From the NCBI GenBank assembly GCA_902792115.1, contig CADAYJ010000016.1, forward strand, positions 1-40,317: a stretch of DNA of 40,317 nucleotides, read 5' to 3'. The DNA is from an uncultured Ruminococcus sp. (GTDB lineage Bacteria; Bacillota; Clostridia; Oscillospirales; Acutalibacteraceae). Under the pieces are notes generated by a model that had not been told where the DNA came from, ran no database searches, and saw only the letters and a program-made list of their open reading frames with translations. Below, piece by piece: positions 1 to 40,317 of this stretch (positions are counted from its first letter, which is position 1; each line of letters starts with the position of its first letter). A program made the position numbers and the translations under genes.

Positions 1-71
1 ATCACAAAAGCGCTTTGTCAAGGGATTTTTTTAAAAATACGGCGCATTTTTGCAGCCGCCGCGCTATCCGC

Positions 72-99
72 TTGACATTGGGTCAAATTATGATAAAAT
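72..99 (+). promoter_or_regulatory. Sigma-A-type promoter of the first dockerin gene
   Basis: TTGACA at 72-77 and TAAAAT at 94-99 are separated by 16 nt in an AT-rich gap. Transcription would start near 105-107, giving a leader of about 55 nt that carries the AGGAGGT ribosome binding site at 144-150. The rest of 1-161 shows no other gene. Confidence 0.6.
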
Positions 100-161
100 A
101 ATAAAAAAACACAATATACACCACAGAGCAAACGATCATTTTTAGGAGGTCACGTTTTCAA

Positions 162-1532
162 ATGAAAAAAACAAAAACGGCGGCGCTGCTGCTTAGCGCG
201 CTGATGATTTTCCAGTCGTCGGCAGCGATAACGGCAAGCGCGGCGACACAGGAGGACACGCAGATCGCGGTGAGCGGTGAAACGCTGACTTACGGTGATT
301 TTGAGTATGTGGTCAACGACAACGACACTGTCACGATCACGAAATACACTCAATCTTCCACGGAGTTTACAGTTCCGTCCGAAATTGACGGCAAGCCGGT
401 CACTAAGATCGGCCAGAATGCGTTCGCAAAAACGAACGTTCGCACTATCGCTCTCCCCGATTCGGTAACGACGATCGACAGCGGCGCTTTCAGCCACTGC
501 GAAACCCTCTCCGAGGTCACCTTCCCGAAGGAGCTTACAACTTTGGGAGCCGATGCTTTCGGAAGCTGCAAAAACCTCAAGGAGGTCACGATCCCGAAAA
601 CGCTCACAATAGCAAGCGAATACGGTGCCGGTGCGTTCCGGTATTCAGGCTTGCAGAAGGCAACTTTTGAAGACGGCACGACGGCAACTCCTTCATATAT
701 TTTCTCCTACTGTGATAAGCTCCGCGAGATCGTTATCCCCATGTCGGCAACGACTATCGGGAAGGGGCTTAGAGAAAAAAGCGACAGAGCCGTGATCTAC
801 TGCTACAAGGATTCCGCTGCGCACATTTACGCCGAGGAAAACGAGTACCCATATGTGCTGCTCGACGGCGACACTTCCAAGATCTTCTACGAGGAAAACC
901 TTGACAAGACCGAGCCGGAGCCTGACTCCGACAAGGAAGAAACAGACCTCGACGAAACAGACACAGACATCACCTCCGACACCGAGCCGGACACAGATGA
1001 ATCCTCCGACGTTACTTCCGATACGGAGCCGGACACAGATGAATCCTCCGACGTTACTTTCGATACAGAGCCGAACACAGATGAATCTTCCGACGTTACT
1101 TCCGACACCGAGCCGGACACAGACGAATCCTCCGACGTAAACTCCGACACGGAGCCTGATACAGATGAATCCTCCGACGTGATCTCCGATACGGAGCCGG
1201 ACACAGATGAATCCTCCGACGTTACCTCCGACACCGAGCCGGACACAGATGAATCCTCCGACGTCACCTCCGACACCGAGCCTTCCAAGCCGGACGACAA
1301 AAAGCCTATCGGAAACCTCGGCGACCTCGACGGCGACAAGCTGATAACGGCGAACGACGCGCTCGTTATCCTTCGTGCAAGCATCGGTCTTGAAAAGTTC
1401 ACGCAGGATCAGATCACCCTTGCAGACATCGACGGCGATAAGCTCGTCACCGCAAACGACGCGCTCATAATACTGCGCGCAAGCGTCGGAATGAAGGACA
1501 AGGACACGATCGATGAGCCGGTCATGTCATGA
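162..1532 (+). CDS. Secreted leucine-rich-repeat protein with acidic repeat linker and type I dockerin
   Basis: 456 aa. The ATG at 162 follows AGGAGGT (144-150) with good spacing. Residues 1-28 form a signal peptide (MKKTK start, hydrophobic core, ASA cleavage region). Residues about 70-235 are BspA/LRR_5-type leucine-rich repeats with recurring AF..C..L..V..P patterns. Residues 272-375 are seven 14-residue repeats of SDTEPDTDESSDVT type plus a partial one, a very acidic extracellular linker. Residues about 387-447 are a type I dockerin with two calcium loops, DLDGDKLITAND and DIDGDKLVTAND, each followed by an ALxILRAS(I/V)G helix. The dockerin should dock the protein to a cohesin-bearing scaffold outside the cell. 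The LRR part probably binds a protein or glycan; no catalytic domain is visible. Positions 10-11 of both loops are A-N, unlike the S-S of the dockerin protein at 11284. The domain calls are firm; the ligand is unknown. Confidence 0.9.
   Translation: MKKTKTAALLLSALMIFQSSAAITASAATQEDTQIAVSGETLTYGDFEYVVNDNDTVTITKYTQSSTEFTVPSEIDGKPVTKIGQNAFAKTNVRTIALPDSVTTIDSGAFSHCETLSEVTFPKELTTLGADAFGSCKNLKEVTIPKTLTIASEYGAGAFRYSGLQKATFEDGTTATPSYIFSYCDKLREIVIPMSATTIGKGLREKSDRAVIYCYKDSAAHIYAEENEYPYVLLDGDTSKIFYEENLDKTEPEPDSDKEETDLDETDTDITSDTEPDTDESSDVTSDTEPDTDESSDVTFDTEPNTDESSDVTSDTEPDTDESSDVNSDTEPDTDESSDVISDTEPDTDESSDVTSDTEPDTDESSDVTSDTEPSKPDDKKPIGNLGDLDGDKLITANDALVILRASIGLEKFTQDQITLADIDGDKLVTANDALIILRASVGMKDKDTIDEPVMS
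975..1286 (+). repeat. 42-bp in-frame tandem repeat (7 units plus a partial)
   Basis: Units begin at 975, 1017, 1059, 1101, 1143, 1185 and 1227, with an 18-nt partial unit at 1269. Each encodes a 14-residue Asp/Glu/Ser/Thr-rich unit. Synonymous and a few missense differences (F for S, N for D, N or I for the last T) show the array is not freshly amplified. Copy number could vary between strains and change the linker length. Confidence 0.95.
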
Positions 1533-1566
1533 TAATCTGACAGAGGCACATTTTAAAAAGATAAAA

Positions 1567-1596
1567 GGAAGCACCCCGCGTTTGCGGGGTGCTTCC
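1567..1596 (-). terminator. Intrinsic terminator, mainly for the minus-strand murF-metY operon
   Basis: A perfect 13-bp stem (1567-1579 with 1584-1596) has the loop GTTT. Read on the minus strand it is followed by TTTTATCTTTTT, a good U-tract just past the stop at 1608. On the plus strand it is followed only by GGTTGTT, so it is a weaker end for the dockerin gene, although both transcripts converge on it. Confidence 0.85.
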
Positions 1597-1607
1597 GGTT
1601 GTTCAGA

Positions 1608-2768
1608 TCATTTGTTTGCTTCTGCCCGGAGCTTTTGCATAAGCGCCATCTCTTCCTCGTAGTCAGTAAGGCAGAGAATCTTGTTTTTCATTCCGGTCGC
1701 CTGAACGAAGATCATCTCCGCGCCGGCAGGATCTTTTTTTGATATGAGCGCCTGCATATACAGGCAGCGAAGCTCTGCTGCGCTGTACTCCGACACAGCC
1801 TTTACGCGCCTTATGGTCATTTCGTCAAGAAGCTCCTCAACGCGCTGAGGCTCGCGGCCGAGCATCATCAGGCAGCAGGCGAGGCTGCTGCGTACCTTCG
1901 TGCGGAGAGCAGAGTGCGCTTCAACAGCCGGGTTCTTTAGAAGCTCCTCCAGCATTTCGTGCGCCTGCTCGTATTCGCCGCGCATCATGAGATACGAAGC
2001 CTTCAGTGACGCCATGCTGCAGTAGGGAACGACTCCGTTCACGTCTGCTCCGGCAAAAAGCTCGTCCGGCATATCGCCTGTCTTAACGCCGTCTGCCTCC
2101 AATCCCGAAATGACGAGAATGTGGTTGTCGATCACGCGCGCCTGAGGATCCTTGCTCAAAATCCTCAAATATTCGCCCTCGTTCGGAACACCCTTTTTCG
2201 ACGGGATCAGGAATGTCATAGAGAGTATGACGAACGTGAACGCTCCTGCCGAAAGAATCCATCTCACGACGGGATCGCCGGATATCACGACGGCCAAGCC
2301 GCAGAGCGCGGCGCAGACGATCTCAAAGAACGCTCCGCCGAAGTAACACCAGAAGTATTTCGCCTGCTCCGGCGTATCGGCGCGCGGCGGCGCCATGATG
2401 CACTGTCCGAATGAAAAGACCGTGGGCAGCTCCTTGCGCACGAACTTTCCCCTTTCCCTGACGAAGCAGAGCGGACCTGCCGTGAACACGAGCACGCGGT
2501 ACCCCGAAAGCAGGCTCATAACGAGCTTGCCCACGCTGTGGAGCACGATACCGATCAGAAAGAATATCAGTATCATCGCCCAGTAAAGAAGTATCGCAGC
2601 GAATGTCGGCAGCCCGAGTCGTTCCTTGGCAGGATCGAACAGCGTAAAAACTATGATCAGCGCAAGCACAAAGCCGACTATATACGTCGCGGCGTTGCCC
2701 CGCGAAGGGCTTTTCACCTTTTTCTCATCGCTGTACGGGCTGCGGACGGTCTTGCTGTCTCTGTCCAT
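1608..2768 (-). CDS. Multi-pass membrane protein resembling M50 proteases, catalytic motif lost
   Basis: 386 aa. The N-terminal 40 or so residues are basic and cytoplasmic, followed by hydrophobic segments at about 27-45, 55-80 and 130-190 and a soluble C-terminal half of about 190 residues with helical-repeat character. The second segment reads LHSVGKLVMSLLSGYR...FTAGP. This resembles the LHELGHLxFGLLTGY...F..G stretch of Firmicutes site-2 (M50) metalloproteases, but HExxH is replaced by HSVGK, so the zinc ligand pair and catalytic Glu are missing. I infer a non-catalytic M50-like membrane protein. The ATG at 2768 follows the metY stop by only three bases, so it is translated from the murF-metY-(this gene) transcript. 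No substrate can be assigned. Alternative: an unrelated membrane protein with a chance resemblance. Confidence 0.7.
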   Translation of the reverse strand: MDRDSKTVRSPYSDEKKVKSPSRGNAATYIVGFVLALIIVFTLFDPAKERLGLPTFAAILLYWAMILIFFLIGIVLHSVGKLVMSLLSGYRVLVFTAGPLCFVRERGKFVRKELPTVFSFGQCIMAPPRADTPEQAKYFWCYFGGAFFEIVCAALCGLAVVISGDPVVRWILSAGAFTFVILSMTFLIPSKKGVPNEGEYLRILSKDPQARVIDNHILVISGLEADGVKTGDMPDELFAGADVNGVVPYCSMASLKASYLMMRGEYEQAHEMLEELLKNPAVEAHSALRTKVRSSLACCLMMLGREPQRVEELLDEMTIRRVKAVSEYSAAELRCLYMQALISKKDPAGAEMIFVQATGMKNKILCLTDYEEEMALMQKLRAEANK

Positions 2769-2771
2769 ATA

Positions 2772-4037
2772 TTAGTCTATCGCAGCGAAAGCCTTGTCGA
2801 GGTCGGCGAGAATGTCGTCGATATTCTCAAGGCCGACGGAGAAGCGAACCATGCCGCCGTTGATGCCGGCAGCCACAAGCTGCTCGTCCGTAAGCTGGCG
2901 GTGAGTCTCGCTCGCCGGGTGCAGCACGCAGGTGCGGATGTCGGCAACGTGTACCTCGTTCGACGCAAGCTCGAGGGAATCCATGAACTTCATAGCGTTC
3001 TCTCTGCCGCCCTTGATGACGAAGGAGATGACGCCGCTGCAGCCCTTGAGGTACTTCTCCGCGAGCGCGTGGTACTTGTCGTTTTCAAGACCGGGGTACG
3101 ACACGGACTCCACCTTGTCGTTCGCCTCAAGATACTTCGCAACGGTGATCGCGTTCTCGCAGTACTGCTTCATTCTTACGGCGAGCGTCTCGAGACCGAG
3201 GTTGAGAAGGAACGCGGAGTGTGCGGCAGGATAGCAGCCGAAGTCTCTCATGAGCTGCATTCTCGCCTTGATAATGTATGCCGCCTTGCCGTAGACCTCC
3301 GTATAAATGATGCCGTGGTACGACTCGTCCGGCTCCGTAAGCTCCGGGAAATCGCCCTTCGTCCAATCGAACTTGCCGCTGTCTACGATAACACCGCCGC
3401 CCTGAACCGCGTGACCGTCCATGTACTTCGTTGTGGAATGCGTAACGATGTCGCAGCCGAAATCGAACGGCTTGCAGAGAACGGGCGTTGCGAACGTGTT
3501 GTCGATGATGAGCGGTACATTATGGCGGTGCGCGAGCTTCGCGAACTTCTCAATATCGAATACGGTAAGCGCCGGGTTAGCGATCGTCTCGCCGAATACA
3601 GCCTTCGTGTTCGGCTTGAACGCCTTCTCGATCGTCTCCTCATCATCGTCCGTCGAAACGAAAATGCACTCGATGCCGAGCTTTTTAAGCGTGAACGAGA
3701 AGAGGTTCACCGTACCGCCGTAGATCTCCGAGCAGCTTATGAAGCTGTCGCCTGCCTTGCAGATATTGAGGATAGCAAGCAGATTAGCCGCCTGACCGCT
3801 CGACGTACACATCGCCGCGACGCCGCCCTCCAGCTCCGCGATCTTCTGCTCGACAGCCATTACCGTCGGGTTTGCGAAGCGCGAGTAGATGAGCGACTTT
3901 GTCGGCTCGTCGAATACGGAAGCGACCTCTGCGGTCGAATCGTACACATACGTCGTGCTCTGAACGATCGGCACAACGCGCGGCTCGGAATTTTTCGGGT
4001 GGTAGCCCGCGTGCAGGCATTTTGTTTCGTCTTTCAT
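2772..4037 (-). CDS. metY: O-acetylhomoserine sulfhydrylase (PLP-dependent Cys/Met metabolism enzyme)
   Basis: 421 aa from the ATG at 4037, chosen because GGAGG (4046-4050) lies 8 nt upstream and the protein then begins MKDETKCLHAGY as in the family; the frame is open 18 codons further but without a site. The enzyme condenses O-acetylhomoserine with sulfide to make homocysteine for methionine synthesis, in the cytoplasm. Visible family features are IVQSTTYVYDS, YSRFANPT, the aspartate in LIIDNTFATP, and the PLP-binding lysine in THSTTKYMDGH. The C-terminal ETHRQLTDEQL and VRFSVGLEN are typical of the MetY branch of the gamma-family. Close relatives include cystathionine gamma-synthase and methionine gamma-lyase, but the length and the inserted region around FDWTKGDFPELTEPD favour MetY. 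It lies 50 nt after murF, an unusual partner. Confidence 0.9.
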   Translation of the reverse strand: MKDETKCLHAGYHPKNSEPRVVPIVQSTTYVYDSTAEVASVFDEPTKSLIYSRFANPTVMAVEQKIAELEGGVAAMCTSSGQAANLLAILNICKAGDSFISCSEIYGGTVNLFSFTLKKLGIECIFVSTDDDEETIEKAFKPNTKAVFGETIANPALTVFDIEKFAKLAHRHNVPLIIDNTFATPVLCKPFDFGCDIVTHSTTKYMDGHAVQGGGVIVDSGKFDWTKGDFPELTEPDESYHGIIYTEVYGKAAYIIKARMQLMRDFGCYPAAHSAFLLNLGLETLAVRMKQYCENAITVAKYLEANDKVESVSYPGLENDKYHALAEKYLKGCSGVISFVIKGGRENAMKFMDSLELASNEVHVADIRTCVLHPASETHRQLTDEQLVAAGINGGMVRFSVGLENIDDILADLDKAFAAID

Positions 4038-4087
4038 TTTTCTTTCCTCCAGTTTATACATTATGTAATGTTCGGTGAGTATTGATG

Positions 4088-5437
4088 TCACATCTCCTCA
4101 AGGAACTTGACTATCGCGCTGAAATTCATCGAGTGAGACGCCTTGACGAGAATGAGATCGTCCTTGTGAAGGATATCCTCGATCTCGCCGAGCGCAGCTT
4201 CAACGGTGCCGTAGCTGTGCTTCTCCACGCCCTCGCAGCCGCTTGCTATCTCCCGCGCAAGCTCTCCGACGGTTATAAGAACGTCAAGTCCGCACGAGGA
4301 CGCATACTGTCCGACCTCGCGGTGGAGCGCTCTCTCGTTTTCGCCAAGCTCCTTCATGTCACCGAGGACGGCGATCCTGCGCTTTGCCTTCATCGTTTTA
4401 AGCGTGCCGAGGGAAGCCTTGACGGAGTTCGGGTTGGCGTTGTAGCAGTCGTCGATTATCCTGACGATCTCCGTCTCTACGACTCTCGCTCTGCCGCCTA
4501 CCGCCTTGTAATCGTTAAAGCCCTCGATGATGCTGCTCATTTCCATGTTGAGCGCCGTTCCGACGGCCGCCGCGCAGAGCGCATTCATGACCATGTGGTC
4601 GCCGAGCGCCGGGATGGACGCCTCGTATTTTTCGCCGCCGAAGACGAGTGTGAAATCAGTTCTGCTCTCGCCGTCGCTCTTTATATCCTCTGCGCTGAAA
4701 TCATTGCCGCTGCCGAGGCCGAAGCGGTAAGAAGCGTTCGCCACCTGCGCGAGCTTGTCGTCGTCTCCGTTTACGACGATATCGGCGTCTTCCGCCATAT
4801 ACCTGAACATTTCCGTCTTAGCCTTGAAAACGCCGTCGCGGTCGCCGAGGTATTCGAGGTGGCAGCAGCCGATATTCGTCAATACACAGACGGTCGGGCG
4901 CACCATCTTTGAAAGTCGCGTCATCTCGCCGAAGTGGTTTATGCCCATCTCGACGACGGCGACCTCCGTATCCTCCGGCATAGCAAGCAGCGTGAGCGGA
5001 ACTCCAAGCTCGTTGTTGAAATTCCCCTGCGTCTTGTGGACGGTGTACTTCTTCGCGAGGACGGCGGAGACCATCTCCTTCGTACTCGTTTTGCCGACGC
5101 TGCCGGTGATCCCGACGACCTCGATATTCGGGAATTTCGCGCGGTAGCACTCCGCTATGTCCTTTATCGCCTGCTCGCTCGAATCAACGAGGATATACGG
5201 CTCGTCGTAGTCAACGATCTGCTCGCTGACGGCGCATACCGCGCCCATATCGTACGCCTTTTCGATATACAGGTGACCGTCCGTGCGCTCGCCCTTTATC
5301 GCCACGAAGAGACAGCCCTCCGTGACCTTGCGGCTGTCTATCACAACGCCCGAGATCGTGTCGAGAAGGCGCGATCTGTCGCCGACGAACTTGCCGCCGC
5401 ACGCCTTCGCGATCTCGCCCAAGGTGAATTCCTTCAT
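4088..5437 (-). CDS. murF: UDP-N-acetylmuramoyl-tripeptide--D-alanyl-D-alanine ligase
   Basis: 449 aa. It joins D-Ala-D-Ala to UDP-MurNAc-tripeptide with ATP, the last cytoplasmic step of the peptidoglycan precursor. The ATP-binding loop GITGSVGKTSTKEM lies in the central Mur-ligase domain, followed by ELGVPLTLL and VVEMGINHFGEM (GMN-like motif). The N-terminal substrate domain begins FTLGEIAKACGG and the C-terminal domain carries DDCYNANPNS and AVLGDMKELG. A GTG at 5446 is in frame, but it overlaps the AAGGAG site; the ATG at 5437 is 8 nt from that site and is preferred. It heads a minus-strand operon with metY and the M50-like protein that ends at the 1567-1596 terminator. It is isolated from any dcw cell-division cluster. 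Confidence 0.95.
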   Translation of the reverse strand: MKEFTLGEIAKACGGKFVGDRSRLLDTISGVVIDSRKVTEGCLFVAIKGERTDGHLYIEKAYDMGAVCAVSEQIVDYDEPYILVDSSEQAIKDIAECYRAKFPNIEVVGITGSVGKTSTKEMVSAVLAKKYTVHKTQGNFNNELGVPLTLLAMPEDTEVAVVEMGINHFGEMTRLSKMVRPTVCVLTNIGCCHLEYLGDRDGVFKAKTEMFRYMAEDADIVVNGDDDKLAQVANASYRFGLGSGNDFSAEDIKSDGESRTDFTLVFGGEKYEASIPALGDHMVMNALCAAAVGTALNMEMSSIIEGFNDYKAVGGRARVVETEIVRIIDDCYNANPNSVKASLGTLKTMKAKRRIAVLGDMKELGENERALHREVGQYASSCGLDVLITVGELAREIASGCEGVEKHSYGTVEAALGEIEDILHKDDLILVKASHSMNFSAIVKFLEEM

Positions 5438-5638
5438 TAGCTTCACTCCTTATACTGATTTTCATTCAGAGACCTTAAAAGGATTTTCGGCAATAGTTTT
5501 CGCAGGACATGGAAAAATCGCCGGAATACGGCCGCTTATGCACTCTGCTGCAAAATCTGCTGCTCATCTTCGGCACAATCTCTGTTGGTATTGCCTTATG
5601 GTAGCTATATTGAAAAGCAGTATTATAACCGCCCGTTA

Positions 5639-6727
5639 TCAGAACTGCTTCTGAGCGCCGCAGTTCTGGCAGAAATTAGATGTGTTCGTCATTCCGCAGT
5701 TCGGGCATACCCACTGACCGCCGAAGCCCTGATTGTTCATCATGTTCTGCTGACCGAAGCCCTGCTGCGCGTAGCCCTGGTTGTTCATCATATTCTGCTG
5801 ATTAAAGCCCTGCTGCGCGTAGCCCTGATTGTTCATCACGCCCTGCTGATTAAAGCCCTGCTGCGCGTAGCCCTGATTGTTCATCATGCCCTGCTGATTA
5901 AAGCCCTGCTGCGCGTAACCCTGATTGTTCATCATATTCTGCTGCTGCATCTGCTGATTCATCATGTTCTGCTGCATCTGAGCCTGCTGGTTGTTCTGAC
6001 CGCCGAGAATAGCGCCTGCGATGCCTGCGAGACCTGCAACGCCTGCCGCGCCTGCAACTGCTCCGGCAATTCCGCCCATAACGCCGCCTGTCTGCCCCAT
6101 TGCCTGCTGCCCCATAGGCTGAGACATACCTGCCGGCGCTCTGCCTGTAACGGCAGCAACGATGAGGTCTGCCTCATTCTGGTATCTCATGAACTCCTGC
6201 GAGCCTTTGTTCTTGATCGGATCGTCCGTTACCTCAAACTTGATCTCGTTGAAGAAGGGCGAGTTGATGTTGATCGTAACGAAGATCTCGTAGCTGTATT
6301 CGTATTGCTTCGGGTTGTAGGACTGGCTGTGCCCCTGCGCGTCCTTCATGTAAAGCTCTTTCTTGTGCTCCTTCACCTCGCTGCGCGCGCCCGTTACCTG
6401 AGAGAGGTTGATGATATCGGCGTTGCTGCCCTTGTAGTCGCTCGATCTGCTGACTACAAAGCAGTTGTGGCCGGGATCAACGTAGACCTTCGTCTTGAAG
6501 CCGAGCGTCTTTGAGGGACTGAACATATTGAGCTGCTGCCTGTTCTGCTCTCTGTAAGCGAGCTGCTGCTGAATCTGAGCAAGAGTGGAGCTTCTCCCGT
6601 TGTGGAAAAACGGAGAGAGCTTTCCGGCGCAGGCGTGGCAGTAGTTGCCGTCAGCCGCCTTGTTGTCGATGATAATGCCCATCGAACCGCCGCAAATGTC
6701 GCAGAATTTCTTGTTAAAAAGTGCCAT
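5639..6727 (-). CDS. Double zinc-ribbon protein with Gly/Ala segment and Q/N-rich repeats
   Basis: 362 aa; ATG at 6727 behind AAGGAG. An N-terminal four-cysteine ribbon (CDICGG...CHAC, residues 8-34, DUF4428-like) leads to a basic segment, then a folded region at about 70-195 rich in beta-strands and aromatic residues. Residues about 215-245 are a Gly/Ala/Val-rich hydrophobic stretch (GGVMGGIAGAVAGAAGVAG) that could insert in a membrane. Residues about 250-345 are Q/N/M-rich with four 16-residue repeats of MMNNQGYAQQGFNQQ type, and the protein ends in a second ribbon, CPNCG...CQNCG. It has no signal peptide, so it is probably cytoplasmic or membrane-associated. The overall design recalls Firmicutes SHOCT/zinc-ribbon stress or phage-shock-like proteins, but I cannot assign a function. 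It has its own promoter and a leader hairpin. Confidence 0.8.
   Translation of the reverse strand: MALFNKKFCDICGGSMGIIIDNKAADGNYCHACAGKLSPFFHNGRSSTLAQIQQQLAYREQNRQQLNMFSPSKTLGFKTKVYVDPGHNCFVVSRSSDYKGSNADIINLSQVTGARSEVKEHKKELYMKDAQGHSQSYNPKQYEYSYEIFVTININSPFFNEIKFEVTDDPIKNKGSQEFMRYQNEADLIVAAVTGRAPAGMSQPMGQQAMGQTGGVMGGIAGAVAGAAGVAGLAGIAGAILGGQNNQQAQMQQNMMNQQMQQQNMMNNQGYAQQGFNQQGMMNNQGYAQQGFNQQGVMNNQGYAQQGFNQQNMMNNQGYAQQGFGQQNMMNNQGFGGQWVCPNCGMTNTSNFCQNCGAQKQF
5720..5940 (-). repeat. 48-bp in-frame tandem repeat, Q/N-rich
   Basis: The string TTGTTCATCA recurs on the plus strand at about 5733, 5781, 5829, 5877 and 5925, a strict 48-bp period. Each unit encodes 16 residues rich in Gln, Asn, Met and Gly, with Tyr and Phe spaced as in prion-like low-complexity domains. 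Confidence 0.9.
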
Positions 6728-6785
6728 AACGATATCTCCTTCAATTATAATATGTTCCGCTGTGCGCCCGTGCCTCTGTGACAGG

Positions 6786-6814
6786 AAAAAGCACGGTGCG
6801 CTCCGTGTTTTTTT
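6786..6814. terminator. Bidirectional hairpin terminator inside the leader of the zinc-ribbon gene
   Basis: CACGG (6792-6796) pairs with CCGTG (6803-6807). It is followed by seven T on the plus strand (6808-6814) and by CTTTTT on the minus strand (6790-6786). It lies between the promoter at 6858-6886 and the start codon at 6727, so on the minus strand it could act as an attenuator. On the plus strand no gene points into it. Confidence 0.5.
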
Positions 6815-6857
6815 AAGGCAATGCCGCGAATATGATGCTCTGCCCTGTCACTGTTTA

Positions 6858-6886
6858 ATGATACCACAAAAAAAAGCCCAATACAA
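6858..6886 (-). promoter_or_regulatory. Promoter of the zinc-ribbon gene
   Basis: On the minus strand TTGTAT (6886-6881) and TATCAT (6863-6858) are 17 nt apart. Transcription would start near 6851, leaving a leader of about 120 nt that contains the hairpin at 6792-6807. Confidence 0.55.
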
Positions 6887-7116
6887 GAGCTTTGTGATAC
6901 AATTCCCCTATAATATACAGAACATGACCGCTCTTTTGTACCTTGTCAACAAAAAATCGGCTTCAACTTTGTACATAAACACACTCATATTTCGGATATA
7001 CACGTAAGATCATATTCCCGCGGCCGCAAGAATACCTCATATGCTCCGCGAAGCAGATAAGCCGGATTGACGGCAGCGCATAGCCCAAACGAGCGGCGGC
7101 TCTCAACTATTCGCCA
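6887..7116. other. Gene-free gap between the zinc-ribbon gene and the ABC ATPase
   Basis: The left part is AT-rich and the right part (about 7015-7110) is GC-rich. No open frame has a ribosome binding site, and I see no RNA gene. TTTTGT...ACAAAA around 6933-6955 is a short imperfect palindrome of unknown meaning. Confidence 0.5.
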
Positions 7117-7148
7117 AAAGCAAAAAGCCGCCGGACAATGCCGGCGGC
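7117..7148 (-). terminator. Intrinsic terminator of the ABC ATPase gene
   Basis: GCCGCCGG (7127-7134) pairs with CCGGCGGC (7141-7148) around a 6-nt loop. On the minus strand it is followed by CTTTTTGCTTTTGG, a suitable U-rich tail, 15 nt past the stop codon at 7163. Confidence 0.8.
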
Positions 7149-7162
7149 GGATATTCTTTGTA

Positions 7163-8278
7163 TCAGTTTGTGATCGTCTGCTCTGTCTCCTTGTCGAAGA
7201 GGTGAATCTTGCTGACATCGAGAGCGATCTGGATAACGTCGCCGGGCTGAGCCGTGGACGTCGGGAGAACTCTTGCTGTGAGCGGGATACCCTCAACGGA
7301 AACGTAGAGGTAGATCTCGGCGCCCATAAGCTCCGTTACTTCTACGACTGCATCGAGAACGCCTTCCGGATGGTTAGCGATAAACTCGGGATCATCATAG
7401 ATATGCTCGGGGCGGATACCGAAGGTAACGTCTGTATCAACGTAGTCCTCAAGCTGGTAGTCGAGGTTCTTCTCCGGAGGAAGGAGGAGAGAATACTGAA
7501 CGAAATCGAGGTAGTAGTTGCCGTCGTCTCTGAGAACAATCTTGCCGTCTGCAAAGTTCATCTGCGGAGAGCCGATGAAGCCTGCAACGAACTCGTTACA
7601 AGGCAGATCGTAGAGGTGCTGCGGAGTATCAACCTGCTGAATGAAGCCGTCCTTCATAACAACGATACGAGTACCCATCGTCATAGCCTCTGTCTGATCG
7701 TGCGTTACGTAGATGAACGTTGTACCGAGTCTCTTGTGGAGCTTGGAGATCTCCGTTCTCATCTGAGCACGGAGCTTTGCATCGAGGTTGGAAAGCGGCT
7801 CGTCGAGGAGGAATACCTTAGGATCACGGACGATCGCACGGCCAAGCGCAACACGCTGGCGCTGACCACCGGAGAGAGCCTTCGGCTTACGGTCGAGAAG
7901 GTGGTCGATACCGAGGATTCTTGCAGCCTCTTCAACTCTTCTCTTCATCTCCTCCGGGGGAGTCTTTCTGAGCTTCAGGCCGAATGCCATGTTATCATAT
8001 ACCGTCATGTGAGGATAAAGAGCGTAGTTCTGGAAAACCATCGCGATATCTCTGTCCTTCGGCGCAACGTCGTTTGCGAGCACGTCGCCGATGTAAAGCT
8101 CGCCCTTACTGATGTCCTCCAGACCGGCGATCATACGGAGAGTTGTGGACTTACCGCAGCCGGAAGGACCGACGAGGATGATGAACTCCTTATCTGCGAT
8201 CTCCAGGTTGAAGTCGGTAACAGCAACTACGCCGCCGTCGTAGATCTTGTAGATGTGCTGCAATGATACGTTTGACAT
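7163..8278 (-). CDS. msmK: Sugar ABC transporter ATPase (UgpC/MalK/MsmK family), orphan
   Basis: 371 aa; ATG at 8278 behind AGGAGG. It hydrolyses ATP to power import by CUT1-type carbohydrate transporters at the inner face of the membrane. Walker A is GPSGCGKSTT, the signature is LSGGQRQRVALGRA, Walker B is VFLLDEPLSNLD and the switch histidine is in THDQTEAM. The C-terminal third (about 240-371) carries the regulatory OB/TOBE segments with FGIRPEHIYD. No permease or binding-protein gene is adjacent, and it has its own terminator, so it fits the shared-ATPase pattern known for MsmK, where one ATPase serves several sugar transporters encoded elsewhere. The family is certain; the symbol follows the orphan setting and could equally be ugpC. 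Confidence 0.9.
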   Translation of the reverse strand: MSNVSLQHIYKIYDGGVVAVTDFNLEIADKEFIILVGPSGCGKSTTLRMIAGLEDISKGELYIGDVLANDVAPKDRDIAMVFQNYALYPHMTVYDNMAFGLKLRKTPPEEMKRRVEEAARILGIDHLLDRKPKALSGGQRQRVALGRAIVRDPKVFLLDEPLSNLDAKLRAQMRTEISKLHKRLGTTFIYVTHDQTEAMTMGTRIVVMKDGFIQQVDTPQHLYDLPCNEFVAGFIGSPQMNFADGKIVLRDDGNYYLDFVQYSLLLPPEKNLDYQLEDYVDTDVTFGIRPEHIYDDPEFIANHPEGVLDAVVEVTELMGAEIYLYVSVEGIPLTARVLPTSTAQPGDVIQIALDVSKIHLFDKETEQTITN

Positions 8279-8445
8279 AAATTAATAACCTCCTATATAT
8301 TGCCCTCAAACGAGAACAAACCAACTTTCAGTTTTACATATATTAATATAGCAGATTTCCGCCGATTTTACCATTAATTTTTTCACTAAAGATTTATTGA
8401 ATACTTTATGGAATATCTCCAAAAATAGAAATTATATATTCATTT

Positions 8446-9165
8446 TTAGCTATTCTGACCACTAAATACTCTTTTTAGTTCTTCTGAGGAAATTAGACGC
8501 GCTTCTCCCTCCGATAATTTTTCGTCCAGGAACAGCTCTCCGACGGCTAAACGCCTAAGTTTTTCGACTTCGCAGCCGCAGCTTGCAAACATTCGTTTCA
8601 CCTCATGGAATCTGCCCTCTGTGATCTCGACGAGAACGTCCGTCCTGTCACTTTCGCCGGGAAATCTCACCCTTGCAGGGCGAAAGCTCTCGCCGCTTTC
8701 GAGGACAACTCCGCGCTCGAGCTTTGCCTTTCCCTCGTCGGAAAGCGGCTTGTCGAGAGCCGCTCTGTACAGCTTGTAAACTCCGCTTTTCGGAGAGAGC
8801 ATTTTATGGGCAAAGCCGCCGTCGTCGGTGATGATAAGCAGCCCGGTGGTATCCTTGTCGAGCCTTCCGGCAGGGAAAAGACCGCGGCGGCGCAGCTCGT
8901 CCGGGAGAAGGTCGATCACGGTCTTTGCTTTTTTATCGGTCGATGCGCTGAGCACCCCCGACGGCTTGTTCATCATTATATAAACGAACTCGCGGTACTC
9001 TATCCGCTTTCCGCCAACCTCTATGATATCACGCTCGGGGTCTACTTTCATGTCGCATTTTGCGGCAGGCTTGCCGTTTACCGTTATTGTGCCGCTTTTT
9101 GCAAGCTTTGAAGCTTCCTTGCGCGAGCATATATTTTGCGATGTCATGAATTTATCAAGTCTCAC
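8446..9165 (-). CDS. rsuA: 16S rRNA pseudouridine synthase, RsuA family
   Basis: 239 aa. The start is GTG at 9165, 10 nt after AGGGG, giving the family N-terminus MRLDKFMTSQNICSRKEAS. It converts a uridine of 16S rRNA to pseudouridine (U516 in E. coli). An S4 RNA-binding domain occupies residues 1-60. The catalytic aspartate lies in GRLDKDTTGLLIITDDG, and YKLYRAALDKPL and EGRFHEVKRMFASCG are the later family motifs. RluB/RluE relatives are possible, but the length and KLRRLAVGE ending suit RsuA. It is the third gene of a minus-strand unit with ychF and the small membrane protein. No strong terminator follows; only a 4-bp TGGA/TCCA hairpin is present near 8408-8420. Confidence 0.9.
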   Translation of the reverse strand: MRLDKFMTSQNICSRKEASKLAKSGTITVNGKPAAKCDMKVDPERDIIEVGGKRIEYREFVYIMMNKPSGVLSASTDKKAKTVIDLLPDELRRRGLFPAGRLDKDTTGLLIITDDGGFAHKMLSPKSGVYKLYRAALDKPLSDEGKAKLERGVVLESGESFRPARVRFPGESDRTDVLVEITEGRFHEVKRMFASCGCEVEKLRRLAVGELFLDEKLSEGEARLISSEELKRVFSGQNS

Positions 9166-9184
9166 GCCGAGCGCACCCCTTTAT

Positions 9185-9619
9185 TTATTTCTTGACGAAT
9201 TCGGCGTTCCCGTTAAAGCTGCCGTATTCCTTGTCAACATATATTTCCATAGTCTGCCCCTCTTCGGGGTAATTCTCTCTGCCGGTGAACGTTTTTTCGT
9301 GTTTCTCGCCGTCGTATTCGTACTCTATCGTGTATGTATATTCTGTAACGTGCCAAGTGTTCCAGTAGGTTTCGCCCTCATCATCGTAGTCCCAGTCACC
9401 CGTGTCGTACTCATTTACATCTTTTTTGAGGATATTCGCCGTAACAAGCTCGTAATTCGCGTCGAGATCTGCCTGATGATGCTGCTGATAAGCCTCCTGG
9501 CGCTCCTGCTTCTGCTGATCCTGAACAGTTTTTATGTAGTATGCTCCGCCGGCCGCCACTAAGGCAATAATGAGCGGTAGCAGGATCATACCGCCCGAAG
9601 ATCTTCTGTGATTAGCCAT
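9185..9619 (-). CDS. Small membrane-anchored protein of unknown function
   Basis: 144 aa; ATG at 9619 with AAAGGAGG upstream. A basic N-terminus (MANHRRSSGG) precedes one transmembrane helix at about residues 10-28, so the rest probably faces outside. A Gln-rich stretch (QDQQKQERQEAYQQHH, about 33-48) is likely coiled coil. The C-terminal 80 residues alternate charged and aromatic residues (DTGDWDYDDEGETYWNTW, YTIEYEYDGEKHEKTF, ending IYVDKEYGSF) and look like a small beta-sheet domain, reminiscent of DUF3592-type domains without a clear match. It sits 12 nt after ychF and 19 nt before rsuA. I do not recognise a function. Confidence 0.75.
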   Translation of the reverse strand: MANHRRSSGGMILLPLIIALVAAGGAYYIKTVQDQQKQERQEAYQQHHQADLDANYELVTANILKKDVNEYDTGDWDYDDEGETYWNTWHVTEYTYTIEYEYDGEKHEKTFTGRENYPEEGQTMEIYVDKEYGSFNGNAEFVKK

Positions 9620-9631
9620 ACACGACCTCCT

Positions 9632-10726
9632 TTAAACGTTAAACCTGAACAGCACGATGTCGCCGTCCTTCATGACGTACTCCTTGCCCTCGGAGCGGAC
9701 AAGCCCCTTCTCCTTTGCGGCAGCCATCGAGCCGCACGCCATGAGGTCGTCGAACGAAATGACCTCGGCGCGAATGAAGCCGCGCTCAAAGTCGGAGTGG
9801 ATCTTTCCGGCAGCCTGCGGAGCCTTCGTGCCGTTTTTGATCGTCCACGCGCGCACCTCGGGCTTTCCTGCCGTGAGGTACGAGATGAGTCCGAGCAGCG
9901 AGTAGCACTCTCTGATCAGCCTGTCGAGGCCGGACTCCTCCAAGCCCATATCGGAGAGGAAAAGCTCCTTTTCCTCCTTGTCCATCTCAACGATGTCCGC
10001 CTCAATCTGCGCGCAGATCGGCAGAACGCCGGCACCCTCGCTTTCGGCTATTTTTTTCACCGTATTGAAGCCCTCGTTCGACTCGATGCCGTTTGCAAAA
10101 TCGTCCTCGCTCATGTTCGCAGCGTAGATTATCGGCTTGTTTGTGAGCAGAGCGACCTCCGAAAGCAGCGCCGCCTCGTCCTCGCTGCACTCAACGCAGC
10201 GCGCCGGCTTGCCCTCCTCGAGAGCCTCCTTTACGCGCTTGAAGAAGTCGAGGTCTGCCTGATACTTCTTGTCCGCCTTTATCATCTTCGTTGTCTTGTC
10301 GATACGCCTGTCCAGTATCTCCAGGTCTGAAAGAATAAGCTCCAGGTTGATCGTGTCTATATCGCGCTGCGGATCTATGCTGCCCTCGACGTGGATAATA
10401 TCGTCGTTTTCGAAGCAGCGCACAACGTGAACGATCGCGTCGCACTCGCGGATATTCGAGAGGAACTTATTGCCCAGCCCCTCGCCCTTTGACGCGCCCT
10501 TTACAAGACCTGCGATATCGACGAACTCGATCGTAGCCGGCGTATACTTTTCCGGATCGTACATCTCGGCGAGGCGGTCAAGGCGCTTGTCCGGAACGGC
10601 GACGACGCCGACGTTCGGCTCGATCGTGCAGAACGGGTAATTCGCACTCTGCGCGCCCGCGTTAGTTATTGCGTTGAAAAGCGTACTCTTTCCGACATTC
10701 GGAAGACCGACTATACCTAATTTCAT
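9632..10726 (-). CDS. ychF: YchF/OLA1-type ATP-binding P-loop protein
   Basis: 364 aa, full family length, starting [21 protein letters not shown]. The OBG-family G domain shows G1 (GLPNVGKST), G3 ([17 protein letters not shown]) and a G4 changed to NMSE instead of NKxD, the known change that makes this family prefer ATP. A helical coiled-coil insertion (about 130-200) and a C-terminal TGS domain (about 280-364, [25 protein letters not shown]) complete the fold. The protein binds ribosomes and has been linked to stress and redox responses in other bacteria. It appears to be the first gene of a unit with the small membrane protein and rsuA. Confidence 0.95.
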
Positions 10727-10807
10727 TTTTACTCACATCTCCTGATAAATCTTTTTGTTGTAAAACCAACATCTTAAGGATAATTATTAATAAATCCTTA
10801 CCGTTTT

Positions 10808-10836
10808 TTCAGGGGGCTTTCCGGTCGCCCCCTGAA
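10808..10836. repeat. Isolated perfect palindrome in the ychF upstream gap
   Basis: TTCAGGGGGC (10808-10817) pairs perfectly with GCCCCCTGAA (10827-10836) around a 9-nt loop. Neither strand has a proper U-tract after it: on the minus strand the stem is followed by AAAAAACGG and on the plus strand by CCCCTTCGG. It therefore does not look like a terminator and may be a single REP-like unit. The rest of 10727-11027 shows no gene. Confidence 0.6.
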
Positions 10837-11027
10837 CCCCTTCGGCTCAAAATCTATGTAAATCAGATATTGATCTGTTAACACTATTTCGGGATAACGA
10901 TCGCAAAGCTGCGCCATTTTTTCGCCGCATAGACCCTGCTAATGTATGATTATACCACAAAGGCGGAGAAATCTCAACAAGCCGCCGGAAATTTACGCGG
11001 GAATTTCAACATTCGAGTGCTTTGCTA

Positions 11028-11056
11028 TTGAAAACGCGGCGGAAATATGCTACAAT
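11028..11056 (+). promoter_or_regulatory. Promoter of the candidate small RNA
   Basis: TTGAAA (11028-11033) and TACAAT (11051-11056) are separated by exactly 17 nt. The expected start at 11062-11064 coincides with the first base of a long stem, which supports a dedicated RNA promoter. Confidence 0.7.
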
Positions 11057-11061
11057 AGAAA

Positions 11062-11232
11062 GTGCCAAACAAATCTTGATATTATACTAACCGGTTTTGA
11101 AACGTGTATTTTTATTTCGGTAAAAATACGCGCTCTTTTCACGTTTCCGAAAACCGGTGATAAGTGAGATTTGTTTGGCGACAAGTGAGCTGTGTATTTT
11201 TTAGGCGCAGTTCATTTGGCTGCGCCTTTTTT
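11062..11232 (+). ncRNA. Candidate structured small RNA (long irregular hairpin, own promoter and terminator)
   Basis: The transcript from the promoter at 11028-11056 would fold as one long rod. A 13-bp closing stem (11064-11076 with 11167-11179) is followed by a bubble (13 nt on the left, 8 nt on the right), a 9-bp stem ACCGGTTTT/AAAACCGGT (11090-11098, 11150-11158), an 8-bp stem GAAACGTG/CACGTTTC (11099-11106, 11140-11147) and an apical 9-bp stem (11106-11114, 11121-11129) with loop TTTCGG. A separate intrinsic terminator follows. The direct repeat GA(T/C)AAGTGAG occurs at 11159-11168 and 11180-11189. A rod with a central bubble at about 170 nt recalls 6S RNA, but I cannot confirm homology. 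Alternatives: a leader of the dockerin gene at 11284, or a small inverted-repeat element. Confidence 0.6.
11203..11232 (+). terminator. Intrinsic terminator of the candidate small RNA
   Basis: AGGCGCAG (11203-11210) pairs with CTGCGCCT (11220-11227) around a 9-nt loop and runs into six T (11227-11232). It ends about 50 nt before the start codon at 11284, so it could end an independent RNA or act as an attenuator for that gene. Confidence 0.85.
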
Positions 11233-11283
11233 ATTTGCCTCCGGCGCGGCGGGCGAACAAACATAGAAGGGTGATATATTATT

Positions 11284-12672
11284 ATGAAGAAACGTATTCT
11301 CTGCCTTATCATGACACTTGCCGTGATAACGGCATTTATCCCGACATCCGCGTTTGCCGATGATCCGGGCGGCATTAGAGTAACTGTAACAAAAACCGAT
11401 ATAAAAGCCGACGGAGTATCAAATACCTCGGGGTACGGAAGCTTAAAACGTAATGATGATTTAGGTAATCAGAATCAAGCCGGATTGGTCGACAAAACCG
11501 GAAAAATGCTTTTTCCGTTCAAAGATACTCACGATCTCCGTTACAGCGTTGACGGAGATATCGTGTCATTGGTTAACAGTGATGCTTACGTTCACGCTTA
11601 CCTTGATGCGATGTACGACGAGAAAACCGACACTTTAACTATTACCGTCGACGATCCCATAGGATTCTACCATTTAGACGGCACACCTGCTTTTTCGAGA
11701 GATTTTTGGGGCGCTACCGCGATGCGGGACGGTTACGCATTTGCAACATCCGTCAGTGACCTTTCAGGTTCTTCTTTTCACGGTAATCTTTCTGCGGCCG
11801 TCAAGAGCGTTATATTAGACAGCAAAGGGCAGGTCGTTTTAGAATTAGACGGTGGTTTTAATGAGGTAACTGAATTATTAGACGTAAACTACTGTAGGGT
11901 TCTTTATACAAAAGAGGTCGGATGGGGCTTTTCGGAAGGTCTCCTCCTTTGCGCGTCTTATGACGCACCTGCCCTTTCCGGCGCACAACCTGTTTCGCTT
12001 TACTATATAGACACCACCGGCAAAAAGATCATTACCCTTGACACCGCCGATTACAGTAATGCATGGACTTTTTCCGACGGGCTTGCTTGGGTGATGTCGA
12101 AAAAGAATGACAAAATAGGTGCTATAGATAAAACCGGCGCGCTCGTCATCCCCTGCGAATACGATACAGGCACAGGCTTTAACGACGGCTTGTCGGGCGT
12201 AAGCAAGGACGGAAAATACGGTTACATCAATAAGAAGAACGAGACTGTTATCCCCTTTGAGTACGACGGCGCATACGGCGCAGGCAGCGGACTTGCCTCT
12301 GTTGTAAAGGACGGCAAATGTGGTCTTGTTGATTACGATAATAATGTTGTCGTACCGCTTGAATACGACGATATCAGCACATTTGACAAGGGCGTGGCAT
12401 ATGCGATAAAGGACGGCTGCCTTTACATCATTACAAAGAATGAGGACAAGTCGAGCGGCATTTTCGGCGACCTCGACGGCGACGGGCAGGTTACATCAAG
12501 CGACGCGCTTATTGTCCTGCGCATGAGCATCGGTCTTACTTCTCACGACAGCGATACATTAACGATCGCCGACATCGACGGCGACGGCTACCTCACCTCC
12601 TCCGACGCGCTCGAACTGCTTCGTTTCAGCATTGGTCTGAGCAGTAACGAAAAGATCGGTAAGCCGATCTAA
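11284..12672 (+). CDS. Secreted WG-repeat protein with C-terminal type I dockerin
   Basis: 462 aa; ATG at 11284 with AAGGGTGAT upstream. Residues 1-26 are a signal peptide (MKKRIL start, SAFA cleavage region). Residues about 60-385 contain degenerate WG/KWG repeats, clearest in GAIDKTGALVIPCEYD, GYINKKNETVIPFEYD and GLVDYDNNVVVPLEYD, a beta-structured binding fold. Residues about 395-455 are a dockerin with calcium loops DLDGDGQVTSSD and DIDGDGYLTSSD, each followed by an AL..LR(M/F)SIGL helix. It should be secreted and held by a cohesin. No catalytic domain is seen, so a binding or structural role is likely. Both loops carry S-S at positions 10-11, unlike the A-N of the other dockerin in the window. 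The first two thirds look richer in A+T than neighbouring genes, which may hint at a different origin for that part. Confidence 0.9.
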   Translation: MKKRILCLIMTLAVITAFIPTSAFADDPGGIRVTVTKTDIKADGVSNTSGYGSLKRNDDLGNQNQAGLVDKTGKMLFPFKDTHDLRYSVDGDIVSLVNSDAYVHAYLDAMYDEKTDTLTITVDDPIGFYHLDGTPAFSRDFWGATAMRDGYAFATSVSDLSGSSFHGNLSAAVKSVILDSKGQVVLELDGGFNEVTELLDVNYCRVLYTKEVGWGFSEGLLLCASYDAPALSGAQPVSLYYIDTTGKKIITLDTADYSNAWTFSDGLAWVMSKKNDKIGAIDKTGALVIPCEYDTGTGFNDGLSGVSKDGKYGYINKKNETVIPFEYDGAYGAGSGLASVVKDGKCGLVDYDNNVVVPLEYDDISTFDKGVAYAIKDGCLYIITKNEDKSSGIFGDLDGDGQVTSSDALIVLRMSIGLTSHDSDTLTIADIDGDGYLTSSDALELLRFSIGLSSNEKIGKPI

Positions 12673-12741
12673 ATCAGCTCGAAGCGTTCCGCAAATTTCC
12701 ACTTTTAATTTTCGATTAAAAAACTTTAAATTAAAAAACCT

Positions 12742-12770
12742 GCGGCTGCCACCATTTCGGTGACAGCCGC
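12742..12770. terminator. Bidirectional terminator between the dockerin gene and ppdK
   Basis: GCGGCTG-C-CACC (12742-12753) pairs with GGTG-A-CAGCCGC (12759-12770), with one C/A mismatch. TTTTATC follows on the plus strand, and GGTTTTTTAATTT follows on the minus strand. It serves both converging genes. Confidence 0.85.
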
Positions 12771-12799
12771 TTTTATCATACGTTTTACCGTATTTTATA

Positions 12800-15427
12800 T
12801 TACTTGTTGTTGATCGCAGCCTGTGCAGCAGCAAGACGAGCGATCGGCACACGGAACGGTGAGCAGGATACATAGTCGAGACCGATCTTGTGGCAGAATT
12901 CTACCGAAGACGGATCGCCGCCGTGCTCGCCGCAGATACCGATGTGGAGCTTCGGATTAACGGGCTTGCCGAGCTTGATAGCCGTCTCCATGAGCTTGCC
13001 TACGCCTGTCTGATCGAGCTTTGCGAACGGATCGTTCTCGAAGATCTTCGTGTCGTAGTAAGCGCCGAGGAACTTGCCGGCGTCGTCACGGCTGAAGCCG
13101 AATGTCATCTGTGTGAGGTCGTTCGTACCGAAGCAGAAGAAGTCAGCCTCTGTTGCGATCTCGTCAGCTGTGAGAGCAGCTCTCGGGATCTCGATCATTG
13201 TACCAACCTCGTACTTGAGGTCTGCGCCTGCAGCAGCGATCTCGGCGTCTGCCGTCTCAACTACTACCTTCTTGACGAACTTAAGCTCCTTGAGCTCGCA
13301 AACGAGCGGGATCATGATCTCGGGAACGATGTTCCAGTCTGCGTGTCTCTTGGATACTGCGATAGCCGCGCGGATAACAGCCTTTGTCTGCATCTTTGCG
13401 ATCTCGGGATATGTTACTGCAAGACGGCATCCGCGGTGGCCCATCATCGGGTTGAACTCATGGAGGGAAGCGATAAGAGTCTTGATAGCCTCAACGCTCT
13501 TGCCCTGTGCGTCTGCGAGCTTCTGGATCTCTTCCTCTGTCGTCGGAACGAACTCGTGGAGCGGCGGATCGAGGAAACGGATCGTTACCGGGTTGCCCTC
13601 GAGTGCCTCGTAGAGAGCCTCAAAGTCGCCCTGCTGGTACGGAAGGATCTTCTCGAGAGCTACCTCTCTCTCCTCTACCGTGTCGGAGCAGATCATCTCG
13701 CGGAATGCAGCGATTCTGTCCTCCTCGAAGAACATATGCTCTGTACGGCAAAGGCCGATGCCCTCTGCGCCAAGCTCTCTTGCCTTCTTAGCGTCTGCCG
13801 GTGTATCTGCGTTTGTTCTTACCTTAAGTGTTCTGTACTTGTCAGCCCACTCCATAACTCTGCCGAACTCGCCTGCGATCTGAGCGTCAACCGTCGGGAT
13901 AACGCCGTCGTAGATGTTACCTGTCGAGCCGTCGATGGAGATGAAGTCGCCCTCGTGGAACTCCTTGCCTGCGAGCGTGAACTTCTTGTTCTCCTCGTCC
14001 ATAGCGATGTCGGAGCAGCCGGATACACAGCACGTACCCATACCGCGGGCAACAACTGCTGCGTGAGAAGTCATACCGCCGCGTACCGTGAGGATACCCT
14101 GCGAAGACTTCATGCCTGTGATGTCCTCAGGCGATGTCTCGAGACGAACGAGAACTACCTTCTCGCCGTTTGCAGCCCAAGCCTCTGCGTCCTCAGCCGT
14201 GAAGACGATCTTGCCGCAAGCTGCGCCCGGGGAAGCGCCGAGGCCCTTGCCGATCGGCGTAGCAGCCTTGAGAGCCTTTGCGTCGAACTGCGGGTGGAGA
14301 AGTGTGTCGAGGTTTCTCGGATCGATCATCGCAACAGCCTCTGCCTCTGTTCTCATGCCCTCGTCAACGAGGTCGCAAGCGATCTTGAGAGCAGCCTGTG
14401 CGGTTCTCTTGCCGTTTCTTGTCTGGAGCATATAGAGCTTGCCGTGCTCAACGGTGAACTCCATATCCTGCATATCTCTGTAATGATTTTCAAGTGTCTT
14501 GCAAACATCTGTGAACTGTGCGAATGCCTCCGGGAACTTCTGCTCCATCTCTGTGATGTGCATCGGAGTACGAACGCCTGCAACGACGTCCTCGCCCTGT
14601 GCGTTTGTAAGGAACTCGCCGAAGAGACCCTTAGCGCCCGTAGCAGGATCGCGCGTAAATGCAACGCCGGTGCCGCAGTCGTCGCCCATGTTGCCGAATG
14701 CCATCGACTGTACGTTTACAGCAGTACCCCAGGAGTACGGGATATCGTTGTCGCGGCGGTATACGTTAGCTCTCGGGTTGTCCCAGGAACGGAATACTGC
14801 CTTGATAGCGCCCATGAGCTGCTCCTTGGGATCAGACGGGAAGTCTGCGCCGATCTTAGCCTTGTACTCAGCCTTGAACTGGTTAGCAAGCTCCTTGAGG
14901 TCGTCAGCCGTAAGCTCTACGTCCTGAGTAACGCCTCTGTCAGCCTTCATCTTGTCGATGAGCTCCTCAAAGTACTTCTTGCCGACCTCCATAACGACGT
15001 CGGAGTACATCTGGATAAATCTTCTGTAACAGTCCCAAGCCCAACGCGGGTTGCCGGACATCTCAGCGATCGTATTTACAACTTCTTCGTTAAGGCCGAG
15101 GTTGAGAATCGTGTCCATCATACCGGGCATGGAAGCGCGGGCACCGGAACGTACGGAAACGAGAAGCGGATTCTCCTTGTCGCCGAACTTCTTGCCTGTG
15201 ATCTCCTCCATCTTAACGATGTATTCATTGATCTGGCCCTGGATCTCTTCGTTGATCTCTCTGCCGTCCTCGTAATACTGTGTGCACGCCTCTGTTGTGA
15301 TAGTGAAGCCCTGCGGAACAGGAAGACCGATGTTGGTCATTTCTGCCAAGTTAGCACCCTTACCGCCGAGAAGCTCACGCATATTTGCGTTACCCTCGGA
15401 GAAAAGGTACACCCATTTCTTAGCCAT
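12800..15427 (-). CDS. ppdK: Pyruvate, phosphate dikinase
   Basis: 875 aa, full family length; ATG at 15427 behind AGGAGG. It interconverts pyruvate + ATP + phosphate with PEP + AMP + diphosphate, a reversible glycolytic or gluconeogenic step common in PPi-using anaerobes. The N-terminal ATP-grasp domain starts GGKGANLAEMTNIGLPVPQGFTI. The swivelling phospho-histidine domain has GGMTSHAAVVARGMG with His455, the same number as in the well-studied Clostridium symbiosum enzyme. The PEP/pyruvate domain shows LCRTEHMFF, GHRGCRLAVTYPEI, FGTNDLTQMTFGFSRDD and the catalytic cysteine region IGICGEHGGDP. It is monocistronic, between the terminator at 12742 and a promoter near 15500. No regulatory-protein gene (PDRP type) is adjacent. 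Confidence 0.97.
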   Translation of the reverse strand: MAKKWVYLFSEGNANMRELLGGKGANLAEMTNIGLPVPQGFTITTEACTQYYEDGREINEEIQGQINEYIVKMEEITGKKFGDKENPLLVSVRSGARASMPGMMDTILNLGLNEEVVNTIAEMSGNPRWAWDCYRRFIQMYSDVVMEVGKKYFEELIDKMKADRGVTQDVELTADDLKELANQFKAEYKAKIGADFPSDPKEQLMGAIKAVFRSWDNPRANVYRRDNDIPYSWGTAVNVQSMAFGNMGDDCGTGVAFTRDPATGAKGLFGEFLTNAQGEDVVAGVRTPMHITEMEQKFPEAFAQFTDVCKTLENHYRDMQDMEFTVEHGKLYMLQTRNGKRTAQAALKIACDLVDEGMRTEAEAVAMIDPRNLDTLLHPQFDAKALKAATPIGKGLGASPGAACGKIVFTAEDAEAWAANGEKVVLVRLETSPEDITGMKSSQGILTVRGGMTSHAAVVARGMGTCCVSGCSDIAMDEENKKFTLAGKEFHEGDFISIDGSTGNIYDGVIPTVDAQIAGEFGRVMEWADKYRTLKVRTNADTPADAKKARELGAEGIGLCRTEHMFFEEDRIAAFREMICSDTVEEREVALEKILPYQQGDFEALYEALEGNPVTIRFLDPPLHEFVPTTEEEIQKLADAQGKSVEAIKTLIASLHEFNPMMGHRGCRLAVTYPEIAKMQTKAVIRAAIAVSKRHADWNIVPEIMIPLVCELKELKFVKKVVVETADAEIAAAGADLKYEVGTMIEIPRAALTADEIATEADFFCFGTNDLTQMTFGFSRDDAGKFLGAYYDTKIFENDPFAKLDQTGVGKLMETAIKLGKPVNPKLHIGICGEHGGDPSSVEFCHKIGLDYVSCSPFRVPIARLAAAQAAINNK

Positions 15428-15499
15428 GGTAATTACCTCCTAAATAATTGAATTGATTTGCGAGGGGGAACCGGCGCCCCGATTCCCAGCCTATACGTC

Positions 15500-15508
15500 A
15501 TTATAACA
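15500..15508 (-). promoter_or_regulatory. ppdK: Extended -10 promoter of ppdK
   Basis: On the minus strand TGTTATAAT (15508-15500) is a perfect -10 with the TGn extension. No convincing -35 lies 17 nt upstream, which is usual for extended -10 promoters. The leader to the ATG at 15427 is about 65 nt. Confidence 0.5.
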
Positions 15509-15790
15509 GAATATCAGGAAAAAATCCAGTGTTTTATGAAAAAACTCCGAAAATAATTTCAATTATTTCCCTGCAATAGGCGAATTTACTATTTTGAAAC
15601 CTATATGTTACAAACATGAAACGATTCTCCGCCGGACTTTCTGTTTTTTCGGCAAATACAGCCCTTTTTCTATCTGTAATATTTTTTTCTTTCCTTATGC
15701 AATTAACAATAAAAAAGGGCTTATTTTTTGACGTAATGTATGCGAAACATTGAAAATTCGGATTTCTTTCGGATAATGCCGAAAAATGAC
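15509..15790. other. AT-rich divergent gap between ppdK and prs with one inverted repeat
   Basis: No gene is seen. AGCCCTTTTT (15660-15669) and AAAAAGGGCT (15712-15721) are inverted copies 42 nt apart, extended by AATA/TATT around a bulged C. A second palindrome, TTTCGG...CCGAAA, lies near 15768-15785. Neither has a terminator-like tail. Their role is unknown. Confidence 0.5.
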
Positions 15791-15818
15791 TTGAAAAATC
15801 AAAAAAGTGTGCGATAAT
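15791..15818 (+). promoter_or_regulatory. prs: Promoter of prs
   Basis: TTGAAA (15791-15796) and GATAAT (15813-15818) are 16 nt apart; an overlapping TATAAT at 15818-15823 and TAATAT at 15815-15820 leave the exact -10 open. The leader to the ATG at 15923 is about 95 nt. Confidence 0.5.
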
Positions 15819-15922
15819 ATAATAAGGTATCTTTGCGCCGCGCGCAAGGAATAGCGAAACGAACCTACACGAAATCCATCATTTACACTACCGTCAAATC
15901 TAATGTAAAGGGGCTTTTAAGT

Positions 15923-16888
15923 ATGAATTTTCACGGTAAAGACATCAAGATCTTTGCAGGCAACGCAAGCAGAGACGTAGCTCAGGCGATCGCCGGCTGC
16001 CTCAACCTCCCTCTCGGCAAATCCGAGACGAAGACATTCTCGGACGGCGAGATATCCGTATCTCTCCACGAGTCCGTAAGAGGCTCCGACTGCTTCATTG
16101 TGCAGTCCACCTGCGCTCCCGTCAACAACAACCTTATGGAAATTCTCATCATGATCGACGCGATGAAGCGTGCGTCCGCAGCAAGCATCACTGTCGTTAT
16201 GCCGTACTACGGCTACGCAAGGCAGGACAGAAAGGCTAAGGCAAGAGATCCGATCACAGCAAAGCTCTGTGCAGACCTCATCACCTGCGCCGGCGCCGAC
16301 AGAGTTCTTACAATGGATCTTCACGCAAACCAGATCCAGGGCTTCTTCAATATCCCTGTCGATCACCTTTACGGTGCAGGTCTCCTCGCCGATTACATGA
16401 AGCAGAAGGTCGGCGCGAACGAGAACGACGAGTGGATCGTCGTATCGCCTGATCTCGGCTCCGTAACGCGCTCGAGGAATTTTGCCTCCAAGATCGGCGC
16501 AGGTCTCGCGATCATCGACAAGCGCCGCCCGAAGGCAAACGTCTCCGAGGTAATGAACATCATCGGCGACGCAAGAGGCAAGAAGGTCGTCCTCGTTGAC
16601 GATATGATCGACACAGCAGGCACGCTCTGCAACGCCGCAAACGCTATCGTTGAAAGAGGCGGCGCGACCGAGGTTTATGCCTGCGCTACACACGCGGTTC
16701 TCTCCGGTCCCGCTATCGAGCGTATCCGTGACAGCGTTATCAAGGAGGTCGTTCTTCTCGACACGATCCCCGTAACGGAGGACAGAATGCTCGACAAGTT
16801 TACGATTCTTCCCGTCGCTCCGCTCTTCGCAGACGCTATCGAGAGAATTTACGCCGACAAGCCGGTATCTCCGCTTTACACGAAGTGA
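15923..16888 (+). CDS. prs: Ribose-phosphate pyrophosphokinase (PRPP synthetase)
   Basis: 321 aa from the ATG at 15923, where the protein begins MNFHGKDIKIFAGNASRDVAQ like the family; the upstream in-frame extension lacks homology and lies in the leader. AAAGGGG (15907-15913) is the ribosome binding site. It makes PRPP from ribose 5-phosphate and ATP for nucleotide, His and Trp synthesis. Visible motifs are the flexible-loop region YYGYARQDRKAKARDPITAKL, the metal/ATP site MDLHANQIQGFF, and the PRPP-binding loop VVLVDDMIDTAGTL. It begins the plus-strand run prs-pth-mfd, an order conserved across Firmicutes. Confidence 0.97.
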   Translation: MNFHGKDIKIFAGNASRDVAQAIAGCLNLPLGKSETKTFSDGEISVSLHESVRGSDCFIVQSTCAPVNNNLMEILIMIDAMKRASAASITVVMPYYGYARQDRKAKARDPITAKLCADLITCAGADRVLTMDLHANQIQGFFNIPVDHLYGAGLLADYMKQKVGANENDEWIVVSPDLGSVTRSRNFASKIGAGLAIIDKRRPKANVSEVMNIIGDARGKKVVLVDDMIDTAGTLCNAANAIVERGGATEVYACATHAVLSGPAIERIRDSVIKEVVLLDTIPVTEDRMLDKFTILPVAPLFADAIERIYADKPVSPLYTK

Positions 16889-16910
16889 TCCGACAAAAAT
16901 AAATAGTGCA

Positions 16911-16952
16911 ATATACGGGTGGGCCATGTTGTCCGCCCTTAATTGCGTATAC
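16911..16952 (+). promoter_or_regulatory. Hairpin in the prs-pth spacer just before the pth ribosome binding site
   Basis: ATACGGGTGG (16913-16922) can pair with CCGCCC (16933-16938) and, after a 7-nt bulge, CGTAT (16946-16950). The stem ends right before CAGGAG of pth. It has no U-tract, so it may influence pth translation or transcript stability rather than end transcription. Confidence 0.35.
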
Positions 16953-16963
16953 AGGAGTTTACA

Positions 16964-17560
16964 ATGTTCTTGAAAAGAAAGCCGCCTCTTTCCGGCGGAG
17001 TCAAATTTATAATCGCGGGGCTTGGAAACCCCGACAGAAAATACGAAAACACGCGCCACAACGCCGGCTTTATCGCCGTTGACGCGATCGCCGAAAAGTG
17101 CGGCGTCTCGATCGACCGCCTTAAATACAAGTCGTACTGCGCCACCGCGGAGATGGGCGGACAGAAGGTGCTTCTCATGAAGCCCACAACGTATATGAAC
17201 AACAGCGGTCAGGCTCTTGTGGAGGCGATGAATTTCTACAAGATACCGCCCGAGAACTGCATTATAATATTTGATGACATATCCCTCGACGTCGGGAAGC
17301 TCCGCATTCGCCGCAAGGGCAGCGACGGCGGACAGAAGGGCATGAGGAGCATTATCTACCTCACCGGAAGCGACGCATTCCCGCGCATAAAAATCGGAAC
17401 GGGCGCAAAGCCCGAGGGCTGGGAGCTTGCGGACTGGGTGCTCTCGCGCTTCTCCGAAAGCGACCGCAAGCTGATCGACGAAGCCGGTCAGAAGGCATAC
17501 GACGCCGCCGGGCTGATAATCTCCGGCAGCATCGACAAGGCGATGAACAAGTACAATTAA
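16964..17560 (+). CDS. pth: Peptidyl-tRNA hydrolase
   Basis: 198 aa from the ATG at 16964, which follows CAGGAG (16952-16957) by 6 nt. It releases peptides from peptidyl-tRNAs that drop off ribosomes. Family features are FIIAGLGNPDRKYENTRHNAGF (conserved Asn and catalytic His), LMKPTTYMNNSGQAL, IIIFDDISLDVGKLRIRRKGSDGG with the active-site Asp, and RIKIGTGAKP. It has about ten extra residues before the usual VKFIIAGLGNP start. It is the middle gene of prs-pth-mfd. Confidence 0.96.
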   Translation: MFLKRKPPLSGGVKFIIAGLGNPDRKYENTRHNAGFIAVDAIAEKCGVSIDRLKYKSYCATAEMGGQKVLLMKPTTYMNNSGQALVEAMNFYKIPPENCIIIFDDISLDVGKLRIRRKGSDGGQKGMRSIIYLTGSDAFPRIKIGTGAKPEGWELADWVLSRFSESDRKLIDEAGQKAYDAAGLIISGSIDKAMNKYN

Positions 17561-17715
17561 GCGAAGCCGCGAGGAAATCTTCGCCTTCAGACGCAAAATC
17601 AAGCACAGCGGAAACGCTTGACGGTATACTGTTTTTAATCAGGCTTTCCGAATAGTACGCTTTGCATTTTTTATTATTTTAATCTACTCTGCTAAAAGGA
17701 CAAGGTCTCTCAACG

Positions 17716-20700
17716 ATGAAATTCCTGAACGATGTGATCTCACAGCTAAGCGAATACAAAACGCTCAAGGCAGCCGTCTCTAAGGGGCGGCCCTCCGCTG
17801 CCACGGGGCTTACGAACGTCCACAAGGCGAACGTAGTCTCGGCGCTCTGCACTCAGCTCGGCAAGAAGGCTCTTCTGCTTACGGGCGACGAGCAGGAGGG
17901 GCAGCAGCTTGCGAACAACCTCGCCTCAATGGGGCTGAGAGCGCTCGTATACCCTCTGCGCGACTTCAATTTCCGCGAGGTAAGCGGACAATCGCGTGAA
18001 TACGAGCATCAGCGGCTCATGGTGCTGTCGTGCATTCTGAAAAACGACTTTGACGTCGTTATCGCCTGCGTTGACGCGGCGGCTCAGTTCACGATACCGC
18101 CGGAAGCTCTCAGACGCTCAACGCTGCATATACGCAGCGGCGGCGAAACGGACATGGATACGCTCGTCGAATTCCTTACGTCCTCCGGATACGAGCGCTG
18201 CGAAGCCGTCGAGGGAGAGGGGCAGTTCTCCGTGCGCGGCGGTATCCTCGACCTCTTTATGCCGGACGAAAAGGCTCCCATGCGCGTCGAGTTCTGGGGC
18301 GACGAGATCGACACGATAAACTATTTCGACGTCATGACGCAGCGCCGCACCGACTACGTGGAAGAGGTCACTCTCTCCCCCTCTACGGAGGTACTCATCA
18401 CGGACAAGGCCGCTCTCTGCGAAAAGATACGCAAAAAAGCGAAGTCTCTGCGAAGCAAAAACGCCCCGGCAGCGCGAGCTGTCCTCGAAAGCGAGTGTGA
18501 ACAGCTTGAAGAGGGAACGACACCCGGCAGCGCCGATAAATTCATATCGCTGATCTACGACAGGCAGACGTCCCTGTTCGATTATTTCGGCGCAGATAAG
18601 CTGCTCTTCGTTTCGGAGCATACGCGCGTCAAGGAGCGAATGCACGGCTACTCGTGGCAGTTTTCCGAGGATCTGAAGGCATTTTTTGAAGAGGGTATCC
18701 TCTGCAAGGGGCTTGACACGTTCTTCGTTGGCTACCCCGCGATCTGCGACCGAATTTTGAAAAGCGGCGCCGTGTATCTCGACAATTTCACAAGCGGCTC
18801 CTACGACACGCCGCTTTCCGAGCTTGTAAACTTCTCCGTGCGCCACCTTTCGCTGTGGGGCGGCAGCGTCAAGCTGCTGGAGGAGGACATCGAGCCGTAT
18901 CTGAACGCCGGCTTCACAACGGTCGTTCTCGCCGGCACGGAAAAGGCAGCCGATTCGCTCCGCAGCGAGCTTCAGGAAAAGGGCTACCGCGTTCCGGACA
19001 CGACCGTCGTCTCTTACCCCTCACCCGGCACACTCTACGTCCTTCCGGGCGCGCTCTCTGCCGGTATCGAGTATCAGCAGCTTAAATTCGCGCTTATCTC
19101 GCAGGGACATATAAGAACGACGAGCCGCAAGCTGAAAAGCAGAAAAAACAAGAACACAAAGCAGATATCCAATCTTTCGGAAATATCGAGCGGCGACTAC
19201 GTTGTTCACGCCTCCCACGGCATCGGCCAGTTTGCAGGCATACACAAGCTGGACATTCAGGGCATCGTCAAGGATTACATCAAGATCCTCTACGCGAAGG
19301 GCGACGTTCTCTACGTTCCCGTAACACAGCTCGATCTCGTTTCTAAGTACATCGGGCCGAAGGAGGACTCCGTCGTAAAGCTCAACCGCCTCGGCTCCGG
19401 CGACTGGTCCAGAACGACTTCGCGCGTCCGCAAGGCAGTCCGCGACATGGCCGACGAGCTTATCAAGCTGTACTCGGACAGAATGAAGGTCAAGGGCTAC
19501 GCCTTCTCCGAGGACGGCGAGTGGCAGCACGACTTTGAGGCGAAATTCGAGTACGAGGAAACGGACGACCAGCTTCGCTGCATCGACGAGATAAAGGGCG
19601 ATATGGAGCGCGTCGTGCCGATGGACAGGCTCCTCTGCGGCGACGTCGGCTTCGGCAAAACGGAGGTCGCTCTGCGCGCCGCGTTCAAGTGCGTATCGGA
19701 GTCGAAGCAGTGTGTGCTGCTCGCGCCGACGACGATACTCGCATGGCAGCATTACCAGACAGCGCTGCGCCGCTTCGAGGGCTTCCCGGTAAACATCGAG
19801 CTGCTCTCGCGGTTCAGAACGCCGAAGCAGCAGGCGGAAATACTCAAAAAGCTGAAATCCGGCGAGATCGACTTCGTGATCGGCACGCACCGCCTCGTCC
19901 AGAAGGACGTTGAATTCCGCGACCTCGGTCTCGCGATAATCGACGAGGAGCAGCGCTTCGGCGTAGCGCAGAAGGAGCATTTCAAAAAGGCGTTCAACAA
20001 CGTGGATATACTTACGCTCTCTGCAACGCCTATTCCGCGCACGCTGAACATGGCGATGAGCGGTATCCGTGATATGTCGGCGCTCGAGGAGGCTCCCCTC
20101 GACAGAAAGCCCGTTCAGACTTACGTTCTCGCGCACGATCCCGCCGTCATTGCCGAGGCGATACGCCGTGAGCTAAGGCGCGGCGGACAGGTTTTCTACC
20201 TGCACAACCGCGTCGATACTATCATGGATACGGCGGCGCGCATCAAGAAAACGATCCCGGAGGCGAATATCGGCATCGGCCACGGAAAAATGACGGAGCA
20301 GGAGCTTTCCGAGGTGTGGAGGCAGATGCTCGACGAGGAGATCAACGTCCTCGTCTGCACAACGATCATCGAGACGGGCGTCGATCTCCCGAACGCCAAC
20401 ACGCTTATCATAGAAAACGCTGACTACATGGGACTTTCTCAGCTCCATCAGCTTCGCGGCCGCGTAGGGCGCTCCTCCAGACGCGCTTACGCCTACTTCA
20501 CCTTCAACCCTCACAAGGTACTCAGCGATATCTCCGAAAAACGCCTCACCGCGATCCGCGAATTCACCGAGTTCGGCTCCGGCTTTAAGATCGCGATGCG
20601 CGACCTTGAGCTGCGCGGCGCAGGAAGCATTCTCGGAGGCGCGCAGCACGGTCACATGGAGGACGTCGGCTACGATATGTACATCAAGCTGCTCGGCGAG

Positions 20701-21156
20701 GCCGTTGCGGAGGCGAAGGGAGAGCAGCCGAAAAGCAGCTACACGGAATGCCTCGTAGATCTGCAGGTTCAGGCGCACATACCGGAAAGCTACATCGAGA
20801 GCCTCAGCCAGCGCCTCGACGTATACCGCAGGATAGCCGATATCCGCAGCCGCGAGGATGCGTCGGACGTTATCGACGAGCTGCTTGACCGCTTCGGAGA
20901 TCTTCCGAAATCGGTAATGGGGCTGATCGACGTCGCGCTCGTCCGCAATATGGCCTCCGCCGACGGCATATCCGAGATCAAGCAGGACGGCATGAACATA
21001 CTTCTCTTCGCAAACAAGCTGGACACGGAGGAGATCGCCTCGCTGCTTACTCGCAACCGCGGCAGGGCAAAGCTCATCATGACGAAAAAGCCTCACATCA
21101 TGCTGAAAATGAACAACGGCGAAACGGTGCTGCAAACGCTGAAAAGATCGCTGTGA
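17716..21156 (+). CDS. mfd: Transcription-repair coupling factor
   Basis: 1146 aa, full length; AAGGT (17702-17706) is 9 nt before the ATG. It removes RNA polymerase stalled at DNA lesions and recruits UvrA. The order is: N-terminal UvrB-homology module (about 1-330, with RGGILDLFMPDEKAPMRVEFWGDEID), a linker, the RNA-polymerase-interacting domain (about 480-550, GDYVVHASHGIGQFAGI), and the RecG-like translocase with Walker A GDVGFGKTEVAL (about 642), DEEQ box (about 744), LSATPIPRTLNMAMSG, and QLRGRVGRSSRRAYAYF. A C-terminal TRCF domain contains the GAGSILGGAQHGHMEDVGYDMY region and ends near residue 1130. The 155-nt gap after pth contains no clear promoter. Confidence 0.97.
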   Translation: MKFLNDVISQLSEYKTLKAAVSKGRPSAATGLTNVHKANVVSALCTQLGKKALLLTGDEQEGQQLANNLASMGLRALVYPLRDFNFREVSGQSREYEHQRLMVLSCILKNDFDVVIACVDAAAQFTIPPEALRRSTLHIRSGGETDMDTLVEFLTSSGYERCEAVEGEGQFSVRGGILDLFMPDEKAPMRVEFWGDEIDTINYFDVMTQRRTDYVEEVTLSPSTEVLITDKAALCEKIRKKAKSLRSKNAPAARAVLESECEQLEEGTTPGSADKFISLIYDRQTSLFDYFGADKLLFVSEHTRVKERMHGYSWQFSEDLKAFFEEGILCKGLDTFFVGYPAICDRILKSGAVYLDNFTSGSYDTPLSELVNFSVRHLSLWGGSVKLLEEDIEPYLNAGFTTVVLAGTEKAADSLRSELQEKGYRVPDTTVVSYPSPGTLYVLPGALSAGIEYQQLKFALISQGHIRTTSRKLKSRKNKNTKQISNLSEISSGDYVVHASHGIGQFAGIHKLDIQGIVKDYIKILYAKGDVLYVPVTQLDLVSKYIGPKEDSVVKLNRLGSGDWSRTTSRVRKAVRDMADELIKLYSDRMKVKGYAFSEDGEWQHDFEAKFEYEETDDQLRCIDEIKGDMERVVPMDRLLCGDVGFGKTEVALRAAFKCVSESKQCVLLAPTTILAWQHYQTALRRFEGFPVNIELLSRFRTPKQQAEILKKLKSGEIDFVIGTHRLVQKDVEFRDLGLAIIDEEQRFGVAQKEHFKKAFNNVDILTLSATPIPRTLNMAMSGIRDMSALEEAPLDRKPVQTYVLAHDPAVIAEAIRRELRRGGQVFYLHNRVDTIMDTAARIKKTIPEANIGIGHGKMTEQELSEVWRQMLDEEINVLVCTTIIETGVDLPNANTLIIENADYMGLSQLHQLRGRVGRSSRRAYAYFTFNPHKVLSDISEKRLTAIREFTEFGSGFKIAMRDLELRGAGSILGGAQHGHMEDVGYDMYIKLLGEAVAEAKGEQPKSSYTECLVDLQVQAHIPESYIESLSQRLDVYRRIADIRSREDASDVIDELLDRFGDLPKSVMGLIDVALVRNMASADGISEIKQDGMNILLFANKLDTEEIASLLTRNRGRAKLIMTKKPHIMLKMNNGETVLQTLKRSL

Positions 21157-21231
21157 CGAAATTTTGCCGAATAAGAGTAATTATAGTGAAAAAGCGTGCA
21201 AAAATTCCCCTTTTTATTCACAAAATACTTA

Positions 21232-21260
21232 TAGACAAATTTTTGAATATTGTGTATAAT
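21232..21260 (+). promoter_or_regulatory. Promoter of the PrsA-like lipoprotein gene
   Basis: TAGACA (21232-21237) and TATAAT (21255-21260) are 17 nt apart, giving a leader of about 48 nt to the ATG at 21315. It would let the two surface-protein genes be expressed independently of mfd. Confidence 0.6.
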
Positions 21261-21314
21261 ATAATTTGAGATTTTTGTAAAACGCTCGATATACATCGGG
21301 AAAGGAAGAAAAAA

Positions 21315-22466
21315 ATGAAAAACGCAAAGAAACTTACAGCTGCCGTACTCGCGGCTGCAATGGCTGTTGCGGCTTCGGGCTGCGGCGACCAGAGCTGGTC
21401 TTACAAAACAGATAACACATCGCTCTCGACCGGCACATACCTTTACAATATGCTCAACGGCTTCTATGAGGCGTCCGATCTCGTTGAAAGCCCCGACGAG
21501 GTAAAGGATATCCTCAAGGTCGAGGTAACCGGCAGCGACACCGACGCAGAGACAAAGACGGTAGAGCAGTACACATACGACTCCGCCGACGAGGATACGA
21601 CTCGCATGATCGCGATCGAGGAGCTGTTCTTAAAGTACGGTCTTACACTCGACGACACCGAGGACGAGGCAGCTCGCGGCTATGCATCTCAGGTATGGAC
21701 AACGGCTAAGAAGACTCTCGAGGGCTACGGCATTTCCGAAGAGAGCTTCACATACTGCTACGCAGATTACAACGTCAAGTACGGTCAGGTATTTGAATAC
21801 CATTACGGCGAGAAGGGCGACGCATACGTAGACGACGACACGCTCAAATCGTATTTCAACGACAACTACATCGGCTACGCTTACTTCAGCGCAAGCATGG
21901 CAGATACAGACGCCGAGGGCAACAGCGTTGCAAAGAGCGACGAGGAATTCGCAAAGACCGAGGATTCCTTCAACTCCTACGCGGAGTCGATCAACGAAGG
22001 CAGCAAGAGCTATATCGACGTTGCAGGCGAGTACGCAAAGGACAGCGAGCTTACGTACGATCCGACATACTCCGGCTCCGTCAAGAAGGACGACGAGAAC
22101 ACAAGCCTCACGGCAGAGGTCCTCGATACTCTCAAGAATCTTGACGAGGGAAAGGCTTCCGTTGTCAAGACCGGCGAGGACGCAACAACGATGTATTACC
22201 TCGTTTACAAGCCGAAGTATTCCGAGATCGAGGACTACCTCTCAACGGAAACGAATACGGCGACAACGAAGGTCGGCGACATTGATATTAACAGCCTCAA
22301 GAGCGGCTATTCCCGCTTCACGCTCATCAACGACATGAAGGGCGACGACTTCAAGAGCTTCCTCAAGGAATACGCCGGCTCACTGAACATCAAAAAGAAC
22401 GAGACGGCTCTCAAGGGCTACAAGCCGAAGATGTTCGTTTCAAAGGACTCCGACTCGGATAAATGA
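21315..22466 (+). CDS. Lipoprotein, probable PrsA/SurA-like secretion chaperone
   Basis: 383 aa; GGAAAGGAAG precedes the ATG. The signal peptide ends in a lipobox AASGC with Cys23, so the protein is anchored on the outer face of the membrane. The mature part is acidic and helical; residues about 60-170 resemble the N-terminal helical domain of PrsA/SurA chaperones, and about 190-320 includes KSDEEFAKTEDSFNSYAESI and YLVYKPKYSEIEDYL, which fit the spacing of a parvulin domain but lack clear catalytic motifs. A foldase-type lipoprotein next to mfd is a frequent arrangement in Clostridia. The assignment is an inference from architecture and position; an unrelated surface lipoprotein is possible. 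The gene at 22493 follows by 26 nt. Confidence 0.65.
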   Translation: MKNAKKLTAAVLAAAMAVAASGCGDQSWSYKTDNTSLSTGTYLYNMLNGFYEASDLVESPDEVKDILKVEVTGSDTDAETKTVEQYTYDSADEDTTRMIAIEELFLKYGLTLDDTEDEAARGYASQVWTTAKKTLEGYGISEESFTYCYADYNVKYGQVFEYHYGEKGDAYVDDDTLKSYFNDNYIGYAYFSASMADTDAEGNSVAKSDEEFAKTEDSFNSYAESINEGSKSYIDVAGEYAKDSELTYDPTYSGSVKKDDENTSLTAEVLDTLKNLDEGKASVVKTGEDATTMYYLVYKPKYSEIEDYLSTETNTATTKVGDIDINSLKSGYSRFTLINDMKGDDFKSFLKEYAGSLNIKKNETALKGYKPKMFVSKDSDSDK

Positions 22467-22492
22467 TCTGCACATGAAAGGGAGGAATAATC

Positions 22493-23302
22493 ATGAAGCT
22501 GCATATTAAGATCATATCCGCTCTTTCCGCAATTTGTTTACTTGGCTCGATCGCCTGCTTCTCCGCAGTTGCGGCAGACGTTCTCGGACGCCCGTCCGGC
22601 GACGATGAATACACCGAACAGCAGCCGGCAGCCGATCCCGTTCCGTTTGATCCCGGAACGGTCGAACCGGTAACTCCCGATCCCGGCTACACCGAGCCGA
22701 CAGAGGATCCTGTGTATTCCGAGCCGACGTACGATCCCGGCTACACCGAGAGCACTGCGCCCGATCCGAAGCCCGGCTACGAGGAGGAAGACGGCGAAGG
22801 CGGCGAAACAGCCTCCGGTTCCACTTACTCCGCCACGTACAGCGACGTTATAAGCGAGGGTAATTTCCCTCAGCCCGGCTCCACTGTTGAATCTTCCGCG
22901 GAGATAGCAAGCACTCCTGTTGTTGACAATACACAGCAGTACAACCAGTACATCTACAACAACAACATGGCTCAGTACGACGACAACTACATTTACGTCC
23001 CGGAGTACACCGAGCCTACGGAAAGCCTTATCAGCACAACGAGCAAGGTAATCGACACGGACGAGCTTACTAAGTCCGACTGGGATTCGATCATGCTCGA
23101 TCTCTCGAACGGAAATCTTGATTCGACAGGCGCTCAGACGTTCGCCTTCATCAAGGACAACGAGGAAGAGGGCGACACGAATATGATGTGGCTCGTATAT
23201 CTCGGAACGGCGCTCATCATCGCAGCCGTTATGATGGTGATTTTTGTTATCGTCACAACGACGAAAGCAAACGCCAAGACAGAGACGTATTATTACGCTT
23301 AA
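22493..23302 (+). CDS. Secreted Pro/Glu/Thr-rich surface protein with C-terminal membrane anchor
   Basis: 269 aa; GGGAGGA precedes the ATG. A signal peptide (residues 1-27, ending SAVAA) is followed by a low-complexity spacer (about 35-100) with recurring DPGYTEPTEDP-type units and net negative charge. A Ser/Thr-rich segment, an Asn/Tyr-rich patch (QQYNQYIYNNNMAQYDDNYIY, about 145-165) and a short globular stretch (KVIDTDELTKSDWDSIMLDL) follow. The C-terminus is a single hydrophobic helix (about 232-255) with a short cytoplasmic tail. There is no LPXTG, so anchoring is by the helix. I do not recognise a domain; the design suits a wall-spanning stalk. It is co-transcribed with the PrsA-like lipoprotein and ends at the terminator at 23372. 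Confidence 0.75.
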   Translation: MKLHIKIISALSAICLLGSIACFSAVAADVLGRPSGDDEYTEQQPAADPVPFDPGTVEPVTPDPGYTEPTEDPVYSEPTYDPGYTESTAPDPKPGYEEEDGEGGETASGSTYSATYSDVISEGNFPQPGSTVESSAEIASTPVVDNTQQYNQYIYNNNMAQYDDNYIYVPEYTEPTESLISTTSKVIDTDELTKSDWDSIMLDLSNGNLDSTGAQTFAFIKDNEEEGDTNMMWLVYLGTALIIAAVMMVIFVIVTTTKANAKTETYYYA

Positions 23303-23371
23303 AACACTCGCCCCCGGTACAGTTGAACCGACCTCAAAAAGTTATACAAAGATTAATAAGCAAGTTTATCT

Positions 23372-23403
23372 AAAGCGACTAAGAGTGATCTTGGTCGCTT
23401 TTT
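23372..23403 (+). terminator. Intrinsic terminator of the prs-mfd side operon
   Basis: AAAGCGAC (23372-23379) pairs with GTCGCTTT (23394-23401), with an inner AAGA/TCTT stem around GTGA. The stem runs into T-rich sequence to 23403. Confidence 0.85.
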
Positions 23404-23432
23404 CATGCGGCATTTTACCGATAATCAGCAGG

Positions 23433-23497
23433 CAGTTCCGGCGGGCGGATAGTATCCGCTGACAGTTCCGGCGGCCAAGCGGCCGCAGGCAGTTCCG
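23433..23497 (+). repeat. Three short direct repeats of CAGTTCCG with interleaved hairpins
   Basis: CAGTTCCG occurs at 23433-23440, 23463-23470 and 23490-23497; the first two continue GCGG. Between them lies GCGGATA-G-TATCCGC (23445-23459), a perfect palindrome, and CGGCC/GGCCG type pairs. The stretch to 23588 holds no gene. Confidence 0.6.
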
Positions 23498-23588
23498 CTG
23501 CTTGGCTTCGCTGATAAAACTTTTTCGCCGCGCCTGAAACAAAACACTTTCGACCTTCTCGAAGCCTTTTATCTAAAACGTTTTTTGC

Positions 23589-23759
23589 CCAGCTTTTTTA
23601 CAAAAAAGCTGGCCGCCGGAGGCTACGCCCAAGCCCTTTTAGGGGTGAATTCCAAAAATTTTGGAAGAGGGGCATTTTGCGTGACCATGCCCCTGAGTGA
23701 CGTACATCTGTAAGCCGCAATCCGCCGCTCCAAGGCGGAGAATAGGTTTATCAATAAGC
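23589..23759 (+). repeat. Dispersed multi-hairpin element, copy A
   Basis: Copy A starts with the palindrome CCAGCTTTTTT/AAAAAAGCTGG (23589-23612). From 23606 it aligns end to end with the reverse complement of 40146-40317. Shared blocks are AAGCTGGCCGCCGGAGGC, AAGCCCTTTTAGGGGTGAAT, TTTTGGAAGAGGGGCATTTTG, ATGCCCCTGAG, TCCGCCGCTCCAAGGCGG and TCAATAAGC. Three hairpins are kept while their loops or outer stems differ, for example CCAAAA/TTTTGG here versus a 12-bp stem in copy B. There is no open frame. It looks like a mobile or REP-like intergenic element. Confidence 0.8.
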
Positions 23760-23761
23760 AA

Positions 23762-23785
23762 AGCGCCCGGCAGAAGCCGAGCGCT
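23762..23785 (-). terminator. Probable terminator of ilvC
   Basis: AGCGCCCGGC (23762-23771) pairs with GCCGAGCGCT (23776-23785) around AGAA with one mismatch. On the minus strand it is followed by TTGCTTATT, a modest U-tract, 20 nt past the ilvC stop. Confidence 0.6.
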
Positions 23786-23805
23786 GTTTTAACGATATAT
23801 CTATA

Positions 23806-24933
<1,128 letters not shown>

Positions 24934-24944
24934 TCACTTAAATC

Positions 24945-24973
24945 ATTATATCACCATGGTAAAAAAAATTCAA
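24945..24973 (-). promoter_or_regulatory. ilvC: Promoter of ilvC
   Basis: On the minus strand TTGAAT (24973-24968) and TATAAT (24950-24945) are 17 nt apart, giving a leader of about 90 nt. A perfect 6-bp hairpin GCCGCA/TGCGGC (24863-24877) ends right beside the ribosome binding site and could affect translation. No T-box features are seen. Confidence 0.7.
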
Positions 24974-25000
24974 GTATCAATCAGCATTTTTCCTGCATTA

Positions 25001-25031
25001 AAGCCGCCGTTTTCCTGCAAAACGACGGCTT
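25001..25031 (-). terminator. Terminator of the amino acid ABC transporter operon
   Basis: AAGCCG-C-CGTTTT (25001-25013) pairs with AAAACG-A-CGGCTT (25019-25031) with one mismatch. On the minus strand the tail is CTTTAATG, only a modest U-tract. It lies 48 nt past the stop at 25079. Confidence 0.55.
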
Positions 25032-25078
25032 ATTGCTGCTTTGAATTATACTTTTAAGAATTAACAGATTCAGCTTTA

Positions 25079-25834
25079 TCAATACTTGCTCAAAAACGCC
25101 TTTGTGCGCTCGTTTGTGGACTTTTTAAAGACCTCCTCGGGCGTGCCGTTTTCGATAATGTTTCCGTTGTCCATAAAAATGACGCGGTCTGCAACGCTCT
25201 CCGCAAAAAGCATCTCATGCGTTACGACGATCATTGTCATTTTTTCGGAGGCAAGTCCGCGTATAACGCGCAGAATCTCTCCCGTAAGCTCAGGATCAAG
25301 CGCGGAGGTAGGCTCGTCAAAGAGAAGCACCTCCGGACTCAGCGCAAGCGCGCGGGCTATTGAAACGCGCTGCTGCTGTCCTCCGGAAAGCTCGCACGGG
25401 TACGAATGCGCCTTGTCCGCAAGCCCCATCTTTTTGAGCAGCTTGCGAGCGATCTCCTCGGAGGAGTCCTTGCTCCTTCCGAGAACCTTTCTCTGAGCCT
25501 CCGTGATATTCCTCAAAACTGAAAAGTGCGGAAAGAGATTGAAATTCTGAAAAACTAACCCTAAATGACGCGATATAGCCGCGCACTGCTTTTTGTCCGC
25601 ATACACTGCCTTCCCGAAGGCGTCCGTCTTTACGAGAGTATCTCCGCAGATCACGATCTCACCGCTGTCGATCCTTTCAAGCTGCGTGATGCAGCGAAGC
25701 AGCGTGCTTTTGCCGGAGCCTGACGGTCCGATTATCGCGAGGACGTCGCCCTTGTTCACTTCAAACGAAATATTCTTCAGCACTTCATTGCCGCCAAAGG
25801 ATTTTTTCAGTTCCTTCGCTTCAAGCATTTTCAT
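25079..25834 (-). CDS. glnQ: Polar amino acid ABC transporter ATPase (GlnQ/HisP type)
   Basis: 251 aa. It is the cytoplasmic ATPase of a PAAT-family importer. Walker A is [13 protein letters not shown], the signature [16 protein letters not shown], Walker [16 protein letters not shown] and the switch histidine VVTHEM. An unusual insertion of about 20 residues ([19 protein letters not shown]) lies before the [19 protein letters not shown]-loop region. The gene follows the permease gene by 13 nt and ends the operon. Substrate cannot be fixed; glutamine, cystine, arginine and histidine systems share this ATPase type. Confidence 0.92.
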
Positions 25835-25847
25835 ATCGCGCGCCCCC

Positions 25848-26519
25848 TTACTTGTAGTAATCCATGCTCTTCTCGATCCTGTTCATCACAACGGCAACGA
25901 TCAGGTTGAAGACATAGTAGAAGATGCCGGCGGCGACGAAGGGGATCATCGACGTTTCCTTAGCCGCTATGCGCTTAGCCATCGTAAACATCTCGGCATA
26001 CGCGATAACGAATGCGAGCGAGGTATCCTTAACAAGCGTAATGACCTCGTTCGTGATCGACGGGAGAATACGCTTCATGACCTGCGGCAGAATTATGCGG
26101 AAGAACGTCTGCGCCTTCGTGAAGCCGAGGATCTTCGCCGCTTCATACTGCCCCTGCGGCATAGACTCGATACCGCCGCGGTAGATCTCCGCAAAGTACG
26201 CCGCATAGTTGATCGCGAATGCAATGATTGCAGCGTAGATCTGGTACGACGAAGAGATCTTCATTCCGAAAAGATAGTACGGTCCGAAATAAACGACCAT
26301 TATCTGAAGCATGAGCGGCGTACCGCGCATGATCGAGATGTATATCTGCGCAAGAAGTCTGACAGGCTTGAATTTTTTGCTGATAAACGTCACCTTCGAC
26401 ATTCTTGCGAACGAAACGAGCAGACCGAGCGGAAGAGCGATCACAAGCGTGCTGAAAAACAAAAGGATCGTTTTCAGCATACCTCCGCCAAGTTGTGTTA
26501 CAATGTTCTGGATCGTCAT
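25848..26519 (-). CDS. Polar amino acid ABC transporter permease
   Basis: 223 aa with about five transmembrane helices. The HEAM-family (PAAT) permease signature is visible: [21 protein letters not shown] at the N-terminus, [42 protein letters not shown] with the EAA loop ([21 protein letters not shown]). A single permease implies a homodimer with two copies of the ATPase. It lies 69 nt after the binding-protein gene, with a hairpin in between, and 13 nt before the ATPase gene. Confidence 0.93.
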
Positions 26520-26536
26520 AGAAAAAGCACCCTCTG

Positions 26537-26570
26537 AAAAAGGCGGCAGAACACGCGCAGCGTTCTGCCG
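26537..26570 (-). terminator. Hairpin with U-tract between the binding-protein and permease genes
   Basis: CGGCAGAAC (26544-26552) pairs with GTTCTGCCG (26562-26570). On the minus strand it is followed by CCTTTTTC. It lies inside the operon, so it probably ends part of the transcripts or protects the upstream message, giving more binding protein than permease. Confidence 0.65.
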
Positions 26571-26588
26571 TCTATCATTCGATTATTC

Positions 26589-27455
26589 TTACTTGCCGAG
26601 AACTACGCTGTCCTCGAGCTTCCATTCCTTTGCGATCTTCATGAATGTGCCGTCCTCAGCCATCTCGTTGAGCGTCTTCTGAACGGTGTCGCGAAGCTCT
26701 GTATTTCCCTTCTTGAAGCCTACGCCGTATTCCTCAGCCGCGAGAACGTCGTCGAGGATAACGAACTTGTCGCCTCTGGACTCGATCTGATACTTAGCAA
26801 CGCCGATATCCATAGCTACGGCGTCCGCTGCGCCTGCCTCAAGGTTCATGAATGCTGTGTTGTAATCCGCAACCTCCATAAGCTCGCCGAACGTAGCCGC
26901 GAGAGCAAGGTTCTCGTCGTTGTCTTCCTCGTCTGTGAGAGCTGCAAGCGCAGAGGAATCAGCCTGAACTACGACGGTCTTACCTGCGAGGTCAGCCGGC
27001 TTTGCAATACCGGAATCGGCAGCGACAACGAAGACCTGAGAGTTATCAACATAAGCCTCCGTCCATGTGTAATCGTCCTCACGTCCGTTGATCGTGAAGC
27101 CGTTCCAGATGCAGTCAATCGTGCCGGAGCCAAGCTCAAGGTCCTTGGAATCCCAGTCGATCGGCTTCTTCACAAGCTCCCAGCCGTTTCTCTTGCAAAC
27201 CTCAGCAGCGAGGTCAAGGTCGAATCCGACGTATTCGCCGTTGTCGTCCTGGTAGCCGTAGGGCGGGAACTCAGCGTCAAAGCCGACTGTGAACGTCTTG
27301 CCCGATGCGTCGTCCTTCGTTGCAACTGTGACGTCCGTCACTGCTGCGGAGGTTGCGTCTGTGCTGCTCTCAGTCTCTTCCTTTTTGCTTTCGCAGCCGG
27401 CTGCAAGAGCCACGAGCATTGCTGCCGAAAGAAGTGCTGCAATAGTCTTTTTCAT
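26589..27455 (-). CDS. Polar amino acid ABC transporter substrate-binding lipoprotein
   Basis: 288 aa; ATG at 27455 behind AAGGAGAG. The lipobox is LAAGC with Cys21, followed by a Ser/Thr/Glu/Asp-rich tether (about 22-50). The mature part is an SBP family 3 domain: FTVGFDAEFPPYGYQDDNGEYVGFDLDLAAEVCK, then the second lobe from about 150 (GKTVVVQADSSALAALTD) and GVGFKKGNTELRDTVQKTLNEM near the end. It captures an amino acid outside the cell and delivers it to the permease. The exact substrate is not visible. It is the first gene of the operon. Confidence 0.93.
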   Translation of the reverse strand: MKKTIAALLSAAMLVALAAGCESKKEETESSTDATSAAVTDVTVATKDDASGKTFTVGFDAEFPPYGYQDDNGEYVGFDLDLAAEVCKRNGWELVKKPIDWDSKDLELGSGTIDCIWNGFTINGREDDYTWTEAYVDNSQVFVVAADSGIAKPADLAGKTVVVQADSSALAALTDEEDNDENLALAATFGELMEVADYNTAFMNLEAGAADAVAMDIGVAKYQIESRGDKFVILDDVLAAEEYGVGFKKGNTELRDTVQKTLNEMAEDGTFMKIAKEWKLEDSVVLGK

Positions 27456-27610
27456 ATCATTCTCTCCTTAAAAAACAGCCGCGGTCTGTTACACACGGCC
27501 TTGTTGAAACATTACTATTTTAACACAACATTATGGTAAAGTAAAGAGATATATTCAACAAACATTCCTCTGTGCAGCGCAAAGAAATATCAGTGTCTCT
27601 AAAAACTCAA

Positions 27611-27643
27611 TGAAAAATTCCCCTTAGACGAATCTAAGGGGAA
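27611..27643 (-). terminator. Intrinsic terminator of the starch-binding/cohesin gene
   Basis: TTCCCCTTAGA (27618-27628) pairs perfectly with TCTAAGGGGAA (27633-27643) around CGAA. On the minus strand the stem is followed by TTTTTCA, 43 nt past the stop at 27686. Confidence 0.88.
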
Positions 27644-27685
27644 CTGTTTCAGCTAAGTTACTAAACCCAGTTAGTTAATTTTAAA

Positions 27686-29085
27686 TTATTCTTCAGTCTT
27701 CTTTCTTGTGTAGAGAACTACAGCTGCTGCAGCCATGAGGATGACTACGAGAGAAACAACTGCGAATGTACCAGCTGTCTGAACTGTTGCTGTAGATGTA
27801 CCAGCTGTGGAACCGGTTGTACCCTTACCGGAAGATGTGTTCTTGGAAGCGTTGTCGCCAGTTGCCTTAGAAGATGTCTGAGAAGAGGATGCAGGCTTGC
27901 TGCTTGCAGGCTTGCTGCTCTCAGGCTTGCTGCTTGCAGGTGTGCTGCTCTCAGGCTGGCTTGAAGGCTCTTTCTCGTGCGGGCACTCAACTGTGAGCTT
28001 AGCGAAGGAATACGGATCCTCTGTGCTCTCAGCGCCGAGGAGCTTCTCTGTCTTAGAAGCGTCAGCTGTCATTGCGGAGAGGCTGGAGCATACGCCCTTG
28101 ATTGCTGCTGTTGTTGTATCCTTGTTTACCTTGAATACGAGCTTGTAAGCTGTTGTCTTGTCGCCTGTGAAATCCTGATCAAGGCCGAACGGAGCGATGT
28201 TACCGATCTTAACTGTACCAGCAACTGCTGTGTTAGCCATTGTTGTAGCGCCTTCACCTGTTGTAAGGTTTTCCTTTGTGTCGAGCTCAAATGCTTCTGC
28301 ATCGTATGTGATGTCGTAGTTGTAAGCGCCGAGCTTCGGAGTAGCTGCCGGGATACCACCGAACTGTACTTCAACTGTTACTGTGTCGCCAGCGTGGATC
28401 GGATCGCCCTCTGTTGCTACGGGAGCTGCATCTGTGTCAGCCGGAGCTGCATCTGTGTCAGCGCTGCATCTGTGTCAGCCGGAGCTGCATCTGTGTCAGC
28501 AGCCTCTGCTGCGAAGCCGTAAGAACCGTAGTATGTCTCGTTGCTCTTGTAGTTGTCCTTTGTGAACCAAGCGCCGCCAGCTGTCTCAGCGCCGCTGAGC
28601 TCGTTAACGCCCTTCTCGTTGAGGTTGAGAACGAATACCCAACCGTCGAAGTTAGCTGTGTCAACGGATGCATCGTAGGGGCACTCACCCTCAGATGCGT
28701 CGTAACCCTCAAGGTTAACGTCCTTTGTCTGATGAGCTACTGCTGCGAGCTCAGGATCCTGCGGTGTGCCTGCATCAACGAATGCGTTGAATACGAGAGC
28801 TGTTGTCTTAGCGGGAACGCCTTCGATCTTGTAAACGTTCGGGCCAACCTCAGGAGCTGCTGTCATTGCCTGACCAGGCCACTTTGCGTTCTCCTCAGGA
28901 GACCACCAGTAAGCGCCTACGTCTGTGTTAGCTGCGCCAGATTCTGTCTTGCAGTAGTTGTCCGGAGCGAGGAAGTAGTATGTGCGTGTATCGTCAGCAG
29001 CTGCGGAAACAGCGCCGAAGCCTACGCAGAACATAGCTACGAGCATAGCTGCGGAAAGTAAGATACTAATGACTTTCTTGGACAT
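27686..29085 (-). pseudogene. Surface protein with starch-binding-like module, cohesin-like domain and membrane anchor, frameshifted
   Basis: Two adjacent frames form one gene. Frame 1 (29085 to stop at 28417, 222 aa) has a signal peptide (1-29, ending SAA) and a domain resembling CBM26-type starch-binding modules: TYYFLAPDNY, YWWSPEENAKWPG, NVYKIEG, LVFNAFVDAG and QTKDVNLEGYD. It runs into ADTDAAP repeats. Restoring four missing bases (next to 28462/28463) makes 1404 nt, exactly 468 codons, and joins frame 2: HAGDTVTVEVQFGGIP...LGAYNYDITYDAEAFEL, typical of a cohesin, then a Ser/Pro/Lys linker and a C-terminal helix with RKK tail (sortase-like VQTAG is possible, no LPXTG). An intact product would bind starch and dock dockerin enzymes on the cell surface. 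AAGGAGG precedes the ATG and the promoter is strong. The break may be real, phase-variable or a sequence error. The full reading frame on both sides argues that it is recent or artefactual. Confidence 0.8.
28421..28500 (-). repeat. 21-bp tandem repeat with one unit shortened to 17 bp
   Basis: Plus-strand units are 28421-28441, 28442-28462, 28463-28479 and 28480-28500. Three are 21 bp, coding ADTDAAP on the minus strand. The third lacks CGGA, which in the other units is the loop between CAGC and GCTG. This creates the frameshift in the surface-protein gene. Confidence 0.95.
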
Positions 29086-29149
29086 GAAAATTTCCTCCTT
29101 AAAATAAATATGTTGTCAATATCCCGAAGAATAGTTCCTCAGCGTGTTT

Positions 29150-29178
29150 ATTATACTACATCTAAATTTAAAATGCAA
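29150..29178 (-). promoter_or_regulatory. Promoter of the starch-binding/cohesin gene
   Basis: On the minus strand TTGCAT (29178-29173) and TATAAT (29155-29150) are 17 nt apart. The leader is about 58 nt. The rest of the gap to galE (29179-29328) is AT-rich; it has an imperfect hairpin near 29264-29288 without a U-tract and no gene. Confidence 0.7.
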
Positions 29179-29328
29179 TACCTTTTTTAAAAAAAAATTA
29201 CCAAACTGTAAAAAAAATTCATAATAATTTTTTATTTGTTCACAAATTCCGCTTTGGAACATGGGTTCAGCCGCTTTAGCTGCCTGAAAACTAACATTAA
29301 ATACCATTTTTTGCTTTATTTGGTTAAA

Positions 29329-30339
29329 TCAATATCCGTCCGGGTTCTGAGTCTGCCACTTCCACATATCGCGGCACATATCCTCGAGCGTCAGCTCTGC
29401 CGTCCAGCCGAGAAGCTCCTTTGCCTTTGCCGCGTCGGCGTAGGACGTCGGAAGGTCGCCTGGTCTGCGCGGCTTGATCTCGTACGGTACATCTATATTG
29501 TTTACGCGCGCGAACGTGTTGACCACCTCGAGCACGCTGTGCCCCTTGCCGGAGCCGAGGTTGATCTCCTCGGAGCCTTTGTGATCCTTTGCGTAGCCGA
29601 GAGCGGCAACGTGGCCCTTTGCCAGATCTACGACGTGGATATAGTCGCGCACGCCGGTGCCGTCCTCCGTGGGATAATCGTCGCCGAAGACGCCGAGCTT
29701 TGGCAGCTTGCCGCCGGCAACTCTTGCGACGTACGGGAAGAGGTTGTTCGGAATGCCTGCCGGATCCTCGCCGATGAGGCCGCTTGAGTGAGCGCCGATC
29801 GGGTTGAAGTAGCGAAGCAGTACGACGGAAAGCTCCTTGTCCGCAAACGCTGCGTCACGGAGGATCTGCTCGCTCATCAGCTTCGTCCAGCCGTAGGGGT
29901 TAGTGCAGGTCGAGATCGGCATATTTTCATTATAAGGCGGCTCGTTCGTCTCGCCGTATACTGTGGCGGAGGAGCTGAATACGATATTCTTGACGCCGAA
30001 CTCGTTCATTACCTCCAGAAGCGTGATCGTGGAGTCGAGGTTGTTGCGGTAATACATTACCGGCTTGCTGACGGACTCACCGACCGCCTTGTATCCGGCA
30101 AAGTGTATAACGGCGTCGAGCTTCTGCTCGGAGAAGATGCGGCGAAGCGCTTCCTTGTCGGTTACGTCTGCCTCGTAAAAAGCAGGCTCCTTGCCGGTGA
30201 TGGTCTTGATCCTCTTGAGCACCTCCGGCTTGCTGTTTGAAAAATTGTCGGCGATAACCGCCTCGTGGCCGCTTTCGAGCAGCTCAACGCAGGTATGCGA
30301 GCCGATGAATCCGGCTCCGCCTGTCAGTAAGACTTTCAT
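29329..30339 (-). CDS. galE: UDP-glucose 4-epimerase
   Basis: 336 aa from the ATG at 30339 (AAGGAG about 8 nt upstream), where the protein starts MKVLLTGGAGFIGSHTCVELL; the frame is open upstream but that part overlaps the previous gene. It interconverts UDP-glucose and UDP-galactose using bound NAD, for galactose use and for glycan precursors. The Rossmann motif GGAGFIGSH, the catalytic Ser/Thr in SSSATVYG, and Tyr-x3-Lys in NPYGWTKLMSE are present, as is RYFNPIGAHSSGLIGEDP. It lies 28 nt after the unknown membrane protein, so the two are probably co-transcribed, next to the polymer-modification operon. Confidence 0.96.
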   Translation of the reverse strand: MKVLLTGGAGFIGSHTCVELLESGHEAVIADNFSNSKPEVLKRIKTITGKEPAFYEADVTDKEALRRIFSEQKLDAVIHFAGYKAVGESVSKPVMYYRNNLDSTITLLEVMNEFGVKNIVFSSSATVYGETNEPPYNENMPISTCTNPYGWTKLMSEQILRDAAFADKELSVVLLRYFNPIGAHSSGLIGEDPAGIPNNLFPYVARVAGGKLPKLGVFGDDYPTEDGTGVRDYIHVVDLAKGHVAALGYAKDHKGSEEINLGSGKGHSVLEVVNTFARVNNIDVPYEIKPRRPGDLPTSYADAAKAKELLGWTAELTLEDMCRDMWKWQTQNPDGY

Positions 30340-30367
30340 TATATAGGCTCCTTTCGGTTTTATACTG

Positions 30368-31531
30368 TTATTCCACAGCCTTGACGAGCGTTCTCGCCAT
30401 GCTGATGATCTCCTCGTAGTTGTATGTACGCTTGATATCGTCGATCTTCTTATCGGTAAATTTGCCGCACGACGCATCACAGTACCGTTTGAGCAGCGTG
30501 TACTGCGATGTAAAGTTCTCCGGAGAGCCGCTGAGCTTGCTCTGCCAGCTGCTCGTCACGCCCTGATCGTTTATTATACGGCAGAGAGCCGCTCCGACGT
30601 AGCTGTCGCCTGCCTCATTGAGAAATTCGCCGACATCGCTGTTGTAGCGCCCCGTGCAGAGGTAATAATACGCGCTGTAAAACGTGATCGGGTCGTCCTT
30701 CTCCTTGTTGAAGTACGTGATATTGTGGTCAATTTCCTCGCTGATGCGGTAGAAAACGTACAGCGCCGTTCCCTGCTCCAGCTCCGTCTGTATACGTCTG
30801 TTTGCAAATTTCGGGTACTTACTGTTCTGATACTCCCTCACGGCAACGTACTCCGCGAGAAGCTCGTTGAACTTTTCCCCGGAGCCTGCGGCGAGCATAT
30901 CGTCGATGATGCGGTACTGAAGACCGGTCAGCGCGATATTCTCCTCCTCGACCTCATACTGCGAGATAACGTCGTGCTCCGGTATATCGACGCTCTCGAC
31001 GCTTTCGGCAAAGGTATTTGAGATATACTGCTCCTCAAGAGAGCCTGTTCCGTTGTATTTCACGGACTGTATATCGAACGGAGACGCATAGACCGTTTTT
31101 CCTCGTACCTGAGTGAAACCTCCGTCCTCCATACCGGCGAGCTTAAACGTGAACGGCGTGAGATAAGCGAAGCGGTAGACGGGAATATCATTATATTCCT
31201 CCGGCATCTTGATGCGCTGCGCGTAAAGGCACTTGGGCGCGTTCATATTCACGGCGTACGTATAGCCCTTGACAAACCCGAAGCGGCGCGTGATAACGCA
31301 GGATTCATTTCTGAGGTTGTAGTCCTCCGTCCAGATATCCTCGTTGCCGTACTTGTCGTCGAAGAGAGCTGTCATTTGACACAGCTCCTCGATCGCATTT
31401 TTGTCCGTCTCGTCGAGCTGGACGAAGCTCGTCTTGCCGAGCTTATTGCTCACCAGGTCGGCACAAATGACGATAAGCGCCACTCCCAGCAGGATAAGTA
31501 TCAAATTGAATAATTTTTTTACGGCGCTCAT
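30368..31531 (-). CDS. Membrane-anchored extracytoplasmic protein of unknown function
   Basis: 387 aa; ATG at 31531 with GGGAGGTC upstream. One N-terminal helix (about residues 8-28) anchors it, and the remaining 350 residues are probably outside the cell. No signal-peptidase site or lipobox is evident. The first half is beta-rich with aromatic residues (YAVNMNAPKCLYAQRIKMPEEYNDIPVYRFAY). The second half is helical and contains RRIQTELEQGTALYVFYRISEEI and TFYSAYYYLCTGRYNSDVGEFL, loosely recalling the helical end of extracellular peptidases, but I see no HExxH or serine motif. It has its own promoter between the ACP gene and galE. Its place beside the MBOAT operon and galE suggests envelope polymer work. 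I do not recognise the family. Confidence 0.75.
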   Translation of the reverse strand: MSAVKKLFNLILILLGVALIVICADLVSNKLGKTSFVQLDETDKNAIEELCQMTALFDDKYGNEDIWTEDYNLRNESCVITRRFGFVKGYTYAVNMNAPKCLYAQRIKMPEEYNDIPVYRFAYLTPFTFKLAGMEDGGFTQVRGKTVYASPFDIQSVKYNGTGSLEEQYISNTFAESVESVDIPEHDVISQYEVEEENIALTGLQYRIIDDMLAAGSGEKFNELLAEYVAVREYQNSKYPKFANRRIQTELEQGTALYVFYRISEEIDHNITYFNKEKDDPITFYSAYYYLCTGRYNSDVGEFLNEAGDSYVGAALCRIINDQGVTSSWQSKLSGSPENFTSQYTLLKRYCDASCGKFTDKKIDDIKRTYNYEEIISMARTLVKAVE

Positions 31532-31582
31532 TGCAATGACCTCCCGATAAATCCGCGCAAAAAATCATGCGCACACAGATAT

Positions 31583-31611
31583 ATCTTACTCCATTTAAAG
31601 GTTTTTTGCAA
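31583..31611 (-). promoter_or_regulatory. Promoter of the unknown membrane protein and galE
   Basis: On the minus strand TTGCAA (31611-31606) and TAAGAT (31588-31583) are 17 nt apart. It separates this pair from the upstream MBOAT operon. Confidence 0.5.
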
Positions 31612-31671
31612 TACTCGAAGTAATTATTGTAAAAAATTGCTAAATCGACACTGCTATTTTGTTAAACTTTA

Positions 31672-31702
31672 CGGGCAGGACGGCTTTCACCGCACCTGCC
31701 CG
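31672..31702 (-). terminator. Probable terminator of the MBOAT-AlgX-FkbH-ACP operon
   Basis: CGGGCAGG (31672-31679) pairs with CCTGCCCG (31695-31702), with an inner CGG/CCG. On the minus strand it is followed by TAAAGTTTAAC, a weak U-tract, 15 nt past the ACP stop. Confidence 0.6.
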
Positions 31703-31716
31703 CGTATATCGGATCA

Positions 31717-31956
31717 TCATATTCTCGACATGATTATCTCGACCATCTCGCCTACGTCCTTCATCGTTGAAACCTCGCCCATTCTGAACTTGATCCCAAA
31801 CTCCTTCTCGACTGCGGCGATCAGATTGATATGCTCCAGGCTGTCCCAATCGTCGATATCGTCAGCCGTTGTAAGGTCGTCCACCTCGATCGTGTCGTCG
31901 TCAAACACATCTCTGAAAACGTCGTTAAGTCTTTCGTAGATCTCTTCCTCGCTCAC
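31717..31956 (-). CDS. Acyl carrier protein of the Dlt-like operon
   Basis: 79 aa, acidic and helical, starting at GTG 31956 with AGGAGG 7 nt upstream. The phosphopantetheine site is Ser39 in DDWDSLEHINLI. The DxWDSLxHI form is nearer to carrier proteins of FkbH-type and D-alanyl (DltC) systems than to fatty-acid AcpP, which has DSLDTVE. It would carry a thioester-bound group loaded by the FkbH-like enzyme and hand it to the MBOAT protein. It is the last gene of the operon, 24 nt after the FkbH gene. No phosphopantetheinyl transferase is in the window. Confidence 0.92.
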   Translation of the reverse strand: MSEEEIYERLNDVFRDVFDDDTIEVDDLTTADDIDDWDSLEHINLIAAVEKEFGIKFRMGEVSTMKDVGEMVEIIMSRI

Positions 31957-31980
31957 TGCAAACCCTCCTTCCTTGATTTA

Positions 31981-33771
31981 TTACAATGCCTCGTTGCCGT
32001 GGATACGGATCACGCTGCATTTCTTTTCGTAATTCTCAACGGGCAGCTCCCATACGGTGTTGCCCTCGTCGTCCTCGCTGATCTTCTCAAAGCCGAACGT
32101 GCCGTACAGCTCCTTGACCATCTTGTTCTTGGCGGTCGGGTAGTAATAGCCCCTGATCGTCTTAATGCCCTGCTCGCGGCACTTGTCAACGAGCGTATCG
32201 AGCATTGCGAACTCCATGTCGCGCTTCAGGACGCGGCAGCTCATCAGCCAAAGCTCCATATTGAGCACGACGCCGTCCTTCTTTCCGATAACGACGGAAA
32301 CGACGCCGTTGTCGCCGAATTTGTCGATCAGCTTGCCGTAGAGCCTGATATACTCGCTGCTTTCAAACACCGCCTCCATCTCGGCTGCCGTGTAGCGCTT
32401 CGTCGTGACGTTAAACTGATTGCTCTTGTTTGAGAGCTGGGTGATACGCTGAATATACATCGGCGTGAAGTCGTCGATAACGGCGTCCATCTCAAGGCTC
32501 AGAAGGTAATCCGAGTAATTTTCAAACGCCGCCTGCTGCGCCGCGCGCTCCGCGTTAGCCTTGTACATCTCGTTGCGCTTGAGGTCGTCGTCGCTGAACG
32601 TCGTGATATCGAAGAAGCCGCTTCTGTCGAGCGTTCTGATGTAATTCTCGACGGAATCCATCTCCGGAGCGCATACTCCCGGAAGCTGCGAGCGAACGAT
32701 CGCGCGCTCGGCGGGGTTGTCGTCCACAAAGACGATCGAATCGGGGAGAATGTTCAGCTGCTGCGCCGTCTCGGCGATATTGCGATCCTTGTTCTCCCAG
32801 TTCGCCTTTATTATGATGAAATCATCGGGACGCAGAGCGCCCTCGGGGTGATTAAGGCCTGCCACAGCGTTCTCCTCGTCGTTCTTTGAGCAGACGGTCA
32901 GCATAACGCCAAGCTCGCGCTGCGCCTTAAGGTACGACTGGAACTCGTAGTAGCTCTGAGCCACGCCCGTTTCCTGCCCGATCTGGATATGCTCGACTCC
33001 GTCGTCTCCGACGACGCCGCCCCAGAGGGTGTTGTCAAGGTCGAGCGCTAGAGCCTTCTTGTTCTTGCCGAATACCGACTTTATGATATTCGCCGTGTTG
33101 AACGCAAGCTCGGGGATCGCCTCGAAGCAGAGCGCGTACTTGTACATATTCCAGTACATCGGGTTCGACCACTTCTCAAGACCGTAGCTTGCCGCGATAT
33201 AGTTGATATCATTTATATAGAAATTGGGCGTCTCGTCGGCGTGATCGTAGAAACGCTCGTTGAGGCGCGTGATAAAGCGCTCGCGGCCCCTGTAATCGGA
33301 GCTGTCCTTGTTGCCCATCAGCCGAAAGAGCGGCAGCTCGAAGTTGTTCTGAATGATCGGACAGCCGAAGCGCGAGGAGAGCGCGTCCCACATCTTCCTG
33401 AAGCGGTCAAATTCGCCCGCGAGCAGGTCGTTTACAGCCTCGCGGCTGTCCGTGACCTTCGGAAATGCCGTTATATTGCGGTTCGTCGTGTGGATAAACA
33501 CAATATCCGGCTTGAAGGAGATAAGCTCCTCGCCGGGAAACATCGCGTCCTGCCAGTACTGAGCGTACTCGGACTGGTAGAACGTCGGCTCGATACCCTG
33601 GTCAAGCAGGAAAAGCTCCATGATCGAGACGATATCGTTCGTCGTCGAGCCTCCGAGCACGGCGATGTTCTTCTTTATGCGCGCCGAGCCGTCCGCAAGA
33701 AGCGCTTTGCGGAGCGATCTGCGCTTTTTCATTATATATGCAGAGTCAAACGGGTACTGCAGCTCAACCAT
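31981..33771 (-). CDS. FkbH-like HAD-IIIC enzyme (probable acyl/glyceryl-ACP loading enzyme)
   Basis: 596 aa; ATG at 33771 with AAAAGGAG overlapping the end of the previous gene. Three regions are seen. An SGNH-like N-terminal part (about 25-220) has IAVLGGSTTNDIVSIM and PDIVFIHTTNRN. A HAD phosphatase domain (about 230-390) has ALALDLDNTLWGGVVGDD (D-x-D), the cysteine in VCSKNDEENA, and VFVDDNPAERAIVR. A GNAT-like C-terminal part (about 430-590) ends in KELYGTFGFEKI. FkbH-family enzymes in polyketide pathways dephosphorylate 1,3-bisphosphoglycerate and place a glyceryl group on an ACP. With the ACP gene next in the operon, I infer the same kind of loading here. The chemical group is not proven. 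An annotation as plain HAD phosphatase would miss this. Confidence 0.88.
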   Translation of the reverse strand: MVELQYPFDSAYIMKKRRSLRKALLADGSARIKKNIAVLGGSTTNDIVSIMELFLLDQGIEPTFYQSEYAQYWQDAMFPGEELISFKPDIVFIHTTNRNITAFPKVTDSREAVNDLLAGEFDRFRKMWDALSSRFGCPIIQNNFELPLFRLMGNKDSSDYRGRERFITRLNERFYDHADETPNFYINDINYIAASYGLEKWSNPMYWNMYKYALCFEAIPELAFNTANIIKSVFGKNKKALALDLDNTLWGGVVGDDGVEHIQIGQETGVAQSYYEFQSYLKAQRELGVMLTVCSKNDEENAVAGLNHPEGALRPDDFIIIKANWENKDRNIAETAQQLNILPDSIVFVDDNPAERAIVRSQLPGVCAPEMDSVENYIRTLDRSGFFDITTFSDDDLKRNEMYKANAERAAQQAAFENYSDYLLSLEMDAVIDDFTPMYIQRITQLSNKSNQFNVTTKRYTAAEMEAVFESSEYIRLYGKLIDKFGDNGVVSVVIGKKDGVVLNMELWLMSCRVLKRDMEFAMLDTLVDKCREQGIKTIRGYYYPTAKNKMVKELYGTFGFEKISEDDEGNTVWELPVENYEKKCSVIRIHGNEAL

Positions 33772-33786
33772 TGTCAGTCTCTCCTT

Positions 33787-35472
33787 TTAGTAGCCTTCTT
33801 CGTAATACTCGCCGCCGGCGTCTTCGCCGGAGCCGTCGTCATAGGACGGCTCCTGTGCGTCCTCCGCAGGAAGGTCATTCGGCTCGTTTATTATCTCCTC
33901 GGAAGACGAGCTTTCCTCCTGCGAGGAGCTTTCCTCCGTCTTGTCGTCCGGAGCTATCGGAGCAGCCGTCACGCCGGACGTGCGGATCGCCTCCAGGTTG
34001 TCGGCGTTCGGTCCGACAGCCGAGTACGAGCAGCAGGTGAAGAGAAGATCGGTAATGCCCATCTCGTTCACAAAATTGACGAGGTTCCTCTGGAAGTAAC
34101 GCATATCGACGACGTAGACCTCCTCGAAAGAGCCTGTGAGGAACGGTACAAAGGCGTCGCCGTAGCTGTCCTTTACGACGAGGCAGCGCCTGCCGTTCTT
34201 AACTCCCGTCGTGATCTTTACGCTGTATGCGTCGCCGCTGATAAACGTGCTGTAATATTCGCTGGTGACCTGAACGTCAACGAAGAGGTCGCCCTCGTAA
34301 ACGTAGTTGAAGGCGTAGTCGTAATACTCCGTCTTGTAGTCCTGCTTCTTCGGAACGTAGTAGATGAAGTCCTCCGGATCGGAGAGCAGATCCGCGTTAT
34401 TGCCGGAGAAGGTGTAGAGCGTGCCGACGTAGTCCGGCTTTGTAAGCCTTGTGTACTGCGAAAGCTCAAGGAACGGCACGCCTGCCGCCGAAGCGAACTC
34501 CTTTGCGGCGTAGTATGCGCCGAGGGACATCCAGTGATGATCCGTTCTGGTGTAGATCGTCTCCTTCTTGTGCGAAAGCAGCGCCGGGCAGACATTGATG
34601 CCCGTCACGTTGTGCAGCTTGGAGTTCATATCTACGATATCGTCCTCCTGGCTCGCGTTGTAGTCGGAGAAATTCTCAGGCGTATAGAACTCGCTGGCAG
34701 TCGGAGCAACGAGAGAATAAACGCGAACGCCCGGGAGGTCGGAAGCGTAATTGTTGACAGCGTTGACGTAAGCGTCGCCGGAGCCGCCGCCGTACATAGA
34801 CATAGCTCTGTAATGACCGTCCTGATAAACGACGATAACGCCGTTTGCGTAGACGCCCTCTGCGATCTCCTCGCCCTTCACCTGCTTTTCGGTGTCGGTA
34901 TCCGTTTGGGAATCGGAGTCGCTCGAAATACTCTTGCCGTAATTCTTCTCGCTCGAAGCGGCGCCCGACGAAGCGGCAGCCGAGGAAGCGCCCTCCTTGT
35001 CGCCGTCCTTCGGCTTCGGGTTTACGACCTCCATCGTACCGGAGACCTGAACGTCGTTGTACTTAATGCCGAAAATGCTGTTGAAGTAGCTTGCCGCCTG
35101 CTTCAGCGTATCGCGGAAGGGTACGGTGTCGTCAAAATAATTTGCGACGTCGGCTGTGTACTGTCCGCTCCAGTAGTCGTTCCATGAAAATTCGGGGAAC
35201 GTCGCGAGGTTTCTTTTCTCTATATTTGACACGGTAGAGCGCGGAAGCAAATCGGCAAATACGAGCAGCGCGATATACATCGGCACTATCACCGTGAGGG
35301 AAGCAAGCCTTGCCCAGAAGCGCTTGTCGCTCTTCCGGCGGTTGATGTTGACCTCTTCCTTTTCAGCCGGCATACCGTACGTACCTTTACTGTAAGGAGC
35401 GCCCTTTACCGCGTTGAAAACAGCCGTCTTCTGTTCGCGCCTCGGGCTGCCGTATCTTTTTTTATTATTCAT
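33787..35472 (-). CDS. AlgX/DHHW-family membrane-anchored protein (DltD-like role)
   Basis: 561 aa; AAGGGAG precedes the ATG at 35472. A basic cytoplasmic N-terminus of about 55 residues is followed by one helix (about 55-75), so the main part is outside. Features of the AlgX/AlgJ/DHHW family are EKRNLATFPEFSW, the YFDDTVPFRDTLKQAASYF region, the TDHHWMSLGAYYAAKEFA motif (Asp and His of the active site), and a candidate serine in VVKDSYGDAFVPFL. Residues about 165-195 form a Ser/Asp-rich insertion, and the last 60 residues are a very acidic Ser/Glu/Asp tail. Such proteins work with MBOAT acyltransferases on extracellular polymers, as AlgX does for alginate acetylation. It lies 18 nt after the MBOAT gene and 15 nt before the FkbH gene. 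Confidence 0.88.
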   Translation of the reverse strand: MNNKKRYGSPRREQKTAVFNAVKGAPYSKGTYGMPAEKEEVNINRRKSDKRFWARLASLTVIVPMYIALLVFADLLPRSTVSNIEKRNLATFPEFSWNDYWSGQYTADVANYFDDTVPFRDTLKQAASYFNSIFGIKYNDVQVSGTMEVVNPKPKDGDKEGASSAAASSGAASSEKNYGKSISSDSDSQTDTDTEKQVKGEEIAEGVYANGVIVVYQDGHYRAMSMYGGGSGDAYVNAVNNYASDLPGVRVYSLVAPTASEFYTPENFSDYNASQEDDIVDMNSKLHNVTGINVCPALLSHKKETIYTRTDHHWMSLGAYYAAKEFASAAGVPFLELSQYTRLTKPDYVGTLYTFSGNNADLLSDPEDFIYYVPKKQDYKTEYYDYAFNYVYEGDLFVDVQVTSEYYSTFISGDAYSVKITTGVKNGRRCLVVKDSYGDAFVPFLTGSFEEVYVVDMRYFQRNLVNFVNEMGITDLLFTCCSYSAVGPNADNLEAIRTSGVTAAPIAPDDKTEESSSQEESSSSEEIINEPNDLPAEDAQEPSYDDGSGEDAGGEYYEEGY

Positions 35473-35490
35473 AGCATCGTTCTCCCTTCT

Positions 35491-36894
35491 TTAGAATCTG
35501 AAATAGAGGAACGGGTTGCTTGTCGCGTCAACAAGCAGCAGTGAGCTTATTACGAGGAGCGAAATGCAGTAAGCGACCTTCAGCGCCTGCCCGACGGCGA
35601 TCGTGCGCGTCGAGCGGTCCGAGAGCTTGTTGACGAGCTTGCTCACAGGGAAGCAGGCAAGAACAGCCACGCCGATAAGGAAGCAGTTGTTGATGAGCGA
35701 CGTCGCGGAGATCGTGTCGGTGAGCGCGTTGCCGTTGAGACCGACGAGATTCTTGAAGAAATTGCCAAGCTGCGTAAAGTCCTCGAAGTAGAAGATACCG
35801 AAGCCGACAATGATAACGATCTTGCTGTAAATATGCGTAATGACGGCAGGTATCGCCTTCATTCGCTTTTTGCCCATGAGCTGCTCCAGGAATATGAATA
35901 TTCCGAAGTACAGTCCCCAGATGATATAGTTCCACGAAGCGCCGTGCCACATACCGGTGCAGAACCAGACAATGAAAAGGTTGATGTGAGCGTGGATCTT
36001 TCCGCCGATCGGAACGTAGAGCAGGTAGTCGCGGAAGAAGGAGCCGAGCGAGATGTGCCAGCGCTGCCAGAATTCCGCGATATTGCGGCAGATAAACGGA
36101 TACTTGAAGTTTTCGTCGAAGTGGAAGCCGAAGATCCTGCCGAGACCGATCGCCATATCGGAGTATCCGCTGAAATCAAAGTAGACGTACATCGCGTACA
36201 CGATAACGGTGTACCACGTCGCGAAGACGGAAAGCCCCGAGATATCGCCGCCGAAGAAGCTCTCCACGATCGTCCAGAGGTTATTCGCAAGAATGACCTT
36301 CTTCGCAAGACCGATCATAAAGCGGCACGAGCCCTCCGCGAGATCCGTAACGGTAGTTTTGCGGTTGTCGATCTCCTTCTCGACTACGCTGTATCGGACG
36401 ATAGGTCCGGCGATGAGCTGCGGGAAGAGCGAAACGAAGAGAAGGAAGCGGAAGTAATTCTTCTGCACCTTGACCTTGCCCCAGTAGCAGTCGATCACAT
36501 ACGAGAGGATCTGGAAGGTGTAGAAGCTGATGCCGATCGGGAGCGTGATCTTCGGCACGGGAAGGCTTACGAAGGGGATCGCGTTCAGATTCTCAACGAT
36601 AAATCCCATATACTTGAAGATCACAAGCATACCGAGGCTGAACGTGAGCGATCCGCCGAGCGCGAGCTTTCCCATCTTGTCCTCGCGGTGCTTGTCGATC
36701 GCAAGCCCCAGCAGCCAGTTGACTATCGTGCTCAGTATCAGCAAAAATACAACCGTCGGCTCGCCCCAAGCGTAGAAGACGAGTGAGAAGACGATCAGAA
36801 CGGCGTTCTTGTACTTAACATTCTTGTTCAGGAAGTAAAACAGCAAGCACGCCGGCAGGAAGATGTACAGAAAAAACAGATCTGCAAATACCAT
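35491..36894 (-). CDS. MBOAT-family membrane O-acyltransferase (AlgI/DltB type)
   Basis: 467 aa with about eleven transmembrane helices; GAAGGGA precedes the ATG. The family core is complete: LIAGPIVRYSVVEKEI, YVYFDFSGYSDMAIGLGRIFGF, CRNIAEFWQRWHISLGSFFRDYLLY, PIGG, and the catalytic His in FCTGMWHGASWNYIIWG. Such enzymes move an acyl group across the membrane from a cytoplasmic donor to an extracellular acceptor. Acetyl-CoA is the donor for AlgI relatives and D-alanyl-DltC for DltB. The ACP and FkbH genes in this operon suggest a carrier-bound donor, as for DltB. It is the first gene of the operon, behind a strong promoter. Confidence 0.95.
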   Translation of the reverse strand: MVFADLFFLYIFLPACLLFYFLNKNVKYKNAVLIVFSLVFYAWGEPTVVFLLILSTIVNWLLGLAIDKHREDKMGKLALGGSLTFSLGMLVIFKYMGFIVENLNAIPFVSLPVPKITLPIGISFYTFQILSYVIDCYWGKVKVQKNYFRFLLFVSLFPQLIAGPIVRYSVVEKEIDNRKTTVTDLAEGSCRFMIGLAKKVILANNLWTIVESFFGGDISGLSVFATWYTVIVYAMYVYFDFSGYSDMAIGLGRIFGFHFDENFKYPFICRNIAEFWQRWHISLGSFFRDYLLYVPIGGKIHAHINLFIVWFCTGMWHGASWNYIIWGLYFGIFIFLEQLMGKKRMKAIPAVITHIYSKIVIIVGFGIFYFEDFTQLGNFFKNLVGLNGNALTDTISATSLINNCFLIGVAVLACFPVSKLVNKLSDRSTRTIAVGQALKVAYCISLLVISSLLLVDATSNPFLYFRF

Positions 36895-36989
36895 ATGTTC
36901 CCTTCTCTCATTTTTCTTTCTTCTTTAAAACCTATATACATAAAGCCTTTGCAAAAAACGATTTGATATACAATAGATAGGCACACTTT

Positions 36990-37018
36990 ATTATAATACA
37001 GGATCTTCCAAAAAGCAA
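36990..37018 (-). promoter_or_regulatory. Promoter of the MBOAT-AlgX-FkbH-ACP operon
   Basis: On the minus strand TTGCTT (37018-37013) and TATAAT (36995-36990) are 17 nt apart. The leader is about 90 nt. The gap 36895-37290 is divergent, and this promoter and the one at 37162 point away from each other. Confidence 0.65.
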
Positions 37019-37161
37019 CAAAAATGATACAATTTTGCAAGAAAAATTACGAACGCTTTTCCTGAACTTTTAGTGCGGATTGCCGCAAACAGAAAAGCTC
37101 TTTTATTTTTCGGGAAAGGAAACGCCGTTTCTTCTTTCCGGTCAAAAAAATTAACAAAATA

Positions 37162-37191
37162 TTGATATTAGTCACGCATTTATGGTACAAT
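37162..37191 (+). promoter_or_regulatory. Promoter of the permease-kinase fusion gene
   Basis: TTGATA (37162-37167) and TACAAT (37186-37191) are 18 nt apart. Transcription should start at about 37198, just before the first stem of the structured leader. Confidence 0.6.
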
Positions 37192-37197
37192 AATATC

Positions 37198-37290
37198 AAC
37201 AGAGACACAGGATCCGCACCGATTTGCGGAGCAATCACCCGATCAGTCCGGTGTCTCCCTTGATCCTAATAATGTCGGGAGAGTCGAGCC
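37198..37290 (+). promoter_or_regulatory. Structured leader with mutually exclusive stems, candidate riboswitch
   Basis: GAGACAC (37202-37208) pairs with GTGTCTC (37251-37257), enclosing a 6-bp hairpin TCCGCA/TGCGGA (37213-37218, 37225-37230) and a weak second hairpin around 37237-37252. The overlapping string TCTCCC (37254-37259) can instead pair with GGGAGA (37277-37282), which is the ribosome binding site of the GTG start at 37291. The two states cannot coexist, which is the layout of a translational switch. I do not recognise a known riboswitch or T-box class. Confidence 0.5.
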
Positions 37291-40080
37291 GTGAAAAGAA
37301 CAGATGGAAGATCGACACAAAAGAATAAACTGACCGCTCTTGACGCATGGGCGATCGCCTTCGGCTGCATGGTCGGGTGGGGAGTTTTCGTTATGCCGGG
37401 AACTACGTTCCTTCCCGTTGCCGGTCCTGCCGGCTCCGTTATCGCAATGCTCATCGGAACGGTCATAATGCTGATAATCGGCTGCAACTTCGCGTTTCTG
37501 ATGAAGCGAAGCCCCGGACCGGGAGGTATATATACATATACGAAGGAGGCGTTCGGGCAGGATCACGCTTTCCTCAGCTCGTGGTTCCTCTGCCTGTCGT
37601 ACCTTACGATCGTCTTTCTCAACGGCACGGCGCTTTTTATCGTGCTGAGAACGATCTTCGGAGACATGATCCAGACGGGTTACAGCTACACCGTTGCCGG
37701 AAACAGCATCTACCTCGGTGAGATCATCATCTCCGCAGCAGCGCTTGCCGGAGTGGGGCTTCTCTGCATTTCCGGTAAGACGCTTATACGTATCCTTCAT
37801 ACGATCTTCTCCATCGTGCTTATCCTCGGCATACTTACGCTTGGCGTGATCTGCGTTCCGAAGGCCGTGGAGAGCGGCGCGTTTTTCGACTTCGCTCCTA
37901 AAGGCGAACACATAGTATACGGCATTTTCAGCATCGTATTCCTTGCGCCGTGGGCGTTCGTCGGCTTTGATGTTATCTGCTTTGATACAGCCAATTTCAA
38001 ATTCGAAATCTCAAAGTCGAAGCATATCATCGTTATCTCGATCATTCTCGCCGGAATCGCATACGGCACGATGGCAGTCGTCGGCGCGTCCTGTGTGCCG
38101 GACGGCTACAAAAGCTGGGCGGAGTATATCCCGAACATCAAAAGCCTCTCGTCGATCGAGGCCGTTCCGACCTTTTACGCGGCGCAGACGATGCTCGGAA
38201 AGCCCGGTCTAATCATTGCAGGCGTAACGGCGCTCACGGCCGTTTTGACAGGCATCATCGGCGGATACCGCGGAACGATCCGCGTCCTTTCCGCGATGGC
38301 GGAGGATAAGATCCTCTCAAAGATGTTCACAAAGACGACGTACAGCATACTCTTCGTCATGATCTTCTCGATCATGCTGGCGCTTCTCGGAAGGAACACG
38401 CTCGGCTGGTTCGTCGATCTTACGTCGTTCGGCGCGATCGTCGGCTTCGGCTACACGTCCGCAGCGGCGTACAAGATCGCAAAAAAGGAGAGCAACGCAA
38501 ACATCAGGCTCACGGGCTTTTTCGGCACGCTCATCTCCGTCCTCTTCATCATCGTGCAGCTCGTTCCGCACCTTACCGCAATGGAGGCGATGGGCAGCGC
38601 GGCGTTTCTGCTGCTTTCGGTGTGGTGTCTGCTCGGCTACGTCTTCTACTGGCGGACGATCACGCACGACACCTTCACGGAGTACAGCGGCATATCTACG
38701 CTCGGCGTCGTATTGTTTGCGCTCCTGCTTTATTCCGTATTCATGTGGCTTGCAAAGCTGGTGGCGTCGAGAAGGACTCTCGAGGACGTACACACTGCCG
38801 TCGTTTTCGGCGGCGTGACGCTTATAATCATTGTATTTATCGGACTCTCCGTCATGCTGTATATACAGAATCTCGTTCGTATCAAGCACGAATCCGCCGA
38901 GCGCGAAAGGATCCGTGAGATGGAGCGCAGCAACGCAAAGAGCCAGTTCCTTTTCAATATGTCTCACGATATCAGAACACCGATGAACGCGATCATCGGG
39001 TACACGAACCTCGCGCTTAAGGAGCCGTCAAGCGAGCAGCTTCACGACTACATCATCAAGATCAATTCCTCCGGCCGGCACCTGCTCAACCTTATCAACG
39101 ATATCCTTGAGATGAGCCAGATCGAAAACGGCAAGATAGAGATCGAATGTATCCCTGCCGATATCAGAACGGTATTCGACGAGATATACGAGATGATGGA
39201 TGAGCAGATGAAGCAGAAGCGCATAGACTTCACCGTCAGCAATTCCGACGTCACGGACTGCTTCGTATACTGTGACGTCAAAAACTTCAACCGCGTTGTG
39301 CTCAACCTTCTGAGCAACGCATATAAATTCACGCCGGAGGGCGGCAGCATCTCCGCCTCTGTCTCCCAGAAGGGCAGAGACGACGACGGGCGCGGCATCT
39401 ATGAGATAAGCATCAAGGACAGCGGCATAGGAATGTCGGAGGAATTCGTCTCAAAGATGTTCAGCCCGTTTGAGCGCGAGCGCACCTCGACCGTCAGCGG
39501 CATCGAGGGAACCGGTCTCGGGCTGTCGATAATGAAGAGCATAGTAGACCTCATGGACGGCAAGATAGACGTAAAGACGGCGCCCGGCAAGGGAACGGAA
39601 ATGATAATCACGATCGCGTTTGAATTGGCGCAGGAATCCGATCTTCCGAAGAACGAGCCGGCAGAGGAAAAGGAGGAAGAAGCATCGGTCGATTTCACGA
39701 AGATGCGCCTTCTTCTCGTCGAGGACAACGCGATAAACATGGAGATCGCGAAGATGATCCTGAAGCAGTCGGGCTTTACAGTCGAGACGGCGGAAAACGG
39801 GCAGATTGCGCTCGACAAGGTATCAGCCTCGCAGCCGGGATATTACGACGCCGTTCTTATGGACGTGCAGATGCCGGTGATGGACGGCTACACGGCGGCA
39901 AAGAGGATCCGCGCGCTCGACAACGAGCAGCTCGCTCAGACGCCGATCGTCGCAATGACGGCGAACGCCTTCAAGGAGGACGAGGAAGCGGCGCTGAACG
40001 CCGGTATGCAGGCTCACATTGCAAAGCCGATAGACGTGCCGATACTATTAAAAACACTCACAAGGATACTCTCGAAGTGA
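37291..40080 (+). CDS. Amino acid permease fused to a hybrid histidine kinase with receiver domain
   Basis: 929 aa; start GTG at 37291, 7 nt after GGGAGAG. Residues about 12-450 are an APC-superfamily transporter (ALDAWAIAFGCMVGWGVFVMPG with the GxG-type helix 1 break, MKRSPGPGGIYTYTKEAFG, WAFVGFDVICFDTANFKF). About two further helices (residues 470-540) lead to a short coiled coil. HisKA has the phosphorylated His559 in FNMSHDIRTPMNAIIGY. HATPase_c has the N box NRVVLNLLSNAYKF (about 674), DSGIGM and GTGLGLSI. After a Glu-rich linker, a receiver domain (about 804-925) has Asp858 in VLMDVQMPVMDGY and a C-terminal IAKPID. The protein probably senses an external amino acid through the transporter part, as CbrA does with an SSS-family transporter. 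No separate response regulator is in the window. The domains are firm; ligand and output are unknown. Confidence 0.93.
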   Translation: MKRTDGRSTQKNKLTALDAWAIAFGCMVGWGVFVMPGTTFLPVAGPAGSVIAMLIGTVIMLIIGCNFAFLMKRSPGPGGIYTYTKEAFGQDHAFLSSWFLCLSYLTIVFLNGTALFIVLRTIFGDMIQTGYSYTVAGNSIYLGEIIISAAALAGVGLLCISGKTLIRILHTIFSIVLILGILTLGVICVPKAVESGAFFDFAPKGEHIVYGIFSIVFLAPWAFVGFDVICFDTANFKFEISKSKHIIVISIILAGIAYGTMAVVGASCVPDGYKSWAEYIPNIKSLSSIEAVPTFYAAQTMLGKPGLIIAGVTALTAVLTGIIGGYRGTIRVLSAMAEDKILSKMFTKTTYSILFVMIFSIMLALLGRNTLGWFVDLTSFGAIVGFGYTSAAAYKIAKKESNANIRLTGFFGTLISVLFIIVQLVPHLTAMEAMGSAAFLLLSVWCLLGYVFYWRTITHDTFTEYSGISTLGVVLFALLLYSVFMWLAKLVASRRTLEDVHTAVVFGGVTLIIIVFIGLSVMLYIQNLVRIKHESAERERIREMERSNAKSQFLFNMSHDIRTPMNAIIGYTNLALKEPSSEQLHDYIIKINSSGRHLLNLINDILEMSQIENGKIEIECIPADIRTVFDEIYEMMDEQMKQKRIDFTVSNSDVTDCFVYCDVKNFNRVVLNLLSNAYKFTPEGGSISASVSQKGRDDDGRGIYEISIKDSGIGMSEEFVSKMFSPFERERTSTVSGIEGTGLGLSIMKSIVDLMDGKIDVKTAPGKGTEMIITIAFELAQESDLPKNEPAEEKEEEASVDFTKMRLLLVEDNAINMEIAKMILKQSGFTVETAENGQIALDKVSASQPGYYDAVLMDVQMPVMDGYTAAKRIRALDNEQLAQTPIVAMTANAFKEDEEAALNAGMQAHIAKPIDVPILLKTLTRILSK

Positions 40081-40096
40081 TACAAAAAACCAAAAG

Positions 40097-40131
40097 GCTG
40101 CGCAGGACGGGCGATCCTCCGCAGCTTTTTT
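40097..40131 (+). terminator. Intrinsic terminator of the permease-kinase gene
   Basis: GCTGCG (40097-40102) pairs with CGCAGC (40120-40125), with an inner AGGA/TCCT, and runs into six T (40126-40131). It lies 17 nt past the stop codon. Confidence 0.88.
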
Positions 40132-40145
40132 GCCGCCTTGGAGCG

Positions 40146-40317
40146 GCTTATTGAGAATACTTTTTGCCGCCTTGGAGCGGCGGAAAGCAGCTTTTCAGAG
40201 ATCTGCCGCTCAGGGGCATTTCTGCCAAAATGCCCCTCTTCCAAAAACAGTCCACCGGACTGTTTTTGAAATTCACCCCTAAAAGGGCTTGGCGTCTATG
40301 CCTCCGGCGGCCAGCTT
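40146..40317 (-). repeat. Dispersed multi-hairpin element, copy B (cut by the window end)
   Basis: The reverse complement of this stretch matches copy A (23606-23759) from AAGCTGGCCGCC to TCAATAAGC. In place of the short CCAAAA/TTTTGG stem it has a 12-bp stem CAAAAACAGTCC/GGACTGTTTTTG. The unit TGCCGCCTTGGAGCGGC is present twice near its edge (from 40131 and from 40164). The window ends in CCAGCTT, the first half of the palindrome that borders copy A, so the element continues beyond. Confidence 0.8.

Follow-up and report, generated by a model that had tools for sequence, protein, structure and literature searches.

An operon joining an FkbH-type loader to an MBOAT acyltransferase: a probable surface-polymer acylation system in an uncultured Ruminococcus

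Introduction

Can an enzyme of the FkbH type load the carrier protein of a system that acylates the bacterial surface? Known FkbH enzymes put a glyceryl unit from 1,3-bisphosphoglycerate on an acyl carrier protein (ACP). The question is raised by four genes in a stretch of 40,317 nucleotides from an uncultured Ruminococcus sp. (contig CADAYJ010000016.1), referred to below as the window. A previous sequence-only reading of the window had compared these genes with a Dlt operon in which FkbH takes the place of the ligase DltA. The present analysis addresses the conservation of the genes, the residues on which their proposed functions depend, and the nature of the donor, the acyl group and the acceptor.

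Results

Organization of the locus

The MBOAT, DHHW, FkbH and ACP genes all lie on the minus strand (Table 1). The open reading frames were re-read from the sequence; all four were recovered where the sequence-only reading had placed them, and the tight packing that it described, with gaps of 18, 15 and 24 nt, was confirmed. No gene fits within gaps of 15-24 nt, and thus there is no separate DltX in the operon. Each of the four starts is preceded by a purine-rich, RBS-like stretch. Promoter and terminator scans of the operon gave results at chance level. The cassette of the window contains no oxidoreductase, methyltransferase or ketosynthase to alter the loaded group, and no FabH-like or NRPS gene. 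The 387-aa protein encoded downstream of the carrier gene had no Pfam or NCBIfam match. Among 80 loci it was found in L024-L027 and L035 only, a close subclade, and it is probably outside the cassette core.

Table 1. Positions of the genes and sequence motifs discussed in the text (window coordinates).
Feature	Position	Strand	Remarks
MBOAT acyltransferase	36894-35491	(-)	467 aa; PF03062 67.2 bits (cut-off 27)
Donor-site loop RDYLLYVPIGGKIH, MBOAT residues 288-301	35992..36033	(-)	without P[LM]GG[NS]; PIGGK here; one residue more
C-terminal acyl-shuttle motif FLYFRF (F462-F467, Tyr464) of MBOAT	35494..35511	(-)	FXYXXF match
DHHW (SGNH-type) extracytoplasmic O-acyltransferase	35472-33787	(-)	561 aa; PF14286 184 bits (cut-off 25)
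D311-H-H-W motif of DHHW protein	34531..34542	(-)	sequence and alignment to solved relatives
Ser436 (KDSY) of DHHW protein, putative catalytic serine	34165..34167	(-)	aligns with KDSF serine of PatB1
FkbH-type HAD-IIIC enzyme	33771-31981	(-)	596 aa; FkbH_N, HAD and C-terminal part
HAD motif D244-L-D246 of FkbH	33034..33042	(-)	both Asp invariant
Cys512 in SCRVLKR of FkbH, candidate acyl-accepting cysteine	32236..32238	(-)	invariant
Acyl carrier protein	31956-31717	(-)	79 aa; GTG start; PF00550 22.4 bits (cut-off 20.8)
Ser39 (DWDSL, within DDWDSL) of carrier, predicted phosphopantetheine site	31840..31842	(-)	conserved motif
387-aa protein	30368..31531	(-)	185 nt downstream of carrier gene

The four genes are conserved together

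Co-occurrence of the FkbH, ACP, MBOAT and DHHW genes, on which the sequence-only reading had made its proposal depend, was borne out also where the genes are unlinked. The order MBOAT-DHHW-FkbH-ACP and the strand are conserved in relatives down to 61% FkbH identity. The carrier adjoins FkbH in 77/81 loci, and an MBOAT gene is located upstream of FkbH in 56/81; of the others, 14 are on contigs that end too soon and 11 are without an upstream MBOAT. Two of these 11 have an MBOAT downstream, and the other nine genomes carry one elsewhere. A cassette-clade MBOAT was present in 14/14 genomes tested for an unlinked copy, nine of them with an MBOAT-free FkbH locus despite enough flank. Among 60 relatives, 19 hold both a full-length FkbH and a cassette-clade MBOAT, three hold FkbH only (cut contigs), none holds the MBOAT only and 38 hold neither, counts that are not independent because most of the genomes are kin; other MBOATs are found in 26 of the 38. 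When flanking gene families were clustered, none was seen in more than 25 loci. The conserved order and strand, together with the unlinked co-occurrence, rule out chance neighbours. A named strain, Pseudoruminococcus massiliensis Marseille-P3876, also holds the cassette (L081).

FkbH and the carrier protein

FkbH matched TIGR01686 with 264.7 bits (cut-off 146.65) and PF21211 FkbH_N with 38.6 bits (cut-off 27). The sole solved relative found was BF1531 (3SLR). Loss of the HAD Asp-x-Asp or the Cys in relatives, which had been put forward as an argument against the proposal, was not seen: D244, D246 and C512 are invariant in 78/78 cassette-clade and 18/18 outside FkbHs. The cassette alignment comprised 78 of 81 FkbHs, since three ORFs had been missed by the gene caller; the FkbH tree was built from 23/78 clade rows and 15/18 outside rows. 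The outside FkbHs that share the Asp-x-Asp and Cys include those of tetronate-type clusters. The conserved Cys512 is presumably the acyl-binding cysteine of the enzyme, and by analogy with the family the loaded group is probably glyceryl. In the adjoining carrier, the DWDS[LM] motif was present in 77/77 proteins found beside FkbH; the nearest solved structure is 2LML.

The MBOAT protein has a built-in shuttle motif and a distinct donor loop

The nearest solved structures of the MBOAT protein are those of DltB (6BUG, 8JEM), and its score of 160.4 bits against the DltB equivalog TIGR04091 is below the cut-off of 375. His280 and His317, as well as F462 and Y464, are invariant among the 24 MBOATs compared; the MBOAT tree contained 16 cassette members and 13 others, some with trimmed N-termini. 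The FXYXXF tail is kept in 55/56 linked cassette MBOATs. In the cited section of PMC12148441, FXYXXF is described as the acyl-shuttle motif of DltX and PatA. Judged by its motifs, the cassette pairs a carrier of the Dlt type with a shuttle that is built in as in Pat systems.

The place in DltB that corresponds to the loop at residues 288-301 bears DltC contacts in the portion of PMC11035591 cited here, the loop being placed there by a gapped pairwise alignment. Transfer of single docking residues from DltB to the cassette MBOAT was dropped because this alignment is too gapped, and the loop was therefore compared across MBOAT groups instead. A P[LM]GG[NS] loop was found in 34/36 MBOATs sampled across the phylum, with a pattern that was widened after the sample had been seen. 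A carrier gene was found beside 0/34 of the MBOATs with this loop and beside 2/2 of those without it. The loop is present in 10/10 carrier-less sister or paralogue MBOATs, is absent from 56/56 linked cassette MBOATs and occurs in 0/12 further cassette-clade MBOATs. Five non-cassette FkbH-linked MBOATs include one exception, L115, in which FkbH-ACP adjoins an MBOAT that keeps YFPLGGSKKG. The objection that the MBOAT might bind acyl-CoA rather than ACP was tested indirectly in this way. By sequence comparison its donor loop is of the carrier-linked kind, unlike that of carrier-less MBOATs, and the association is a correlation. If it reflects function, bacterial MBOATs would be a chassis whose donor loop tells CoA from carrier use, and the loop signature would offer a simple, testable means of predicting which unstudied bacterial MBOATs depend on a carrier and which do without one.

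The extracellular partner resembles PatB1

A hydrophobic stretch is visible by eye near the N-terminus of the DHHW protein. The closest solved structures are 4NZK and PatB1 of B. cereus (5V8D/5V8E). A weak ALGX match (27 bits) was obtained, and the Pfam profile search gave no DltD match. All three catalytic motifs (Ser, DHHW and D-x-R) are present in 65/71 cassette DHHW proteins; the six without the full set are two fragments of <200 residues, one cut protein (369) and three proteins without the D-x-R pattern.

Polymer genes near the cassette

Teichoic/capsule-type polymer genes were found upstream in 21/48 loci with enough upstream sequence, and downstream in 2/45. All 79 upstream polymer genes found are on the same strand as the cassette. 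None of the named polymer genes is present in 27 of these 48 loci. The window and its nearest relatives likewise have no polymer gene next to the cassette; Stealth and TagF-like genes are found at other sites of the genome to which the window belongs. The gene neighbourhood in relatives suggests that the acceptor is probably a teichoic-acid-like or capsular phosphopolymer. The sequence-only reading had stated that nothing shows the acceptor; this still applies in that the acceptor has to be inferred, but the upstream genes now give an indication of its kind. In L050, L051, L058 and L079, FkbH-ACP directly follows polymer genes with no MBOAT or DHHW gene nearby, and an MBOAT-DHHW pair is present elsewhere in these genomes. 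FkbH-ACP may thus have an additional use, in supplying a different acceptor or an AT3 enzyme.

Comparison with known systems

The cassette is like the Dlt pathway (DltABCDX) in having a carrier-bound acyl group, a membrane MBOAT, an SGNH-type extracellular transferase, an FXYXXF tyrosine shuttle and a surface-polymer acceptor. In contrast to Dlt, its loader is FkbH instead of the AMP-forming DltA, its shuttle motif is inside the MBOAT instead of in a separate DltX, its partner is DHHW instead of DltD, and its group is probably neutral glyceryl instead of cationic D-Ala. No DltA is present in the cassette, and TIGR01734 was over cut-off in 0/60 genomes. Weaker matches occur in 53/60 and reach as much as 495 bits in three order-level genomes (G047, G042, G056); the three of the window genome lie in one 3006-aa reading frame. 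The Dlt logic proposed earlier stands for the carrier, the MBOAT and the presence of an extracellular partner, and gives way where the MBOAT falls short of DltB and bears its own shuttle motif, and where the partner is a PatB1-like DHHW protein. A plain Dlt operon was rejected, as DltA, DltB and DltD matches and a separate DltX are all missing from the operon.

With PatA/PatB, PatA1/PatB1, AlgI/AlgJ/AlgX and CcsH/CcsI the cassette shares the C-terminal FXYXXF of the MBOAT, an SGNH/DHHW partner and the catalytic residues of PatB1. These O-acetyltransferases are described as carrier-free and dependent on acyl-CoA, which is given in the cited section as shown for PatA and proposed for the rest (PMC12148441); the cassette differs in encoding both a carrier and a loader, and its MBOAT lacks P[LM]GG[NS].

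The FkbH glyceryl-ACP synthases (tetronate, methoxymalonyl-ACP, vioprolide, suomilide) likewise have an FkbH over cut-off with Asp-x-Asp and Cys, and a stand-alone ACP adjoins as in tetronate clusters. Unlike them, the cassette is without a polyketide or peptide assembly line or tailoring enzymes and is tied to membrane acyl transfer. A tetronate or methoxymalonyl cluster was rejected because the partner genes are absent.

Also comparable are operons of related genomes that combine an AMP-ligase, a carrier, a large MBOAT and a putative extracellular partner (L155-L159, L202). Their MBOATs are carrier-linked, lack P[LM]GG[NS] and have a tyrosine motif built into the C-terminus. These operons differ from the cassette in their loader, an AMP-binding enzyme akin to DltA (L155-L159: 259-297 bits, cut-off 560), and in their MBOAT, which is of another kind with 514-533 aa. 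Two extracellular partner proteins tested from these operons had no Pfam match. On sequence grounds, both the cassette and these operons have a carrier together with a built-in tyrosine shuttle.

Proposed mechanism and alternatives

Co-occurrence, invariant residues and the donor loop support the earlier reading of an FkbH-loaded surface-polymer acylation. The cassette quite probably encodes an MBOAT-SGNH system for the acylation of a surface polymer, dependent on an ACP that FkbH loads. From the family, the substrate of FkbH would be a three-carbon acid in activated form, with 1,3-bisphosphoglycerate as the most likely one; the enzyme would strip the phosphates and transfer glyceryl to the phosphopantetheine arm of the ACP. 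With the acyl phosphate as energy source, an AMP-forming ligase would not be needed. Holo-ACP would then dock on the MBOAT from the cytoplasmic side, where the loop matches the DltC site of DltB. By analogy with PatA and DltX, the MBOAT, with His317, would pass the acyl group across the membrane and onto Tyr464 of its own FLYFRF tail. Ser436 of the DHHW protein, as in PatB and PatB1, would take the group from Tyr464 and esterify a hydroxyl of the surface polymer, which in view of the relatives' neighbourhoods would probably be teichoic-acid-like or capsular and made by GT2-TagF, Stealth and TagG-type genes.

On balance we lean towards a wider proposal, in which 1,3-bisphosphoglycerate is a direct source of energy and carbon for the decoration of Gram-positive surface polymers. 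FkbH-ACP would have taken the place of acyl-CoA on a PatA/AlgI-like MBOAT, so that Oscillospiraceae of the rumen and gut, and their kin, would make teichoic-acid-like or capsular phosphopolymers that bear glyceryl esters; elsewhere, other MBOAT lineages would have acquired this loader too. Should FkbH indeed load glyceryl, glycolysis would feed directly into the decoration of the envelope, and the group added would carry no charge, in contrast to D-Ala. The L-glyceryl ester of gellan would be a precedent; a search of open-licence full text on it gave nothing useful. FkbH and MBOAT were found together in cyanobacterial-peptide papers only, in open-licence full text, outside which most subscription papers lie.

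The same machinery might move another hydroxyacyl or acyl-phosphate-derived group that FkbH loads or hands on (lactyl, glycolyl or modified glyceryl), an unlikely alternative that overlaps with the preferred explanation and changes the group alone. Transketolase-like pairs make glycolyl-ACP in natural-product pathways; in L103 the FkbH and ACP genes are separated by a transketolase pair, and a piece beside FkbH in L120 resembles transketolase by eye. The lack of tailoring genes in the window cassette argues against such a group, as does the Asp-x-Asp and Cys held in common with FkbHs of tetronate-type clusters.

Less likely still, the operon could hold two systems, the MBOAT-DHHW pair O-acetylating a polymer from acetyl-CoA and FkbH-ACP supplying glyceryl for the decoration of a sugar precursor by a cytoplasmic acyltransferase. 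Acetyl-CoA use is proposed for the PatA1/PatB1 and CcsHI pairs. A separate role of FkbH-ACP would agree with the four loci where it stands beside polymer genes without MBOAT or DHHW, and with L123, where it occurs with another acyltransferase, of the WcbI type. Suomilide and varlaxin clusters also hold an FkbH domain and an MBOAT enzyme, to which the cited part of PMC10143770 assigns separate jobs. In C. jejuni, the FkbH-domain gene cj1302 is in a flagellar glycan locus, and the pseudaminic acid of the strain bears dimethylglyceric acid, tied to cj1295 in the cited part of the paper (PMC7099621). However, there is a one-to-one correspondence between the MBOAT clade and FkbH, also where the two are unlinked, the cassette donor loop differs from those of the carrier-less MBOATs examined, and the cassette has no further conserved acyltransferase. 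These points favour a single FkbH-loaded acylation system.

It is very improbable that the product is a small secreted metabolite (tetronate-like or lipid) and that the cassette modifies no polymer: the FkbH enzymes described in the cited passages do work for assembly lines of polyketides or peptides (PMC7489565, PMC8949500), but the cassette is without a ketosynthase, FabH-like or NRPS gene, it stands in a polymer operon context in 21/48 loci, and the sections cited give envelope polymers as the known or proposed targets of MBOAT-DHHW pairs (PMC9487903, PMC12148441, PMC7710045).

FkbH-ACP units with other MBOAT lineages

FkbH-ACP units also occur with other MBOAT lineages, for example on a Rhodobacteraceae plasmid and on pSymB of S. 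meliloti upstream of capsule-export genes. No convincing match was obtained in Pfam or the PDB for the partner proteins of L115 and S. meliloti (L128; in Pfam, the near-identical L126 copy), nor in Pfam for that of L124. GxS-like motifs were seen by eye in the L115, L128 and L124 partners, which hints at an SGNH nature of these proteins.

Organisation and conservation of the cassette

The position of the MBOAT-DHHW-FkbH-ACP cassette, its minus-strand orientation and gaps of 18, 15 and 24 nt were as described in the sequence-only reading, and family profile matches confirmed the gene identities proposed there (MBOAT, DHHW protein, FkbH enzyme and acyl carrier protein). In the window sequence, each of the four starts is preceded by a ribosome-binding-like stretch. 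The FkbH scores above the curated TIGR01686 cut-off, and Ser39 of the carrier sits in DDWDSL. The window's genome (2.05 Mb, 90% complete) is closest, among the matches listed and as named in the species-genome collection, to rumen Clostridiales/Ruminococcus metagenome genomes.

Coordinates of the cassette and of other features discussed in the text
Sequence	Position	Strand	Feature
Window	31717..36894	-	MBOAT-DHHW-FkbH-ACP cassette
Window	37291-40080	+	929-aa protein, divergent from the cassette
Window	30368-31531	-	387-aa protein without family match, after the cassette
Window	29329-30345	-	galE, after the 387-aa protein gene
Window	28417-29085	-	Secreted-looking protein, short repeat near the C-terminus
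L103	11788-14219		FkbH, split transketolase pair, ACP and MBOAT, in this order
L165	8401-9771		Second DHHW protein of that cassette

The species-genome collection was scanned with FkbH, giving at least 365 relatives; the best 80 were kept and, with the window, make 81 loci, a set biased toward close relatives. In 56/81, an MBOAT gene precedes FkbH on the cassette strand. At 14 loci the contig ends too soon to judge, and at two of these (L058, L096) FkbH is directly preceded by a gene other than DHHW. The upstream MBOAT is absent from the remaining 11 despite at least 4.2 kb of upstream sequence; at L092 and L103 an MBOAT sits downstream. A carrier directly follows FkbH in 77/81 loci. At L042 and L088 FkbH ends near the contig edge, at L103 the carrier is ~2 kb downstream, and at L041 none was found.

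The sequence-only reading had named a lack of conserved co-occurrence as grounds for refutation; co-occurrence of FkbH and MBOAT proved conserved. Fourteen genomes were searched whole (those of nine MBOAT-less, three cut-off and two MBOAT-bearing loci); all contain a cassette-clade MBOAT (592-654 bits), adjoining a DHHW gene in nine. Among 60 relatives, full-length FkbH is present in 22, leaving out G044 (29% match to part of the protein), and cassette-clade MBOAT (at least 585 bits) in 19; both genes occur in 19, FkbH only in three, MBOAT only in none and neither in 38. In the three FkbH-only genomes (G005, G007, G020) the FkbH contig stops where the MBOAT is expected. The FkbH genes of G004 and G007 carry one in-frame TAA each. 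Other MBOATs (up to 488 bits) occur in 26 of the 38 genomes with neither gene. Most positives are from one genus; in G046 and G055, from other families, the cassette is complete and includes two DHHW genes. The cassette is a real, conserved system, and is predicted from sequence to carry out envelope acylation of the MBOAT-SGNH kind, with FkbH serving as the loader.

FkbH loader and the acyl group

The active-site Asp-x-Asp (D244, D246) and C512 are unchanged, and D350 is likewise invariant, in 78/78 cassette-clade FkbHs and 18/18 outside the clade; K296 is found in 78/78 and 17/18 (one Arg). Two of the 18 come from tetronate-type clusters (L125, L127). In such clusters, according to two reports, FkbH transfers glyceryl from 1,3-bisphosphoglycerate to ACP (PMC7489565, PMC8949500). 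Since no oxidising, methylating or condensing enzyme for the acyl group is found among the cassette genes, unmodified glyceryl would be the simplest guess, by analogy. At L120, the piece beside FkbH resembles transketolase by eye; another hydroxyacyl group may come from the transketolase-like genes of these two loci, L103 and L120.

The MBOAT donor loop

In carrier-less MBOATs, YIPLGGNR or a near variant directly follows WHxSL...FRDY. Cassette MBOATs at this donor loop (residues 288-301 in the window) read, for example, LLYVPIFGKRR, or LLYVPIGGKIH in the window, and are one residue longer. WQRWH is present in 56/56 cassette MBOATs, with WRRWH or WKRWH at that place in the 11 aligned carrier-less ones. 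The carrier-less loop sequence P[LM]GG[NS] was seen in 10/10 chosen carrier-less sister or paralogous MBOATs, and in 0/5 AMP-ligase-linked, 0/56 linked cassette and 0/12 further cassette-clade MBOATs (14 read, two already among the 56). Five further MBOATs are linked to FkbH but do not belong to the cassette clade; four are without it and L115 keeps YFPLGGSKKG. The best-scoring non-FkbH MBOATs fetched (L160-L164; 47-50% identity to the window's), which were left out of the MBOAT tree, have the loop and DHHW but no carrier.

For an unselected test, MBOATs were sought in 119 genomes drawn evenly across the phylum, and the 36 matches from genomes other than the window's were all retrieved along with their neighbouring genes. 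P[LM]GG[NS] is present in 34/36, and a carrier gene was found beside none of these 34 in the fetched stretches, some of them short where contigs end. Each of the two loop-less MBOATs has a carrier beside it (Fisher p = 0.0016 with the widened pattern); one belongs to a Dlt operon (L199), the other to an AMP-ligase operon (L202). The pattern was widened after inspection; the original P[LIV]GG[NS][RK] missed L172 (PLGGSC), L181 and L190 (both PMGGNR), and divides the set into 31 with the loop and five without, a carrier lying beside two of the five. The carrier search profile, built from carriers of this analysis, caught the distant L199 DltC at 20.5 bits.

According to PMC11035591, the DltB residues binding DltC are Met302, Val305, Ile306, Met309, Lys312 and Arg317; in a gapped alignment these map to the donor-loop position. 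The loop and carrier counts, together with this shared location, make the donor loop a good candidate for the feature that would tell CoA users from carrier users among MBOATs.

C-terminal shuttle motif and DHHW partner

In the Dlt route, as outlined in PMC12148441, D-Ala is handed on from DltC through DltB and the Tyr in FXYXXF of the microprotein DltX to DltD. The window MBOAT ends in FLYFRF, and FXYXXF ends 55/56 linked cassette MBOATs, the exception being L093 (FLYRQY). The motif by itself is common, ending 27/36 phylum-sample MBOATs too; the unusual point is its company, a Pat-type built-in shuttle together with a Dlt-type carrier. The cassette shares the built-in MBOAT shuttle with Pat systems and the carrier with Dlt, but the Dlt shuttle Tyr is on a separate DltX and that of the cassette on the MBOAT itself. 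The catalytic Ser, DHHW box and D-x-R of PatB1 are all kept in the cassette DHHW protein. The L165 protein listed in the table has a YbbR domain as well.

Lineages of carrier-linked MBOATs

Cassette MBOATs form one clade (support 100/100), grouped with FkbH-less MBOATs; the MBOATs linked to FkbH at L092/L103 and at L115/L124/L128 branch apart from it. To fit the well-supported branches, the FkbH-linked label has to change at least twice, in a tree whose long branches leave details unsure. This scatter suggests that FkbH-ACP became coupled with two or more MBOAT lineages. Outside Bacillota, a Rhodobacteraceae plasmid (L124) carries ACP-FkbH-MBOAT and an unmatched gene; on S. meliloti pSymB (L128), MBOAT is accompanied by an unmatched gene, ACP and FkbH, and capsule genes follow ~4 kb downstream. 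L126, also from S. meliloti pSymB, has the same genes, again with capsule genes downstream. FkbH is split over two frames in strain 1021, and the gene between MBOAT and ACP in L128 is annotated as a TonB-dependent receptor, a label that looks wrong.

FkbH exceeds the cut-off in 14/398 genomes of an even phylum sample, the window's included. Apart from the window's, FkbH was found at 14 places in 13 genomes, and the fetched stretches show an MBOAT at two of them (L115 and L117); two of the 12 MBOAT-less contigs are shorter than 8 kb. Most FkbHs therefore have other roles.

DltA exceeded its cut-off in 0/60 genomes searched; weaker matches are widespread, with scores of 398-495 bits in three order-level genomes. 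One of these, G042, has a Dlt-like operon (L137), and true Dlt-like systems therefore exist in the order beside the FkbH type. Both the C-terminal motif and the P[LM]GG[NS] loop are missing from the 379-aa DltB-like MBOAT of L137. Further operons (L155-L159, L202) encode a DltA-like AMP-binding enzyme, a carrier (~75-100 aa), a 514-533 aa MBOAT and, in most, another putative extracellular protein; they make up a further carrier-linked MBOAT system, distinct from classical Dlt. A C-terminal tyrosine motif is built into their MBOATs (PIYAGF in L156 and L157). A PLP-decarboxylase-like protein is encoded in L156 (Pfam), L157 and L202 (both by eye).

Probable acceptor polymer

Upstream sequence of 2.5 kb or more is available for 48 loci; 21 of them have teichoic- or capsule-type polymer genes upstream of the cassette, and 27 have none of those counted. 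The genes counted were GT2 fused to a CDP-glycerol glycerophosphotransferase domain, short GT2, Stealth, ABC-2 permease (TagG-like being our label), AT3, LicD and IspD; domains were verified on one or two members per main family, and short GT2 was assigned by sequence likeness only. Across 80 loci, 79/79 upstream polymer genes are on the cassette strand. Downstream polymer genes were seen in 2/45 loci, one being an overlap artefact (L079). No polymer gene adjoins the cassette in the window; Stealth and TagF-like genes are found elsewhere in its genome (L131). As to the acceptor, the best guess would be a phosphopolymer.

Other genes around the window cassette

The 929-aa protein is an unusual fusion of an amino-acid-permease-like membrane part, a histidine kinase and a receiver (PF13520, PF00512, PF02518, PF00072). 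The secreted-looking protein has a sub-threshold CBM26 match (20.6 bits vs cut-off 28.1). The 387-aa protein and galE follow the cassette only in close relatives of the window (L024-L027, L035), the L027 contig stopping within galE.
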